The position numbers and the translations under genes are program-made. Positions 1 to 64,000 of a DNA stretch of 64,000 nt are shown in pieces; positions within the stretch are counted from its first letter, which is position 1, and every line of letters begins with the position of its first letter. The stretch is taken from assembly GCA_947501445.1 (NCBI GenBank), contig CANMVS010000002.1, forward strand, positions 372,001 through 436,000, given 5' to 3'. This stretch comes from an uncultured Rhizobiaceae group bacterium. Its GTDB lineage: Bacteria > Pseudomonadota > Alphaproteobacteria > Rhizobiales > Rhizobiaceae. The notes below the pieces were generated by a model. The model was given only the letters and a program-made list of their open reading frames with translations. It ran no database searches and was not told where the DNA came from.

Positions 1-60
1 GTTGGCTGGTCGACATCCGGGGTCTCGTCTGTTGGCTCGTCAACATCCGGGGTCTCGTCG
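1..60. repeat. 30-bp tandem repeat inside the CAP-protein linker
   Basis: Positions 1-30 and 31-60 are near-identical 30-bp units (2-3 differences). On the minus strand they encode two copies of a 10-residue Asp/Glu/Pro/Thr-rich unit. More copies probably lie to the left of the window. The length is a multiple of three, so copy number can vary without shifting the frame. Confidence 0.8.
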
Positions 61-878
61 GTAGGCGGTGTCGGATCAGGATCCTGGTCGGCAACAACCG
101 GCACCTCAAGATCACTGTTGATATCCAGCTTTACATTACCGCCAGCAATGGTCACCGTCTTTTCAACAACACCATTGATGCCTTCGCCAGAAAACTGAAC
201 TGTATAATCACCATCATCGAGTGCTATCTGGTAGCCGCCGGCATCCCAGGATGATGTTTCCACAATTTCACCATCCGCATTAGTGATCTTGATTTCGATG
301 CCGCCCAATCCCTCGCCAACATCGTAAAAATTGTCACCATCACCGTCATCGAATGCAACGCCGGTCAGAAAACTCAATCCACGGTCGGAGAACGATTGAG
401 AGTATAAAAAGGCGGAATCGTAATTACGGCCCCCATCCTGCCAATCACCCGTTGCTGCACCAATTCCCGCTTCGCTCCAGGCGGGATTCATTATATTGCT
501 CAAGTGTCCAGGTGAACGCAGCAGTGATCCGTGACGCTCTTCCACGACTTCCTGCTGATTGATGTCTGATTGACCAAAACTGAACCAGCCTGAGATGTTC
601 TCACCGACACCATTGCCGGCCCAACCCGCAGCCTCGGCTCTTTCCGTTGGCGATGAACCGCCAGCGCCCGTGTGGCTGAAAGTATCCGTTTGTTCCATCC
701 AGTCGGAATGGCCCCTGGCAGCCTCCAGCAAGTCCTCATTCATTGCCAAAGGCTCAAGTGCAGCATCTGGAATATTACCAAGATTGAACCCATATTGCTC
801 CGCTGCCTTGCCCGGATCAGCGCGGGCAAGATTGACGAGCTCGAGCATATATTGCTCAAATGAGGTTGGATTTATCAT
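1..878 (-). CDS. CAP-domain (SCP-like) secreted protein, 3' end outside window
   Basis: Runs off the left edge; 292 complete codons are visible. Residues about 5-150 form a CAP/SCP domain, with a FSHTG motif, GENI and a CAP signature around GHLSNIMNP. CAP proteins of bacteria are mostly extracellular and their biochemical role is usually unknown. A beta-sandwich SdrD-B/CNA-B-like segment follows (DDGDGDNFYDVGEG and onward), then an acidic proline/threonine linker with a 10-residue repeat. There is no N-terminal signal peptide, so I infer type I (RTX-like) export using a C-terminal signal that would lie beyond the window. The ATG at 878 begins directly with the domain. The family call is firm; the export route is inference. 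Confidence 0.8.
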   Translation of the reverse strand, partial: MINPTSFEQYMLELVNLARADPGKAAEQYGFNLGNIPDAALEPLAMNEDLLEAARGHSDWMEQTDTFSHTGAGGSSPTERAEAAGWAGNGVGENISGWFSFGQSDINQQEVVEERHGSLLRSPGHLSNIMNPAWSEAGIGAATGDWQDGGRNYDSAFLYSQSFSDRGLSFLTGVAFDDGDGDNFYDVGEGLGGIEIKITNADGEIVETSSWDAGGYQIALDDGDYTVQFSGEGINGVVEKTVTIAGGNVKLDINSDLEVPVVADQDPDPTPPTDETPDVDEPTDETPDVDQP

Positions 879-1415
879 GTGAACGTCCTTTCCAAAGTAA
901 CATCATTTACGATTACAACCGGCTCGTTCCACACCGTGGAGCGGATCGGTTGGGTCCCAGAAAAGGGTCTCAAAAAATGGTGGTTCTGCGGCTACAATTT
1001 GACCAAATGGAGATCGGCAGTCACGCTTTGAAACCGGCAAAAACAGTCGGAAAAAAGGCGCTATGCCTTTGATTTTTTTAATGTATATCAGAAGCGATCA
1101 ATGGGGACATTTCTCAAAACTTAATGGCGCGTCGGCGATGCAGACAAATGTCGCGGATTTCATTCACGTTACATTTTGAAATAAATCCAGATCAGTGCTC
1201 AACATTGATCAAACAGGATTATGCAAGTCTGTTCAAATTCGCAAGAAAGGCCGGATGAGAGGCATTTTCGGAACGCGTCATTTTGACGATGCAGCGCCTG
1301 GACTTGCAAAGGGGTGTCCAACCGCCGCGCCAATTCCTGCAAACAACAAAAAACCGGTACATCTTGCAATGCACCGGTTCAAAATCAGATTCACAAATAA
1401 AGAAGCCTTGGGCCT
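879..1415. other. Intergenic region between CAP gene and DUF3126 gene
   Basis: About 540 bp without a convincing gene. It holds the upstream region of the CAP-domain gene and, at the right, the terminator of the cysE-DUF3126 unit. Short plus-strand open frames here lack ribosome-binding sites and recognisable sequence. I see no tRNA or riboswitch. Confidence 0.6.
1352..1379 (-). terminator. Rho-independent terminator after the DUF3126 gene
   Basis: Seven-base arms AACCGGT/ACCGGTT enclose a 14-base interior with a little further pairing. On the minus strand the hairpin is followed by a run of T. It sits 37 bp after the stop codon of the DUF3126 gene and would end the cysE unit. Confidence 0.75.
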
Positions 1416-1628
1416 TCAGTGGTCGTCCAGATCAATATCCAGAATGGCCATGGAGAAGTTGTAGGACAATTCACCGTCTTCGTCGTCACGAAACACGACG
1501 CCCATAAATTCGTCGCCAACATAGACTTCGGCGGAGTCATTTTTGCGCGGACGGGCTCTGACTTCCATCTGCGGATTGAATGTGTGCTTAAAGTAGGAAT
1601 TAAGCTTTCTCAGTTCTTCGGGCTTCAA
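1416..1628 (-). CDS. DUF3126 family protein
   Basis: A 70-residue protein found mainly in Hyphomicrobiales, usually just downstream of cysE as here. Function unknown. It starts KPEELRKL and ends with an Asp-rich tail (AILDIDLDDH). The frame is open much further upstream, into the cysE 3' end. I chose the TTG at 1628 because GGAG lies six bases before it and the family begins at this point. It contains no membrane segment or cysteine. Probably co-transcribed with cysE. Confidence 0.85.
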   Translation of the reverse strand: MKPEELRKLNSYFKHTFNPQMEVRARPRKNDSAEVYVGDEFMGVVFRDDEDGELSYNFSMAILDIDLDDH

Positions 1629-1776
1629 GATGCTCTCCGTGATTTGTCTGAACTGACCGGCTTCTCGCATGCCGACAATCAGGCTGTAAAGGCTCTTGTG
1701 ATAAATCACACCAAACGCAGAACCAATCTTCGCATACCGACGATACCCGAAACAGGCCCCGATATGCGCTACAGAT

Positions 1777-2595
1777 CTATTCCTGACCGAGAATCTGATC
1801 CATCGACCGCGCGGGTTCCCGGCAACCGGCCTTACCAACGACACGCGCAGGCACGCCTGCAACAGTTGTTGCTTCCGGAACAGCCTGAAGAACAACCGAT
1901 CCGGACGCAATTCGCGAGCAACAGCCGATTTCCAGATTACCAAGTATCTTGGCGCCAGCGCCAATCAATACCCCGTGGCGAACCTTTGGATGTCGATTGC
2001 CCGGATCCTTGCCGGTTCCACCCAGTGTTACACCATGCAGTATGGACACATCATCCTCTATGACTGCAGTCCCACCGACAACCAATCCGGTCGCATGATC
2101 CAGAAAAATGCCTTTGCCCATGCGAGCACCCGGATGGATATCTGTTTGAAATACTTCCGACGATCTGCTTTGCAGATAGAGCGCGTAGTCGCGACGCCCC
2201 CCTTCCCACAGCCAATGGGCCAGCCTATGGGCCTGAATTGCATGGAAGCCCTTAAAATAGAGCACCGGTTCTATGAAGCGGTCACAGGCAGGATCTCTGT
2301 CATAAACGGCTTGAACATCAACACGCAGCACCGAGCTCCACTCCGGCCAGTCCATCAGCATTTCTTCAAATGTCTGTCGCAGGAGATTTGTTGGCATGTC
2401 AGGATGATCGAGCCGCTCGCATACACGGTGGATAACCGCCTCTTCAAGCGAACGAAAATTGAGAATAGTCGAATAGTGGTACGTTGCCAGAACAGGATCG
2501 TTCTCGGCTGCCTGCAGCGCTTCTGTACGTATGGCATCCCAAATGGGATCCATTGACTTGACCTGTAACGGACTGACCGCCTTGCCAACTACCAT
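1777..2595 (-). CDS. cysE: Serine O-acetyltransferase
   Basis: Makes O-acetylserine from serine and acetyl-CoA, the first step of cysteine synthesis in the cytoplasm. The 272 residues have the usual plan: a helical N-terminal part (about 15-145) and then a left-handed beta-helix of hexapeptide repeats (about 150-250). Asp166-His167 (in DHATG) and His187 (HGVTLGG) are the expected catalytic residues. The ATG at 2595 is preceded by GGAGGG at good spacing. The C-terminal tail is short and, as in many rhizobial forms, has no obvious conserved Ile end. Feedback inhibition by cysteine cannot be judged from sequence. Confidence 0.95.
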   Translation of the reverse strand: MVVGKAVSPLQVKSMDPIWDAIRTEALQAAENDPVLATYHYSTILNFRSLEEAVIHRVCERLDHPDMPTNLLRQTFEEMLMDWPEWSSVLRVDVQAVYDRDPACDRFIEPVLYFKGFHAIQAHRLAHWLWEGGRRDYALYLQSRSSEVFQTDIHPGARMGKGIFLDHATGLVVGGTAVIEDDVSILHGVTLGGTGKDPGNRHPKVRHGVLIGAGAKILGNLEIGCCSRIASGSVVLQAVPEATTVAGVPARVVGKAGCREPARSMDQILGQE

Positions 2596-2914
2596 GTTCT
2601 ACCCTCCGACGTGGGACCAGCCATATTGAACGCTGGCAACCATCAATTTGGAAATCCGGCACCACGTATAAAGGCACCAGCAACAACATTCAGTAAAGAT
2701 AGGTCAGATAGCGGTAAATTCAAATCGAATTAATTCATCCGATAGTCAAGATTTTTGATGGTGTGACCAACACGCACCGCTATGCATCAACAACCAGGTC
2801 AGACAATGTATAATGGATGAATCAGATGCATCAGCCCCGAAATCCTGCGTGAACCTGCTGACATTGGCAGCACGGGCTGATACCAAATGAACCCAATCAG
2901 GTGGATGGCATAAA
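2596..2914. other. Divergent intergenic region cysE / enoyl-CoA hydratase-like gene
   Basis: About 320 bp that must hold both promoters. A TATAAT at 2809-2814 could be a -10 element for the plus-strand gene, but I see no good -35 partner. I found no repeat or RNA element. Confidence 0.4.
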
Positions 2915-3718
2915 ATGAAATCACAGCATAGTTTCGCGCAAAATACGCTTCTGGCGACCACCGAGGACCATCGCGGTACTTTGAGTTTCAATCGGCCTGA
3001 GAGCAAAAATGCCATCAGTTTTCGCATGTGGCGGGAGATCCCACTGGCACTGGACTGGTTATGTGGACAGGGCGACATTCGCTGCATCGTTCTGCATGGT
3101 GAGGGTGGCCACGACTTTTCCGCCGGTGCGGACATTACCGAATTTGACGACCTGCGCCAGACAGAAGATACCGCACAGGAATACGAGCTCTCAAATACAT
3201 CCGCATTTCGCGCTGTTCGTCTTTGTCCGATACCGATAGTGGCGATGATCAACGGTGTTTGTTTTGGCGGCGCTTTCGGGCTTGCAGCAGCGGCTGATAT
3301 GAGAATTGCAAGCAATGAAGCGATGTTTGCCGTGCCTGCAGGGCGTCTGGGGCTGGCCTACCCTGTTGATGCGATGAGTGATATTGTTGAAGCGCTGGGG
3401 CCGCAACAGGCCCGTGCACTGCTCTATACGGGAAAACGAATGGCAGCGCGTGAGGCCCTGGCCGCCAATTTTCTCCTGTCCGTGTGCAGCCGGGCAGATC
3501 TGGCCAAGGTAACCGGCGCGCTCGTTGATCAGATTTGCTCCAATGCCCCCATGTCCAACCGCGCATCCAAAGCTGCCATCCGTTCGACACTCAGCGGTAA
3601 AAAAGAAGACCGACTGCTGGCGGATGACCTGGCACGATCCACTTTTTCAAGTGCGGATTATGACGAAGGCCGTAGAGCTTTTCGTGAAAAGCGGACCCCG
3701 GAATTTGGCGGTCATTGA
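2915..3718 (+). CDS. Enoyl-CoA hydratase/isomerase family protein
   Basis: A 267-residue crotonase-fold protein. It has the acyl-CoA oxyanion-hole motif FSAGADI (about residue 70) and the second motif GVCFGGAFGLAAAADMRIAS (about 115-134). Both glutamates that add or abstract water in true enoyl-CoA hydratase appear to be missing: the site usually read as GGxxELA is GGAFGLA, and the PExxLG site is PAGRLG. It is therefore more likely an isomerase, hydrolase or other crotonase-type enzyme acting on an unknown CoA ester. Single gene, convergent with the hydrolase pair. Confidence 0.75.
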   Translation: MKSQHSFAQNTLLATTEDHRGTLSFNRPESKNAISFRMWREIPLALDWLCGQGDIRCIVLHGEGGHDFSAGADITEFDDLRQTEDTAQEYELSNTSAFRAVRLCPIPIVAMINGVCFGGAFGLAAAADMRIASNEAMFAVPAGRLGLAYPVDAMSDIVEALGPQQARALLYTGKRMAAREALAANFLLSVCSRADLAKVTGALVDQICSNAPMSNRASKAAIRSTLSGKKEDRLLADDLARSTFSSADYDEGRRAFREKRTPEFGGH

Positions 3719-3729
3719 AAAACCCGTCA

Positions 3730-3752
3730 TTGCCGTTTAACCGTGACGGCAA
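3730..3752. terminator. Possible bidirectional terminator between convergent genes
   Basis: Arms TTGCCGT and ACGGCAA enclose a 9-base loop between the convergent crotonase and hydrolase genes. A T-run (GGGTTTTTC) follows on the minus strand after a short gap. The hairpin is modest, so confidence is limited. Confidence 0.4.
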
Positions 3753-3775
3753 ATTCCAGGTGCGGAAATTCCGGT

Positions 3776-4672
3776 CTATGCAAGCGTCTGTTCAATGAAC
3801 GTCAATATGGCGGATTGAAAAATGTCATTGCGGTCTCCGGCAACCATATGCCCGGCCCCCGAGACGTCGGCCAATTGCGCGTGGGGGACCAGTTGCAAAA
3901 ATTCCTGCGCCATTTCCTCCGACACCAGTTCTGATTGTTGTCCGCGCACGAGAAGTGTCGGGATATTGAGCGCGCGCGCGGCAGACATGCGAAACTCAAC
4001 GGATTGGGTTCGTCCTGTGTTCACCGCACGGGGACCATTAATGAAGGCCGGGTCCCAGTGCCAGCGATAACGCCCGTCCGAGCCAAGCCGTAAATTTTTT
4101 GCAAGACCATTCAAAGATTTGGGTTTGCTGCGGTTAGGCAAATAGGCAGAAATTGAATCCGCTGCTTCTTCCAGGGAGGCAAATCCATTGGTCATCCGGT
4201 CGGACATGAATCCCATTATACGCTCGACGCCATCGCGTTGCATTCGCGGTGTTACATCCACCAAAACCAGCGCAGACCACAGTGTCTGATCTGAATCAAA
4301 TTGAGCCGCAAGGCTCGACAGACCGCCCAATGATGCTCCAACAGCAATCGGCTTTGTTCCATAGTGTTCAAAGACCACCTTGCCGATGATGGCCACATCG
4401 CTGGCGTAGTCATCAAATGAATAGGATTGGTTCTGCACCCAGGCACTGTCACCGTGACCGCGCAAATCTACAGTTATGGCCGTATGGCCAAACCCCTGGA
4501 GCGATCTGGCTGTCCGGTTCCAGGCGTGCCGCGTCTGCCCACCTCCGTGGAAAAGCAAAATCGGTTGCCCGCCGCCCTCAAATACACTCGCCGCCAGGTG
4601 ATTATCATCCGCTCCGGTAAAACTCTTTTCAAAGTGGTCCAAAGCAGAGACCGCAGATTGTTCAATACTCAC
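3776..4672 (-). CDS. Alpha/beta hydrolase
   Basis: A 298-residue alpha/beta-hydrolase. Visible features are the oxyanion HGGG (about residue 42), the VDLRGHGDS turn, a nucleophile elbow GASLGG, and the catalytic His in GAGHMVAGD near the C-terminus. The substrate is unknown. Translation starts at a GTG that overlaps the stop of the upstream hydrolase by four bases (GTGA), so the two are translationally coupled and probably act on related esters or lactones. No signal peptide: cytoplasmic. Confidence 0.8.
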   Translation of the reverse strand: MSIEQSAVSALDHFEKSFTGADDNHLAASVFEGGGQPILLFHGGGQTRHAWNRTARSLQGFGHTAITVDLRGHGDSAWVQNQSYSFDDYASDVAIIGKVVFEHYGTKPIAVGASLGGLSSLAAQFDSDQTLWSALVLVDVTPRMQRDGVERIMGFMSDRMTNGFASLEEAADSISAYLPNRSKPKSLNGLAKNLRLGSDGRYRWHWDPAFINGPRAVNTGRTQSVEFRMSAARALNIPTLLVRGQQSELVSEEMAQEFLQLVPHAQLADVSGAGHMVAGDRNDIFQSAILTFIEQTLA

Positions 4673-5454
4673 GATGCTTCATAATCCCCGTAAAACGCCA
4701 ACACCGCGGCTTTGTAGCTGCGATCACCAACGGCCAGCATATGGTCACGGTTTTCGATGTCAAAGGCCTGTCCGTTGGGCAACATATCCGCCAATTTATG
4801 CGGCGAGCCACCAATATCATCTCTTGTGCCGACTGCGACGAGCGTTGGCATAACCAATGTCTTGAGTTGATCCTGCGTTACCAGCGTGCGCGAAGACTTG
4901 ATACATGCGGCCAGAGCAAGTCGATCCGAGTGGGTCTGATCGGCAAAATTTCGGAACGTCCGACCCCTTTCGTCCATCACATCATCAATTGAGGGTGCCA
5001 GAAGGGCGGCAGCGATCGGATCCCAATCACCAACCCCTTCGGTCAATCCGGACCCCAGACCACCCAGTGTCAGCGTTCGCACAAGTCCCGGCTCAGCCAA
5101 CGCCACGAACGTACTGAGACGGGCACCCATCGAATAGCCCATGACATGTGCAGATCCAATTGCCAGGTGAGCCAGGAGTGACAGCGCATCGCTGGCCATC
5201 TGAACCGGTGTATAACGCGCCGTGTCATGCAGCTTCTGACTTGCACCATGCCCACGATTGTCCAAGGCTATTACCCGAAATCCTGCGTCAGTCAGGCTCT
5301 TGACCCATCCGGTGAAAACCCAGTTAACATGGGCATTTGATGCAAATCCATGGATTAGTAGAACGGCTATGCCGTTGCGCGGCCCCTCGTCCAGATAGGC
5401 AATCTCCACGCCATCATTGCTCAACATATTCATGGGCAACCGATCAATATTCAT
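4669..5454 (-). CDS. Alpha/beta hydrolase
   Basis: First gene of a two-gene unit. It has the HGFASN oxyanion region, LDNRGHGAS, the nucleophile elbow GYSMGA, and a C-terminal NRDHMLAVGDR carrying the catalytic His. About 261 residues from the ATG at 5454; a GTG two codons earlier (5460) is an alternative. Neither start has a strong ribosome-binding site. Substrate unknown; it resembles small cytoplasmic carboxylesterases of Hyphomicrobiales. Confidence 0.8.
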   Translation of the reverse strand: MNIDRLPMNMLSNDGVEIAYLDEGPRNGIAVLLIHGFASNAHVNWVFTGWVKSLTDAGFRVIALDNRGHGASQKLHDTARYTPVQMASDALSLLAHLAIGSAHVMGYSMGARLSTFVALAEPGLVRTLTLGGLGSGLTEGVGDWDPIAAALLAPSIDDVMDERGRTFRNFADQTHSDRLALAACIKSSRTLVTQDQLKTLVMPTLVAVGTRDDIGGSPHKLADMLPNGQAFDIENRDHMLAVGDRSYKAAVLAFYGDYEAS

Positions 5455-5742
5455 TCGCACACACCATTACAAATTATTCGTCCGCTTCTGGTTATGGCAA
5501 TCATCGGCATTTCTCAACCACCGTGTGCAATTTCCGGGTAACTGCCGATTCAGCGCCATTGAAGTTGTCGCCGGATCAACGCACCACTGACTTCCACTTC
5601 AGTCATGGGAAACACCAATAAAGCAAATGGGCTGACCATGTGATTTATACCAAATTTATCGTGGCATTGTGCACATTTCTGCTACACAATTGACAACCTA
5701 GCGTATATGTTCCGCTGAAGAGAATTGAACTGGAGTACCGAG

Positions 5743-5988
5743 ATGGCCGGGCACCCGATCCCGCATTTCCAAAATGACGCAGGACATCCAGCCATAGACG
5801 TTGGCGTCAGGAAATTTATGTGCGTTGGTGCAAATGCACCTTTTGATCATCCGCATGAGTATTTGGATATGGGCGATGATGTGGAAATAATTTGTCCCTA
5901 TTGCTCAACACTTTACCGATTTGACTCATCTTTGAGTGCCAGTGCCTCCCGTCCAGATGGATGTAGCTATACGATTGAAGTCGATTGA
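5743..5988 (+). CDS. Zinc-finger domain protein (zf-CHCC, NDUFS6-like)
   Basis: An 81-residue protein of the CHCC zinc-finger family. In mitochondria the homologue is the NDUFS6 accessory subunit of complex I, and alphaproteobacteria keep a small free-standing version. The zinc ligands are visible: a Cys in FMCVGA, the DHPHEYL histidines, and the CPYC pair (about residue 55). I chose ATG 5743 because GGAG lies seven bases upstream; an in-frame TTG at 5725 is less likely. It precedes the FAD monooxygenase by about 115 bp. Confidence 0.85.
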   Translation: MAGHPIPHFQNDAGHPAIDVGVRKFMCVGANAPFDHPHEYLDMGDDVEIICPYCSTLYRFDSSLSASASRPDGCSYTIEVD

Positions 5989-6104
5989 ACTAACGCCGTA
6001 AAAATCGCCATTCCAAGCTGGTTTATCGGATTTTCATTTGCTACGTTGACGGATATCAGCGGCTTTACTCAGGCTGTTACCTGTTGTTGTTTTCGTCAAG
6101 GGGC

Positions 6105-7292
6105 ATGCATTCACCAATGCAACCAAGAATTGCCATCGTCGGTGCTGGCATCGCGGGTTTAAGTGCCGCGCTGGCATTTGCACACCGGAACTGCCATGTC
6201 GACATTCTTGAACGCCAGGATTCGCTTGAAGAAGTCGGTGCCGGATTGCAACTATCACCCAATGCGACACATCTGCTCAATAAAATCGGCGTTTTAGAAT
6301 CACTCAGCCAGCTTTGGCACGAGCCGGCGTTTTTGCGGCTGAACTCTGGAAAGAGCCTGCGTCAATTGGCCAGGGTGCCAGTTGGCCAATATGCAAGAGA
6401 TCGCTGGAATTGGCCCTACGTCGTTGTCCACCGTGCCGACCTTCAGAATGTTCTGACCAGCGCTGTCAATGCATCAATAGCGTGCCAACTGCATTTGGGG
6501 AAACCCATCGGGGCAAACTCCGAGCAGGAGCTGCTTGCAAATCTGACGCACGAATTGGGTCATGAGCCTGACTTTGTCATTTGTGCTGATGGTGTCTGGT
6601 CTCAACTAAGAGGCCTTGCACCGCAGTCAACCGCGGCAACATTTTCCGGCTCGACCGCGTGGCGGGCCACGCTTGCGGCAAAGGATTTTCCATCGCTCGG
6701 CGAGCCCGGTAATGTGAACGTTTTTTTCGGAGCCAAAACCCATCTGGTCAGCTATCCCCTTGGCCACCGAAAAGATATCAATATGGTTGCGGTTACGCCT
6801 GGCAATGCCATGGCGAAAAACTGGGACCAGTCAGGCGATGTTGACACGCTGATCGATCAGTTCAAGGGTTGGAACAAGGGCATTCTATCAGCGCTCGGCG
6901 CGGCACAATGGAAGCGATGGCCATTGTTTGAAGTCAGAAATGATCAATGGCGCATTGGCGAAAAGTCAATTCTCATCGGTGATGCTGCTCATGCAATGAC
7001 GCCCCATGCTGCTCAAGGTGCTGCAATGTCAATTGAAGATGCTTTGTGCCTTGCGACCTGTTTTACGGCGTCCAATGGAGATCTTCCAACCACGATGGCA
7101 CGTTATGAGACGCTGCGAAAACCACGCATAGACAGGGTTCGCAAGCGCGGCGATTTCAACAAATATTCCTATCACGTCCGCGGCCCTGCCCGCATTGCCC
7201 GTGATGCGGTGCTGGCGTTTCGAAGACAGCAAACGCTCGCAGCCGGTCTGGATTGGATCCACAATCACCGTGCCGATCAATTGCCGGAATAA
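6105..7292 (+). CDS. FAD-dependent aromatic monooxygenase (UbiH/salicylate hydroxylase type)
   Basis: Flavoprotein hydroxylase of about 395 residues. The N-terminal FAD-binding GAGIAGLSAALA motif is followed by the ERQ acidic end, and the second FAD motif GDAAHAMTPHAAQG lies near residue 300. Family members use NAD(P)H and O2 to hydroxylate phenolic rings. The substrate here is unknown, and both ubiquinone-ring and salicylate/3-hydroxybenzoate roles are possible. The start is uncertain: ATG 6105 has AAGGGG almost touching it, ATG 6117 has it 13 bases away, and a TTG lies at 6084. The gene ends at a strong terminator. Confidence 0.8.
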   Translation: MHSPMQPRIAIVGAGIAGLSAALAFAHRNCHVDILERQDSLEEVGAGLQLSPNATHLLNKIGVLESLSQLWHEPAFLRLNSGKSLRQLARVPVGQYARDRWNWPYVVVHRADLQNVLTSAVNASIACQLHLGKPIGANSEQELLANLTHELGHEPDFVICADGVWSQLRGLAPQSTAATFSGSTAWRATLAAKDFPSLGEPGNVNVFFGAKTHLVSYPLGHRKDINMVAVTPGNAMAKNWDQSGDVDTLIDQFKGWNKGILSALGAAQWKRWPLFEVRNDQWRIGEKSILIGDAAHAMTPHAAQGAAMSIEDALCLATCFTASNGDLPTTMARYETLRKPRIDRVRKRGDFNKYSYHVRGPARIARDAVLAFRRQQTLAAGLDWIHNHRADQLPE

Positions 7293-7325
7293 TGCTCATC
7301 CTGTTATGCCTGCATTACCGGCATC

Positions 7326-7367
7326 AAAAAGCCCGCCTGTCGTGGCGGGCTTTTCAATTTTTTTCCT
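7326..7367. terminator. Strong bidirectional rho-independent terminator
   Basis: Perfect 11-bp arms (7327-7337 and 7344-7354, AAAAGCCCGCC/GGCGGGCTTTT) enclose a 6-base loop with T-rich flanks on both strands. It lies between the convergent monooxygenase and aapP genes and can end both transcripts. Confidence 0.9.
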
Positions 7368-7410
7368 TATCACTGCCTTTTCACCGGCAGCAATGATGGT
7401 TTGAACAGGT

Positions 7411-8199
7411 CTAGTGCAGGATCTGGCTGAGAAACAGTTTGGTGCGTTCATGCTGCGGATTATCAAAGAACTCGCCAGGCTCGTTCTCTTCAACAATCTG
7501 CCCCTGATCCATAAAGATTACCCGATTTGCCACCTGACGGGCAAAGCCCATTTCGTGGGTAACGCACAGCATGGTCATGCCTTCTTCCGCCAGTCCGACC
7601 ATTGTATCGAGCACTTCCTTGATCATTTCCGGATCCAGTGCGGATGTCGGCTCATCAAACAGCATAATGCGCGGGTTCATGCACAGTGAACGGGCGATGG
7701 CCACACGTTGTTGCTGACCGCCGGACAATTGGCCGGGAAATTTATGTGCCTGTTCGGGAATTTTAACCCGCTCCAGGAAGTGCATAGCAACATCTTCAGC
7801 CTCTTTCTTTGGCATCTTGCGCACCCAGATTGGCGCCAATGTACAATTCTCCAGAATTGTCAGATGCGGAAACAGATTGAAGTGCTGGAAAACCATGCCG
7901 ACTTCCCGGCGAACTTCATCGATCTTCTTCAGATCATTGGTCAGTTCAATTCCATCGACAACGATCTTGCCCTTCTGGTGTTCCTCGAGCCGATTGATGC
8001 AGCGGATCATGGTCGATTTTCCGGAGCCTGAAGGCCCGGCAATCACGATTCGCTCGCCCTGCATCACTTTCAGATTGATATCGCGCAACACATGGAAGTC
8101 GCCATACCATTTATTCATCCCGACAATTTCAACCGCCACATCCGTTTCGGATACGGTCATTGTTGCTCGGTTTGTTTCTTGAGCAGCGTTTTCCGCCAT
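7411..8199 (-). CDS. aapP: General L-amino acid ABC transporter ATPase
   Basis: ATPase that powers uptake of a broad range of L-amino acids through AapQ-AapM, fed by AapJ. In 262 residues it shows Walker [10 protein letters not shown] (about 55-63), the Q-loop [10 protein letters not shown], the signature LSGGQQQR, Walker [11 protein letters not shown] and the switch His in THEMGF. The frame is open further upstream, but ATG 8199 has an AGGGGAAG site and matches the family's start. Last gene of aapJQMP, only 14 bp after aapM. Confidence 0.95.
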
Positions 8200-8213
8200 A
8201 ACTCTTCCCCTTT

Positions 8214-9593
8214 TTATGATTTGTGGCCGGTGTCGAGGCGGCGTTCCATATATGCAGAATAGCGCGACATGCCGAAGCAAAAGCAGAAATAGACAAATGC
8301 CGCGAATGCGAAACCGGTACTTTGCTGAACCGGTGAAGCCCAGGTCGGATCCGTAAAGCTCAACTGGATTGATCCAAGAAAGTCAAACAGGCCGATAATC
8401 AGCACCAAAGTTGTATCCTTGAACAACCCGATGAAGGTATTGACGATCCCCGGGATGACCATAGTCAGTGCCTGGGGCAAAATGATCATTCGCATCATCT
8501 GCCAAAAGCTCAATCCAAGAGCCATAGCGCCCTCATATTGCCCCTTCGGAATGGCCTGCAAACCGCCGCGAATGACCTCCGCCATATAGGCCGCGGAGAA
8601 CAGTGCAACACCAATCAGTGCCCGCAACAATTTGTCAAAATGCACACCTTCAGGCAGGAACAGTGGCAACATCACTGAAGACATGAACAATACGGTGATC
8701 AACGGAACACCGCGCCAGAATTCAATAAACACCACCGAAACCAACTTGACGATCGGCATATTCGAGCGCCTGCCCAAAGCAAGCGCAATGCCGATTGGCA
8801 TGGATGCCGCGATACCGGTGACCGCAATGACCAGCGTTACCAGCAGCCCGCCCCAGCGATCTGTTGGAACCTCTGAAAGGCCAAAATCCACGGCAAACAG
8901 GGCAAGAATGACGGCTATTGCACCCATAAATCCAAGAATGGCCACAATGGTTGGCTTCGGATCAGAATCTGTGCCCCGGGCAATGCCGACACCAATGGCC
9001 AGCAGTATCAGAGTTATCAGAACAATTTCTGTCCAAAAGCGCAGAGCCGATGGTTCCATGAGGAAATCAGGTAGCAGAAAACCGGAATAATGCAGGTTTC
9101 CACCAGTGAGCAGAACGAATGACGCCACCGGAAATATTGCGGTGACAAATATGATGTTCGCCCGTTTCATCGGTACAGAAGGAATAAGCAGCGGTGCCAA
9201 ACCGCCAAAGAACATCAGGAAAACAACGTTTACACGCCACTCTGATTCATCGGGAAAACGCCCGTAGATGAATTGATTGAAATAGGCATCAACGTAGGCC
9301 CAACAGGCGCCGAACCACCCATCAGGCATGATGCCGCCCTGAGCAATGGTGGAACAGGCCTGCCTGTCTGTCCCTGTCCACACAGCGTCAATAAATCCAA
9401 ACCTGATCACCGGTGGGATAATAACGTAGGCGATATACAGCACCAACAGGGTCAACACCGTATTGTACCAGTTTGAAAACAGATTGTTTCTTATCCATGC
9501 CACGGTTCCCACGGCACCACTTGGTGCCGCAGCTTCCGTCAACATGTCGTTGCGAACAAAGGCCAAAGAGGCATTTTTTGAAGTATCAGCCAT
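8214..9593 (-). CDS. aapM: General L-amino acid ABC transporter permease AapM
   Basis: Inner-membrane permease of 459 residues with many hydrophobic segments. It carries the long family-specific N-terminal half and a C-terminal HisM-type permease domain. The EAA loop (about residue 370 onward, [22 protein letters not shown]) contacts AapP. I chose ATG 9593, preceded by AGGTAAGG. It lies four bases after the aapQ stop, so the genes are tightly linked. Confidence 0.95.
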
Positions 9594-9597
9594 AACC

Positions 9598-10794
9598 TTA
9601 CCTCTCCACCAGCGCCACGCGGGCATTGTACCAATTCATGAAGGCCGATGTGAGAAGTGATATTCCCAGATAGGTCAACATGGTCATACCCAGAATTTCG
9701 ACAGCCTGACCCGTTTGATTAAGTGCGGTTCCGCCGAAAACAGAAACCAGATCGGGATAGGCAATGGCAACGGCCAAAGATGAGTTCTTTGTCAAATTGA
9801 GATATTGGCTTGTCAGCGGTGGAATGATAACGCGCATGGCCTGCGGAATTACAACCAGCCGAAGTGTCGGTCCGTTGCGCAAACCCAATGCATGTGACGC
9901 TTCCGTCTGGCCTTTATCCACAGCAAGAATACCGGCACGCACGATCTCGGCAATGAAGGCAGCCGTATAGGTCGATAGAGCCAGTAGTAACGCCATGAAT
10001 TCCGGAATGATCGTCATTCCGCCCTTGGGCCTGAAGCCACCGGCGACCGGATATTCAAATATCAGCGGCAGCCCTGTGAACACAAAGACCAGAAATGGCA
10101 GGCCAAATATCAATCCCATCCCCGTTAAAAACACGGGAAACTGCTGTCCGGTTTCCATCTGGCGCTTGCGTGACCAATTCGAAATACCGAGCATAACGAC
10201 AATGCCGATGACAAATGCCGCCCCGGTCAGAAAAAAGAGTTCCTGTGGTATTGGCTTTGGCGCAAACCAGCCGCGATTGTTCAACAGCCCCAGAAGACCC
10301 AGATCGGCACTGTCGCGCGGGTGCGGTAAAAGCCGCAGCACACCAAAATACCAGATGAAGATATGCAGAAGCAGTGGAATGTTGCGAAAAACCTCGACGT
10401 AAACAGTCGCTACGGAACGAACAACAAAATTGTTGGATAATCGCGCTATGCCGATGACAAACCCAAACACTGTCGCGAGAATTACACCTATGAATGCAAT
10501 TGAGACTGTGTTCAGCAAGCCAACCATATAGACCTTGCCGTAACTGGACGCCGCCTGATCATAAGGCAGCAGTGACTGACTTATCGCAAATCCCGCGTTG
10601 CGCCCCATAAACCCGAAACCGGAAGCGATATTTTGAGCAGCCAGATTGGCAAACATATTCTGGACGCCCACGACGACCAGATAAACAATGACCGCAAGCA
10701 GCAGAATCTGGTAAACCCAGCCGCGAATTTTCGGGTCGTTGAATATGGCAACCTTTGGCTGTCCGACGTCCTGTGAAACGTCCTGCAAAGCCAT
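9598..10794 (-). CDS. aapQ: General L-amino acid ABC transporter permease AapQ
   Basis: Partner permease of AapM, 398 residues, with several membrane segments and a HisQ/M-type EAA loop near the C-terminus (EASHALGLRNGPTLRLVVIPQ). Start ATG 10794 has AGGAGA upstream. It is separated from aapJ by 146 bp containing a GC-rich hairpin, a usual way to make more binding protein than permease in such operons. Confidence 0.95.
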   Translation of the reverse strand: MALQDVSQDVGQPKVAIFNDPKIRGWVYQILLLAVIVYLVVVGVQNMFANLAAQNIASGFGFMGRNAGFAISQSLLPYDQAASSYGKVYMVGLLNTVSIAFIGVILATVFGFVIGIARLSNNFVVRSVATVYVEVFRNIPLLLHIFIWYFGVLRLLPHPRDSADLGLLGLLNNRGWFAPKPIPQELFFLTGAAFVIGIVVMLGISNWSRKRQMETGQQFPVFLTGMGLIFGLPFLVFVFTGLPLIFEYPVAGGFRPKGGMTIIPEFMALLLALSTYTAAFIAEIVRAGILAVDKGQTEASHALGLRNGPTLRLVVIPQAMRVIIPPLTSQYLNLTKNSSLAVAIAYPDLVSVFGGTALNQTGQAVEILGMTMLTYLGISLLTSAFMNWYNARVALVER

Positions 10795-10894
10795 TTAAAT
10801 TCTCCTACCCATGCCGCAATCAAGACTTGTCGGCTGGGCCTGTATTTTCCCCACGTCCATCTTGTTGATGGATCCGTTCATTATTTCAATGCAG

Positions 10895-10925
10895 TCCACC
10901 CGGCGATGACGAAGTCGCCGGATGG
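10895..10925 (-). promoter_or_regulatory. Intercistronic hairpin between aapJ and aapQ
   Basis: Perfect 7-bp arms CCGGCGA (10900-10906) and TCGCCGG (10915-10921), with extra pairing at the base and an 8-base loop, 20 bp after the aapJ stop. No T-run follows, so it probably protects the aapJ message from 3' decay or lowers read-through rather than ending transcription outright. Confidence 0.6.
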
Positions 10926-10940
10926 AAATTTGCAACGGTC

Positions 10941-11960
10941 TTAACGTACGGGTGCGCCGTACTGCAGACCACCATTTGACCACAGTGCATTCACACCGCG
11001 TGAAATTGCCAATGGTGTGTCGGGACCAACGTTCCTGTTAAAAGTTTCGGCATAGTTGCCTACTTCTTTGATGACGTTGTAAGCCCATTCATTGCTGATA
11101 CCGATGGCACCACCAAATTCACCTTCTGTACCCAGAAGACGTTTTATGGATGGATTGTCGCCATTCTTCATCTCATCAACATTTGCTGACGTCACACCGA
11201 GTTCTTCGGCGTTCAGCATTGCAAAATGCGTCCATTTGATGATGTTAAGCCACTGATCGTCACCCTGACGGACAACAGGACCAAGTGGTTCTTTGGAGAT
11301 GATTTCCGGCAGAACAATATGTGCGCCAGGATCTGTCAGTTTAAGACGCTGAGCATACAGGCCAGACTGGTCCGTCGTGTAAACGTCACAACGACCGGCA
11401 TCATAAGCTGCAACAACTTCGTCAGCCTTTTCAAACGCAACCAGCTCATATTCCATCTTGTTGGCACGGAAATAGTCAGCAACGTTCAACTCTGTTGTTG
11501 TACCGGTGTTGGTGCAGATCGAAGCACCCGACAGGTTCAGTGCAGAGTTGATGTTCATGTCCTTGCGAACCATGAATCCCTGACCGTCGTAATAGTTGAC
11601 AACGGAGAAATTCAGACCGAGTGCCGTATCACGGCTCATGGTCCAGGTGGTGTTGCGGGACAGTACATCCACATCACCAGACTGAAGCGCCGTGAAACGC
11701 TCCTTGGCTGAAAGTGGTGTGTACTTGACTTTTGATGCATCGCCGAAAACTGCTGCAGCAACTGCGCGGCAGAAATCTACATCAAGACCAGTCCAATTGC
11801 CGTCCTGGTCTGCATTTGAGAAGCCGGGCAGCCCCTGGCTCACGCCGCACTGAACGGAGCCTTTCGCCTTTACGTCGTCAAGCGTAGCAGCTGATACAGT
11901 ACCCGCACTAAGTCCGAGAACTGCCGTGCCGACAATCGCCGACAGGATTTTTCTTGTCAT
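10941..11960 (-). CDS. aapJ: General L-amino acid-binding periplasmic protein
   Basis: Periplasmic receptor of the Aap system, 339 residues. A Sec signal peptide (TRKILSAIVGTAVLGLSAG, cleaved after about VSA) precedes a PBP type-2 (SBP_bac_3) domain. Two cysteines in the mature N-terminal half (QCGVSQG and DFCRAV) and a later pair (SICTNTG, GRCDVY) are typical of AapJ. Start ATG 11960 is favoured over a TTG three codons upstream because AAAAGG lies nine bases before it. First gene of the operon, divergent from metC. Confidence 0.95.
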   Translation of the reverse strand: MTRKILSAIVGTAVLGLSAGTVSAATLDDVKAKGSVQCGVSQGLPGFSNADQDGNWTGLDVDFCRAVAAAVFGDASKVKYTPLSAKERFTALQSGDVDVLSRNTTWTMSRDTALGLNFSVVNYYDGQGFMVRKDMNINSALNLSGASICTNTGTTTELNVADYFRANKMEYELVAFEKADEVVAAYDAGRCDVYTTDQSGLYAQRLKLTDPGAHIVLPEIISKEPLGPVVRQGDDQWLNIIKWTHFAMLNAEELGVTSANVDEMKNGDNPSIKRLLGTEGEFGGAIGISNEWAYNVIKEVGNYAETFNRNVGPDTPLAISRGVNALWSNGGLQYGAPVR

Positions 11961-12272
11961 TTTATACAACCTTTTCTGTTGCCCTGTGTGTCACTCCCAA
12001 AAAGCACCGACGCAGTATCTTGAAAACGAAATGTCTTCATCGTCCATGTCTTGTGCTTTTGACGTGGCTATCACAATTTCAATTCGTCGCCCGGGTCAAG
12101 TGCTTATGTCCAATTTCCGACATTTCCTGCCCAATTTGGTTAAACGGGCCGCGAGAAATGGAATTTTTGGGAGGATTATCCAAAAAAATTGATCAGGATG
12201 CCATGTTGGCCTTTGAACCTGTGCCACCGAAACTGTAAACCGCAACTACAAGATGCTAACCAGGATTCGCAA
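11961..12272. other. Divergent control region aapJ / metC
   Basis: About 310 bp that must hold promoters for aapJQMP (minus) and metC (plus). I could not recognise a SAM riboswitch, a MetR-type box or a clean sigma-70 or sigma-54 promoter. Confidence 0.4.
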
Positions 12273-13466
12273 ATGACCGACAAATCGCACACAGCCAAAC
12301 GGGGTCTGAATACAACTCTGGCTCATTCCGGCAATAATCCGCACGACTATTTTGGGTTTGTGAATCCACCCATTGTACATGCATCCACGGTTTTGTTCCC
12401 CGATGCCGCTACACTGGAAAGTGGCAAACAACGCTACACCTATGGCACCCATGGTACTCCCACTACCGATGCGCTTGCGGAGGCGGTGAATGTTCTGGAT
12501 GGTGCTGCCGGAACCATTATCGTGCCCTCAGGCCTTGCCGCCGTGACGATGCCTTTGCTGGCATTTCTGAAGTCTGGCGATCATCTATTGATGGTCGATT
12601 CAGTTTATTATCCAACCCGTCGTTTTTGCGACACGATGCTGCGTGATCTTGGCGTGGAAACCACCTATTATGACCCACATGTCGGCGCAGGCATTGCCGC
12701 CCTTATACGTGCGAACACAAAGGTGGTCTTTACCGAGTCTCCCGGTTCCAACACATTTGAGATTCAGGACATCCCCGCAATTTCGAAAGCGGCGCACACA
12801 AAAGATGCTGTGGTGATGATGGACAACACCTGGGCAACGCCCGTGTATTTCAAACCCCTTGATTTTGGTGTCGACATTACCATCCAGGCCGGTACAAAAT
12901 ACCCGGGCGGGCATTCTGATGTCCTGCTTGGCCTCGTATCTGCCAATGCCAAACATTGGCGAAAGTTGCTTGATGTGCAGACCGTTACCGGCGTCTGTGC
13001 CAACTCGGATGACAGCTACCAGGTTCTCAAGAGCATGAGAACCATGGGCATTCGGCTGGAACGCCACCAAAAATCCGCGCTGGATCTTGCCACAGCGCTG
13101 CAGGACAGGCCTGGCGTTGCCCGCGTTCTGCACCCGGCCCTGCCGGATTTTCCCGATCATGCCATGTGGAAACGGGATTTCAACGGCTCAAGCGGCCTGT
13201 TTTCCATTGTGCTGGATGCCAAGGGCAATCCGGACCATTGGCGCGAAAAGGCCCATGCTTTTTTGGATGCCTTGCAGATTTTTGGGCTGGGCTATTCCTG
13301 GGGCGGCTACGAAAGCCTCGCCGTGCTGGTTCACCTGGAAGACCGGACAATAGCGAAATGTCCTGTTGAGGGGTCCGTCATCCGCCTGCAAATAGGCCTT
13401 GAGGATGCACAAGATCTCATGATCGATATTGAACGGGGACTTGAAGCGGCAAACAACATTATCTGA
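12273..13466 (+). CDS. metC: Cystathionine beta-lyase (Cys/Met metabolism PLP enzyme)
   Basis: PLP enzyme of 397 residues, gamma-family of Cys/Met metabolism. MetC cleaves cystathionine to homocysteine, pyruvate and ammonia. Visible features are the RYTYGTHGTPT substrate motif, the PSGLAAV cofactor-binding loop, MMDNTWATP, and the PLP lysine in QAGTKYPGGHSD (about residue 210). The frame is open 28 codons upstream, but ATG 12273 starts the family's conserved region. Pairing with the aap operon is common in rhizobia. The exact reaction (beta- or gamma-lyase) is inferred from the family. Confidence 0.88.
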   Translation: MTDKSHTAKRGLNTTLAHSGNNPHDYFGFVNPPIVHASTVLFPDAATLESGKQRYTYGTHGTPTTDALAEAVNVLDGAAGTIIVPSGLAAVTMPLLAFLKSGDHLLMVDSVYYPTRRFCDTMLRDLGVETTYYDPHVGAGIAALIRANTKVVFTESPGSNTFEIQDIPAISKAAHTKDAVVMMDNTWATPVYFKPLDFGVDITIQAGTKYPGGHSDVLLGLVSANAKHWRKLLDVQTVTGVCANSDDSYQVLKSMRTMGIRLERHQKSALDLATALQDRPGVARVLHPALPDFPDHAMWKRDFNGSSGLFSIVLDAKGNPDHWREKAHAFLDALQIFGLGYSWGGYESLAVLVHLEDRTIAKCPVEGSVIRLQIGLEDAQDLMIDIERGLEAANNII

Positions 13467-13555
13467 CAGCATGCTGAATCGCTTCATCAGAAACACAGCA
13501 CAATTGTCTGTTATATATACGATTTATTGCGCTGGCTTCACATGAAGATACATCC

Positions 13556-13624
13556 AGAGCAATTCAGGTTTTGGCGGAATCGGCAAAACCTGAATGCATC
13601 AACCATATCAAAGGTCAACACCGT
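13556..13624. repeat. RIME-like dispersed repeat, copy A (left half)
   Basis: Left part of a dispersed repeat shared with copies at 22155 and 44994. Twelve-base perfect arms ATTCAGGTTTTG/CAAAACCTGAAT enclose a 10-base loop. The right-hand hairpin of the other copies is missing apart from ACACCGT. It lies between the convergent metC and gadB genes. Confidence 0.8.
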
Positions 13625-13678
13625 AATCATGCCGACCAACGATCGGCAAAGTACCATTCGGTTGACGGCAATGGATGC

Positions 13679-15067
13679 TCATGTGTGTGCAAAGTGCCTG
13701 GCGGGCTGTTCACCGCCCGCGCCTGACTGATTTTCCAGGTTATCGATGGTTTTTGTAAGGTCTTTGACGAGCAGTTCGGCCATGTCGCGGCTAAAGCCTT
13801 CCCGAAGAACAATTCGCAGAACGTGGATATCTTCAGCACCCTCGGGCATCGTATAGGCTGGCACCTGCCATCCGTGCATGCGCAGATGGCTGGACAGCGT
13901 ATAGACGGAGTATTTGTCCGGATTTTTCAGCTTGAATGCGAAGACAGGGATTGTGCTGCCGTCACTCAATAGTTCGAATGGGCCCATTTGGGCGATCGTT
14001 TGCGACAGATACAGCGCAACGGAGCGCAGGTTGTCCATTATTCGGGTATATCCATCCCGTCCCAGACGCAGAAAATTGTAGTATTGGCCAACAATCTGAT
14101 TACCTGGGCGTGAAAAATTCAGCGTAAAGGTAGGCATGTCGCCGCCCAGATAATCGACGTGGAAGATCAGGTCTTCCGGCAAATCGCTTTTGTCACGCCA
14201 CACAATCCAGCCTACACCTGGATACACCAATCCATATTTATGCCCCGAAACATTAATGGATTTGATCAGTGGTAGGCGAAAATCCCATTCCAGTTCAGGC
14301 TCCAGAAATGGTGCCACAAATCCTCCACTTGCTGCATCGACATGCAATGGAACCTCAAAGCCGGTCTCTTCGTTGGATGCGACGAGCAGGTCGTGCACAG
14401 CTTTTATCGGTTCATATTCGCCGGTATAGGTGGTTCCCAAAATGGCCACGATCCCAATGGTGTTTTCATCAATCTTCGAAATTGTTTCCTGCGGATCGAT
14501 CACATAACGGTCTGGAGCCATCGGGACATATCTGGCTTCGACATCCCAATAGCGGCAGAATTTCTCCCAGACGACCTGAACATTTGTCCCGAGAATCAGA
14601 TTGGGCCTGTCTGTCGGTTTGCCTTTGGCCTTTTGACGGTCCCGCCATTTCCATTTGAACGCCATTCCGGCAAGCATCACAGCTTCGCTCGAACCAATGG
14701 CGGAGGAGCCTGTCGAATTTTCCGGCGCATTAAACAGGTTAGCAATGATTTTGATGCAACGCTCCTCGATCATCGCAGTGTTCGGGTATTCATCCTTATC
14801 AATCAGATTCTTGTCGAACGTCTGGGCCATAAGCCGTTCAGCCTGCGGTTCCATCCAGGTCGTGACAAATGTTGCAAGGTTGAGCCGTGCATTTCCATCA
14901 AGCATCAGTTCATCATTGATAACGCGATAGGCGGTATCGGCTTCCATTTCACCATCCGGAAGCCTGAATTTTGGAACAGACTCGCGCATCATCCGCCCAC
15001 CGTAAGACGGTGTCAGAACAGATGAGATCGGTTCTGCGATTTTATTCGTTTTTTCAAAATCGGTCAT
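13679..15067 (-). CDS. gadB: Glutamate decarboxylase
   Basis: Converts glutamate to GABA and CO2, consuming a proton: the enzyme of the Gad acid-resistance system. 462 residues against 466 for E. coli GadB, and collinear with it. PLP-binding His276-Lys277 (VSGHKYG), DAASGGF (about 244-250), and GNARLNLATF near the N-terminus are visible. The protein ends in His-Thr as the E. coli enzymes do, and that His closes the active site at neutral pH there. Start ATG 15067. The upstream antiporter gene is 16 bp away, so the two form an operon. Confidence 0.93.
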   Translation of the reverse strand: MTDFEKTNKIAEPISSVLTPSYGGRMMRESVPKFRLPDGEMEADTAYRVINDELMLDGNARLNLATFVTTWMEPQAERLMAQTFDKNLIDKDEYPNTAMIEERCIKIIANLFNAPENSTGSSAIGSSEAVMLAGMAFKWKWRDRQKAKGKPTDRPNLILGTNVQVVWEKFCRYWDVEARYVPMAPDRYVIDPQETISKIDENTIGIVAILGTTYTGEYEPIKAVHDLLVASNEETGFEVPLHVDAASGGFVAPFLEPELEWDFRLPLIKSINVSGHKYGLVYPGVGWIVWRDKSDLPEDLIFHVDYLGGDMPTFTLNFSRPGNQIVGQYYNFLRLGRDGYTRIMDNLRSVALYLSQTIAQMGPFELLSDGSTIPVFAFKLKNPDKYSVYTLSSHLRMHGWQVPAYTMPEGAEDIHVLRIVLREGFSRDMAELLVKDLTKTIDNLENQSGAGGEQPARHFAHT

Positions 15068-15083
15068 TTCAGGTATCCCGTTT

Positions 15084-16499
15084 TTACTGCGCAGGTCTGG
15101 CTGACCAGCCTGATCTGCGGAGTGCAAAAATTAGAAAAGGCAGGATTGTCACCGTCAAAACGCCAACAATCATCATAATCTCAAATGTCTCGACAGAAAG
15201 TTCACCGCTTGATGCCGGCAGAAAACCAATTGCAAAACATGCGGCCGATGCCAGCAGACCGACGCCGCCAACAATCCATATGCCAATTTTGCCGCCCGGT
15301 ACCCGGTACGGTCTTTCAACTTCCGGATGGCTATAGCGCAAGCGAATGGCTGCCGCATACATCAAGGCATACATCAGGGAGTAAACAAGAACCGCGATAG
15401 AAGTCAAAATAAGGAAGGCTGTATTGACGTTATCGACAATCAGAAAAGACAACGCAATGAACGAGATAAGTGTCGCCTGAACGATGAGAAGATTGGTTGG
15501 TACACCCTTTGCATTCACTTTCTGTGCCCAATGGGGAAGATTACCCGCCTGCCCTGCAGCGAGCAGACCCTTGACCGGTCCCACGATCCAGGTGCTCACC
15601 TGACCAGTCGCGCCAAAAGCAATCAGAACCGCCGCGACCGGCGTGAGCCACAGGAGGCCAAAATGTTCAAAAAGTGCAGAGAAAGCCTGCATGGCACCAT
15701 TGATCTGGTCAATGGAGTTGACTGGTAGTATGGCAGCAACTGCCAGTCCGCCAAACAGGGTCAGGACAAAACCGATTGCGGCGGCCGAGAAGATCGCTGT
15801 CGGATAGACGCGCCGAACGTTTTTCACCTCTCTTGCATGGCTTGCCGAGACCTCCACACCGACAAAGCCGAAGACGAAACTCAAAAACAGAACCAGGTTA
15901 CCGGTCTGGCTTATTGAGGGAACCAGATTGTCGGTCGTCAGCTGCGTGTCGAAATGTATGGTATTGCCAGCGCCAACGTAAATGGCACCCAGTGCAATCA
16001 GGGCAACGGTCGGGAGCAATACTCCTGTCGTGACCGCAATCGTGCTGATGAGGCCTGAGCCCTTTGATCCGTAGAAATTGGCAAGGGTAGCCGCCCAATA
16101 TACCGACAGAATTACAGCGACAATGAAGAACTTGTTGCTCCCCAGATCAGGATCGAAAGCATAGGCCAGCGATGCTGCAACATAGGCAACGATGGATGTA
16201 ATTCCGAAGATACTTTGTGACCATTGCAGCCATACGGCAACAAAACCCAGACGCGCACCGAAGGCCGCAGCCACCCAGTGGAAGACACCATTTTTTGGCC
16301 AGCCGGTTGCCAGTTCAGCCGAGATCAGGGCAACGGGAAGAAGATAGGCAATGATCGTTATGACATTGAAGAATATCATGCTCATACCCGCCTGAGCCAT
16401 CATCGGCATATTGCGCAATGTCATGAATAGCGCCGCGGTGATGAGGGTGAGCGTGAGCACCCCGATTTGATGTTTCTTTTCTTCTGGTTGCAATTTCAT
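15084..16499 (-). CDS. gadC: Glutamate:GABA antiporter (GadC-like APC permease)
   Basis: Inner-membrane amino-acid antiporter of the APC family, about 12 hydrophobic segments in 471 residues. Directly upstream of gadB, so it most likely swaps external glutamate for internal GABA. Shared landmarks include a GVEVSASHAREV motif, ASWIVGP-like STWIVGPVKG, and PYRVPGGK. It stops soon after the last membrane segment (ILPFLIFALRR) and so lacks the roughly 40-residue C-terminal plug that shuts E. coli GadC at neutral pH. First gene of the pair. Confidence 0.85.
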   Translation of the reverse strand: MKLQPEEKKHQIGVLTLTLITAALFMTLRNMPMMAQAGMSMIFFNVITIIAYLLPVALISAELATGWPKNGVFHWVAAAFGARLGFVAVWLQWSQSIFGITSIVAYVAASLAYAFDPDLGSNKFFIVAVILSVYWAATLANFYGSKGSGLISTIAVTTGVLLPTVALIALGAIYVGAGNTIHFDTQLTTDNLVPSISQTGNLVLFLSFVFGFVGVEVSASHAREVKNVRRVYPTAIFSAAAIGFVLTLFGGLAVAAILPVNSIDQINGAMQAFSALFEHFGLLWLTPVAAVLIAFGATGQVSTWIVGPVKGLLAAGQAGNLPHWAQKVNAKGVPTNLLIVQATLISFIALSFLIVDNVNTAFLILTSIAVLVYSLMYALMYAAAIRLRYSHPEVERPYRVPGGKIGIWIVGGVGLLASAACFAIGFLPASSGELSVETFEIMMIVGVLTVTILPFLIFALRRSGWSARPAQ

Positions 16500-16594
16500 A
16501 AGGTGTCGTGAGGCTCATCTAATATGCGTTGCAGCGATCGATGCGATAAGACTGTCAATTCAATGCCGATTGAATTCAACCGACTTTAGGCGTG

Positions 16595-18238
16595 TTAGAG
16601 TTTCAAAATACCACCGGCGTCAATGACGGCCTGTTGCGTATCAACATCCAGCAGGGCCGCATCGCCAATGTCAACGTCAATGATGGGCAGGCCTGCCGAA
16701 GCGATGACCTGACGGGCACCAACATCCCCCTCCAATCGTGAAAGGGCATCAAATGTCTCTCTTGGCAGCAAGACCGGATTGCCGCGAACACCGCCGCTGG
16801 CTGCCCGTACAATGGCTTTACCACCCGCATGTCGAAAAGCCTTCACCAGCCGCATCAGGTGATTTTGGCCTATGCCAGGCATATCAGCCAGCATGACCAT
16901 GACGCCTGCCGCCTGAGTACCGACAGCAGCAACACCGCAACGCAGCGAAGAAGCCATACCTTCCTCAAAGTCCGGATTGTGCACGAAATTGAGATCAAGC
17001 CCGATCAGCGCATGCTCCATTTCATCCTTGCGGTAGCCCGTGATGACATGCACCTGGCCAAGGCCGCTTTGCAGCGCCGTTTGCGCAGATTTACGAATGA
17101 GCGGAATACCGTCAAATTCGGCAAGAAGCTTATGAGGAGCCGTGCCACTGCGTTCAGTTTTGGGACCGCCCATGCGGCTGGCTCTCCCAGCCGCCAGAAC
17201 CACAATCTCTATCGGTGCGTCGCTCACGACAACTTTCTCACTTGCCAGTCTTGGTTGGGGTCGCCCGGGAATTTCCTTCAATAGGCCGCCTACCCCCATA
17301 TGCATGATATCTTCGGCCTTTGGCACCTCTCCGGCAAGAAGGCGTGCCAATATCCAGTCGAAACCATTTTCCTTGGGGCTGCGCGCGCACCCGGGCGCTC
17401 CGATCACGGGCACATCATCAATATGCCCAAGAACCAGAAGATTTCCCGGATCCACAGGCATTCCCACCTGATCAACGGTGCCACCGGCGGCTAGAATTCC
17501 TGCAGGCAGAACATCGGCAGGGTCAACGATTGCCGAGGCTCCGAAAGCAATAATGAGGTCGCATTGTGCCAAAAGATCAACAATCGCCTTGCCTACAGCC
17601 ATCTCATCGTGGTCCACACGACGTTCTGCAACAATCTGACTGTCTGACGCATTGAGCCGCTCCTGAAGCAGCCGTGCCGTTTTATCCATGACTGACGTTT
17701 TTAGCGACGGAAGCCGGGTTGCCACCAACCCGACCCGGGACTGTCTGAAGCCCTTGACCATCATCAATTGCGGAATGGCGATCGCTGCAACTGCCCGTTC
17801 CAGTTGCCGGGCCTGCACTGCAAGCGGAATGATCTTGATTGTGGCAACCATGTCCCCGGCGTTCACCTGTGTATAATCAGCCAAAGTGGCCAGCGTAATA
17901 GACGGGTCTATCCGATTGAACGCGTCTATGTGCTCTTTGCTGACGCGAAAAAGGCCGCTGCAGTCCGCATATAGATTGACCCGTCCGGTTGAAGCGGTAC
18001 CAGCCACTATATTTGCCGCCTGCAATTTGTCTGCAATGCGCCGCGCGGCGGCATCTTCACCAATATCCGATGCCTCAAGGCGCGCCGCAATGACCTGACT
18101 GATGCCAGCTTCCTGCAGCCGTTGCAGATCGTCTGCATCAAGGATACGGCCTTTTTTCAGGCGGGATTTTCCAATGGCAACGGAGTGCGCCAAAACCACG
18201 CCCAAAGCCTCGTCCAATGGTACCGGACCAAATTTCAC
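16595..18238 (-). CDS. Molybdopterin-binding / MobA-like nucleotidyltransferase fusion
   Basis: A 547-residue two-domain protein. The N-terminal half (about 1-340) resembles the MoeA/CinA molybdopterin-binding fold (for example FGASAIVDPADVLPAG and GAPGCARSPKENGFD). The C-terminal half (about 350-547) is a MobA/MocA-type NTP transferase with LAAGRASRMGGPK and MVMLADMPG. It probably inserts metal and attaches CMP to the cofactor for a xanthine-dehydrogenase-family enzyme. Last gene of the maturation operon; its ATG overlaps the upstream xdhC stop by four bases. Confidence 0.82.
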   Translation of the reverse strand: MKFGPVPLDEALGVVLAHSVAIGKSRLKKGRILDADDLQRLQEAGISQVIAARLEASDIGEDAAARRIADKLQAANIVAGTASTGRVNLYADCSGLFRVSKEHIDAFNRIDPSITLATLADYTQVNAGDMVATIKIIPLAVQARQLERAVAAIAIPQLMMVKGFRQSRVGLVATRLPSLKTSVMDKTARLLQERLNASDSQIVAERRVDHDEMAVGKAIVDLLAQCDLIIAFGASAIVDPADVLPAGILAAGGTVDQVGMPVDPGNLLVLGHIDDVPVIGAPGCARSPKENGFDWILARLLAGEVPKAEDIMHMGVGGLLKEIPGRPQPRLASEKVVVSDAPIEIVVLAAGRASRMGGPKTERSGTAPHKLLAEFDGIPLIRKSAQTALQSGLGQVHVITGYRKDEMEHALIGLDLNFVHNPDFEEGMASSLRCGVAAVGTQAAGVMVMLADMPGIGQNHLMRLVKAFRHAGGKAIVRAASGGVRGNPVLLPRETFDALSRLEGDVGARQVIASAGLPIIDVDIGDAALLDVDTQQAVIDAGGILKL

Positions 18239-18927
18239 GATGAAGTCACCGATCGGTTTCTCAAAGACGTGATGATCTCGGCCATTATGGCAACAGCAAT
18301 TTCGGCAGGGCTGGCGGCGCCAATATCAAGGCCAATAGGCGCAGATATGCGATTGATCTCCTCAAGGGTCAGTCCGCGCGCCAGCAATCGGTCAACACGC
18401 TTCGCATGGGTTTTGCGGCTGCCCAGTGCACCAACGTAAAAACAATTTGCTTTGAGGGCCGCGTGCAATGGATCGTCATCAATTTTCGGATCATGGGTAA
18501 GCGCAGCAACAGCGGTATAGGCGTCCAGTGGAACCTGTTTGAGGGCATCATCCGGCCACTGCGCAATCAATGCAACGCTGTCGAAGCGTTCCGGTGTGGC
18601 AAAGGCCGTGCGCGGATCAATCACGGTCATATCAAAGCCGGACAGGGCAGCCATGGGTGCCAGAGCCTGCGAAATATGCACAGCGCCAATGACAACCAAA
18701 CGCGCTGGTGGCAAATGCACATTGAGAAAACAGGAACGACCGTCAGCCTCAATTGTTGCAGATTTACCGGATTGAAAGGCCCGTTCCAATGCCGAACCCA
18801 ATGCGCCGTCGACGACATCACGTTCCCTGACCAGCCGGTCGCACCCATCCTCCAGATCCGTAACCAGTATGGCCGCGCGACGCGCACGCCGCTCCACATT
18901 CAGTTCCTTGAGAAGATGAGGGTCCAT
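18235..18927 (-). CDS. XdhC-type maturation factor, Rossmann (C-terminal) half
   Basis: 230 residues matching the C-terminal, NAD-binding-like domain of XdhC/CoxI chaperones. The LVVIGAVHISQALAPMAAL turn lies near residue 77, and the family-specific VGALGSRKTHAKR and IGLDIGAASPAEIA motifs follow. XdhC proteins bind molybdenum cofactor and help its sulfuration and insertion. The matching N-terminal domain is encoded separately just upstream, three bases away, so the factor is split into two chains as in some cox clusters. Confidence 0.85.
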   Translation of the reverse strand: MDPHLLKELNVERRARRAAILVTDLEDGCDRLVRERDVVDGALGSALERAFQSGKSATIEADGRSCFLNVHLPPARLVVIGAVHISQALAPMAALSGFDMTVIDPRTAFATPERFDSVALIAQWPDDALKQVPLDAYTAVAALTHDPKIDDDPLHAALKANCFYVGALGSRKTHAKRVDRLLARGLTLEEINRISAPIGLDIGAASPAEIAVAIMAEIITSLRNRSVTSS

Positions 18928-18930
18928 TGT

Positions 18931-19260
18931 CTAGCCCAGCCTTTCGACAAAAACACGAATCTTGCCTCCACATGAAAGCCCGACCTGCCAGGCGGTCTCG
19001 TCTGCAACACCAAACTCCAGCATCCGCGGCTTGCCATCACTGAGTATATCAACAGCCTCGCTGACGACAGCGCCTTCGACGCAACCACCGGATACGGATC
19101 CGTGAAAATTGCCATCGCGATCGATGACCAATTGGCTGCCGGTAGGCCGAGGTGCGGAGCCCCATGTATCGACCACCGTTGCAATGGCAACATCGCGACC
19201 TTCGTCAATCCAGCGCTCTGCGACCATCAGTGGATCAAGCGTCTCAATGTCATTTTCCAT
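18931..19260 (-). CDS. XdhC/CoxI-type maturation factor, N-terminal half
   Basis: 109 residues forming the XdhC_CoxI domain: ATVVDTWGSAPRPTGSQLVI, then GSVSGGCVEGAVV, and LSCGGKIRVFVERLG at the end. The Cys residues in GGCVEG and LSCGG are conserved in the family and thought to act on the molybdenum cofactor. Works with the downstream Rossmann half. Starts at ATG 19260, 21 bp after the VWA gene. Confidence 0.88.
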   Translation of the reverse strand: MENDIETLDPLMVAERWIDEGRDVAIATVVDTWGSAPRPTGSQLVIDRDGNFHGSVSGGCVEGAVVSEAVDILSDGKPRMLEFGVADETAWQVGLSCGGKIRVFVERLG

Positions 19261-19281
19261 TGCACCAACTCCTCAATTCCA

Positions 19282-20508
19282 TCAGCGGCCTGCCAAAAAC
19301 CGCCTTGGATCACTGTTACGGCTGTTCTTGCCATCCAGTGCCGACACAAGATCAGATATGGCATTCAGATTATGCACTGACCTGAATTCGTCAACATGGG
19401 GCAGCATTGCCCGCACGCCCATGGCCCGTGCTTCAAACCCCTCGAACCGCAGCAACGGGTTTAACCAGATAAGGCGGCGGCATGATTTTTGCAGCCGTTC
19501 TATCTGTTGCGGCAGATCATCAACACTTTCGCGCTCAAGACCATCCGTAATAAGTAGAACCACGGCGCCCTGTGACAACACCCGCCGCGACCACAATCTA
19601 TTAAACTCGGCCAGCGTTTCAGAAATCCGCGTACCGCCTGACCAGTCCTGAACGGCACGCGTGCATTCATCGAGCGCTTCATCAGGATCGCGATTGCGCA
19701 TCTGGCGTGTAACATTCGTCAGGCGTGTGCCAAACAGGAAGGTATGGACGCGCCTGCGTTTCTCCGTCAGTACATGCAAAAAATGCAGAAATATTCGGGT
19801 GTATTGGCTCATTGAACCCGAAATATCGGCAAGAACGACCAGCGGCGGGTTGACATGGCGCTGCTCACGATACCGCGGCAAAATCAGCGATCCACCGGTT
19901 TTCATGGCCATGCGCATGGTTGCGCGCGGATCAACAATCGTTTTCCTTGTCGTTGGTTTGAAACGCCGCGTGCGCACTTTATCGTGGGGCAACACAAGCC
20001 TGGCAAGTGCCTGTTTGGCCGCTGCAATCTCACTGACACTCATTTGCGCAAAGTCGAGGCTGCGCAGGACTTCGTTGCCTGAACTGGTAAAGCGGGCATC
20101 CACTTCGATTTCCGGTTCTTCGTTTACCGGACGGGTTTCTTCCTGCTGATTTTGAAATGCCTCCGCAACGCGCGTTTCTGCCGCGCGTTTCTTTTCCCGG
20201 TCACGGTAGTCGGCAGCAACAGGTGAAAACATGGCAATCATTTTTTCAATAAGGTCTCGTGATCGCCAGTAGAGCCGAAATGCCTCGTCGAAAACAGCAT
20301 GGTCCTCATGCCGGTTGACGAAAATCGCATGTAAAATCCAGTAAAAATCGTCCCTTGAGCCAATGCCCACAGTCATCACAGCCTCAATGGCCTCGGTAAC
20401 TGCGGCCGGACCAACCCGCATTCCGGCGCGTCTGAGCGCCCGGGCAAAATAGACGATATTATCTGCCAGCCGACCGTGGTGTATGGGTTCCGCCTGCCCG
20501 GCGCTCAC
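19282..20508 (-). CDS. coxE: VWA-domain protein, CoxE family
   Basis: A 408-residue protein with a von Willebrand A domain in its C-terminal half. The metal-binding MIDAS motif DISGSMS is visible near residue 230, with a later ITDGLERES. CoxE-type proteins work with a MoxR-type ATPase (CoxD) in post-translational assembly of the Mo-Cu site of CO dehydrogenase and related hydroxylases. The adjacent upstream gene is such an ATPase, spaced 49 bp away. The target enzyme is not encoded in this window. Confidence 0.85.
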   Translation of the reverse strand: MSAGQAEPIHHGRLADNIVYFARALRRAGMRVGPAAVTEAIEAVMTVGIGSRDDFYWILHAIFVNRHEDHAVFDEAFRLYWRSRDLIEKMIAMFSPVAADYRDREKKRAAETRVAEAFQNQQEETRPVNEEPEIEVDARFTSSGNEVLRSLDFAQMSVSEIAAAKQALARLVLPHDKVRTRRFKPTTRKTIVDPRATMRMAMKTGGSLILPRYREQRHVNPPLVVLADISGSMSQYTRIFLHFLHVLTEKRRRVHTFLFGTRLTNVTRQMRNRDPDEALDECTRAVQDWSGGTRISETLAEFNRLWSRRVLSQGAVVLLITDGLERESVDDLPQQIERLQKSCRRLIWLNPLLRFEGFEARAMGVRAMLPHVDEFRSVHNLNAISDLVSALDGKNSRNSDPRRFLAGR

Positions 20509-20557
20509 ATTGCCCAGTTGTGCCCTCCATCAACCCACATGACACACACCTTAGCCA

Positions 20558-21499
20558 TCAGGTTGGTTCAAGCTCGGTTTTGAGTTCATCGAGAATTTTG
20601 CGCCCCTCGCCCTGTTCAATCCGGGCGATATCGTCCTGATATTTCAACAGGGTACCAATGGTGTCGGATATGGTTTCGGGATCAAGCGCCACACTGTCCA
20701 GTTCGGTTAAAGCCGTTGCCCAGTCAATGGTTTCCGCAACACCCGGGTTCTTGAACAGATCAAGCTTGCGCAGTTTCTGTACATAGGCAACCAGCTGCCC
20801 TGACAGTATCTCATTGCAGGCAGGCACTTTGCGGCGAACAATCTCCAACTCGGCATCAGCTTGCGGATAATCAACCCAGTGATAAAGACAGCGCCGCTTC
20901 AGCGCATCATGAATTTCCCGGGTTCGGTTTGTTGTGATGATGACAATCGGTGGTTCCTTTGCCTTGAAAACCCCAACCTCCGGCACTGTCACCTGATATT
21001 CAGACAAAATCTCCAGCAGATAGGCCTCAAAGGCTTCATCCGTGCGATCCAGTTCATCTATCAGAAAAATCGGTGCAGGTCCCTGCGCATCGGACACAGC
21101 CTGCAGCACCGGTCTTCGAATAAGATAACGATCTGAGAATATATTATGTTCCAGGGTCGAACGATCCGTATCCCCCGCTGCCTCCGACATCCGGATTTCC
21201 AACATCTGAGCCGGATAATTCCACTCATATACAGCCGTGGAAATATCAAGTCCCTCATAACACTGCAGCCGTATCAGCGGCCGGTTGAGCCCGGCAGACA
21301 GGACTTTGGCGATTTCAGTTTTGCCAACTCCCGCCTCTCCCTCCAGCAACAATGGACGACGCATGCGCAAGCTCAAAAAGAGCACCGTGGCCAAAGCCCG
21401 GCTGGCGACATAATTCTGGTCAGTCAGCAATGCCAGTGTTTCGTCTATTGAACCTGGCAGACTTGTCTTGGAATCACTCAACGAAAGGTCCTTTGACAT
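20558..21499 (-). CDS. coxD: MoxR-family AAA+ ATPase, CoxD type
   Basis: A 313-residue AAA+ ATPase. Walker A is GEAGVGKTEIAK (about residue 57), Walker B is FLIDELDRTDE, and a TTNRTREIHDALKRRC stretch carries sensor/arginine residues. MoxR ATPases act as chaperones with VWA partners; CoxD is the version linked to molybdenum hydroxylase maturation. Second gene of the operon after the flavin reductase, followed by coxE. A general MoxR role cannot be excluded, but the XdhC neighbours favour the Cox role. Confidence 0.87.
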   Translation of the reverse strand: MSKDLSLSDSKTSLPGSIDETLALLTDQNYVASRALATVLFLSLRMRRPLLLEGEAGVGKTEIAKVLSAGLNRPLIRLQCYEGLDISTAVYEWNYPAQMLEIRMSEAAGDTDRSTLEHNIFSDRYLIRRPVLQAVSDAQGPAPIFLIDELDRTDEAFEAYLLEILSEYQVTVPEVGVFKAKEPPIVIITTNRTREIHDALKRRCLYHWVDYPQADAELEIVRRKVPACNEILSGQLVAYVQKLRKLDLFKNPGVAETIDWATALTELDSVALDPETISDTIGTLLKYQDDIARIEQGEGRKILDELKTELEPT

Positions 21500-21628
21500 T
21501 GCGGATGCATCGCGCGTCCGAACTCGTGTGGAGCATGTTTTACCTATATGGAAATATGCTCCAGATCACAATTTTTTCCACATCCAAAGCCCAAATGCTG
21601 CAAAGGCAACTGCCACGAAGCACAAAGC

Positions 21629-22123
21629 CTATAGGCTGCGCCATGCGCGATCCATGAACAACAGTGACGATTGTTTTTCACCGATACGCAATCCCACGAC
21701 CTCACCAAACAAAACCATATGTGTCGCCATGATTGTGTGTTCGGTGATGTTGCAGTCAAAAACGGCCATTGCATCGGCAAGCGTGGGAGATCCGGTGGAC
21801 AATGTATCCCACTCGCCCATGGCAAAACGAGCATCGGCATCCTTGCCTTCAAATCCGGCAAAAGCAGCCGCCATGTCCTGATGCTGAACGGCCAGCGTAT
21901 TCAGGGCGAATTTGCCGCTTTCCAGGAAAACCCGGTTATTCGGGTTGGAGCGGTTAAGGCAGACCAGCACCATTGGTGGTTCATCGGAAACCGAACAGGC
22001 AGCCGTCACCGTTACACCGCGGCGTAAACCGGCGTGCTCTGTCGTCACAAGCTGCACATGCCCGGCATAATGTGCCATGGCATTGCGATAGTCCTCAGAC
22101 TGGACGGTTTTTCTTTTCAACAC
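21629..22123 (-). CDS. Flavin reductase family protein
   Basis: About 164 residues with the FMN-binding flavin-reductase fold: RRGVTVTAACSVSDEPPMVLVCLNRSN and FALNTLAVQH are typical. Such proteins supply reduced flavin to a partner monooxygenase or act as ferric/flavin reductases. I chose GTG 22123, since GGAG lies seven bases upstream; an ATG at 22153 lacks a site and falls at the edge of a dispersed repeat. Same strand as the Cox-type operon, 129 bp ahead of it, so co-transcription is likely but not proven. Confidence 0.78.
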   Translation of the reverse strand: MLKRKTVQSEDYRNAMAHYAGHVQLVTTEHAGLRRGVTVTAACSVSDEPPMVLVCLNRSNPNNRVFLESGKFALNTLAVQHQDMAAAFAGFEGKDADARFAMGEWDTLSTGSPTLADAMAVFDCNITEHTIMATHMVLFGEVVGLRIGEKQSSLLFMDRAWRSL

Positions 22124-22563
22124 CCACTGTCTCCAACAACCGCGGTCATCCACTAGAGCAATTCAGTTTTTGACGGGTTCGGCAAAACCTGAATGCATCA
22201 ACAAATTCAAAGACCGATACCGTTGTCCTGTTTCTGACAAAACGTGAAACGGTCCAGATCGTGTTTGCATACATAGACATATCTGCGTGTTTTGAAACCA
22301 CCGGACCCTGTTTTTCTTTTGACACCGGCAAACGACAGTCAGCGGCCAAACAAAGTTGACCGCATAAATCAAAAGTCTTGTCCCTCCTGGTGTCACAGCA
22401 ATTTGTGGCCCCAAATCACTTGGTGTGACATTTCCAATCTGCTATCGCTAGGGACATGTAATCATGGTTACCGATACAATATTTCCGCAAGAGACACTCT
22501 ATCAGGGTGAATCAAGATTGAAGAAAAGATTGACAAGCCATTGATTTACGTAGGAATTATGTG
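22124..22563. other. Divergent intergenic region carrying RIME-like copy B
   Basis: About 440 bp between the flavin reductase and binding-protein genes. The left quarter is repeat copy B. The rest has no convincing gene. TTGACA at 22530-22535 may be a -35 element for the plus-strand gene, but the -10 is poor. Confidence 0.5.
22155..22255. repeat. RIME-like dispersed repeat, copy B (full length)
   Basis: About 100 bp with two hairpins. The left hairpin shares the CAAAACCTGAAT arm of copy A, with one mismatch in the opposite arm. The right one runs from ACCGTTGTCC to GAAACGGT. It closely matches copy C at 44994-45092. Noncoding and intergenic. Confidence 0.85.
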
Positions 22564-23781
22564 ATGGAACAGTTGCGCACTCGGGCAAAGATCCATCCGA
22601 ATGCAAATGCACAATTCCAAAGGTGTACAGGAGCAATGCAAATAGTGACCGGACGGGTACAATCACTCCTGCTTGCAGCAGCCATATTTACCGGAGCGCA
22701 AGCCCTTCTGGCACCCGCGTTTGCGCAAAGCGCAGACACCGGGCTGCGGCTTGGCATCATGGTGCCGCGTGATGGCAACTTTGCCATTCTGGGAGATCAG
22801 ATAATCAATGGCGTCACGGTGATGAGAGAAAACACCGGCGTTCAGATTACCCAAACACTGGTTGAGCCGGACACATGTGACGCGGAGGGCGGAACAGACG
22901 CAGCCAGCGCATTCGTCGAGGCTGGCGTTGATGCCGTAATCGGGTTTTTGTGCCTTGAAAGCCTGACAACAGCGCTGCCAATTCTCTCCGCTTCCGGCAT
23001 ACCATCATTGTCGCTCGGGGTCCGATCCGGCATTGTCGCGGAAGACGCTGCCCGCAATAACTGGCTGTTCTTTCGCATGGCACCGCGGGCCGATGATGAA
23101 GCCAGAAAGATAACCTATACGATTTCAACGCAGTGGCTGGGCAAGCCACTGGCGTTGATTGAGGATGGCACCATCTACGGAAGGGAACTGACTGAGTCCG
23201 TTCGCCTCATGCTTGAGGAAATCGGAATAAGTCCGATTTTCACGGATAATTTTCGCCCCTCTCAGGACAGGCAGTTCAGCCTCGTCCGCCGATTGGAAAA
23301 ATCCGGCGCGACCCATGTATTTGTTGGCGGCGATCGCCAGGACATAGCCACTATTGTTCGAGACAGCGCAGATGCGGGTCTGCAGTTGGAGTTTCTTGGT
23401 GGTGATGCATTGAATGCGACCGATGGCGAACCGGCGCTTGCCAACGGCGTTCTTGCAGTGACGTTGCCGCAGGCACAAATCGAGCCATCAGCACGGCGTG
23501 CTGTAGCCCTGTTTGATGCTGCAGAGCTGGGTGTCAGCGGCTACACACTGCCGGCTTTTGCAGCAACACAGGTATTGCTGGCTGCCAGGGACGCACATCC
23601 CGACCTGACGCTCGCCAAAGCTTTGAAAAATACCGAATATGAGACCGTCATCGGGCCGATAGAATTCGATTCTTTCGGCGAGCGCAAAGACAATCCGTTC
23701 GAATTGATGGTCTGGTATGACGGGGTCTTTGTGCCGTCTGATTTGACCAACGATGCAAATTCGCAAGGGCCTTCGCAATGA
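22564..23781 (+). CDS. ABC transporter substrate-binding protein (Leu/Ile/Val-type, PBP type 1)
   Basis: About 405 residues. An N-terminal signal peptide (core LLLAAAIFTGAQALLAPAFAQ) precedes a type-1 periplasmic binding fold (LRLGIMVPRDGNFAILGDQIINGV). No permease or ATPase gene lies nearby, so it is either an orphan receptor or works with a transporter elsewhere. ATG 22564 has AGGA eight bases upstream. ATG 22636 would give a normal-length signal peptide, but its AGGAG is only two bases away. The stop overlaps the next gene's ATG by four bases, tying it to the P1 peptidase. Ligand unknown. Confidence 0.8.
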   Translation: MEQLRTRAKIHPNANAQFQRCTGAMQIVTGRVQSLLLAAAIFTGAQALLAPAFAQSADTGLRLGIMVPRDGNFAILGDQIINGVTVMRENTGVQITQTLVEPDTCDAEGGTDAASAFVEAGVDAVIGFLCLESLTTALPILSASGIPSLSLGVRSGIVAEDAARNNWLFFRMAPRADDEARKITYTISTQWLGKPLALIEDGTIYGRELTESVRLMLEEIGISPIFTDNFRPSQDRQFSLVRRLEKSGATHVFVGGDRQDIATIVRDSADAGLQLEFLGGDALNATDGEPALANGVLAVTLPQAQIEPSARRAVALFDAAELGVSGYTLPAFAATQVLLAARDAHPDLTLAKALKNTEYETVIGPIEFDSFGERKDNPFELMVWYDGVFVPSDLTNDANSQGPSQ

Positions 23782-24791
23782 AACAAATGGGTGCGCGCAA
23801 TCTACTCACTGATGTTGAGGGACTGCTTGTCGGCAATGCGCAGGATCATGAGCTGAAGTCAGGCGTAACAACTGTCTTCTGCCCCGATGGCGCTGTCGCG
23901 GCGGTGCAGGTTCTGGGCGGCGCTCCAGGTACACGCGAGACCGATCTTCTGGAGCCGCATAATACTGTGAGCTCAATCAATGCCATTGTCCTGTCCGGTG
24001 GTTCGGCATTTGGTCTTGATGCTGCCTCAGGCGTGCAGGCTGCGCTGCGCGAACAGGACATCGGGCATCACGTTGGTGGCTTTTACGTCCCCATCGTTCC
24101 AAGTGCCATTCTGTTTGATCTTACCAATGGCGGCGACAAGAACTGGGGTCGATATTCGCCCTATCAGGCTCTTGGTTATGAGGCCATTGGCAATGCGGCC
24201 CGCGACTTTGAGATTGGATCCGTGGGTGCTGGCACCGGCGCGTTAACCGCAGACTGCAAGGCCGGTCTGGGCTCTGCCTCGCTGGTCCTCGACAGTGGTG
24301 TCACGATCGGCGCTGTTGTTGCGCCAAACGCAATGGGCACTGTCAATGTGGGTGGCAGCAAACACTTTTGGGCTGCGCCATTTGAGCTGGACGGTGAATT
24401 TGGCGGCATGGGCTGGCCCTCGCCCTTTCCCGAAAGCACCACAGACCTGCGCATAAAATTTCGCGATGATTTCAGCCCTGACGGGGCCAATACCACCATT
24501 GGCGTCATTGCTACGGATGCGGTGTTGAGCAAGGCAGAAGCCAAACGCCTTGCAATTGCCGCTCATGATGGTTTCAGCCGCGCCATCTGGCCGGCGCACA
24601 CGCCATTTGACGGTGATCTTATTTTCGCCCTGGCGACTGGAAAAAGCGGCCGGGAAATTGATACAAATGATTTCCTCGACCTTTGCGCCGGTGCTGCCGC
24701 GGTAATGGCGCGCGCCATTGCAAGAGGCGTTTATCATGCACAAGGCAAACCCGGTGATATCAAACCCAGCTGGCACGAAAGATTCGGATAA
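23778..24791 (+). CDS. P1 family peptidase (DmpA-like aminopeptidase)
   Basis: A 337-residue protein of the DmpA/L-aminopeptidase-D-esterase family, which processes itself at an internal Gly-Ser/Thr-type bond to form the active Ntn hydrolase. Visible family motifs are VLSGGSAFGLDAASGV (about residue 72), GSVGAGTGA and the AVVAPNAMGTV segment that precedes the nucleophile region. Translationally coupled (ATGA) to the binding-protein gene. Related enzymes cut N-terminal residues, including D-residues, from small peptides; the substrate here is unknown. No signal peptide. Confidence 0.82.
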   Translation: MKQMGARNLLTDVEGLLVGNAQDHELKSGVTTVFCPDGAVAAVQVLGGAPGTRETDLLEPHNTVSSINAIVLSGGSAFGLDAASGVQAALREQDIGHHVGGFYVPIVPSAILFDLTNGGDKNWGRYSPYQALGYEAIGNAARDFEIGSVGAGTGALTADCKAGLGSASLVLDSGVTIGAVVAPNAMGTVNVGGSKHFWAAPFELDGEFGGMGWPSPFPESTTDLRIKFRDDFSPDGANTTIGVIATDAVLSKAEAKRLAIAAHDGFSRAIWPAHTPFDGDLIFALATGKSGREIDTNDFLDLCAGAAAVMARAIARGVYHAQGKPGDIKPSWHERFG

Positions 24792-24873
24792 CGGGGCAAT
24801 CACAGATCATCCATTTGTCTCTGAAAGGCGTTAGTGCTATGGCCGCGCCATAACCCCTTACCCGGAGCACACA

Positions 24874-25551
24874 ATGAGCCGCCCGATCAAAATCGCACCG
24901 TCCATACTAGCCGCTGATTTTGCCAAACTTGGCAAGGAAGTACGCGATGTAACCGATGCCGGGGCGGACTGGATACATCTTGATGTCATGGACGGGCATT
25001 TTGTTCCCAATATTTCCTACGGTCCGGATGTCATCAAGGCGCTGCGTTCGAGCAGTGAGGCCGTGTTTGATTGTCATTTGATGATTTCCCCCTGTGATCC
25101 CTATCTGGAGGCCTTTGCCAAGGCGGGCTGTGACATCATCACAGTGCACGCCGAAGCGGGCCCGCATCTGCACCGCTCACTGCAAGCTGTGCGGTCTCTC
25201 GGAAAGAAAGCCGGTGTTGCAATCAATCCGGCGACACCTGAAAGCCTGATTGAACCCGTCATTAATGATGTTGACCTCATATTGATCATGAGCGTTAACC
25301 CAGGCTTCGGCGGGCAAAAATTCATTCCCTCGATCCTTGAAAAGGCGCGGCGGATCAATGCCATGATTGGAACCCGCGCCATCGATCTTGAAGTCGATGG
25401 CGGCATAACAGTCGAAACAGCGCCATTGGCAGCAGCAGCAGGCATTAATGCGCTCGTTGCGGGGTCAGCAGTCTTTCGTGGCGGCACGATAGAAGCCTAC
25501 AGAGAGAATATTTCCGCAATTCGAGCCGCAGCGGTGGGCGCCACAGGTTAG
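24874..25551 (+). CDS. rpe: Ribulose-phosphate 3-epimerase
   Basis: TIM-barrel enzyme of 225 residues interconverting ribulose-5-phosphate and xylulose-5-phosphate in the pentose phosphate pathway. Conserved segments: [25 protein letters not shown] with the metal-binding His/Asp, [17 protein letters not shown], and EVDGGI with the catalytic Asp. ATG 24874 follows a CCGGAG site. A small hairpin (24838-24852) lies in the leader. Length and motifs are standard. Confidence 0.96.
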
Positions 25552-25605
25552 TGACCGCACTCCGGCGACTTGCTGCAAACAGCTCCTAAAAGGGAACAAA
25601 CCATA

Positions 25606-26103
25606 TTGAACGCCCTATTGGCCCGCGCCAAACGCTCTTTGCCATCCCCAGCATTTATGCTGACAGGCACATTGCTGTGGGGTTGTGCCATGGCATTGTC
25701 GCTTGTTGCCGGATTGCAACTCTCCATCGAAGGCTACACCATCCATAAAATCCCACTGCTGTGGATTTATTTTGCCGGCGCTGCCGCATCGTTTCCGATC
25801 GCAATTTTCGTAGCGCGGTTCCTATCCGACAGGCGGACAGCCGAAACACGATTTGCCGCCGTTTTCCTGTGTCTTTCAACGGTGACCGTTGGTATTACAG
25901 CTATCCTGTTTGCCCTGATTTATCGAAATCTCTACGCCCAGTGGCACGGAGAATTCCTGACAGTGCTGTGGACCTACCAATTTATATTCACCACCGCATC
26001 GGCCCTGGTGCAATTTGCGGTGATAGGTCTGCGCTTGTATTTTCCTGTCGGATTTGTGTTTCTGATCGCTACCAGCTTCTGGCTGGCGGCATCCATGCGT
26101 TGA
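25606..26103 (+). CDS. Conserved membrane protein, function unknown
   Basis: About 165 residues with four predicted membrane segments (roughly 15-37, 50-70, 82-106 and 115-160 of the chosen start) and a short basic N-terminus (LLARAKRSL). I do not recognise the family. TTG 25606 is preceded by AAAGGGA; a TTG at 25570 with no site would add 12 residues. It lies between rpe and purB on the same strand, a position where Hyphomicrobiales often carry a small membrane protein. Confidence 0.65.
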   Translation: MNALLARAKRSLPSPAFMLTGTLLWGCAMALSLVAGLQLSIEGYTIHKIPLLWIYFAGAAASFPIAIFVARFLSDRRTAETRFAAVFLCLSTVTVGITAILFALIYRNLYAQWHGEFLTVLWTYQFIFTTASALVQFAVIGLRLYFPVGFVFLIATSFWLAASMR

Positions 26104-26196
26104 GATCACAATGAAAGTCTGCTAGCAGGCAGGCAACGTTATTCGTGCCCGGCTGTCGGCTGCGCCTGTTTTTATCAGCACCAGTGAGAATCTCCC

Positions 26197-27507
26197 ATGA
26201 TCCCTCGTTATTCCCGACCTGATATGGTTGCCATTTGGTCTCCTGAATCAAAATTTCGCATTTGGTTTGAAATTGAAGCCCACGCCTGTGATGCACTTGC
26301 AGATTTGGGGGTCATTCCAAAATCAGCAGCAGCAACGATCTGGGAAAAAGGCGGCAACGCGGTTTTCGATGTTGCCCGGATTGACGAAATTGAAGCCATC
26401 ACAAAACATGATGTCATCGCGTTTCTTACGCATTTGTCTGAGATCGTCGGCCCCGATGCGCGTTTTGTCCATCAGGGCATGACCTCCTCTGATATTCTGG
26501 ACACATGTTTTAATGTGCAACTGGTCAAAGCCACCGACATTTTGTTGGCCGACATGCAAAAACTCCTTGATGCATTGAAGCGCCGCGCCCTTGAGCACAA
26601 AGATACAATCACCATTGGCCGCAGTCATGGCATCCACGGAGAGCCAACCACATTCGGTGTCAAACTGGCTCTGGCCTACGCTGAGTTCGAGCGCTGCAAA
26701 AGCAGATTGCTTGCTGCACGTGAGGAAGTAGCCACCTGTGCCATTTCAGGCGCCGTCGGCACATTTGCCAATATCGATCCGCGGGTAGAGGCGCATGTTG
26801 CCAAGGCCATGGGTTTGACCGCAGAACCCGTTTCAACGCAGGTAATTCCGCGCGACCGCCACGCAATGTATTTTGCAACACTGGGTGTAATTGCATCTTG
26901 CGTTGAACGGTTATCGGTGGAAATTCGTCACCTTCAGCGCACCGAGGTTCTGGAGGCCGAGGAATATTTCTCACCGGGCCAAAAAGGCTCGTCAGCCATG
27001 CCGCACAAGCGCAACCCGATATTGACTGAAAACCTGACAGGACTTGCCCGCATGGTGCGCTCCTATGCCATGCCCGCCATGGAAAATGTAGCCCTTTGGC
27101 ATGAACGTGACATCTCCCATTCGTCCGTTGAACGCATGATCGGGCCGGATGCCACGGTGACACTCGATTTTGCCCTGGCCCGGCTGACCGGCGTTGTCGA
27201 CAAACTATTGGTTTATCCCGAAAACATGATGGCAAACCTGAATAAATTCAAAGGGCTTGTACATTCACAGCGCGTTTTGCTGGCACTGACACAGGCGGGC
27301 GTCAGCCGCGAGGATGCCTATACGCTGGTTCAGCGCAATGCCATGCGTGTTTGGGAAGACAACAAGGATTTTCTGACTGAATTGCTTGCCGACGCCGATG
27401 TCTGTGCGGCCTTGTCTGAAGAAGAGATTCGGGAAAAATTCGACCTCGCCTACCATACCAAACACGTCGAGACGATATTCACCCGGGTCTTCGGCGAGAC
27501 TTCCTGA
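26197..27507 (+). CDS. purB: Adenylosuccinate lyase
   Basis: 436 residues. Cleaves SAICAR to AICAR and adenylosuccinate to AMP, both releasing fumarate. The fumarase/aspartase-superfamily signature SSAMPHKRNP is near residue 267. GMTSSDILDT (about 93) and GRSHGIHGEPTTFG (catalytic His, about 145) are present. Cytoplasmic tetramer. Upstream of the pur genes at 28.7-29.7 kb and on the same strand. Confidence 0.97.
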   Translation: MIPRYSRPDMVAIWSPESKFRIWFEIEAHACDALADLGVIPKSAAATIWEKGGNAVFDVARIDEIEAITKHDVIAFLTHLSEIVGPDARFVHQGMTSSDILDTCFNVQLVKATDILLADMQKLLDALKRRALEHKDTITIGRSHGIHGEPTTFGVKLALAYAEFERCKSRLLAAREEVATCAISGAVGTFANIDPRVEAHVAKAMGLTAEPVSTQVIPRDRHAMYFATLGVIASCVERLSVEIRHLQRTEVLEAEEYFSPGQKGSSAMPHKRNPILTENLTGLARMVRSYAMPAMENVALWHERDISHSSVERMIGPDATVTLDFALARLTGVVDKLLVYPENMMANLNKFKGLVHSQRVLLALTQAGVSREDAYTLVQRNAMRVWEDNKDFLTELLADADVCAALSEEEIREKFDLAYHTKHVETIFTRVFGETS

Positions 27508-27536
27508 CTGTTTGTGACCACCTGTAGAGATGCACC

Positions 27537-28091
27537 ATGAAAGCTTCTGAAGCGGACATATTGATCGTACCGGGCTATAAAAACTCCGGCCCGGATCACT
27601 GGCAGAGCCGATGGCAAAAGAAACTGTCAACCGCGCGTCGTGTGGAGCAGGAATCCTGGGCCAAGCCGGTCCGTGAGGAATGGACAGCCACTATTGCTGA
27701 AGCCGTTAACGCAGCGACAAGACCGGTTGTGCTGGTCGCACATTCCCTGGGATGCGCTGCATCAATTCAGACAATCGCCCAATTTGAGCGTAAAGTCGCC
27801 GGTGCTTTGTTTGTCGCACCACCGGATGTGGCGAACGAAAAAATACGCCCACGTCACCTGAGAACATTCGGGCCCTACCCACGCGATCCACTGCCATTTC
27901 CGTCAATCGTTGTTGCCAGTCAAAACGACCCGTTTTGCGCCTATGACGTTGCGGAAGATATCGCAGCAGCCTGGGGCTCTTTGTTCATGGGAGCGGGAGA
28001 AGTTGGCCATATCAATGAGGAATCAGGTTTTGGGCCATGGCCGGAAGGTCTGATGGTATTTGCAAAATTCATGGGTCAGTTGAAGAACTGA
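27537..28091 (+). CDS. RBBP9/YdeN family serine hydrolase
   Basis: A 184-residue small alpha/beta hydrolase. It has the typical opening VPGYKNSGPDHWQSRW, a Ser nucleophile in AHSLGC (about residue 68), the acidic residue in SQNDPFC, and the catalytic His in VGHINEESGFGPWPEG. Members cleave small esters; the physiological substrate is unknown. It starts 29 bp after purB and ends at a hairpin. Confidence 0.88.
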   Translation: MKASEADILIVPGYKNSGPDHWQSRWQKKLSTARRVEQESWAKPVREEWTATIAEAVNAATRPVVLVAHSLGCAASIQTIAQFERKVAGALFVAPPDVANEKIRPRHLRTFGPYPRDPLPFPSIVVASQNDPFCAYDVAEDIAAAWGSLFMGAGEVGHINEESGFGPWPEGLMVFAKFMGQLKN

Positions 28092-28097
28092 AATTGC

Positions 28098-28127
28098 GGC
28101 CCCACGATGAAAACACCGTGGGGCCGA
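28098..28127. terminator. Hairpin between convergent RBBP9-like and DUF1476 genes
   Basis: Ten-base perfect arms CGGCCCCACG/CGTGGGGCCG with a 10-base loop, between two converging genes. T-runs are weak on both sides, so it may work as a bidirectional terminator or simply as a 3'-end stabiliser. Confidence 0.65.
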
Positions 28128-28135
28128 AACTGGTG

Positions 28136-28456
28136 CTATTCTGTAACGATCTGCTCGCGTGCGGTACGCATCAATTCATCCATTGTGCGACGAATCTGGT
28201 GGTCGGACTGATTCACACCGGCAGCATCAAAATCGCCGCGCACCTTGCGGAAAACATCTTCATCGCCCGCTTCCTCGAAGTCGGACATTATAACTTCCTT
28301 GGCATAGGCGTCGGCTTCTTCACCTTCTTTGCCAAGCAGATCGGCAGCCCAAAGTCCAAGCAGTTTGTTGCGTCGGGCTTCAGCCTTGAACTGCAACTCC
28401 TCATCGTGAGCAAATTTATTTTCATACGCGTCGCTGCGTTCGTCCATGCCGCTCAT
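28136..28456 (-). CDS. F1-ATPase inhibitor zeta subunit (DUF1476)
   Basis: A 106-residue acidic, helical protein of the DUF1476 family. In Paracoccus the homologue (zeta) binds F1-ATPase and blocks ATP hydrolysis. The N-terminal DERSDAYENKFAHDEEL stretch corresponds to the inhibitory region. The remainder is a four-helix bundle-like domain. The gene next to purC is conserved in Hyphomicrobiales. Divergent from purC, with about 250 bp between them. Confidence 0.9.
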   Translation of the reverse strand: MSGMDERSDAYENKFAHDEELQFKAEARRNKLLGLWAADLLGKEGEEADAYAKEVIMSDFEEAGDEDVFRKVRGDFDAAGVNQSDHQIRRTMDELMRTAREQIVTE

Positions 28457-28707
28457 ATTCAGTTCTCCTGAACGTGTGATTTATTCGTGTTTTGAACAGA
28501 GACTTTCGCTGTTCAACTCGTGCCTGTAAACCAAATACGCACCCAAAGATCAATCATTGCATTGGTTCTCGTTAAAATAACAATTGAATTCGGCGAAAAT
28601 GCAGGCACCGACCGATTGTGAAATTGTACACTTTAAGCTAGATCATAGCAAAATTGTCGCTAATGGACGCGATGCGCAGTCATCACATCGCAGAAACAGA
28701 GAAAACC

Positions 28708-29472
28708 ATGAATCGTCGCCGCCGCATCTATGAGGGCAAGGCCAAAATCCTTTATGAAGGTCCTGAACCCGGTACACTCATTCAGTTTTTCAAAGATGAT
28801 GCCACCGCATTCAACAACAAAAAGCATGATGTTGTTGAAGGCAAAGGCGTGCTCAACAACCGCATTTCCGAGTATCTTTTCAACAACCTGAATCGAATCG
28901 GTATTCCGACGCATTTCATTCGCCGCCTGAACATGCGTGAACAACTTATCAAGGAAGTGGAAATCATTCCGCTTGAAGTTGTCGTGCGCAATGTCGCCGC
29001 CGGCTCCCTGTCCAAACGTCTGGGGCTGGATGAAGGGACTGTGTTGCCGCGTTCCATAATCGAGTTCTACTACAAGGCCGATGCGCTGGATGACCCGATG
29101 GTATCCGAAGAGCACATAACAGCCTTTGGTTGGGCAAGCCCTCAGGAGATTGATGACATCATGGCGCTGGCCATTCGTGTCAATGACTTCCTGTCCGGTC
29201 TGTTTCTTGGTGTTGGCATTCAACTGGTTGATTTCAAGATCGAATGTGGCCGCCTGTTTGAAGGCGATTTGATGCGCATCGTGGTTGCCGATGAGATTTC
29301 CCCAGACAGTTGCCGTCTTTGGGATATTGAGACGAAGGACAAGATGGACAAGGACCGTTATCGCCGTGATCTTGGCGGACTGGTTGAGGCCTATCAGGAA
29401 GTTGCCCGTCGTCTTGGCATCGTCAACGAAAATGAACCGCCTCGCGGCACCGGACCGGTTCTGGTCAAATAG
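28708..29472 (+). CDS. purC: Phosphoribosylaminoimidazole-succinocarboxamide (SAICAR) synthase
   Basis: 254 residues. Joins CAIR and aspartate with ATP to form SAICAR. Family signatures: [10 protein letters not shown] at the start, [29 protein letters not shown], and [10 protein letters not shown]. The frame is open 18 codons upstream, but ATG 28708 begins the conserved region. Followed 23 bp later by purS. In many relatives purQ would come next; here it lies 16.6 kb away. Confidence 0.96.
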
Positions 29473-29495
29473 CCATATTCAGCAAGGAAAAGACC

Positions 29496-29738
29496 GTGAT
29501 CAACGCACGTGTAACAGTTACTTTGAAAAACGGTGTGCTGGATCCGCAGGGGAAAGCCATTGAGGGTGCTCTTGGATCACTCGGGTTTGAAGGTGTCGGT
29601 CAGGTTCGTCAGGGCAAAGTATTTGAAGTGAGCCTTGAAACCACCGATTCTGCGGAGGCGACGGTGCAGCTGACGGCGATGTGCGAGAAACTTCTGGCCA
29701 ATACGGTCATTGAAAACTACGCGGTCGAAATTCTCTGA
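29496..29738 (+). CDS. purS: Phosphoribosylformylglycinamidine synthase subunit PurS
   Basis: An 80-residue subunit that joins PurQ and small PurL to make FGAM synthase. GVLDPQGKAIEGALGSLGF and VRQGKVFEV are the family hallmarks. GTG 29496 is the start, with AAGGAAAAG upstream. It is the last pur gene before the accessory block. Confidence 0.95.
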   Translation: MINARVTVTLKNGVLDPQGKAIEGALGSLGFEGVGQVRQGKVFEVSLETTDSAEATVQLTAMCEKLLANTVIENYAVEIL

Positions 29739-29777
29739 ATACAAGCCCGTTGGAGACGGCATTGGAGCGTGGGAGAC

Positions 29778-30794
29778 CTATTTGGTATCCAGCGCGACAA
29801 CGACGTTGCCGATCGCCTGCCCTGATTCAACCATTTGATGTGCCAGGACAATATCCTCAAGGGCAAACTGCTGCGCAACAGCGACCTGCAGGTGGCCCTG
29901 CTCTGCCATTTGGCGAATGCAGCCAACGGCAGCTTTCAAAATATCCGGCTTGAGAAGAAATCCCTGCACGAAATGGAGCGTTGCGCCCAAAATGGCAAAT
30001 ATGTAGTAGGGCAGCAGCGGTTCCGGCACGCGTGTGGATGAATAGCTGGCGATGACCGCATGGGGCGCAAGCACCTGCTTTGTCACGTCGAGATTGCCAC
30101 CAAAATCCACTTCGATCAGCCGATCGACACCGGCACCATCCGTTGCCGACAAAATCTTCTCCGCCACATCGCCCTGATGGCGATCAATAATCGAGTGAAC
30201 ACCAATGGCTTGTGCATGGTCTGCCTTGGTCTGCGAACTTACGGTTCCGATAACCTGCGCACCGCCAGCAAGAGCAAACTGCGCGGCAAAATGGCCTACG
30301 GCACCGGCAACACCCTGTATCAGAACGCGCTGACCTTTGACCGGTCCATCGCCATAGACGGCATCATAGGCTGTCAATGCTGGGATACCCAGACAGGCGC
30401 CTTGCGCAAAAGTCAATGCATCAGGCAGGGCAAAAACCTGCTTTGCGGGCAGCACAATCTGCTCGGCAGCAGTTCCAAAGGCCCTACCCGCCTCCCCGTA
30501 ACCGCCCTGGGCATTGCGAAGCCAAACCCGGTCACCCTTCTTCAGATGGGTTACACCATCACCAATCGCATCAATAATTCCGGCTCCGTCCGCGTGAGGT
30601 ATGATCAGGTCATCCATCATCCCGACGCCAACCCATCCGGCACGACGTTTCGTGTCTGCAGGGTTGACGCCGGAGGCGCGGATTAGAACTCTCACCTGGC
30701 CGGCACCGACCTTCTGCATGGGTCTGTCCGGCAATGTACCGGTCATCAGAACCTCATTCGCAGGACCGGTTTGCCGATACCAGGCAGCACGCAT
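29778..30794 (-). CDS. NADPH:quinone oxidoreductase-like zinc-type alcohol dehydrogenase
   Basis: A 338-residue medium-chain dehydrogenase. It has a GroES-like N-terminal domain (IRASGVNPADTKRRAG), a Rossmann domain with a VQGVAGAVGHFAAQ-like turn (about residue 150), and lacks the cysteines that bind structural zinc, as in quinone oxidoreductases. Probably reduces quinones or enones with NADPH. It lies at the left edge of the accessory block, in opposite orientation to purS and three bases after the peptidase gene on the same strand, so co-transcription with it is likely. Confidence 0.85.
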   Translation of the reverse strand: MRAAWYRQTGPANEVLMTGTLPDRPMQKVGAGQVRVLIRASGVNPADTKRRAGWVGVGMMDDLIIPHADGAGIIDAIGDGVTHLKKGDRVWLRNAQGGYGEAGRAFGTAAEQIVLPAKQVFALPDALTFAQGACLGIPALTAYDAVYGDGPVKGQRVLIQGVAGAVGHFAAQFALAGGAQVIGTVSSQTKADHAQAIGVHSIIDRHQGDVAEKILSATDGAGVDRLIEVDFGGNLDVTKQVLAPHAVIASYSSTRVPEPLLPYYIFAILGATLHFVQGFLLKPDILKAAVGCIRQMAEQGHLQVAVAQQFALEDIVLAHQMVESGQAIGNVVVALDTK

Positions 30795-30796
30795 GG

Positions 30797-32527
30797 TTAG
30801 CTGCCCATGACCTGTTCAACGCGGCGCGTGGCCTGTCGCAATGCCGAAATCAGGCGGTTCTGGCCTCTGGTAAGCTGGGTCAATGCAAAACCCAATGTCT
30901 GATCAGAATGCGTATCCAGCTCACTTGCCGCAGATAATGTTGGCAATGCCGGTACAGTCAAAGCCGGATCATGGCGGAAGCGCTGTTCCCGCGTGAAATT
31001 GATCGGGATCAATATTCTGGCCAGGTCATGGATGACGCCATTGGCATCATCGGCATTAATTGTTCCGCCCGCAACTGCTGCATAGAAGCCGTCAAGCGCG
31101 GCACCCATGGTTTCAGCGGCCTGTCTGGACGGTCCGAAATCAAACCGGTCTGCTGCCTGTGTCTGATAGGCTGCTATAGTTTCCAGAAATTCCTTCGCGG
31201 TTCCGCGCCAGTCAAACGGCAGGATCGGTGCATTTGCATTGCGAAAGACAGAAAGCAGATAGAGCTTGATATCGCGCAGCAGGATATCCTTGTCGGCAAT
31301 CTCCAGCGTATCGTTTTCGGTGTGCCAGGCAATATTCCCGCCACAGCCACCGACGGCATAATACCCCAATTCTTCACGGTGGGCCGTTGTCATGGTTGAC
31401 GAAAGCATGAAATAGCCGGTGATCCCGATATTGTTGAACGAATAGTCGCCGGCCCTGTGCGGGCGTTCACCAAATGCTTCCTTGCCTGCAACATCCCTGA
31501 TGGCTTCTGATATGAAGGCATCCGTCTCGGTCATGCGCGACAGGTTGAGAAACTCCGTTGCCCAGCGACATCCCGGGCTGTCACAATTGACCTGGGCAAC
31601 ACAATTTTCCTCAAGATCAATCGCCATTTCATCGGCAAACCAGGTTGAACCGGCATAACGGCCTGTAGAGTGACCGGGCCACCAGGCGATGCGCACCGAC
31701 CGGTCGAGCTTGTCGCGGTTTTTCCACAGAACACGGGCGACTTCCAGCATGGTGGCATCACCAGTGGCATTGTCACCGACCCCATAATCCCAACTGTCCA
31801 GGTGTCCATGCAGCAGGACATATTTGTCAGGATCCCCGGAACCACGAATAAAGACCTCAGGCAGTTTGGATTTGAACCAGCCCTCTTCCATATTGGCAAA
31901 CAGTTTCACCCGACCGCCCGCCTTTGCAACTTCGATGAGTGCCAGACCATCAGGATTATTGACTGCCACGGCAACAACCGTTGGTTTGCGGGGTAAATCG
32001 TCGAGATCGGGCGTGCCCCAGATGGTTGTGCATATGCCCCAGTGAATGTCGATGCCCGGATTGATGCCAATGACGCCGATCGCACCCAACTCTTCAAACT
32101 GTGCAATCATGCCGGGGCTGGCAAACCCTTCGGAAATGACGATTTTTCCTGAAATGAGCGAGCGTACGTCCCGTGTCGGATCCAGTTTCTTATCAAAAAT
32201 TGTATCAATATCGTCGGCCTGATTGGCGCCGATATAGACCAGTTCCCCTTCCAGCCCATCGGGTGCGTCGACGCAGTATGCGGGTGGTTTTGCCCGATAC
32301 GTCGTTCCGTTGACCTCAACACGGGCCTCTCCCGGTATACTCAGATATAATTCAGGCTCATGAACCTTGACCTCAACGCCATGCGCCCTCAGTCGCGATA
32401 CGACTTCGTCCATGCCGCGATCAACATCATTCGGATGCTCCCGCTTGAAGGTTGAAAAACTCTCCACAAGCCCCCACGGCTCATCAAGAGTAACATCAGC
32501 CAATAGCGCTTTTTCCAGATCATTCAT
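30797..32527 (-). CDS. M28 family peptidase-like protein with PA insert
   Basis: 576 residues from ATG 32527, which has GGAGGA six bases upstream. An N-terminal part with a PA-like insert (about 85-215) precedes a Zn-peptidase domain. Candidate zinc ligands are His242 (HGHLDSW), Asp252 (GVGDNATG), Asp316 and His402 (WHTENDT). The canonical catalytic Glu-Glu pair is replaced by PGHSTG (284-289), so the metal site or chemistry differs from typical M28 aminopeptidases. No signal peptide: probably a cytoplasmic peptidase acting on imported peptides. A putative IclR site lies 72 bp upstream. Confidence 0.8.
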   Translation of the reverse strand: MNDLEKALLADVTLDEPWGLVESFSTFKREHPNDVDRGMDEVVSRLRAHGVEVKVHEPELYLSIPGEARVEVNGTTYRAKPPAYCVDAPDGLEGELVYIGANQADDIDTIFDKKLDPTRDVRSLISGKIVISEGFASPGMIAQFEELGAIGVIGINPGIDIHWGICTTIWGTPDLDDLPRKPTVVAVAVNNPDGLALIEVAKAGGRVKLFANMEEGWFKSKLPEVFIRGSGDPDKYVLLHGHLDSWDYGVGDNATGDATMLEVARVLWKNRDKLDRSVRIAWWPGHSTGRYAGSTWFADEMAIDLEENCVAQVNCDSPGCRWATEFLNLSRMTETDAFISEAIRDVAGKEAFGERPHRAGDYSFNNIGITGYFMLSSTMTTAHREELGYYAVGGCGGNIAWHTENDTLEIADKDILLRDIKLYLLSVFRNANAPILPFDWRGTAKEFLETIAAYQTQAADRFDFGPSRQAAETMGAALDGFYAAVAGGTINADDANGVIHDLARILIPINFTREQRFRHDPALTVPALPTLSAASELDTHSDQTLGFALTQLTRGQNRLISALRQATRRVEQVMGS

Positions 32528-32955
32528 CGGGGGTCCTCCAGACCACAGCGGGTTACGCGTGCAAAACGACGCCCCGCAGGCATTCCGCCTGCATGATCGT
32601 TTTACTGAGTGAAACGTTGTTTTGTTTTTTATGAATAGCAAGCTTATCACTGCAAATCAAGTGCCCCATGATCACCGAACCTTGCCGGTGAACTGCGGGA
32701 CCGGACAGACGCACATGAGCACGCAGCAGTTGTGCCAGCGCTGGCAAGAGTGCCCGCAGTGGGCACATGTCGCGTTCTGTTATTGTTGCTGGAAACGGCC
32801 GTAACCACCGCGATACCGTGGGATCACGATGTGCCCGCGCCCGCCTCGAAGATTGCGTGAAAACCCGAGCCTGTAAGGAATTCATAGCGGCTTTGCTGAT
32901 TGGATATATTGGCATCCGGATTTGGTGAGAGAAATCATTTCCGGGGTCAGCCAGC
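32528..32955. other. Intergenic region upstream of the M28-like gene
   Basis: About 430 bp. It contains the putative IclR site (32599-32615). The remainder, up to the EamA gene stop, shows no credible gene. Frames open on both strands lack ribosome-binding sites and family resemblance. Confidence 0.5.
32599..32615. promoter_or_regulatory. Putative IclR operator upstream of the M28-like peptidase gene
   Basis: The 17-bp imperfect palindrome GTTTTACTGAGTGAAAC matches the element at 34835-34851 in both half-sites (GTTTT, AGTGAAAC). It sits 72 bp before the peptidase start. Inferred target of the IclR regulator encoded at 33988-34767. Confidence 0.55.
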
Positions 32956-33852
32956 CTATTGTTTGGTCATGACCCTGTTGCTTCGCCAAAGAATGTAGAG
33001 GCCGGAGGCAACGATAAAACCACAACCAATCAGCATCGATGTGTCCAGATGCTCACCGAACAAATATATGCCAAAGACCAGTCCGAACAGCAGTCGCGAA
33101 TATCTGAATGGTGTCACCGCCGACACCTCCCCGGTACGCATGGCCTTCATCAGCCCTGCATAGGCGATAACGCCCCAAAAGACGGCACCCAGCAGTTGAT
33201 ACCACGCCTGTACATCTGGCTGAGCAAATGGCTCTCCCTGCCACAATGAATAGATAATCCCTGCGATGATAATTGCCACAAACCCGTATAGGCCAAGAAT
33301 GGCTGTGCTCAATACTGACGGGGCGGCACGACTGGCCAGATCACGGCCGGCAAAGCCGAGCATTCCAAGCACTGCCAATACAGAAAACACCGTAAAACTG
33401 TCCGATACCGGGCGCAGAATGATCAAAACACCCAACAGACCGACGATGATGGCCGTCCATCGTCGCCAGCCGACTGTTTCGTTAAAAAACAAAGCAGCAC
33501 CGGCGACCACGACAATCGGCGTCGCCTGCAAAATTGCTGTTGCAGAGGAAAGCGGAGCCAGTGCAATCGATAGAGTGAAAAACAAGCGTCCAAGTATCTC
33601 GAACAACATGCGAATGCACATGGGTGGCGAAATGACCTGTTTGCTATACAGGCTTTCTCCCTGCATTCGTGCAACAATGGCAAATACAATCACTCCACCG
33701 GCACCAAACAAAATCAGCACCTGGCCAATCGGCAGCAGCGACGATACAGCTTTGACAAATACGTCTTCGACGGCAAAACTGGCCATCGCCAGAACCATCC
33801 AGCAACTTCCAATCAGATTTGCACGCCGATCCATAGGTATGTCTGGTATCAT
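32956..33852 (-). CDS. EamA/DMT-family transporter
   Basis: About 298 residues with ten hydrophobic segments forming two EamA repeats, an integral inner-membrane protein. EamA proteins export or import small metabolites such as amino acids and nucleosides; the substrate is unknown. Start ATG 33852; ATG 33834 is an alternative. It lies between the peptidase and the IclR regulator on the same strand, suggesting a link to the peptide/amino-acid module, perhaps as an overflow exporter (inference). Confidence 0.85.
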   Translation of the reverse strand: MIPDIPMDRRANLIGSCWMVLAMASFAVEDVFVKAVSSLLPIGQVLILFGAGGVIVFAIVARMQGESLYSKQVISPPMCIRMLFEILGRLFFTLSIALAPLSSATAILQATPIVVVAGAALFFNETVGWRRWTAIIVGLLGVLIILRPVSDSFTVFSVLAVLGMLGFAGRDLASRAAPSVLSTAILGLYGFVAIIIAGIIYSLWQGEPFAQPDVQAWYQLLGAVFWGVIAYAGLMKAMRTGEVSAVTPFRYSRLLFGLVFGIYLFGEHLDTSMLIGCGFIVASGLYILWRSNRVMTKQ

Positions 33853-33987
33853 GGGAACCCGGCTCGCAGCTGTCCATTGCAAGATCGACCTGTCGAGACG
33901 CAGATCAAAGATGTTACCGGCCTAGCGGACTACCACACGCAGTGCAACAACGATCCTGTTCACTGGCTGGTTTCAGCAACAGCAAAT

Positions 33988-34767
33988 TCAAACTGCAGAC
34001 TTTTCAGGAAAGCCCAGTGCCAGGGAGATCTGTCCGGCTGCTTTGAGAACGCCTGCGAGAATTTCGTTCTGTACGACCTCATTCAGACGGGTTACCGGAC
34101 CGGCCACGGATATCGCCGCCAGAACATCCGAACCTGCACCAAATATCGGGGCGGCAATGGAAAATGCGCCAAGGTCAAGATCATCACGGGTGATGTGATG
34201 ACCATGCATTGTTATTTGGCCCAGTCGGCTTTCAAGTTTTACCGGATCGGTGATCGTTTCAGCCGTATATTGCTTGAGGCTTCCTGCCAGCGTTTCCTCG
34301 CGCACCTGTGCAGGCGCATAGGCCAGCAGCACCATTGATCCACCACCGGCATGAAGCGGACCGTGGCGCCCCGCTTTCGCATAAAGACGCATCGAGTGAC
34401 GGCTTTCGCGTGTTGCGACCACCAGCGTATTGAGGCCGTCGCGCACCAGCAGATTGACATTTTCGTTGAACTGGTCACGCAGTGCCTCAAGAGATGGCTC
34501 GGCTGCGGCCAGCAAGCCTCGTTGTTTTGCCGCCTCATCACCAATATGCCAGGCCCGGTAGCCCAGGCCATAATGCGCGTTAACCGCGTCTTTAACCACG
34601 TAACCGCGCGCTTCAAGTGTCTGTAAAACCCGAAACACCAGGCTTTTGGTCATGCCCAGTTCACCTGCCATTTCAGTGATACCAAGCTCCCCGCGTTCAC
34701 TCAGTATTTCCAGCACGCTGAGTGCTCGATCAATGGCAGCGATCCGATAGCTTTTGGTTTCGACCAT
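33988..34767 (-). CDS. IclR family transcriptional regulator
   Basis: 259 residues. The N-terminal winged helix-turn-helix spans about 10-75 (RALSVLEILSERGELGITEMAGELGM, then KSLVFRVLQTLEARGYV), and the effector-binding IclR domain follows. ATG 34767 is chosen over an upstream start because GAGGAA lies seven bases before it. Divergent from the Asp/Glu racemase gene. The intervening region has a 17-bp palindrome that recurs before the M28-like gene, so it probably controls itself, the racemase/transporter operon and the peptidase. Effector unknown. Confidence 0.9.
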   Translation of the reverse strand: MVETKSYRIAAIDRALSVLEILSERGELGITEMAGELGMTKSLVFRVLQTLEARGYVVKDAVNAHYGLGYRAWHIGDEAAKQRGLLAAAEPSLEALRDQFNENVNLLVRDGLNTLVVATRESRHSMRLYAKAGRHGPLHAGGGSMVLLAYAPAQVREETLAGSLKQYTAETITDPVKLESRLGQITMHGHHITRDDLDLGAFSIAAPIFGAGSDVLAAISVAGPVTRLNEVVQNEILAGVLKAAGQISLALGFPEKSAV

Positions 34768-34834
34768 GACGAACTTCCTCAGTGGGACTTGCGCCAACCC
34801 AACGATTGACGTAGGCTTAACAAATTAAAACACC

Positions 34835-34851
34835 GTTTTGCCTAGTGAAAC
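34835..34851. promoter_or_regulatory. Putative IclR operator in the iclR-racemase divergent region
   Basis: GTTTTGCCTAGTGAAAC, 17 bp, matching the element at 32599-32615 at 13-14 positions, including both outer half-sites. It lies 68 bp upstream of the regulator start and 29 bp upstream of the racemase start, well placed to control both. Confidence 0.55.
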
Positions 34852-34879
34852 AACAAATGTCAAGTGTGGAATGACAATC

Positions 34880-35635
34880 ATGCGTATTGCCTATGTCATC
34901 CCGGGTCCAATGTCCAAAGGACCAATGGGCTCCAGTGAAATACGGCGGCGTGAAAAACTGCTGAATTCATGGGCCTTTGACGGGACAACCGTGGAAGCTA
35001 TGGATGTGGAATCCGGGCCGACGTCGATAGAATCGGCCTATGAGGAAGCGCTGTGTGTCCCGGCAACCCTCGATTTGCTGATGGATTGCGAAGACAAGGG
35101 GTTCGACGCAGCGATTATTGGCTGTTTCGGAGATCCCGGTTTGGAACCGGCACGCGAATTGTGCACCATGCCCATAATAGGCCCCTGTGAAGCCTCGCTG
35201 CTGCTGGCCGCGTCCTTGGGGCATAAATTCAGTGTGCTGACACTTTTTGACAGCCTGATTGCCAATCAGGAACATCTGGTGAGCCGGGTTGGTGTGCGCG
35301 AAAAACTCGCCTCGGTCAGAGCGTCCAATACCCCCGTATTGGGATTGATGTCAGACCGTGACGCCACAAAAACCAGACTGATGAATGTCGCAACCAGCTG
35401 TATCGAGGAGGACCGCGCTGATGTGGTTGTTCTTGGATGCATGACCATGGCATTTCTGGGCATCAATGAAGAAATTTCAACCTCGTTGGGCGTGCCCTGT
35501 GTCAATGCGGCAAAAGCTGCACTCAAACAGGCCGAAACACTCGTATCACTGGGTCTTGGTCACTCAAAAACCGCCTTTGCAACACCTCCGAAAGTAACGA
35601 GGGGGCAATCCGTCGCGGATCTCAAAGTCGGGTAG
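34880..35635 (+). CDS. Aspartate/glutamate/hydantoin racemase family protein
   Basis: About 251 residues. Two cysteines sit in the expected catalytic positions (IIGCFGDPG about residue 84, and VVLGCMTMA about 185), so two-base racemase activity is plausible. Family members racemise Asp, Glu, allantoin or 5-substituted hydantoins. I chose ATG 34880 (MRIAYVIPGPM) over ATGs at 34838 and 34871 by family start and a GGA nearby. First gene of a plus-strand unit with the peptide transporter. Confidence 0.85.
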   Translation: MRIAYVIPGPMSKGPMGSSEIRRREKLLNSWAFDGTTVEAMDVESGPTSIESAYEEALCVPATLDLLMDCEDKGFDAAIIGCFGDPGLEPARELCTMPIIGPCEASLLLAASLGHKFSVLTLFDSLIANQEHLVSRVGVREKLASVRASNTPVLGLMSDRDATKTRLMNVATSCIEEDRADVVVLGCMTMAFLGINEEISTSLGVPCVNAAKAALKQAETLVSLGLGHSKTAFATPPKVTRGQSVADLKVG

Positions 35636-35683
35636 AGGGTTTCCCTGCGTCCGGCATCAGTAGAAAGATAATGGGAGAACAAA

Positions 35684-37333
35684 ATGATAAAATTCAGTCA
35701 TTTGGCACTCGCGCTTGCACTGGGTGCAATTGCTACGCAGGCACAGGCCGCCGGCGACAAGATCAGGGAAATAACCATCACAACCCGGCCCCAGGCAGCG
35801 CAGCCACAGGAATTTCAAAGTGCGCAGCTCATTGCCCAGGAATGGCGCAAACTTGGACTGGATGTTAAAGTGGACGTTATGCCATGGGAACAGATGGCTG
35901 ATCTTGTCTGGTATAACCGCGATAAGTGGGACACGACCGGCTGGCAGATGGTTGGTCGGCCAGAACGTTCTGACCCCGATGAGCTGATCTTCAATCTTTT
36001 TCATTCTTCGACCGCGCCAAAGGGATATAATTTTATTGGCTACAACAATCCCGATTTTGACAAAACAGTCGAAGCGCAACGCATCGAGACAGACCCTGCA
36101 AAACGTCAGGAACTGATCCACAAGGCCCAGTCAATTCTGGCCGATGACCAGCCCAACATGATGCTTGTCCATCCAAAATCCACCTTTGCTTTTGACAAGA
36201 CAGTCTGGAACCCGGCAACGGTTATTGATCAGGGTGGCATTGGCATCAAGAACACCTGGACATTCCTGTCCATGGAACCACTGGGCGAACAAAAAGACAT
36301 TATACTGAACTCGTCTGACAATATCGTTTCCATCAACCCGCTCTATGTATCCGGCGCCACCGATAGCTGGATCACCGAGCTGATCTGGGACAGACTGCTG
36401 CGTATCGGGCCAGATGGCCTGCCCCAGCCATGGGCCGCTGAAAATTACAAATGGGTCGATGAAACCACTGTCGAGCTGAAGCTGCGCGATGACATGAAGT
36501 GGCACGACGGAAAACCGGTAACTGTTGACGATGTCAAATTCTCGTTTGAAGCCGCAATGGGCGACGAAGCACCTATGTATAAGCCATTTGTCGGCAACAT
36601 TCAGGCCATTGAAACGCCTGGCGACAGTAGGATCATCTTCAAGCTTGCCAACCCCAGTGCCGCGTTTGTTACGGCCAGCCTGGCAAAACTGAACATCATT
36701 CCCAAACATATCTGGGAACCGATCCTGACGGATCTTGCTGCCAGTGAAGACAATGCTGAAGATTTCCAGGCAGAAATGCCGATTGGCTCCGGTCCCTACA
36801 AATTCACCAGCTGGACGACCAATGAGGAAATCGTGCTGAGCGCAAACAAGGAACATTTTTCGCCTCCCAAGGCAGACCGCTGGATCCTGAGAATCGTACC
36901 GAACACTGAAGCCGCCATCGGCATGCTGCGTTCAGGCGAGATCAATTTCCTGGCGGACTTTTCCGGTGACCCGAAAATTCTGCTCGACCTGGTAGAGCAG
37001 GATGGTGATCTGGAGGTGGTTTCCACAGTTGATATGGGCTTTCGCTATGTTGCCTTTAATCATCGCCGTCCACCATTCAATGATCCCGAGTTTCGCAAGG
37101 CCCTCTCCTCAGCCATCAACCGGGATCTGATTGTCGGCGCTGCCTTCAGAGGCTTTGCGGTCAAATCCAACTCCGTGGTTTCCCCGGCTCTTGGATTTTG
37201 GCATAATGAAGCCGTCGATAATTTCCCGACCGGAACCGATCTGGCAAAATCCACGCTGGAGAAGGCCGGTTATGAATTGAAGGGCAAGGCACTGCACTAC
37301 CCTGATGGCGTCAAAGAGACTCTCGGACAATAG
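35684..37333 (+). CDS. Peptide-type ABC transporter binding protein with circularly permuted SBP_bac_5 fold
   Basis: 549 residues. A signal peptide (residues 1-23, ending AQAAG) is followed by sequence that in SBP_bac_5 proteins is C-terminal: about 26-198, including the lobe strand REITITT, GYNFIGYNNPDFDKTVE and QSILADDQPNMMLVHP. Residues about 205-549 then match the usual N-terminal start and middle: NPLYVSGATDSW, DDMKWHDGKPVTVDDVKFSF, IGSGPYKFTSW, FNHRRPPFNDPEFRKALSSA, ending at AGYELKGKALHYPDG. The order is therefore swapped in one open frame. Strong GGAG before ATG 35684. It feeds the permeases and ATPases downstream; ligand unknown. Confidence 0.85.
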   Translation: MIKFSHLALALALGAIATQAQAAGDKIREITITTRPQAAQPQEFQSAQLIAQEWRKLGLDVKVDVMPWEQMADLVWYNRDKWDTTGWQMVGRPERSDPDELIFNLFHSSTAPKGYNFIGYNNPDFDKTVEAQRIETDPAKRQELIHKAQSILADDQPNMMLVHPKSTFAFDKTVWNPATVIDQGGIGIKNTWTFLSMEPLGEQKDIILNSSDNIVSINPLYVSGATDSWITELIWDRLLRIGPDGLPQPWAAENYKWVDETTVELKLRDDMKWHDGKPVTVDDVKFSFEAAMGDEAPMYKPFVGNIQAIETPGDSRIIFKLANPSAAFVTASLAKLNIIPKHIWEPILTDLAASEDNAEDFQAEMPIGSGPYKFTSWTTNEEIVLSANKEHFSPPKADRWILRIVPNTEAAIGMLRSGEINFLADFSGDPKILLDLVEQDGDLEVVSTVDMGFRYVAFNHRRPPFNDPEFRKALSSAINRDLIVGAAFRGFAVKSNSVVSPALGFWHNEAVDNFPTGTDLAKSTLEKAGYELKGKALHYPDGVKETLGQ

Positions 37334-37358
37334 ATCGAGAACCGAGAGGAACTGAATC

Positions 37359-38336
37359 ATTTCCGGTCTTAAACACATAGGCGGCCGCCTGGCACAATTG
37401 GTATTTGTGCTTTGGGCGGTCGCAACAATTCTCTTTCTCATGTTCCGCCTGATGCCAAGCAACCCTTTGGCGGCCTACATAGATCCAACATTCACCATTG
37501 AGCAGCAGGCCATCCTGATGGCCAAGTTCGGTTTGGACAAACCGCTTTGGGAACAATATTTCATCTATTTGTGGAACCTGCTTCACGGCGAATTGGGCGA
37601 TAGTTTTTTCTACCGTCAGCCTGTCGGTCAACGGGTGCTTGAGCTGCTGCCAAACACGTTAATTCTGACCTTCAGCTCGCTGATTGTGGCTTACATGTTT
37701 GGTATTATCGCTGGCGCGTGGCTGGCATGGAAACGCGATACCTTTGCAGAACGGGTTTCCATTCCCATGGTTCTGGCTACCCGTGCAATGCCGGAATTCT
37801 GGTTGGGTATGTTGCTGCTGGCCGTATTCAGTTTTTCGCTTGGCTGGTTTCCTGCCGGAGGCACACGCAGTCCCGGCTCTGAATACAGCGGTTATCTGGC
37901 GCTCTATACGTCACGGGATTTTTTGGCACATCTGGTGCTGCCTGCGCTGACGCTGGCCATTTACTCTCAAGGGCTGCCGCTTCTTCTCATGCGCTCCAAT
38001 ATGCTTGAAGTCATGCATGAGGATTTTGTCACAATGGCGCGTATCAAAGGCCTGTCCAACTGGACAGTTGTGGTGCGTCATGCGGCGCGCAATGCACTGC
38101 TTCCGGTCATGACATCCTTTGCGATCTCTGTCGGTTATCAGATACAGGGCAATGTGGTGGTCGAAACGGTGTTCTCCTGGCCCGGACTTGGCCGCGAACT
38201 TGTCAATGCCGTATCGGCCAGTGACTACCCTCTCGCCCAAGGTGCCTTTTTGATGATTGCAGTGGTCGTGGTGCTGATGAACCTGCTGGCAGACCTGCTG
38301 TACGGCCTGCTCGATCCGAGGGTGTCGCATGCCTGA
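37359..38336 (+). CDS. Peptide-type ABC transporter permease (DppB/OppB-like), probable ATT start
   Basis: Inner-membrane permease with six membrane segments and the EAA-type loop LRSNMLEVMHEDFVTMARIKGLS. The first ATG/GTG/TTG in frame is TTG 37398, which would cut into the first hydrophobic segment and has no site. The frame opens at 37356. AGAGGA at 37345-37350 sits eight bases before an ATT (37359) and five before an ATC (37356). Translation from there gives SGLKHIGGRLAQLVFVLW, the usual DppB N-terminus. I therefore infer a rare ATT/ATC start. It ends eight bases into the next gene. Confidence 0.85.
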   Translation: MSGLKHIGGRLAQLVFVLWAVATILFLMFRLMPSNPLAAYIDPTFTIEQQAILMAKFGLDKPLWEQYFIYLWNLLHGELGDSFFYRQPVGQRVLELLPNTLILTFSSLIVAYMFGIIAGAWLAWKRDTFAERVSIPMVLATRAMPEFWLGMLLLAVFSFSLGWFPAGGTRSPGSEYSGYLALYTSRDFLAHLVLPALTLAIYSQGLPLLLMRSNMLEVMHEDFVTMARIKGLSNWTVVVRHAARNALLPVMTSFAISVGYQIQGNVVVETVFSWPGLGRELVNAVSASDYPLAQGAFLMIAVVVVLMNLLADLLYGLLDPRVSHA

Positions 38337-39237
38337 GTTGACCACAGCACGCAAACCCCATGCCCTGCACTGGCTCACCCGTCGCTTTGCACGGCTGCAA
38401 ATCCCGCTGGATGATCCCTTTGCCGTCACCGGTCTGATCATCTATGCGGTGTTCATTCTGGTTGCCATTTTCGCCAATCAGCTTGCGACCCACGATCCGC
38501 TGGAGATCCTGTATAGTGAAACCTACGAACTGTCCTCCAATCTCAGGCCCGGCGAAGATGGCTTCATTTTGGGGACGACCAGCCTTGGCCGTGATATTTA
38601 CTCACAGCTCATCTATGGGTCACGCAGTGCCTTGCTGATTGGCATAACAGCTGCTTTCATGGTAGCGGTCATCGGCACCATCGTTGGATTGCTGTCAGGC
38701 TACTTCGGCGGATGGATTGACATTGTTTTGATGCGCGCGGCGGACATCGCCTTTGGCATTCCGTTCCTGCCATTCGTCATTGTTCTATCGGCCTTTCTCG
38801 AACCTTCCATCTGGAATGTTGTCTTTGCCATGGCACTCATTTTGTGGCGCGATACCGGCAGGGTGATCCGCAGTCAGGTTCTGACCCTGCGCACCCGGAC
38901 CTATATCGATGCCGCCCGCATTGCCGGCTCCTCGGATATGAAAATTGTCTTCAGCCATATCGCGCCCAACATTCTGCCATTGAGCTTCCTCTACGGATCG
39001 ATAGCAATCGGCTGGGCCATCCTGACGGAAGCAGCCATCAGCTTTCTGGGCTTTGGTGATCCTGAAACAATCTCCTGGGGCTACATGCTGCAGGATGCCT
39101 ATGCCTCTCAGGCCCTGTCCACTGGCGGATACTACTGGTTTGTTCCCCCTGGCATCTGCATCATCTTGGTGGTGGTTGCCGGGTTCTTCATCAGCCGCGG
39201 CTATGAGGAAATTCTGTTTCCCAAACTCAAGGATTAG
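38329..39237 (+). CDS. Peptide-type ABC transporter permease (DppC/OppC-like)
   Basis: 302 residues. An N-terminal OppC segment is followed by a six-helix permease domain. GTTSLGRDIYSQLIYGSR is the conserved DppC motif, and the EAA loop is RTRTYIDAARIAGSSDMKIVFSH. Overlaps the dppB-like gene by eight bases and is followed seven bases later by the first ATPase gene. Forms the membrane channel with the upstream permease. Confidence 0.92.
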   Translation: MPELTTARKPHALHWLTRRFARLQIPLDDPFAVTGLIIYAVFILVAIFANQLATHDPLEILYSETYELSSNLRPGEDGFILGTTSLGRDIYSQLIYGSRSALLIGITAAFMVAVIGTIVGLLSGYFGGWIDIVLMRAADIAFGIPFLPFVIVLSAFLEPSIWNVVFAMALILWRDTGRVIRSQVLTLRTRTYIDAARIAGSSDMKIVFSHIAPNILPLSFLYGSIAIGWAILTEAAISFLGFGDPETISWGYMLQDAYASQALSTGGYYWFVPPGICIILVVVAGFFISRGYEEILFPKLKD

Positions 39238-39244
39238 TCCTGAC

Positions 39245-40261
39245 ATGAGTGACAACATCCTGTGTGTCAAAGGCCTCAAGGTTACCTATAGTGTCGGCAC
39301 AGCCCGAATACGGGCTGTTGACGATGCCACTTTCGACATCCCCAAGGGCTCAATCGTCGGCCTGGTCGGGGAATCGGGGTGCGGCAAGACCACCGTTGCC
39401 CGTGCCCTCACCCGCGTGATGGCCAAGGCAGCCGGATTTGAGGGTGGTGAAATGCTGTTCGACGGCGTCGATCTGCTGGGTCTCAGCGAGGCGGATATGA
39501 ATAAATTACGCTGGCGTGATATCGCCTTTATTCCGCAAAGCGCCATGAACTCGCTTGACCCGGTCTACACCATCGAAAAACAGCTCAATGAAGTACTCAT
39601 TCAGCGCGGTGGCATGAACAGGCGAGAGGCCCGTGCGCGCGCTGAAGAACTGTTCGACATGGTCGGCATCGACCCCAGACGCCTCGGCGATTATCCGCAT
39701 CAGTTTTCCGGTGGCATGCGCCAGCGTGTCGCCATTGCGCTGGCACTTGCACTCAATCCGAAGCTGATAATAGCCGATGAACCGGTCACCGCACTGGACG
39801 TGATTGTCCAGAGGCAGATTCTGGACACATTGAAATCCCTGCAGGAACGGCTTGGATTATCGGTCATTCTCGTAACGCACGACATTTCAGTTGTTGCCTA
39901 TGTATGTGACCGGATTGTTGTCATGTATGCGGGGCGGGTTGTTGAATCCGGAGACACCGAAACCGTACTCACCCAGCCCTTTCATCCCTATACAATGGGG
40001 CTTTACAATGCCTTTCCTGATCTGCAGTCAAGTGAAGGTCTGCTAACACCTATTGAGGGCCACCCACCCGATCTTAGCGATCCACCCGACGGTTGCCGCT
40101 TTGCGCCGCGATGCCCCTTTGCACAAACCCCTTGCAGCACTCAGAACCCGACACTGGTGGAGGTCGGGTCACGTCACGTGTCTGCCTGTCTGCGTGTTGA
40201 CGAAGCGCAGCAACTGCGTGAGCAGGCGGCACAGACGCAAACCTGGATGGGGGCAATATGA
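39245..40261 (+). CDS. Peptide-type ABC transporter ATPase (DppD/OppD-like)
   Basis: 338 residues. Walker A GESGCGKTT, Q-loop IPQSAMNSLDP, signature FSGGMRQR, Walker B LIIADEPVTALD, then the oligopeptide C-terminal domain with cysteines (CRFAPRCPFAQTPC) that hold a [4Fe-4S] or zinc in related ATPases. Start ATG 39245; upstream frame is a shadow inside the permease gene. The stop overlaps the next ATG by four bases. Confidence 0.93.
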   Translation: MSDNILCVKGLKVTYSVGTARIRAVDDATFDIPKGSIVGLVGESGCGKTTVARALTRVMAKAAGFEGGEMLFDGVDLLGLSEADMNKLRWRDIAFIPQSAMNSLDPVYTIEKQLNEVLIQRGGMNRREARARAEELFDMVGIDPRRLGDYPHQFSGGMRQRVAIALALALNPKLIIADEPVTALDVIVQRQILDTLKSLQERLGLSVILVTHDISVVAYVCDRIVVMYAGRVVESGDTETVLTQPFHPYTMGLYNAFPDLQSSEGLLTPIEGHPPDLSDPPDGCRFAPRCPFAQTPCSTQNPTLVEVGSRHVSACLRVDEAQQLREQAAQTQTWMGAI

Positions 40262-41268
40262 CATCCGCACAAGGAAAAGCTGTGACCAGCACCCCCTCGC
40301 CAGTCATCGCCGTGGAGGACATACGCAAACATTTTGCCGTCGGAAGCCCGATCGCCGCCGCCATGCGCCGCAAGTCGGTGGTGGTCAAGGCCATAGATGG
40401 CGTTAACTTTACGCTCAACAAGGGTGAAAGCGTTGGACTGCTGGGCGAATCAGGCTGCGGAAAAACCACAATGGGTCGCATGCTCTTGAAGCTCGACGAA
40501 CCAAGTGAAGGCCGTATCCTTTTCGAGGGTGATGATCTGGCCACCATGCAGGGACCGGCGCTGCGCGCCTATAGGGCCCGCGCCCAGATGATATTTCAAA
40601 ATCCGTTTGAAGCCCTCAACCCGCGTTTCACCATCGCTCAATCCATGGATGAACCGCTGTCCAATGCGAATATAGCAAAAGCAGAACGCGCTGACAGGAT
40701 CAGAAAGGCCATGGATCTGGTTCATCTGCCCGATCCGGCTCAGTTTCTGGAGCGCTACCCTCATCAAATGTCGGGCGGGCAGCTGCAACGGGTGGTGATG
40801 GCTCGTGCGCTAATCCTGGAACCCACATTCGTGGTTGCCGATGAACCGGTTTCAATGCTGGATGTCAGTGTCAGAGCCGGCATATTGAACCTGTTTCGCG
40901 AGGTACGCGACAATATGGGCCTCACCGCCATCTACATCAGCCATGATCTGGCGCTGGTACGCTATGTGTGTGAGCGTACCATTGTGATGTATCTGGGCTG
41001 TATTGTGGAAGACGGGCCGACGGAAGAAATCGTCAAAAATCCGATGCACCCCTATACCAAAGCGCTGGTGGCGGCCGTTCCCGTACCACACCCCGCCCAA
41101 TCCCATGCCCCGTTGCCCATCAAGGCAGGTGCGCCGGATGCCCGAAACCCACCTTCAGGCTGCAGGCTGCGCGACCGCTGCCCGCACGCCTTTGACCGCT
41201 GCGCGATTGAAGAACCCAAAGCCACCCGCATCGGTGCACGCAAGGTACATTGTCATTTGTTTGACTAG
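40258..41268 (+). CDS. Peptide-type ABC transporter ATPase (DppF/OppF-like)
   Basis: 336 residues. Walker A GESGCGKTT, Q-loop IFQNPFEALNP, signature MSGGQLQR, Walker B VVADEPVSMLD, and the C-terminal oligopeptide domain with CRLRDRCPHAFDRC. Second ATPase of the heterodimer. The N-terminal AMRRKSVVVKAIDGVNF is usual for OppF. Last gene of the transporter unit, convergent with the FecE-like gene about 130 bp on. Confidence 0.93.
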   Translation: MTSAQGKAVTSTPSPVIAVEDIRKHFAVGSPIAAAMRRKSVVVKAIDGVNFTLNKGESVGLLGESGCGKTTMGRMLLKLDEPSEGRILFEGDDLATMQGPALRAYRARAQMIFQNPFEALNPRFTIAQSMDEPLSNANIAKAERADRIRKAMDLVHLPDPAQFLERYPHQMSGGQLQRVVMARALILEPTFVVADEPVSMLDVSVRAGILNLFREVRDNMGLTAIYISHDLALVRYVCERTIVMYLGCIVEDGPTEEIVKNPMHPYTKALVAAVPVPHPAQSHAPLPIKAGAPDARNPPSGCRLRDRCPHAFDRCAIEEPKATRIGARKVHCHLFD

Positions 41269-41396
41269 GGTTTGCGTCGTCAACGCTAACCATTTTTGCT
41301 GCCGGTAAGACGCCGGACGTCAATAGCAACGAATTTGTTATAGTACACTGGCGATCTTTCAAAACGGCGAAAGACTGAACGGGATTTGCGAACCTG

Positions 41397-42161
41397 TCAG
41401 CCATCAATCGCGCATAGCGGTGTGACACGCAGTCGGCCTGTAGCAGAGGTTTCGATCTCGACATTGACGCCATAGAGCCTGCGCAGCCGATCGACTGTCA
41501 ACACGTCCTTCGGCACACCCAGCCCATCGATGCGGCCATTTTCCAGACAGATAATCTGATCAGCAAATTGGGCTGCCAATGAAAGGTCGTGGATTGCCAC
41601 AACCGCGGGAATGTTCTGATCGCGCGCATAGCTGCGTACCTTTTCCAGAACAACCATCTGGTGGCGCAGATCTAGGGCTGCGGTCGGCTCATCCAGCAGC
41701 AGAACCCTGGGCGTACTGAACAGGGCCTGTGCCAAAAAAATAAGTTGTCTTTGCCCACCGCTGATTTCATCCAGTGCCCGGTTTTGCAACGCTGAAAGGC
41801 CAAAGCGGTCCAGCGCTTTTTCCGCACTCAAGATCAGCGCTGGTGGTATCGACAGACCCAGCACATTGATTTGCCCCAGCAATATGACCTCCATCAGGGT
41901 CAATGATGATTGTCCGCCCGTATCCTGCGGCATATAGGTAATGATGCTTTGCCGGCCTTTGTCTGGCACCGGCTCACCTTCAATGCTGACCGAACCAATG
42001 TTTGGCAAAATCCCGGCTATGGCCTGCAAAAGCGTGGATTTGCCCGAACCGTTCGGACCGATCAGCGCCGTCACCTGCCCGCCCTCACAATGCGCACTCG
42101 CCTGCCTGATAATGGGATTATTGCCGCGCGAAACAGTCATGTTGCTGATTGATAACATCAC
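41397..42161 (-). CDS. FecE-type metal-chelate ABC transporter ATPase
   Basis: 254 residues. Walker A GPNGSGKST (about 36-44), MPQDTGGQSS Q-loop, signature ISGGQRQLI, Walker B LLLDEPTAALD, and His switch AIHDLSLA. Belongs to the FepC/FecE/BtuD group that powers uptake of siderophores, haem or cobalamin. Last gene of three. Its ATG overlaps the permease stop by four bases. Confidence 0.9.
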   Translation of the reverse strand: MMLSISNMTVSRGNNPIIRQASAHCEGGQVTALIGPNGSGKSTLLQAIAGILPNIGSVSIEGEPVPDKGRQSIITYMPQDTGGQSSLTLMEVILLGQINVLGLSIPPALILSAEKALDRFGLSALQNRALDEISGGQRQLIFLAQALFSTPRVLLLDEPTAALDLRHQMVVLEKVRSYARDQNIPAVVAIHDLSLAAQFADQIICLENGRIDGLGVPKDVLTVDRLRRLYGVNVEIETSATGRLRVTPLCAIDG

Positions 42162-43219
42162 CAGTTTCTCCGTCGGTTGCGAAAGATGAGAATGAACAGA
42201 AACGGCACACCAATAATGGCCGTGACAATGCCGATCGGGATTACACTGCCCGGCGATATGAGTTTTGAGGCAATTGATGCAGTCATCATGACAAATGCTC
42301 CCGTGATCGCCGCCATGGGCACCAGAATGCGCTGGTCTTCTCCCACCAGCATGCGGGCAATGTGCGGAGACACCAGACCGACAAAGCCAATGGTCCCGAC
42401 AAATGCCACTGCTGACGAGGTTAAAAGGGCGATCAGAACAAACATTTTGATGCGCAGTCGCTTCACATCAACACCGATGGCAGCGGCGCGCGTTTCCCCC
42501 AACCGCAAAGCTGTCAGCCGCCACAATTCCGGGATCATGAACATCACGCACCCCAGCAGGACGGTGGCGACAATCGGTACATTGGACCAGCTTGCCTTGA
42601 GCAGCGATCCGAACAGCCAGAAGACGATCGCCTGCAACACTTCCGGTGCCGCGAGATATTGAACAAGCGACTGAAACGACTGGAATAAAAACAAGGTGGC
42701 AATGCCTGAAAGGATCATCACCTCAGAGCTCATCGCCCTCACATGGGCAAAACCATAAACCAGAACGGCTGCAAACATGGTCATGATAAAGGCCGCCACA
42801 GGAACGGTCAGCCATGGCGCCATTGGTATTGAAATGCCGGTAAATATGGCAATTGACGCGCCAAAGCCTGCGGCAGTGGAAAAGCCCAGCGTATAGGGAC
42901 TGGCAAGCGGATTTCCCAAAATGGTTTGCATGGACACGCCAGCAATGCCAAGCGATGCACCGACCAGCGCAGCCATAAGGGTCATGGGCAGGCGGATTTC
43001 ATGCACGATGACGACGGTTGTTGCACTGGCATCCGCTGGAAAGAGCAAAGACGAAACAACATCACCAACACTGAGAAATGCCGGACCCGTCAAAATATCG
43101 GCCACAAATGCCACACAGGTGACCAACAACCCGACAACAAGACAGACCAGCCTTTGGACCATCAAATGCTGATATGTCGGAGCGGCTGTCGCCGCCCCGG
43201 TTGATTTTGAAACAGCCAT
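42158..43219 (-). CDS. FecCD-type metal-chelate ABC transporter permease
   Basis: 353 residues with about ten membrane segments. FecCD family motifs: NPLASPYTLGFSTAAGFGAS, GLVSPHIARMLVGED and the C-terminal PVPIGIVTAIIG-like stretch. Pumps a ferric siderophore, haem or cobalamin across the inner membrane as a homodimer. Second gene after the binding protein, six bases downstream. Confidence 0.92.
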   Translation of the reverse strand: MAVSKSTGAATAAPTYQHLMVQRLVCLVVGLLVTCVAFVADILTGPAFLSVGDVVSSLLFPADASATTVVIVHEIRLPMTLMAALVGASLGIAGVSMQTILGNPLASPYTLGFSTAAGFGASIAIFTGISIPMAPWLTVPVAAFIMTMFAAVLVYGFAHVRAMSSEVMILSGIATLFLFQSFQSLVQYLAAPEVLQAIVFWLFGSLLKASWSNVPIVATVLLGCVMFMIPELWRLTALRLGETRAAAIGVDVKRLRIKMFVLIALLTSSAVAFVGTIGFVGLVSPHIARMLVGEDQRILVPMAAITGAFVMMTASIASKLISPGSVIPIGIVTAIIGVPFLFILIFRNRRRNW

Positions 43220-43225
43220 CAGACG

Positions 43226-44341
43226 TTATCCGCCACGGTTGTGAGGCAGACGTGTCATATAGGTTCCGCTGAACTGAATGGGCATGTAATCGGCAAAAAA
43301 CCTGTCCAGATTTTGTTGCGGATCAATATCTGCAAAGGCCTCTGGATGCATTGCTTTCGCCAGATACTGCAGGAACACAAAATCATAAAGCGTGCGTGCA
43401 CCCCCATGATATATGGCGTGAATATTCTGCGCGTTGACGGCAGTCAGTGCGTTCCATCCGGGTCTCGCCGCGTAGGGCCTCATCCGTTCATGGGTGATTT
43501 GCAGATCAACACCCGGCCCCATCAGCACCGCCTTGTCGCGGTTGACCCAGCCTGATCCGGCCAGGAATATGAAATCGGGGTTTTGCGCCAGAACATGTTC
43601 CGGACTGAGCGGGCCCCATTTGGATATCTGTCCCTTGGCAATATTGGTACCGCCGGCGCTCTCAACCAGTCGGCCCCACATGGTATCGCCATAGGAGTTG
43701 TCAATTTCTTCTGCCCCTTTGCGGGCAAGCTCAACATAGACTTTTGGTCTGCTATCAAGGCTCGCAACACGCTGTTCTATGTCCGCAATGGCTGCGGTAT
43801 AGGCATCAGTCAGTTCTTTTGCCCGCTCCTGCCTACCAAGGATCGCCCCCAGAGCCAGGGTGGATTTTACGTGTTTGTCCACCGTCTGCGCGTTGTAATC
43901 CAGCACCACCACCGGTATTCCGGCGCTTTCCAGCCGTGATACGACATCACCGAGCGCACTGAACTGCCACGCGGCGAGAATGGCGACATCCGGTTTTATG
44001 GAAACCGCAGTTTCAAGGGAAAAGGTGCCCGCGTCCACTTCGCCAACATCACTCAACGTGGCAATTTTGGGAACAGCGGCAACATAGGCTTTCCACTGCA
44101 GGTTCCGCCAGTCTTCCCAGGCGGCACGGGAAATACCGACAACATTATCGAAAGCATTTTCTCCGCCAACTGCAAAAAAATCTTCGAAGTAAAACCCCAA
44201 AAGTATGCGCTGTGCATCCTGTGGCACTGCCACCTTGCGGTCGAGTGCATCGCTAACGGTTATGGTTTGCGCCCAGGCGGGCGCGGCAAGTGTCATCGCC
44301 ATTGCCAGAACGGCAAGGCCACGGGTGATCGCAGTCATCAT
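43226..44341 (-). CDS. FepB-type periplasmic metal-chelate binding protein
   Basis: 371 residues. A signal peptide (MTAITRGLAVLAMAMTLAAPAWAQ) is followed by a PBP type-3 (helical backbone) fold: VSDALDRKVAVPQDAQRI, KPDVAILAAWQ, GIPVVVLDYNAQT. The ligand may be a siderophore, haem or another chelate. A conserved Gly/Arg-rich loop (RPGWNALTAVN) is typical. First of the three FecBCD-type genes. The DUF2946-like gene lies 61 bp upstream on the same strand and a possible Zur-type box lies further up. Confidence 0.88.
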   Translation of the reverse strand: MMTAITRGLAVLAMAMTLAAPAWAQTITVSDALDRKVAVPQDAQRILLGFYFEDFFAVGGENAFDNVVGISRAAWEDWRNLQWKAYVAAVPKIATLSDVGEVDAGTFSLETAVSIKPDVAILAAWQFSALGDVVSRLESAGIPVVVLDYNAQTVDKHVKSTLALGAILGRQERAKELTDAYTAAIADIEQRVASLDSRPKVYVELARKGAEEIDNSYGDTMWGRLVESAGGTNIAKGQISKWGPLSPEHVLAQNPDFIFLAGSGWVNRDKAVLMGPGVDLQITHERMRPYAARPGWNALTAVNAQNIHAIYHGGARTLYDFVFLQYLAKAMHPEAFADIDPQQNLDRFFADYMPIQFSGTYMTRLPHNRGG

Positions 44342-44402
44342 CTTTGAGGTACCTTTTTGAAATAACGTTGATGTGCGCAGACCTGCGGCCAGCGCATTAA
44401 AA

Positions 44403-44816
44403 TCAGGACGTCACTTCAATCGGCGGTGCGCGGCTGCGGAAACCAGTACGGCTGCTATTATGCGGCGCAGGCGCGTCGTTTGAATGGGTAAGACCGGCAT
44501 TTTCCCAGCGTTTTGCAGACAGGCTGTTTGCATGCGGTGCCGTTAGAAAGACAATCGAGCCGAACGATTGGCACCATTTGCAGCCGTGTCCCGAAGCAAT
44601 GGGCTGTTCACCCTCCTCGATGCTGCCATCAGGCAGAACGGTGACGGTCTTGATGCCCTTTGAGGTACAAATAACGGTTGTGTAACCCGCCTCACCCTGC
44701 GCAGAAACGCCGGCCAGATCGGCCGAAAGCGCGCCACTGCTCATGGCAAGCTGGATAAGCAGCCAGGCGAGAACCGGCAGGAGGCCGAGATGCCGCAAAT
44801 CTCCAAATCTGTTCAT
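44403..44816 (-). CDS. DUF2946-like protein with CxxC motif
   Basis: About 137 residues. A hydrophobic N-terminal segment (HLGLLPVLAWLLIQLAM, anchor or signal) is followed by a small domain with GHGCKWCQSFG, resembling the cysteine motif of DUF2946 proteins, which are often encoded beside copper or iron uptake genes. Function unknown. The start is uncertain: ATG 44816 (chosen) or TTG 44828, neither with a clear site. Precedes the FecBCD-type genes on the same strand. Confidence 0.6.
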   Translation of the reverse strand: MNRFGDLRHLGLLPVLAWLLIQLAMSSGALSADLAGVSAQGEAGYTTVICTSKGIKTVTVLPDGSIEEGEQPIASGHGCKWCQSFGSIVFLTAPHANSLSAKRWENAGLTHSNDAPAPHNSSRTGFRSRAPPIEVTS

Positions 44817-44954
44817 CAGATGAAACAAATCATGTTCTCACAAAGACCAGAGCCACAAGCGACCGGCGGTGCGGCACATCCCTTGCCCGACACAACCTTT
44901 GGATGGCACATACTATTGTGTGCAGGTGGTGGTCAATCGGGCAACCGCACAAAA

Positions 44955-44969
44955 TGTTATATAATTACA
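44955..44969. promoter_or_regulatory. Possible Zur/Fur-family box upstream of the DUF2946-fecBCD unit
   Basis: The AT-rich 15-mer TGTTATATAATTACA resembles the alphaproteobacterial Zur palindrome (TGTTATAATATAACA) at 12 of 15 positions as I recall that consensus. It lies about 140 bp before the DUF2946-like start. A weak call by eye only. Confidence 0.25.
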
Positions 44970-44993
44970 AAATTATCGCCATTTTGTTCGACT

Positions 44994-45092
44994 GGAGCAA
45001 TTCAGGTTCTGACGGGTGCGGCAAAACCTGAATGCATCAACAAAATCTAAGGCGGACACCGTTGTCCCGTTTCTGACAAAACGCGAAACGGT
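44994..45092. repeat. RIME-like dispersed repeat, copy C (full length)
   Basis: About 99 bp with both hairpins: ATTCAGGTTCTG/CAAAACCTGAAT (one mismatch) and ACCGTTGTCC...GAAACGGT. Closest to copy B. Its right edge abuts the kynA stop codon (45093-45095). Confidence 0.85.
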
Positions 45093-45959
45093 TTAGAGTT
45101 CAGTCCTTAAGGACCAAAGCTCGGGAAAGAATGTCCGATCCAGTGCCGTTTTCAAAAACCCGACGCCTGATGAGCCGCCTGTGCCTTTCTTGTGGCCAAT
45201 GATCCGCTCGACAGTTTTCATGTGTCGAAAGCGCCACTGCTGAAAATGATCTTCCACATCCACCAGTTCTTCAGCCAATTCGTAGAGTTCAAAATTCCCC
45301 TCGGGCTCGCGGTAAACCTGTAGCCAGATCTGCATCAGCGCGTCGTTGAACACATGAGGTTTTGAAAAATCCCGCTCCAGCAGATCCTTTGGCACAGCAA
45401 ATCCGGCGCGGGCGACAAGGGCAATCGCCTCGTCATAAATGCTGGGGGCGTGCAGTGCCGCATCCAGTCGGGCAAAATTTTCCGGCTTATGGCGGTGCGG
45501 GGCCAGCATGCGGGCATCCTTGGCGCCCAATAGCAATTCCACAAGACGATACTGGTGAGATTGAAAACCCGATGCCTGCCCCAGCTTATCACGAAAGGTC
45601 ATATAGTCCGACGGGGTCAGCGTCGACAGCACATCCCATGCGGCCACAAGCTGTTCCTGAATGCGCGATATGCGAGCCAGCGCCTTGAAAGCAATACCGG
45701 CCTTGTCTTCACGCAAATGACGCATGGCAAATTCAAGCTCATGAATGATCAGGCCCAGCCACAGTTCCTGAACATGATGGACCACGATGAAAAGCATTTC
45801 ATCCGGCTCATCGCTCAGCGGCTTCTGGGCCGACAAAAGTGCATCCAGCTTCAGATAATCGCCGTAGGCCATGCGATCCTTGAAGTCGAGCGACATGCCG
45901 CTCTCTACGCGGCTCTTTTCCTGCACCAATTTCGGCTCCTTGCTTTCGCATTGTTGCAA
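45093..45959 (-). CDS. kynA: Tryptophan 2,3-dioxygenase
   Basis: 288 residues, haem enzyme opening the indole ring of tryptophan to N-formylkynurenine. Conserved segments: YGDYLKLDALLSAQ, FIVVHHVQELWLGLIIHEL (haem/substrate His), SGFQSHQYRLVE, FQQWRFRHMKTVERIIGHKKGTGGSSG (proximal His). No kynB or kynU lies alongside, so the rest of the kynurenine route is elsewhere or absent. ATG 45959; a later ATG (M22) would also keep the whole domain. The stop codon touches repeat copy C. Confidence 0.95.
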   Translation of the reverse strand: MQQCESKEPKLVQEKSRVESGMSLDFKDRMAYGDYLKLDALLSAQKPLSDEPDEMLFIVVHHVQELWLGLIIHELEFAMRHLREDKAGIAFKALARISRIQEQLVAAWDVLSTLTPSDYMTFRDKLGQASGFQSHQYRLVELLLGAKDARMLAPHRHKPENFARLDAALHAPSIYDEAIALVARAGFAVPKDLLERDFSKPHVFNDALMQIWLQVYREPEGNFELYELAEELVDVEDHFQQWRFRHMKTVERIIGHKKGTGGSSGVGFLKTALDRTFFPELWSLRTEL

Positions 45960-46344
45960 ACCACGCGGACACCCGGTTTTCTGGCCACCGGGCTGTGAAT
46001 CGCAATTTATTTTAAGTATAAACTATCATGACGATACTTGGCACCGGGTGGCATTGCAACAGCTATCGCATATCCGCGCCACCCGCGTCAGATCATTTCT
46101 TTCTCAAATGGAAGCATCCACTCAAAAGTATCTGCATCCTGTGCTTATCAGAGGCGGCCATAATTCGGCCCACCAACGCCACTGCACCACCTGCCCGATA
46201 CACCATATCGCGCTGCTTTAAGCGCCTTGCTACATCATGGGCCGGGTGGACCGACTATCCACCATCAATTGTTTCCATTTGAGAAAGAAATGATCTAAAA
46301 GGCAGGCGCACCGTCCGAAAAATCGAATCTGGCAATATTTGACC
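45960..46344. other. Divergent intergenic region kynA / purQ
   Basis: About 385 bp. The left part holds the kynA upstream region, including an AAGTAT/ATACTT pair around 46014-46041. The right part is a 207-bp element bounded by 24-bp inverted repeats. No credible gene. Confidence 0.6.
46090..46296. repeat. 207-bp element bounded by 24-bp perfect inverted repeats
   Basis: Positions 46090-46113 and 46273-46296 are exact reverse complements (24 bp; arm begins AGATCATTTCTTTCTCAAAT). The 159-bp interior has no gene; it contains a small GGTGGA/TCCACC hairpin near its right end. The layout resembles a short nonautonomous element (MITE-like) at the right border of the accessory block. No target-site duplication is obvious. 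Alternatively a long RNA hairpin in the purQ leader. Confidence 0.75.
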
Positions 46345-47013
46345 ATGAAATCAGCAGTACTTCTCCTCCCCGGCCTGAACCGAGACCGGGACATGATTGC
46401 CGCGTTGACAACCATATCCGGCGAACCACCGGTCACTGTGTGGCAGACGGAAACCGAAATCCCCGATGTTGACCTGATTGTCATTCCCGGCGGCTTTTCC
46501 TATGGCGACTACCTGCGCTGCGGCGCCATTGCAGCCCGCATGCCGGTTCTGGAAGCGGTGCGGCGCAAGGCCCGCGAAGGTGTCCGCATCCTTGGCGTGT
46601 GCAATGGCTTTCAAATTCTGGTTGAAGCCGGCCTGCTGCCGGGCGCACTGATGCGCAACGCGTCGCTGAAATTCGTCTGCAAGGAGGTTCAACTTGAAGT
46701 CTCCAATGCCGATACGCTGTTCACAAAGCACTATCAGCAGGGCGAGATCATTCGCTGCCCCGTTGCCCATCATGATGGCAATTTCTTTGCAGAACCCGAT
46801 ATGCTGCGACAACTGGAAGACAATGGACAGGTGGCGTTCCGTTATGCCAATGGCACCAATCCCAATGGGTCACTGAACGATATAGCCGGTATCATCAATC
46901 GCAACGGCAATGTGCTCGGCATGATGCCGCACCCGGAAAACCTGATTGAGGCTGCCCATGGTGGCAAGGACGGTTATGCACTCTTCAGTGCTGCATTGGG
47001 GCTTGCGGCCTGA
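46345..47013 (+). CDS. purQ: Phosphoribosylformylglycinamidine synthase subunit PurQ
   Basis: 222 residues. Class-I glutaminase supplying ammonia to PurL: nucleophile Cys in GVCNGFQ (about 86), His-Glu in MPHPEN near the C-terminus, plus [13 protein letters not shown] 46345 chosen over TTG 46339. Normally follows purS directly in related genomes; here it resumes after the accessory block. A lipoprotein gene separates it from purL. Confidence 0.96.
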
Positions 47014-47064
47014 AACACGGCCAGCAAAACATCCAACCGCGCAAACCAGCATAAGGAAACGGTT

Positions 47065-47505
47065 TTGAACCCATTTGGCAAAAGATGCACAGCCACCGCC
47101 CGACTGCCATTGGCAAAACCATTTGCCGTGCTTTTCCTGGCAGGTGCGCTCGCCGCCTGCCAAAGCGCGCAACCCGGCCCCGGAAGCCTGACCATCAAGA
47201 GTGACAAACGCGCCCTCACTGCCATGGAAGAAATATCGCTGGCTGCCGGGAAATGCTGGTTCAAGAGCGGCAATGCTGATTTCAAAGCTTACCGGATGGC
47301 GCCGGAACTCAATTCCTACTCCGGCAAACCACGGCTGCTGATTGTGCCGCGCAACCGCCCGCAGGACAGACCGCTGGCCGTTATCGAAGCGCAGGGCGAT
47401 CCGGCTACCATACACGCCTATGGTCCGTTGATGTCCGCATCCACCGGCAACCGTATGGCAGCCGATATCAAAGGCTGGGCCAAAGGCTCCAGCACCTGCA
47501 ACTAG
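47065..47505 (+). CDS. Small lipoprotein between purQ and purL, function unknown
   Basis: 146 residues from TTG 47065, which has AAGGAAA upstream. A lipoprotein signal ([10 protein letters not shown]) gives a lipidated Cys near residue 32. The mature part (about 115 residues) has KCWFKSGN and a matching C-terminal Cys (GSSTCN), perhaps a disulfide. I do not recognise the fold. Its position inside the pur operon may be conserved in Hyphomicrobiales; no purine role can be inferred. Confidence 0.75.
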
Positions 47506-47539
47506 TTCAATAGAAACACCTGACAAGCAAAAACCCGTT

Positions 47540-49774
<2,235 letters not shown>

Positions 49775-49817
49775 TTGCGGGCGCAATACGAACAACGCAT
49801 AAATGCAGGAGAATGCC

Positions 49818-50051
49818 ATGGCCATGAGTGCCGGAGACATTGAAACCATGATCAAGACCGCCATCCCCGATGCGGTTGTAACGATCCGCGATCTGGCAGG
49901 TGATGGCGACCATTATGCCGCCGAGGTCGTCTCCGAAAGCTTTCGCGGCAAATCACGCGTCCAACAGCACCAGATGGTCTATCAGGCCCTGCAGGGCAAC
50001 ATGGGTGAGGCACTGCACGCTCTGGCGTTGCAGACCAGCGCGCCTGAATAG
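49818..50051 (+). CDS. BolA family protein
   Basis: 77 residues with the BolA helix-turn fold: AIPDAVVTIRDLAGDGDHYAAEVVSESFRGK and QQHQMVYQAL, where the His is a likely Fe-S ligand shared with monothiol glutaredoxin. grxD lies about 0.9 kb downstream, so they may form the usual BolA-GrxD complex for iron-sulfur handling. ATG 49818 with GGAG six bases upstream; ATG 49803 is less likely. Confidence 0.93.
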   Translation: MAMSAGDIETMIKTAIPDAVVTIRDLAGDGDHYAAEVVSESFRGKSRVQQHQMVYQALQGNMGEALHALALQTSAPE

Positions 50052-50225
50052 GTTCAGGTCTGATGAAAATCAGGGGAGCGCGATTGCGGGCTCTCCAGCC
50101 GCTCTGACGGGACGGCAATCCTGGCATGAACAGCAGGTGAATGCACCGTTCCAATTTGGTTCAGCCGATCTCTCATAAGTTTGATTTGTACCCACAAGGG
50201 GATGAATGAACCAAGGAGAGAGACA

Positions 50226-50582
50226 ATGAGAACCTTTATCGCAGCTACCGCATCACTGGCCATCGCAGCAACTGTTTCTGTTGCCGCATTCGCTCCCGCC
50301 AACGCCGACACAATCCGCCGCGTGCAATGTTCCGATGGCCGTGTGGTCACCGCAACCGGCACACAGAGCGACGCACAGGCTTGCATGCGGATGTTCAAGG
50401 TCAAACCATCGCAAGGCGCATCCACCGGCGGCGCAAAATCATTCAAAGCTGCCGGACGTGGTCCTGTTGCCAAGCCTTTTGACAATACTGCCTATGCCTG
50501 GACAGCCGCCTGCTATGCGGAATTCGGCCCCAATGCCAGCGATCCGGACCCTGTATTGCTGGATAAGTGCCTGGATTTCTGA
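50226..50582 (+). CDS. Small periplasmic protein, function unknown
   Basis: 118 residues. A signal peptide (RTFIAATASLAIAATVSVAA, cleaved near ANA) precedes a mature part with four cysteines (VQCSDG, QACMRM, AACYAE, DKCLDF), probably two disulfides, and a Gly-rich middle. I do not recognise the family. GGAGAGAGACA before ATG 50226. Ends just before a strong terminator. Confidence 0.75.
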   Translation: MRTFIAATASLAIAATVSVAAFAPANADTIRRVQCSDGRVVTATGTQSDAQACMRMFKVKPSQGASTGGAKSFKAAGRGPVAKPFDNTAYAWTAACYAEFGPNASDPDPVLLDKCLDF

Positions 50583-50604
50583 TCAGCAACTTAAATCAAA
50601 AGAC

Positions 50605-50634
50605 AAAGGCTGCGGCATGTCCGCAGCCTTTTTA
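50605..50634 (+). terminator. Rho-independent terminator
   Basis: Perfect 11-bp arms AAAGGCTGCGG/CCGCAGCCTTT with a 5-base loop and a T-run, 22 bp after the stop of the periplasmic protein gene. Confidence 0.92.
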
Positions 50635-50765
50635 TGTGAGCGCGTTTTATTCACAACGCCAGGGGACACCAGAATGACCTGCAATGTCGTCACCGGTTGC
50701 CTCGCTTGGCGCATCATCCTGTCGATCCCTGTTGACCCGGGCTGTCCGTTTCGCAACGAGCAGAG

Positions 50766-50798
50766 CGTTGTCCCATTTCTGACAAAAGGTGAAACGGT
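50766..50798. repeat. RIME-like dispersed repeat, fragment D (right half)
   Basis: About 33 bp matching the right-hand hairpin of copies B and C (CGTTGTCCCATTTCTGACAA to GAAACGGT). The left half is absent. Confidence 0.65.
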
Positions 50799-50970
50799 CA
50801 AATTCGCAAAAAGGTAGTGGCAGCATCGGTTTCGCTGCGGCCAAGGCGGCGAAAGGGACATGATGTGTTTTTCATGCCCAACAGGGCTGGAAATTCTTAC
50901 GCTTCAGGGTTATTTACCAAGCAAAGAGAAACTCCGGGCCTTTTCCCCGGCAGCGACGAGGAATATTGTG

Positions 50971-51306
50971 ATGACTGGCATAAATGATTTTATTGATGGT
51001 GAAGTAAAAAGCGGTGATGTGGTGCTTTTCATGAAAGGCACACCCCAGTTTCCACAGTGCGGCTTTTCCGGTCAGGTTGTTCAGATCCTGGACTATCTGG
51101 GTGTTGAATACAAAGGCATTGACGTGCTGGCCGACGCGGACCTGCGCGATGGCATCAAAACCTATTCCAACTGGCCAACCATTCCGCAGCTCTACGTAAA
51201 GGGCGAATTTGTTGGTGGTTGTGACATCATCCGCGAAATGTTCCAGGCCAGCGAGCTGCAAAGCCATCTCACTGAAAAAGGCATAACCGTCAAGGGCGCA
51301 GCCTGA
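50971..51306 (+). CDS. grxD: Monothiol glutaredoxin
   Basis: 111 residues of the Grx4/GrxD type. The CGFS active site is in PQCGFSGQ (about residue 30), with WPTIPQLYVKGEFVGGCDI glutathione-binding motifs. Binds and passes on [2Fe-2S] clusters, usually with BolA. The frame is open 37 codons upstream, but ATG 50971 with GAGGA nearby starts the domain. Its stop overlaps the ytoQ ATG. Confidence 0.95.
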   Translation: MTGINDFIDGEVKSGDVVLFMKGTPQFPQCGFSGQVVQILDYLGVEYKGIDVLADADLRDGIKTYSNWPTIPQLYVKGEFVGGCDIIREMFQASELQSHLTEKGITVKGAA

Positions 51307-51773
51307 TGCGCACCTGGAAGGTCTATCTTTCCGGCGAAATCCATTCAGACTGGCGCGCGCAGATTGAAGCGGGCGTCCGGACAGCGGATTTACCCGTTCA
51401 TCTTGACGCCCCGGTCACCCACCACGAGGCCTCCGACGATTGCGGCGTGGCCATCCTGGGCGCAGAACCCGACAAGTTCTGGCACGACAACAAGGGCGCC
51501 AAGGTTAACGCCATGCGCACGCGCACGCTCATCGCTGATGCCGATATTGTGGTGGTGCGCTTCGGTGAGAAATACAAACAATGGAATGCCGCCTTCGACG
51601 CCGGCTATGCCGCCGCCCTTGGCAAATCCCTCATCGTCATGCACGGCCCTGACCATCAGCACGCGCTGAAGGAAGTCGATGCCGCTGCGCTCGCCGTGGT
51701 GGAAACGCCCGAGCAGATCGTGCAGATACTGGACTATGTGATTAACGGCAGCCTTGCGGGTTATACGGGGTAA
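51306..51773 (+). CDS. ytoQ: YtoQ family protein
   Basis: 155 residues related to nucleoside 2-deoxyribosyltransferases: VYLSGEIHSDWR, a central ADIVVVRFGEKYKQWNAAFDAGYAAALGK. The function of YtoQ is unknown; a nucleotide-related hydrolase or transferase role is possible from the fold. Coupled to grxD by a one-base overlap (TGATG). Confidence 0.88.
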   Translation: MRTWKVYLSGEIHSDWRAQIEAGVRTADLPVHLDAPVTHHEASDDCGVAILGAEPDKFWHDNKGAKVNAMRTRTLIADADIVVVRFGEKYKQWNAAFDAGYAAALGKSLIVMHGPDHQHALKEVDAAALAVVETPEQIVQILDYVINGSLAGYTG

Positions 51774-51916
51774 GGGGTATTTCGGTGTGAAACGTGTGAC
51801 CTGATGGAATGCCGGCACATGAGTACCATTGTTCGGCAAGCCATTACCTGCACACTGCATGCTCCGCCCAGGCGAGACCTTGTGCAGGCAACCTAAACTA
51901 TTGCATTCATGGAAAT

Positions 51917-53599
51917 TCAGCCACAGTCAGCCTCGATAGGTTCGACAACCTTTAGCATCCCACAATAGGCTACAATCACTCCGAATATCGGTGCCTTGAT
52001 CGTTACATCGAACTGAAAAGCGCCATCCTTTTCAGCTTCTAAACTTTCACCATCCGGCAGCAATAATTTCGGTAATGGTACCCCCAAAACTGACCATTGC
52101 CTGGGTATCAAATAGAGGCGGTCAGCCTTCAAAACCAATGCCAGCGCCACTCTGATGGGGCCGAATTTTTCTATGAGCAGGTGTTTTTGCCGCCCGGTGC
52201 CGGGCCTTTGCGTGCTTTGGAACAATTCACCATCAAAATCGCGCTGCCATATCTCGTTATCGGCAGATCGAATCACAGTCACTTCGATAGGGACATTGCT
52301 GCCTGCGGCTGGAAAATTGAGGCACCAGGCGACAAGCCTGGACGGGATTGAATTACCACGTGCGACTGTAGCCTCACCGCGCCAAACCTGATTTGCCGCG
52401 CCACCATGAAACGCCCTGATCTTTGTCGGCAATTGTTCGAATGCAGAGCCAAGGAGTTGTTGGTAAATCCTGTCGTATTTGACAGAATCATCCCGGATGC
52501 CGAAGTCAATTGATCGACCTTGGAACATTGACCGGTAATCTGCAAGAGACAACGCCTGTGTCGCGGGTCTGGCACCCGCTTCCGGTTTGCAGCCTTTCAA
52601 TATTTTGCGGATGATGGCTTCAATCGCCATGGAGGGAATATATGGCCCATGGTCACCTTCTGCCAGAAGATGCCAGGATTTTTTCACTGGTTGGCCGCCT
52701 TGCAAGCCGTTTACCTGCACGTACATGCCACCTCTGTGTTCGCCAAATCGCATCAGATTTAAAACGCGATAGAAAAGTGGCGATAAAGGTGTCAGGGTCG
52801 GCAGGTTAAAAACAGCGCGGGCCTTGGCCAGCATGTTTAACAGGCGATGGAGGATTTCAGGCACCGGACCAGCCCCCATCCATATTTCGCGCAGTGTTCT
52901 ATGCTCCGGTGGGATGACCTGAAGATCCGGCACATCGACAAGTGAAAAACAAAGGTTCCTGAGAGGCATCTTACCGGGCGGTGCGATTGTAAACCGGCGG
53001 CTTTCAGTCAGCCCTATGGCCGTTGTCGGTACGCCATTGCGCATAAGCCTCACCGGCCCACCGGCATATCCAACAACAGCGCGCATGACGTTCAGGCCGA
53101 TGCCCGCATAGGGCGATGGTGCGATACCGCCCTCGACACCTTGTATTTGCATGTCCGTGGCCATCTCCCGCAAGACTGCGGCGGTCAAAACCGGAAAACT
53201 GCTGACACCTGAGAGGACAAAGATACCGGCTTCGCGCGCAGCCGTATCGAATTGGGAAACACCAAAAACAAAATCAGCCGCATCGGCAAAGTCGAGATAA
53301 GGAACTCGCGTTGCAATGCAAGCCTTGACGACGCCATAGCGATCATCGCCATAATCCTGAAACGGTCCTGATGCGTCCACCACCAGATCGAGTGATAGTT
53401 TTTTCAGGATTCCGTCAATTTGGTTTCGATCCATGACGAGTGGAACTGCTTCGGCAACACCGTCAAACTCATTGCAAAATTCATTGGCCTTTGAAGCGCT
53501 GCGGCCTGCTATAAAAAGAGTTAGTCCCGGTAGATCTGACAAAAGTCCGGCAAGCCTGCCTCCGAAGACACCGTAACCACCCAGAATCAGTATTTTCAT
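51917..53599 (-). CDS. Saccharopine dehydrogenase-like NAD(P)-binding protein with DUF4166
   Basis: 560 residues. The N-terminal half is a Rossmann domain of the saccharopine-dehydrogenase type (KILILGGYGVFGGRLAGLL, then VDASGPFQDYG). The C-terminal part (about 390-555) matches DUF4166, with FHGGAANQVWRGEA and LIEKFGPIRVAL. No known reaction. Third gene of a three-gene minus-strand operon with a GbsR regulator and a DCC-family protein; overlaps the DCC stop by four bases. Confidence 0.85.
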   Translation of the reverse strand: MKILILGGYGVFGGRLAGLLSDLPGLTLFIAGRSASKANEFCNEFDGVAEAVPLVMDRNQIDGILKKLSLDLVVDASGPFQDYGDDRYGVVKACIATRVPYLDFADAADFVFGVSQFDTAAREAGIFVLSGVSSFPVLTAAVLREMATDMQIQGVEGGIAPSPYAGIGLNVMRAVVGYAGGPVRLMRNGVPTTAIGLTESRRFTIAPPGKMPLRNLCFSLVDVPDLQVIPPEHRTLREIWMGAGPVPEILHRLLNMLAKARAVFNLPTLTPLSPLFYRVLNLMRFGEHRGGMYVQVNGLQGGQPVKKSWHLLAEGDHGPYIPSMAIEAIIRKILKGCKPEAGARPATQALSLADYRSMFQGRSIDFGIRDDSVKYDRIYQQLLGSAFEQLPTKIRAFHGGAANQVWRGEATVARGNSIPSRLVAWCLNFPAAGSNVPIEVTVIRSADNEIWQRDFDGELFQSTQRPGTGRQKHLLIEKFGPIRVALALVLKADRLYLIPRQWSVLGVPLPKLLLPDGESLEAEKDGAFQFDVTIKAPIFGVIVAYCGMLKVVEPIEADCG

Positions 53600-54063
53600 T
53601 GCATCAACCGCTTTTGAACCTGTTCATCGGGAATGGAACACAGGTCTGTTCGGCCAAAAAAACGGTAGCGATTGCGCGCAAAAAACCCATAGATCCCGTC
53701 TTGCACCCGACGCGGCAAGACCCGCAGAACAATGAGGGCGGATGACAAACCGCCTAAATGCTGCCCGACCCGTATGACTGCATCCATGGATGTATAGGCG
53801 CGGCCCTTGTCAATCAGGAGCCATGAAAGCGGATCATCCGGATCAAGCTCATAGTGTACCAGTAAAGCGCGCCCCAAATCGGATTGAAGCGGAATGATCC
53901 TGAATTTTTGCTGGTGATCGTTTCGGGCGATCCATCGGGCACCCCGGGCGCACAGCGCACAGTGGGCATCCATAACCGTGCGTGGCCCGTCGTCGCTGAA
54001 AGCCGGAACGCTTGCGTCCGAGCGGTAAGAAAAATCTTCATTCGCTGCATTCAGGCTGGTCAT
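53596..54063 (-). CDS. DCC-family (DUF393) thiol-disulfide oxidoreductase-like protein
   Basis: 155 residues. The DxxCxxC motif that names the family is DAHCALC (about residue 32), then a compact domain ending in IYGFFARNRYRFFGR. DCC proteins are thought to be thiol-disulfide oxidoreductases; substrates are unknown. Middle gene of the operon, six bases after the regulator stop, ATGA-coupled to the DUF4166 gene. Confidence 0.87.
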   Translation of the reverse strand: MTSLNAANEDFSYRSDASVPAFSDDGPRTVMDAHCALCARGARWIARNDHQQKFRIIPLQSDLGRALLVHYELDPDDPLSWLLIDKGRAYTSMDAVIRVGQHLGGLSSALIVLRVLPRRVQDGIYGFFARNRYRFFGRTDLCSIPDEQVQKRLMQ

Positions 54064-54068
54064 TCAAC

Positions 54069-54623
54069 TCACCTTCCACCTGGCAGGTAGGCCGAAACCT
54101 TCGCACCAAGCTTTAACAGCAGTTCACGCTTGGCCTGGGGAATAGACAGCATCTGTTCATACCAGCGGTCGACTGATTGGGTAAATTCCAGCATGTTTTT
54201 CAGTTTTTCGCGCTGGCTGGCGCTGACGCCCGGATCATCCTGCGCATCAGCAATACAATCCTTCAAAGCAACCAGGGCAGGATCTATTTCTTTCGCCTTG
54301 CGAACGGCAGCAATGCGGGTTGCGATTTTCCACACGTCCGTTTCGGCACAAAAATGATCTTTGCGTTCGCCTCTGATGGGAATGCGGTTGATGAGTTTCC
54401 ACGCGAGCAGCTCTTTGACTGAGTTGGAAACATTTGAACGCGCCATTCCGAGGGCCTGCGCAATATCATCAGCGGTTTGTGGAGTATCAGCCATATAGAG
54501 GAATGCATGGATTTGACTGACCGACCGATTGACGCCCCATTGTCCGCCAAATTCACCCCATTGAAGGACAAAGGCATCAATACATTTCGGAAGTTGTGTG
54601 TTATTTTCGCTTATTTCTGTCAT
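54069..54623 (-). CDS. GbsR/MarR-family transcriptional regulator
   Basis: 184 residues with a MarR-like winged helix: HAFLYMADTPQTADDIAQAL, then ARSNVSNSVKELLAWKLINR (about 45-75), and a helical C-terminus for dimerisation. Leads the DCC-DUF4166 operon. ATG 54623 sits in the middle of a 22-bp perfect palindrome, which suggests autorepression; GTG 54647 is an alternative start. Divergent from the HAD gene 92 bp away. Confidence 0.88.
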   Translation of the reverse strand: MTEISENNTQLPKCIDAFVLQWGEFGGQWGVNRSVSQIHAFLYMADTPQTADDIAQALGMARSNVSNSVKELLAWKLINRIPIRGERKDHFCAETDVWKIATRIAAVRKAKEIDPALVALKDCIADAQDDPGVSASQREKLKNMLEFTQSVDRWYEQMLSIPQAKRELLLKLGAKVSAYLPGGR

Positions 54624-54633
54624 GACAGAAATA
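54612..54633. promoter_or_regulatory. 22-bp perfect palindrome over the GbsR-type start codon
   Basis: Half-site TATTTCTGTCA meets its exact complement; the central CATG contains the ATG of the regulator gene. MarR/GbsR proteins bind such dyads, so it is a likely autoregulatory operator that may also affect the divergent gene. Confidence 0.7.
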
Positions 54634-54715
54634 TAGGAAACAAGCACGTCCGTTGCAAGCCTTCAGACATTGGGATAGGCAATTCGCCTACAGATTTAAG
54701 ATTGCCGTGGATGAA

Positions 54716-55159
54716 ATGAGAAAAGCCGTACTGTTTGATATTGATGGAACGATTGCCGATATACGCCACCGACGACATTTTCTGGAGGGTGACAGACCCG
54801 ACTGGAAATCGTTCAACACCCGTATGGGCGATGACCTGCCCAACACACCTGTGGTCGAACTTTACAGGACAATGTGGGAGTCGAACAAATACGAGCTGAT
54901 CCTTGTATCCGGTCGAAGCGAGGATCAACGCGCCATTACCCGGCAATGGTTGATCTGGAATGAAATTCCATTTGAGCAGCTGTTGATGCGCCCATCCGGT
55001 GACTTCAGATCAGATGTTGTGATCAAACAGGAAATTCTGGCAAAAATCCAAAAGGCCGGGTTTGAGGTTTTATTTGCCGTCGACGACCGGCAGTCTGTGG
55101 TCGATATGTGGCGCAGAAATGGCATCACATGTCTACAGTGTGATGTGGGCGATTTTTGA
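54716..55159 (+). CDS. HAD-family polynucleotide kinase 3'-phosphatase-like protein
   Basis: 147 residues resembling the C-terminal phosphatase domain of T4 polynucleotide kinase. Motif I is LFDIDGTIADIRHR (catalytic Asp pair), with motif II Ser-Gly in LILVSGRSEDQR, and motif IV-type VDDRQSVVDMWR. MRPSGDFRSDVVIKQEIL is characteristic of the family. No kinase domain is attached. Possible roles in RNA or DNA end repair (inference). ATG 54716. Convergent with the DUF6434 gene, four bases away. Confidence 0.8.
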   Translation: MRKAVLFDIDGTIADIRHRRHFLEGDRPDWKSFNTRMGDDLPNTPVVELYRTMWESNKYELILVSGRSEDQRAITRQWLIWNEIPFEQLLMRPSGDFRSDVVIKQEILAKIQKAGFEVLFAVDDRQSVVDMWRRNGITCLQCDVGDF

Positions 55160-55163
55160 ACGA

Positions 55164-55790
55164 CTAATCGCAGTCGTCCAGATCAAGATCAGAGCGAACG
55201 TAGATGTGCCGCCCTGTTGGTGATGGCCGCTGGATTTTGAGCGCCCAGATCCTGCGAACATCATCCATGCTACCGTGCGGATTATCCTTCAAAAAATCGC
55301 GCGTGTACTGGTTGAATTGATTGTGGCTTTTGATGGTGGTCTTATGCCCCGGAGCCTGCTGATCTGCCTGTATGGCCAGATAGGCCTCACAGGCATCTTC
55401 GAGTGTCTTTCCCACATTGGCCCGTATCCACTCCATGAAGGCAATGTTGAACTTGAAGCCTTCTCCAATCGCGCCCTTGAAAAACCGGCGCACGTTCTGG
55501 GTGCTTTTGTAGCTGTCCGTGATCCGCGTGCTGTTCGACAGGGGTTCGCTGTGCCAATCGAATGTTGATTTCGGGCTGACGGTCATGTCCCCTGGAAATT
55601 GCTTTTCACCTGTATCCAGGAAATGGGCGATGCGATCCAGGATGACGAATTTGCCGGAGGTTGTCTTTAACCCGAGAAATCTGGCATGGGCAATGAGCTC
55701 GTCCTTTCGCCAATACCAGACCCGCAATTGAGCACCGGACGATATGCTGTCGATCTGCGGGCGACCCGCGCGCTCAGGCTTCATTGTCAT
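55164..55790 (-). CDS. SAP-like/DUF6434 domain protein
   Basis: 208 residues. The N-terminal part (WYWRKDELIAHARFLGLKTTSG) looks like a SAP-type nucleic-acid-binding hairpin; the middle (FDWHSEPLSNSTRITDSYKS, then NVRRFFKGAIGEGFKFN) matches DUF6434. Function unknown, perhaps DNA-binding. Starts at 55790 (M1), or M3 at 55784. Confidence 0.75.
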   Translation of the reverse strand: MTMKPERAGRPQIDSISSGAQLRVWYWRKDELIAHARFLGLKTTSGKFVILDRIAHFLDTGEKQFPGDMTVSPKSTFDWHSEPLSNSTRITDSYKSTQNVRRFFKGAIGEGFKFNIAFMEWIRANVGKTLEDACEAYLAIQADQQAPGHKTTIKSHNQFNQYTRDFLKDNPHGSMDDVRRIWALKIQRPSPTGRHIYVRSDLDLDDCD

Positions 55791-56218
55791 AAGGGCTTCC
55801 GTGCATGTTTTGTATTTACGTCAACAGATTACGCTCACCTTTTAGCGCGCTCCGGTTGTTGACTGCAACGCACACGCTTTCCGATGTTGACGGCAAAGGT
55901 CAGAATATTCATTGATTTCCTGCTTGAGAAGATCGGCAAAAAACCAATTTGGGAAGGCACGGGTTAGCCACGACAAAAGCGCTGTCCGGTTTGGATTGCA
56001 CGGAGCGAAGCGTAAAACCGGCTCCAGATACAATATCGGGTTGCATCTGCCCCCTCTTCCATGAAACAACGACATCACAAATTGCCAGCCCGTTGCCATG
56101 GGTAATGCACTGGCGTGCCACAGACAGTCCCTATCGGGAACATGCCAAAATTTGGACCATTCGACAGCGCGGTATCGCGAACCATTCTGCCGTAAATTGA
56201 GCGGAGACGAAGGCCGTC
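55791..56218. other. Divergent region DUF6434 gene / MFS gene
   Basis: About 430 bp. The middle may hold a decayed LysR-type C-terminal remnant on the minus strand (see separate entry). No intact gene or repeat found. Confidence 0.4.
55842..56121 (-). pseudogene. Possible LysR-type regulator remnant (frameshifted)
   Basis: Two overlapping minus-strand frames read ARQCITHGNGLAICDVV and, after a frame shift, RAFPNWFFADLLKQEI, which faintly recall the effector-domain end of a LysR regulator. A LysR gene divergent from an MFS exporter is common. Similarity is weak and by eye only. Confidence 0.2.
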
Positions 56219-57481
56219 ATGGATATGAAAAGCAATGTATCGGGTCAACCGGTCAATACGGGTAAAGTGCCTCGGGCGAACATCGGTTTTGTCGAGTTCG
56301 TGGTTCTGATTGCAGCGCTGAGCTCCATCGTTGCCCTTTCCATCGATATCATGCTGCCCGCCCTGCCGCAGATCAGCAACAGTTTTGCGGTTTCCGATGA
56401 AAATGACCGGCAGGCAGTGATTATTGTCTTCATGCTTGGCTTCGGTATTGCCCAGATATTCTTCGGACCGATCTCGGATCGCTACGGACGCAAGATCGTC
56501 CTTGTGCCGGCGATTGTATTTTATGCGATCACGGCACTGGCCGCGGCATTTTCTGATTCTTTCACCATGCTGCTGTTGCTGCGGTTGGCGCAGGGTGTTG
56601 GCGCAGCGGCTGTGCGCATTGTCGTCAATGCTGTTGTGCGTGATTGTTTCGGCGGCCGCGACATGGCGCGGGTGATGTCCTACACATTTACGGTCTTCAT
56701 GATCGTTCCCATTATCGCACCCGCATTTGGACAGTGGATTACGGCTATCGGTTCATGGCACTGGATTTTTGTATTTTTGGGACTTGCAGGTGCTGCGCTG
56801 GCTTTGTGGAGTGGTGTGCGGGTCAAAGAAACCCTGCCTGACAACGAGCGGCGGCCGCTATCATTCGTGGGTGTGCGTCGGGCTTTTTGGGAGGTATTCT
56901 CCAACAAGCTGGCGATGGGTTATACATTGTCTTCAACGCTTTGTTTTGGCGGTCTGTTCGCCTATGTGGTCTCCGCACAGCAAATATTCCAATCCGTCTA
57001 TGACCTTGGACAATGGTTTGCAGCAGCCTTTGCGCTGAATGCGGGCGTTATGGCAGTGCTCAATTTTGCCAATGGATTTTTGGTACGCAGGCTTGGCATG
57101 CGGCTCATTTCCCACACGGCGCTTATCGCATTCGCTGTGCTTGGCACAATCATGCTGATCGTTTGTCTGGCCGGGCAACCATCATTCTGGTTTACCTATC
57201 TGATGCTGGCCGCCATCGTTGGCGCATTCGGGCTGGTGCCACCAAATTTCAACGCCTTGGCGATGGAGCCGCTGGGGCATATTGCCGGAACCGCATCTTC
57301 AGCACTGGGTGTGATCACCTTTACCGGTGGCGCGATATTGGGCGGTATTGTCGGTCAGGCCTTTGACGGCACACTTGTCCCACTTGCGGTCAGTTTCGCC
57401 ATCTTCGGTTGGCTGGCCACAGGCATTATTCTGGTGACGGAACGGGGCAGGCTTTTTGTCCGTCCTGTTGATGAGACCTAA
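56219..57481 (+). CDS. MFS drug-resistance transporter, Bcr/CflA family
   Basis: 420 residues, twelve membrane segments. IDIMLPALPQI in the first helix region and the loop 2-3 motif GPISDRYGRK are characteristic of the Bcr/CflA group. Proton-driven exporter of drugs, cysteine or dipeptides; substrate not predictable. ATG 56219 (or M3, 56225). Confidence 0.9.
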   Translation: MDMKSNVSGQPVNTGKVPRANIGFVEFVVLIAALSSIVALSIDIMLPALPQISNSFAVSDENDRQAVIIVFMLGFGIAQIFFGPISDRYGRKIVLVPAIVFYAITALAAAFSDSFTMLLLLRLAQGVGAAAVRIVVNAVVRDCFGGRDMARVMSYTFTVFMIVPIIAPAFGQWITAIGSWHWIFVFLGLAGAALALWSGVRVKETLPDNERRPLSFVGVRRAFWEVFSNKLAMGYTLSSTLCFGGLFAYVVSAQQIFQSVYDLGQWFAAAFALNAGVMAVLNFANGFLVRRLGMRLISHTALIAFAVLGTIMLIVCLAGQPSFWFTYLMLAAIVGAFGLVPPNFNALAMEPLGHIAGTASSALGVITFTGGAILGGIVGQAFDGTLVPLAVSFAIFGWLATGIILVTERGRLFVRPVDET

Positions 57482-57493
57482 GCAATTCAGGCA

Positions 57494-58321
57494 TCAGGCG
57501 TTGATGATTTCGTCACGGATCCGGGTCCAGCTTTCCTGATCCGGTGCGCTCAGCAATCCACCCTGCATCATGCCGGGCCTATAGGCTCGCCCGTCGATCA
57601 ATGCTGAATGGCCCCCGGCTTCCTGATGGATCAAAACGCCGGCCAGATGGTCCCACGGCATCATGTTCTGCCCGCCAACAAAGTGAACCTTGCCGGTTGC
57701 AGCCAGACGGTATTCCCAGGCCGAACAGCGAAACCCGAAGGCCATGCCTATTTTGGCAAGGTTGGCCGCGACACGGCTGCGTCCCGGCTCTTCCATAAAG
57801 CCCCACGAAATAGTGCCAACCATCTGATCAAGTGTCACCGGTGCTGCGACGCGGATTGCCTGCGTTTTGCCGGTGCCGTCCACAATGCGGCTGCCACCGC
57901 CAGCAATACCGATCATACTCTCGCCGCTCATCGGGTAATGAACGAGCCCGGCAACACACGCTCCATTCACGATCACCGCAAGGATGGTTCCAAAGAGCGG
58001 CATGCCGGAGGCAAAATTGAACGTACCGTCAACCGGGTCGATCACAAAGGCCAGTTCGGCATCTGCCAATCCTTCGAGGATGGCAGGATCATCGGCGGCG
58101 GCCTCCTCACCGACAATTTTTGCCTGCGGGTAGCGCTCCAGCAGCGCAGCGGTCAAAAAGGCCTCTGCTGCGGTGTCTGCCTCGGTGACCACATCCCAGG
58201 CCGCCTTCTTCTGTTTGACCTCACCATCATTGATACGCAAAAAACGTGGCACAATCTCCTTGGAACCGGCGCGCCGCAGCAAGCCATCAAGCAGATCAAT
58301 GTCACTATTACTAAATGTCAT
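57494..58321 (-). CDS. Inositol monophosphatase family protein
   Basis: 275 residues. The magnesium-dependent phosphatase signatures are visible: GEEAAADD, IDPVDGTFNFASGMP (about 95), and MPWDHLAGVLIHQEAGG near the C-terminus. May act on inositol-1-phosphate, 3'-phosphoadenosine 5'-phosphate or histidinol phosphate; not resolvable here. ATG 58321 lies two bases after the ttcA stop, so the two are co-transcribed; a TTG at 58327 would overlap it. Confidence 0.88.
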   Translation of the reverse strand: MTFSNSDIDLLDGLLRRAGSKEIVPRFLRINDGEVKQKKAAWDVVTEADTAAEAFLTAALLERYPQAKIVGEEAAADDPAILEGLADAELAFVIDPVDGTFNFASGMPLFGTILAVIVNGACVAGLVHYPMSGESMIGIAGGGSRIVDGTGKTQAIRVAAPVTLDQMVGTISWGFMEEPGRSRVAANLAKIGMAFGFRCSAWEYRLAATGKVHFVGGQNMMPWDHLAGVLIHQEAGGHSALIDGRAYRPGMMQGGLLSAPDQESWTRIRDEIINA

Positions 58322-58323
58322 GG

Positions 58324-59256
58324 TCAATCCTGTTGTTGGGCAAACAGATCAGCAAAATTGAAAAGTTCCCGGTCCAAAAGATGCGAAGGACGCACATTTG
58401 CCAGAGCGCGTATCATCGAATCCTTGCGTCCCGGCATGCGGTTTTCAATATCAGCGATCATCACCTTCATGGCATCGCGCTGCAGCCCGTCCTGTGAGCC
58501 GCAAAGATCACAGGGAATGATGGGAAACTTCATTGCCTGGGCAAATTTCTCCAGGTCATCCTCGGCACACAGAGCCAACGGACGGCACACAAGCAGGTCA
58601 CCATCATCATTGAGCAGCTTTGCAGGCATGGCAGAAAGGCGACCACCGTGAAAGAAATTCATGAAGAATGTTTCCAGAATATCTTCGCGATGATGGCCAA
58701 GAATCAGCGCATCACAATCTTCTTCCCGCGCCACCCGATAAAGATTGCCCCGGCGCAACCGAGAGCACAGCGCACAATAGGTGGCATTTTGCGGAATTTT
58801 CTCCGTCACGATGGAATAGGTATCGCGGTATTCAATCCGGTGGGCAACCCCGTTTTTCTGCAGGTACTCGGGCAGTACATGCTTGGGAAAATTCGGCTGC
58901 CCCTGATCAAGATTGCAGGCCAGCAGATCAACCGGCAGCAGGCCACGCCACTGCAGATCAAGCAGCAGGGCCAAAAGACCATAGGAATCCTTACCGCCCG
59001 AAACCCCAACCAGCCAGCGCGGCTTGCGCCCTTGTGGCCTGGTCGGCGCAGTTTCCAGCATTCCGAAGGTGTCAATCGCCTCGCGGGTCTGCCGCAACAA
59101 CCGCTTGCGCAACCGGTTGAAGTTGACCGATGAAGGTGCAGTGCGAAACATCGGATGGCAGACATCGCCCGGCGTCGGCGCGTCGGCATTTCCCGATACA
59201 TCCCCGGAAATTTTGGATGTCATGGATGGGTTGACGGTTGCATCAAGCGTTTCCAT
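58324..59256 (-). CDS. ttcA: tRNA 2-thiocytidine synthetase
   Basis: 310 residues. Thiolates C32 of certain tRNAs using ATP and an iron-sulfur cluster. PP-loop SGGKDS (about residue 86), Cys pair in ATYCALCSR and Cys in PCDLCGSQ that bind the cluster, and [15 protein letters not shown] long N-terminal extension before the family core. ATG 59256 has AGGACAGG; a TTG at 59277 is less likely. Confidence 0.93.
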
Positions 59257-59309
59257 TGACCTGTCCTGGTTCACCAATCACCATACCGTGCGTTATCTGC
59301 GCGGTATCT

Positions 59310-59349
59310 CAAAAAACAAAAAAAGCCGCCGGTTTGCACCAGCGGCTTT
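59310..59349 (-). terminator. Rho-independent terminator of rpsD
   Basis: On the minus strand an 11-bp stem (AAAGCCGCTGG with CCGGCGGCTTT, one T-G pair) and 6-base loop are followed by a long T-run. It lies 21 bp after the rpsD stop. Confidence 0.92.
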
Positions 59350-59370
59350 GTGTAGATCACATCGCGACAA

Positions 59371-59988
59371 TTAACGCGAATAGAATTCGACAACCAGATT
59401 TGGTTCCATGACGACCGGATAAGGCACGTCAGCCAGTGCTGGTACACGAACATAAGTCGCAACCATCTTGTTGTGGTCGGCGTCGATATATTCAGGCACA
59501 TCGCGCTCGGCCAGCTGGTTTGCTTCCAGAACGAAAGCAAGCTGCTTGGATTTTTCGCGCACTTCAATCACATCACCAGGCTTACAGCGGTATGAAGGAA
59601 TATTGGTGCGAACGCCATTTACAGTCACGTGACCGTGGTTGACGAACTGACGGGCGGCAAAAACAGTCGCAACGAATTTTGACCGGTATACAACAGCATC
59701 CAGACGTGATTCCAGAAGGCCGATCAGCTTTTCTGGTGTATCGCCCTTAAGACGGTTGGCCTCATCATAAATCTTGCGGAACTGCTTTTCGCGGATGTCG
59801 CCGTAGTAGCCTTTAAGCTTCTGCTTGGCACGAAGCTGAACACCGAAGTCGGACATTTTGCCCTTACGGCGCTGTCCGTGCTGGCCGGGACCATATTCAC
59901 GACGGTTGATTGGAGACTTTGGACGTCCCCAGATGTTTTCGCCCATACGGCGGTCAATTTTGTATTTCGAAGAATCGCGCTTACTCAT
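59371..59988 (-). CDS. rpsD: 30S ribosomal protein S4
   Basis: 205 residues, first-stage 16S rRNA binder. N-terminal [31 protein letters not shown] and the S4 RNA-binding domain ([32 protein letters not shown]) are standard. ATG 59988 with AAAGGGA upstream. The single gene has its own promoter and terminator. Confidence 0.98.
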
Positions 59989-60160
59989 CGCATTCCCTTT
60001 CAAAGTGTTACACCGGTTTGTTCCCAAACCGGATGAAGGAAACGCGCCCTCCTCTGCCGGCTGTTTTTGCCGACTGACAGAATGTCCAACTCTTTTAGCA
60101 AAGGTGGTCACTCACGGGACACGTAATAAAACCGGGCGCAAGCACCCGGAGACTGGGGGG

Positions 60161-60188
60161 ATTTAAGACAGTACAGTGTTGTTGTCAA
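60161..60188 (-). promoter_or_regulatory. Sigma-70-type promoter for rpsD
   Basis: On the minus strand TTGACA (60183-60188), a 16-base spacer and TTAAAT (60161-60166) lie about 170 bp before the rpsD start. The leader contains a GC-rich hairpin (CCGG.../...CCGG near 60130-60150). The -35 overlaps the end of murI. Confidence 0.6.
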
Positions 60189-60979
60189 TGGCCGATTGAT
60201 GACAGATCGAGCCCAAATCCGGACATCAGCCGTTTAATGGCAAAATCAGGATTGTCAGAGGTGAACATTGCCCGGTCAGTTTCCTGCGACGCCTCCTTTA
60301 GCGGTGCAGCAAGGGACCTGGCGCGTTTGGCAATAGCTTCGGCCGGATCCAGCCAGTCCACAGGCCAGGGAGCGATATTTCTGAACTGATTGGCCAGAAA
60401 AGGATAATGGGTGCAGGCAAGCACGATAATGTCGGTCTTTGATGAATCCTGCTCTATGAAACAAGGGGCTATTTCCGCCCTTAGCCGCTCGGTATCGATC
60501 ACCTCACCACGGATATAGCTTTCAGCCAGTGCTGCCAGGTTCTCAGCGCCGACCAATCGCACATGGCACTGCGAGGCAAAGGACTGAATCAGGTCTCGTG
60601 TATAGGCGCGCCTGACGGTTCCGGGCGTTGCAAGAACACTCACCAGACCTGACCGGGTTCGTTCTGCCGCCGGTTTTATCGCTGGCACCGTGCCAACAAA
60701 TGGCGTGTCGGGGAAATGACTTCGCAACTGCTCAAGAACCAGTGTCGAGGCCGTATTGCAGGCAATGATACAGATTTCCGGCCTGTATTTTTCGAGCAGC
60801 TTTGCAAAAAGTGTAACAATACGCTCGGAAAGGGCCGCCTCGGCCCAATCACCATAGGGAAAGCCCGCATCATCGGCGATATAGACAAATTGGCGTTCCG
60901 GCATCAGCACCCGGGCTTCACGCAGCACGGTCAGACCACCAATGCCTGAATCGAAAACCAATACGGGCGGCGCGCTCAA
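60185..60979 (-). CDS. murI: Glutamate racemase
   Basis: 264 residues. Provides D-glutamate for peptidoglycan. [11 protein letters not shown] at the start, first catalytic Cys in IIACNTAST (about residue 74), second in LACTHYPFL (about 190), plus [16 protein letters not shown] 60979 overlaps the trmJ stop by four bases. Confidence 0.95.
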
Positions 60980-61863
60980 GATATGACATCCCCTTTTCCA
61001 CCATTTTCCGGCTCTTCGTTCATTTGCTCGTCCTTTTGCGGGCCGTCCGAATCAAACGTTTCAGGCGGACCGCTGCCATGCGGTTTTTTGCGGCTGTAGA
61101 GATCAAGCGATCGAATGACACCGCGCAGAAGGCGGATTTCCGGTTTGTAGAATGCCCGACGTGCCAGAACCGCACGCAAGTTCTCCACCATTTTTGGTTT
61201 TTTCTGTGGCGGGCGAAAATAGCCGCGTTTGTCCAGCGCATCTTCCAGGTGGTCATAAAGGCCCTGAAGATCGTTTTTTTCCGCCGGATGCATTTCCTGC
61301 TCTTCAAAGGAGGTTCTGTCTGGCTGTTCCAGACCCGATTTCATCCATTCATAGGACATCAACAAAACAGCCTGGGCAATATTCAGCGAGGCGAAGGCCG
61401 GATTAACCGGGAAAGTCACAATTTCATCAGCAAGGCTGACTTCCTCGTTCTTCAATCCCCAACGCTCGCGGCCAAAAAGGATGCCGCTTTTTTGGCCATC
61501 ATGAAATCGCCTGCGCAATTCATCCGCCGCATGAACCGGCCCATGCACCGGTTTGAAGCCATCGCGTTGCCGCGCAGTGGTGGCAAAGACAAAATTCAGA
61601 TCGGCAATTGCATCCGCAAGCGTATCGAAGACCCTGACACCATCGATGACGTGATCAGCCTTGCTGGCCGCTGCGCGTGCCTTCTCATTGGGCCAGCCAT
61701 CACGTGGTGTGACAAGGCGAAGTTCCGACAGGCCGAAATTGGCCATGGCCCGTGCCACCATGCCGATATTCTCACCCAATTGCGGTTCAACCAGAATAAT
61801 GGCTGGCCCTTCGGTGAGCAATTTTCTTTGTCTGTCCGTTCCAGCCATTTCTTCATTGTCCAA
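60976..61863 (-). CDS. trmJ: tRNA/rRNA methyltransferase, TrmJ type (SPOUT family)
   Basis: 295 residues. SPOUT fold: [22 protein letters not shown] at the start, the knot with [20 protein letters not shown], and [21 protein letters not shown]. TrmJ methylates 2'-O of residue 32 of tRNA. The C-terminal extension (about 180-295) is helical and then polar/acidic. Forms a unit with murI. Confidence 0.9.
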
Positions 61864-61934
61864 TTATCATCAACAAGCCGCGTTCACTGCCACAATTGCA
61901 GGCGACACGAAAGCCCCACACAAAAGTATCCGGC

Positions 61935-62855
61935 TCACGTGTCCATACCCCGGGCACTCAGCCACTCAATCAATGTTGATGCGACGACCTGCGGCTGCTC
62001 GTGCAAAATCCAGTGGCCACTGCCATCAACCTGTTTGATCGTCAGATCGGCCGCAAATTGCTCTATGCCTTCCAGACACACCGGGCGTAGCGCCTCATCC
62101 TGATTACCCCAGATGACAAGATGCGGCATCTTTACCGTCATCACTTTGGGATCGACAGCAAAGACCGGTACTTTTCCCTCCAGTTCCGCTGCGGGTTGGT
62201 CGACCGGAGGCACCACCACGGGCGATGCGCGATACCAGTTCAGCATGGCTTCCATTGCTCCGGGTGTACTCCAGGCTTCAAGGTAGCCCGCCCGTGCTTC
62301 TTCATCCATCCAGCCCGTCGCTGAAAATCCGGCGATCATGTTGAGCGTACGGGCATAATTGTCTTTGCTCATGCGTTCGGCTGCATCGCTGCCACGCAAT
62401 ACCGTCATATATTGGCTGGCCGCCCTTTGCAGCGGGTCATCTATTATGGCTTTTTGAAAAGCGTATGGGTGCACGCCATTGGCGACCACCAGCGCCTTCA
62501 ACCGCTGCGGCATCCAGAAAGAAAACGCATAGGCCACCGCAGACCCCCAATCATGACCGAAGAGCACAAAGGGCTTGTCCGCACTCAGATGATCGGCAAG
62601 CGCTGCGATATCCCCAACAAGATTGCGTGTCTGATAGGCTGATACGCCCTGCGGCTTGAAGGAGCGACCAAAGCCGCGCTGATCGGGTGCGACGACCCGG
62701 TAGCGCTCCGCCAGCAAAGGCATTAGGTCGCGCCATGCGCCCCAATATTCAGGAAAACCGTGCAGACACAGGATCAGTGGCCGGGTGGAATCACCCATTG
62801 TCTTGTAGTGAATTGTGCGCTCGCCATCGTCAAAGACCGCTGATTTATATTCCAT
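61935..62855 (-). CDS. Alpha/beta hydrolase, epoxide hydrolase-like
   Basis: 306 residues with the epoxide-hydrolase/haloalkane pattern: HGFPEYWGAWRD oxyanion segment, APDQRGFGRSFKP, the nucleophile elbow GHDWGSA (catalytic Asp, about residue 105), and GSGHWILHEQP with the catalytic His. So probably a soluble epoxide hydrolase; dehalogenase activity is possible. ATG 62855 has AGGGACG upstream; a further 11 open codons lie before it. Confidence 0.85.
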   Translation of the reverse strand: MEYKSAVFDDGERTIHYKTMGDSTRPLILCLHGFPEYWGAWRDLMPLLAERYRVVAPDQRGFGRSFKPQGVSAYQTRNLVGDIAALADHLSADKPFVLFGHDWGSAVAYAFSFWMPQRLKALVVANGVHPYAFQKAIIDDPLQRAASQYMTVLRGSDAAERMSKDNYARTLNMIAGFSATGWMDEEARAGYLEAWSTPGAMEAMLNWYRASPVVVPPVDQPAAELEGKVPVFAVDPKVMTVKMPHLVIWGNQDEALRPVCLEGIEQFAADLTIKQVDGSGHWILHEQPQVVASTLIEWLSARGMDT

Positions 62856-63082
62856 TCCAATCGTCCCTACCGGCAACAAGTCGAACACTGGTGTGCGACG
62901 CCACCCCTTTACTCACCGTTTTCAGCCTTGATAGCACAGAATCCGCCCCGTGAAGACGCATTAGACCAATTCGCGAGACACAGTACCTTTGCCTTCGCGC
63001 ATCACAGTGGTATAGGAGCGCCAACACTACAAAAGTCCAGCGGGCACGAGGCCCCTTTCAAGAAAAAACGAGGCATTTCATA

Positions 63083-64000
63083 TGGCAAAAATCAAGGTCG
63101 CAAATCCGGTCGTCGAACTCGATGGTGACGAAATGACCAGGATCATTTGGCAATTCATCAAAGACAAATTGATTCACCCATATCTCGATATTGACCTGAA
63201 GTATTATGACCTGGGTATGGAAAGCCGTGATGCAACCGATGACCAGATCACCATTGATGCGGCAAACGCCATCAAGGAACATGGTGTCGGCGTCAAATGC
63301 GCAACCATTACTCCGGATGAAGGTCGTGTCGAAGAATTTGGCCTGAAAAAAATGTGGCGTTCGCCTAATGGCACGATCCGCAACATTCTGGGCGGCGTTA
63401 TTTTTCGTGAGCCGATTATCTGTAAAAACGTTCCGCGGCTCGTGCCGGGCTGGACACAGCCGGTCATCGTTGGACGTCATGCTTTTGGTGATCAGTACCG
63501 TGCGACGGATTTCAAATTTCCGGGCAAGGGTAAACTGACAATGAAATTTGTCGGTGAGGATGGTCAGGAAATCGAACACGAGATTTTTGACGCGCCTGCC
63601 GCCGGCATTGCCATGGGCATGTACAATCTGGACAAGTCCATTGAAGATTTTGCCCGTGCATCGCTCAATTATGGTCTGCAGCGTGGTGTCCCGGTCTATC
63701 TGTCCACCAAGAACACCATCCTGAAAGTCTATGACGGTCGCTTCAAGGATATCTTTCAGGAGATTTATGAGAAAGAATTCGAAGCAGCCTTCAAGGAAGC
63801 CAAGATCACCTACGAACACCGCCTCATCGACGACATGGTTGCGGCGAACCTGAAATGGTCCGGTGGCTATGTCTGGGCCTGCAAGAACTATGATGGTGAC
63901 GTACAGTCCGACACGGTGGCACAGGGCTTTGGATCCCTCGGTCTGATGACATCCGTGCTGCTGAGCCCGGATGGTCGCACGGTTGAAGCGGAAGCTGCCC
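63083..64000 (+). CDS. icd: NADP-dependent isocitrate dehydrogenase, 3' end outside window
   Basis: 306 codons visible; the usual family length is about 400-410. Oxidatively decarboxylates isocitrate to 2-oxoglutarate, making NADPH. Eukaryote-like dimeric type: [19 protein letters not shown], then [21 protein letters not shown], then [19 protein letters not shown] 63083 has GAGG eight bases upstream. The final catalytic Asp residues lie near the edge (LIDDMVA). Confidence 0.97.

Follow-up and report, generated by a model that had tools for sequence, protein, structure and literature searches.

Classical natural circular permutations are presumed to arise by a duplication and fusion mechanism. 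Among solute-binding components of importers, a natural case has been described in Treponema pallidum, whose glucose-binding protein TpMglB-2 (Tp0684) is circularly permuted and was proposed as 'Type Ic / Cluster Bc' (PMC4990184). This permuted substrate-binding protein (SBP) still binds its ligand, and the authors leave open an origin of the permuted part from another gene (PMC4990184). No permuted member of the SBP_bac_5 family was found among the open PubMed Central papers listed, subscription papers lying outside the reach of that search; PMC2588589 names both SBP_bac_5 and circular permutation, but does so only in a table and a reference. SBPs of the peptide type are among the very numerous transport proteins of bacteria, with 20 genes in the source genome of this study alone.

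Reversed domain order of the SBP gene

The window, by which we mean the whole analysed stretch of 64,000 nucleotides beginning at genome position 372001, contains a gene for a protein of 549 residues (Table 1) that was confirmed as a circularly permuted SBP_bac_5 protein of cluster C, of DppA/AppA type. Its frame is open from an ATG start, holds one copy of each part and has the usual length, and GGGAG stands at 35673-35677, six bases 5' of the ATG. A signal peptide was recognized by eye, and the relatives aligned with the protein have comparable N-terminal starts. The canonical C-terminal segment follows directly, then a short junction, and the canonical N-terminal and middle segment at the back terminates in ...GKALHYPDGVKETLGQ.

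Table 1. Features of the window and of the permuted genes of genome G494 (the latter numbered within their loci)
Feature	Position	Strand	Basis or remark
M28-type peptidase	30797..32527	-	frame open from 32650; ATG 32527 judged likelier; M28 annotated in relatives' records
IclR-type regulator, divergent	33988..34797	-	
Asp/Glu/hydantoin racemase family protein	34838..35635	+	upstream of SBP, same strand
Circularly permuted SBP_bac_5 substrate-binding protein, 549 aa	35684..37333	+	ORF, Pfam, 1xoc_A alignment
Signal peptide, residues 1-22	35684..35749	+	AxA rule, by eye; Sec type, cut between ...TQAQA and AGDK, without lipobox
Canonical C-terminal segment moved to front, residues 26-198	35759..36277	+	PF00496, 1xoc_A
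Junction residues 199-204, canonical C end to canonical mature N end	36278..36295	+	
Canonical N-terminal and middle segment at back, residues 205-549	36296..37330	+	PF00496
Permease, DppB/OppB type	37398..38336	+	BPD_transp_1
Permease, DppC/OppC type	38329..39237	+	BPD_transp_1
ATPase, DppD/OppD type	39245..40261	+	ABC_tran and oligo_HPY; frame open from 39053; ATG 39245 judged likelier
ATPase, DppF/OppF type	40258..41268	+	ABC_tran and oligo_HPY
ATPase of iron-siderophore/corrinoid-type importer	41397..42161	opposite to SBP	
Membrane protein, looks like FecCD permease	42158..43219	opposite to SBP	by eye
Binding protein of iron-siderophore/corrinoid-type importer	43226..44341	opposite to SBP	by eye
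Permuted SBP_bac_5 gene, L113	6147..7733	+	
Permuted SBP_bac_5 gene, L112	6657..8333	-	
Permuted SBP_bac_5 gene, L124	6834..8543	+	

SBP_bac_5 (PF00496) was the sole Pfam family matched by the protein at E values up to 1, and its score of 234.8 bits passed the gathering threshold of 32.4. The match was split over two stretches in reversed order, residues 247-535 corresponding to profile positions 2-283 and residues 32-110 to positions 290-365. The DNA shows the same reversal: profile 277-365 maps to genome positions 407735-408013 and, further along the same strand, profile 2-283 maps to 408422-409288. Both segments matched PF00496 when scanned separately, a check that the first-pass annotation had proposed: residues 26-198 at profile 290-365 (E 5e-7; 29.6 bits, just below the whole-protein cut-off) and residues 205-549 at profile 2-283 (E 3.8e-63). 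Against AppA (1xoc_A), query residues 205-542 aligned with chain residues 23-357 (i-Evalue 1.1e-31) and query residues 45-171 with 375-496 (1.8e-9). Rotation of the chain into canonical order turned these split matches into single ones, a PF00496 stretch covering profile 2-364 of 368 with 247.4 bits and one collinear alignment with 1xoc_A (11-493 to 33-496). No single collinear profile match ran along the native chain, and residues 26-198 matched SBP_bac_5 rather than another domain. The source genome gave 22 matches for its 20 SBP_bac_5 genes, two genes being matched in two pieces each, and among the 20 the order was reversed in this gene alone.

The first-pass annotation had read this gene as a permuted SBP in a continuous frame, with a strong ribosome-binding site and a signal peptide, whose chain ends where the canonical family joins LHYPDG to REITITT. 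Each of these points was borne out, and its interpretation as a whole is supported. A widespread permuted family, two further permuted lineages and a junction readable in one of them lie beyond what it had seen. The term 'oligopeptide-binding' that it used is a family name and says nothing on the ligand.

Distribution of the permuted form

The search for homologues with the same order, likewise suggested beforehand, found reversed order common to many relatives. The window type occurs in Alphaproteobacteria, in a Halanaerobiales-like (Bacillota) phylum and in haloarchaea, with one breakpoint. Of 7 congeners searched, 5 had a full-length collinear relative, as did G014 from another genus; together with the window's own genome this gives 7 of 61 genomes. 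Nine of 13 genome-contig loci (L016-L024) were collinear at full length, and the other four, from Buttiauxella, matched the N part only. Positive genomes numbered 13 of 385 in the Alphaproteobacteria, the window's included (a lower bound, three candidates being scored per genome), among them that of L035, which begins at a contig end so that the order is not visible there, and 6 of 199 in the Halanaerobiales-like phylum of G445 (also a lower bound, with seven candidates per genome). A survey of 398 genomes across the window's phylum had one positive, the window's own, which says little because three candidates were scored per genome. No relative was found in the viral contigs searched.

Plasmid carriers, defined by one place covering at least 80% of the query, included Neorhizobium, Microvirga, Nitratireductor, Roseomonas, Ketogulonicigenium, Maritalea and many haloarchaea among the 40 records listed out of 49. 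Ten plasmid records annotate the permuted gene simply as 'ABC transporter substrate-binding protein', and the swap therefore goes unnoticed. In one Neorhizobium galegae plasmid record (CP090555.1, 575304-576876) the permuted gene appeared in two tblastn pieces, annotated as an SBP and a hypothetical protein, and may be broken; other N. galegae records hold single-piece copies.

All 25 permuted proteins in alignment A2 shared the same breakpoint. Their chains end within some residues of the conserved AGY...G.L..P, and the strand that follows it forms the start after the signal. Solved sequences matched by the A2 profile had the canonical N part first in all of the 60 listed out of 111, none being permuted. 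Among ORFs with both parts, 52 non-identical ones had reversed order and 85 canonical order, figures that are not a prevalence, since the searches behind these loci had in part targeted permuted proteins; the first classing had comprised 44 permuted and 47 canonical ORFs, with 10 N-part-only ORFs placed in neither class. By a crude pattern, the new N-terminus of 42 window-type ORFs had neither motif in 24, RR only in 10, a lipobox only in 4 and both in 4. Thus the new N-terminus bears plain signals, twin-arginine-like signals or lipoboxes.

Three permuted lineages and their junctions

A PF00496 scan of ten genomes revealed two more reversed genes, L112 and L113, in genome G494, both beyond the reach of the window-type profile at E 1e-75. 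G494 holds three permuted SBP_bac_5 genes of separate lineages: P1, the window type, at C35, P2 at C36 and P3 at C2. P2 (L113) had full-length permuted relatives in 8 of 149 genomes, L113 itself included, with 60-100% identity; the other 8 places matched by L113 covered residues 196-525 or less and were classed canonical. Identity to its four nearest canonical sisters was 55-57% in the N part and 45-50% in the C part. P3 (L112) was permuted in 2 of 149 genomes, those two being 95% alike, and the other 40 places matched by L112 covered only residues about 186-556 at up to 51% identity (17 of these were inspected, and were classed as canonical). P2 and P3 sit among canonical proteins that reach 51-58% identity in the part they have in common.

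In the final tree of 72 rows, all placed in canonical order, P1, P2 and P3 each formed one group, with UFBoot/SH-aLRT supports of 99/89, 100/98 and 100/100. P2 grouped with its canonical sisters (100/98) and P3 with the canonical L160 (100/99). The rows comprised 26 of 42 P1, 6 of 8 P2, 2 of 2 P3 and 38 of 85 canonical ORFs, leaving out near copies, L136, L079, L080, L015, L039 and others. An earlier tree (74 rows, with 37 of 44 permuted ORFs) had 4 changes of order, at least 3 of them forced; in that tree L136, a permuted haloarchaeal protein on a long branch, and the canonical L132 were unresolved at the base of P1.

The junction is readable in P2. In an alignment of six P2 proteins, five of which show the join, the canonical end INLHDVxL is followed by four residues, the first of which can equal the canonical last residue, and then by the first canonical mature strand, (T)IVVGM-like. 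The new chain stops three or four residues past ...EAGY. Its mature part now begins with KTLAVVID, which in the alignment falls on the strand after AGY..G in the canonical sisters (FDVVID). As far as this alignment shows, no stretch of the mature protein appears to have been lost in P2. The profile-bounded N part stops at DppA 365-369 in five rows (two P1, two P2 and one P3), and P1 chains extend slightly beyond that point, to LHYPDG. Domain 2 of MppA is given as 288-506 in precursor numbering (PMC6022919), and because of this span the cut can be placed, by alignment with MppA and DppA, in the C-terminal lobe (domain 2).

The front and back pieces might instead derive from different SBP genes, an origin that the authors of the TpMglB-2 study considered for that protein (PMC4990184). 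The halves of P1 are too distant from the sampled canonical proteins to be judged separately. However, both P2 pieces best match the same canonical sisters, and a tree of the C part alone returned the same three groups with three changes of order (SH-aLRT of P1, 12). We regard such a chimera as unlikely, and a permutation as the better reading.

Operon context

The permuted gene heads genes of DppB, DppC, DppD and DppF type, in agreement with the intact transporter operon noted in the first-pass annotation, and its protein thus combines an export signal, recognized by eye, with adjoining Dpp/Opp-type permease and ATPase genes. Within the stretches fetched, both permease queries and the ATPase query were matched in 34 of 37 window-type loci; these 37 include the window, count one genome reached twice (L017 and L131) and contain one locus cut by a contig end (L120). 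L136 and L118 gave no transporter match within their loci. The former (5821-7701) encodes a 626-aa permuted SBP on the Haloferax gibbonsii plasmid pHG2, beside a sulfotransferase and sugar genes. Directly downstream of the window operon, 41397-44341 on the opposite strand encodes an importer of iron-siderophore or corrinoid type.

The P2 permuted gene occupies the place of the canonical gene, before two permease genes that are 56-64% identical to those of canonical operons in L113 and L176 and 50-59% in L178. The third gene is an ATPase at 53-61% identity in L113 and L176, and another gene in L178. Because of this shared operon place and these similar permeases, the permuted P2 form probably does the same job as the canonical one, and they are the strongest sign of this that we have. 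A sensing or scavenging role, independent of the neighbouring permease, would suit the two loci L136 and L118. Given the permease and ATPase genes in 34 of 37 loci, and since the permease genes that follow P2 genes are those that follow the canonical SBP gene, we consider such a role quite improbable and service in the adjoining importer the preferred reading.

An M28 peptidase like that of the window occurred in 16 of 37 window-type loci and a HyuB-type hydantoinase/oxoprolinase gene in 6 of 37. Two haloarchaeal plasmid loci (L133, 4320-5699; L135, 2794-5491) have M28 metallopeptidases annotated beside the permuted SBP, and the window's M28 gave no match to the M28 genes of these two plasmids. 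As a guess, the M28 peptidase and racemase nearby, joined in some relatives by a hydantoinase/oxoprolinase, may indicate a ligand that is a small amide, a peptide-like compound or one of hydantoin/oxoproline type. The position of DppA D436 was acidic in 14 of 26 P1 rows and that of DppA R383 fell in a gap, and for this reason we make no ligand claim from residues.

Number of origins

Grouping P1, P2 and P3 as one clade was rejected by the AU test (p = 1.9e-38), as were the pairs P1+P2 (2.4e-8), P2+P3 (4.7e-4) and P1+P3 (8.1e-39); the all-permuted group was defined by chain order and the pairwise groups after the tree had been seen. Because the test rejects one clade for all permuted proteins, the swap is judged from these trees to have arisen at least twice. 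Three origins are probable, and they follow if the ancestral order was the canonical one. A candidate fourth permutation, L189 (1632-3515, minus strand, G104:C3), was rejected, as it falls inside P1 on a long branch. It is a very divergent second P1-type SBP in the genome of L030, with a 628-aa frame and a twin-arginine-like start.

The single cut common to all permuted proteins seen would also fit one ancient event, after which the canonical sisters of P2 and P3 reverted. Against this stand the AU result, a final tree that needs only 3 changes of order, and the canonical order being far commoner, in 19 of 20 genes of the source genome; a root placed inside P1 still leaves two independent gains. 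One ancient event is therefore very improbable, and we retain repeated origin.

An artefact, either a misjoin or two neighbouring SBP genes read as one permuted gene, can practically be dismissed, even though tandem SBP genes exist and a tblastn piece of P3 crosses two CDS in Phyllobacterium, as it is already refuted by independent conserved copies: the gene is a single ORF with a signal peptide, recurs at 51-86% identity in assemblies made independently, is present on a named plasmid that is complete, and P2 genes lie on two contigs of 2.8 Mb.

Proposed origin and function

Whole-gene dN/dS of the window gene was 0.042-0.064 against L010, L011, L016 and L017 and 0.084 against L019, values obtained close to saturation of dS; the comparison with L009 gave no finite dS, and in the nearer pair L009-L010 dN/dS was 0.016/0.53. 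These ratios indicate that the permuted gene is under purifying selection and apparently kept working.

We propose that the protein is very probably the exported, working SBP of a Dpp/Opp-type importer and a full-length circular permutation of the SBP_bac_5 fold, with its ends moved to domain 2. The old C end is joined to the old mature N end, and the new ends lie between the ...AGY helix and the next strand; by the alignment with MppA and DppA, this takes both termini, along with the signal peptide or lipid anchor, out of lobe 1 and into lobe 2. The cleft between the lobes and the permease-facing surfaces should remain unchanged, and we infer that the protein folds like DppA and closes on its ligand. 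In E. coli, the scoop motif of the permease enters the cleft between the N- and C-lobes (PMC12136057), an entry that the permutation as mapped need not disturb. The permuted SBP is real and, by all indirect signs, functional.

It may have originated when the gene was duplicated in tandem, the copies were fused in frame and the outer parts were dropped; the first N part behind the signal and the second signal would be lost and a stop would come to follow AGY. Tandem SBP genes are a natural and plausible starting state. On a plasmid of Phyllobacterium sp. T1293, four tandem canonical SBP genes stand directly before oppB (L187, 1122-7819), and a single tblastn piece of the P3 permuted protein spans two annotated CDS there. 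None of the few frames checked carried two SBP copies in a single ORF, as a fusion intermediate would; the long open frames of L191 and L192, considered as such intermediates, had one N-part match each.

We lean towards a permutation hotspot: the loop near DppA 365-369, which precedes the first strand in the second half of the C lobe, would have been opened on three or more separate occasions, both in bacteria and in a family reaching archaea. It would have been reopened repeatedly because live importers tolerate, or even favour, ends and an anchor that lie in lobe 2 instead of lobe 1.

Comparison with known systems

If one point has been permuted again and again, that would be rare evidence for a structurally predisposed site, and repeated origin at one site raises the interest of the permuted SBP_bac_5 proteins. 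The close pairs of P2 and canonical proteins would form a natural before-and-after set in which one can test directly how chain order affects export, folding and importer docking, and the cut site offers a guide for the design of permuted SBP biosensors.

With AppA (1xoc), DppA, OppA and MppA of cluster C, the rotated protein is homologous along its whole chain, and it shares export and the parts of a DppBCDF-type operon. It differs from them in having its segments swapped and, by alignment, its ends in the C lobe rather than in lobe 1. Compared with classical permutations, the presumed mechanism is the same, whereas here several origins at one cut occur within one family, and P2 has close canonical sisters. 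TpMglB-2 (PMC4990184) is likewise a naturally circularly permuted SBP, but it belongs to Type I / cluster B, binds glucose and is cut in the N lobe, whereas the window protein belongs to SBP_bac_5 and, by alignment, is cut in the C lobe. SBP_bac_5 being its only Pfam family, the window protein falls outside Type I / cluster B, a judgement made from family assignment rather than from direct comparison with TpMglB-2. TpMglB-2 is the nearest precedent for a permuted SBP_bac_5.
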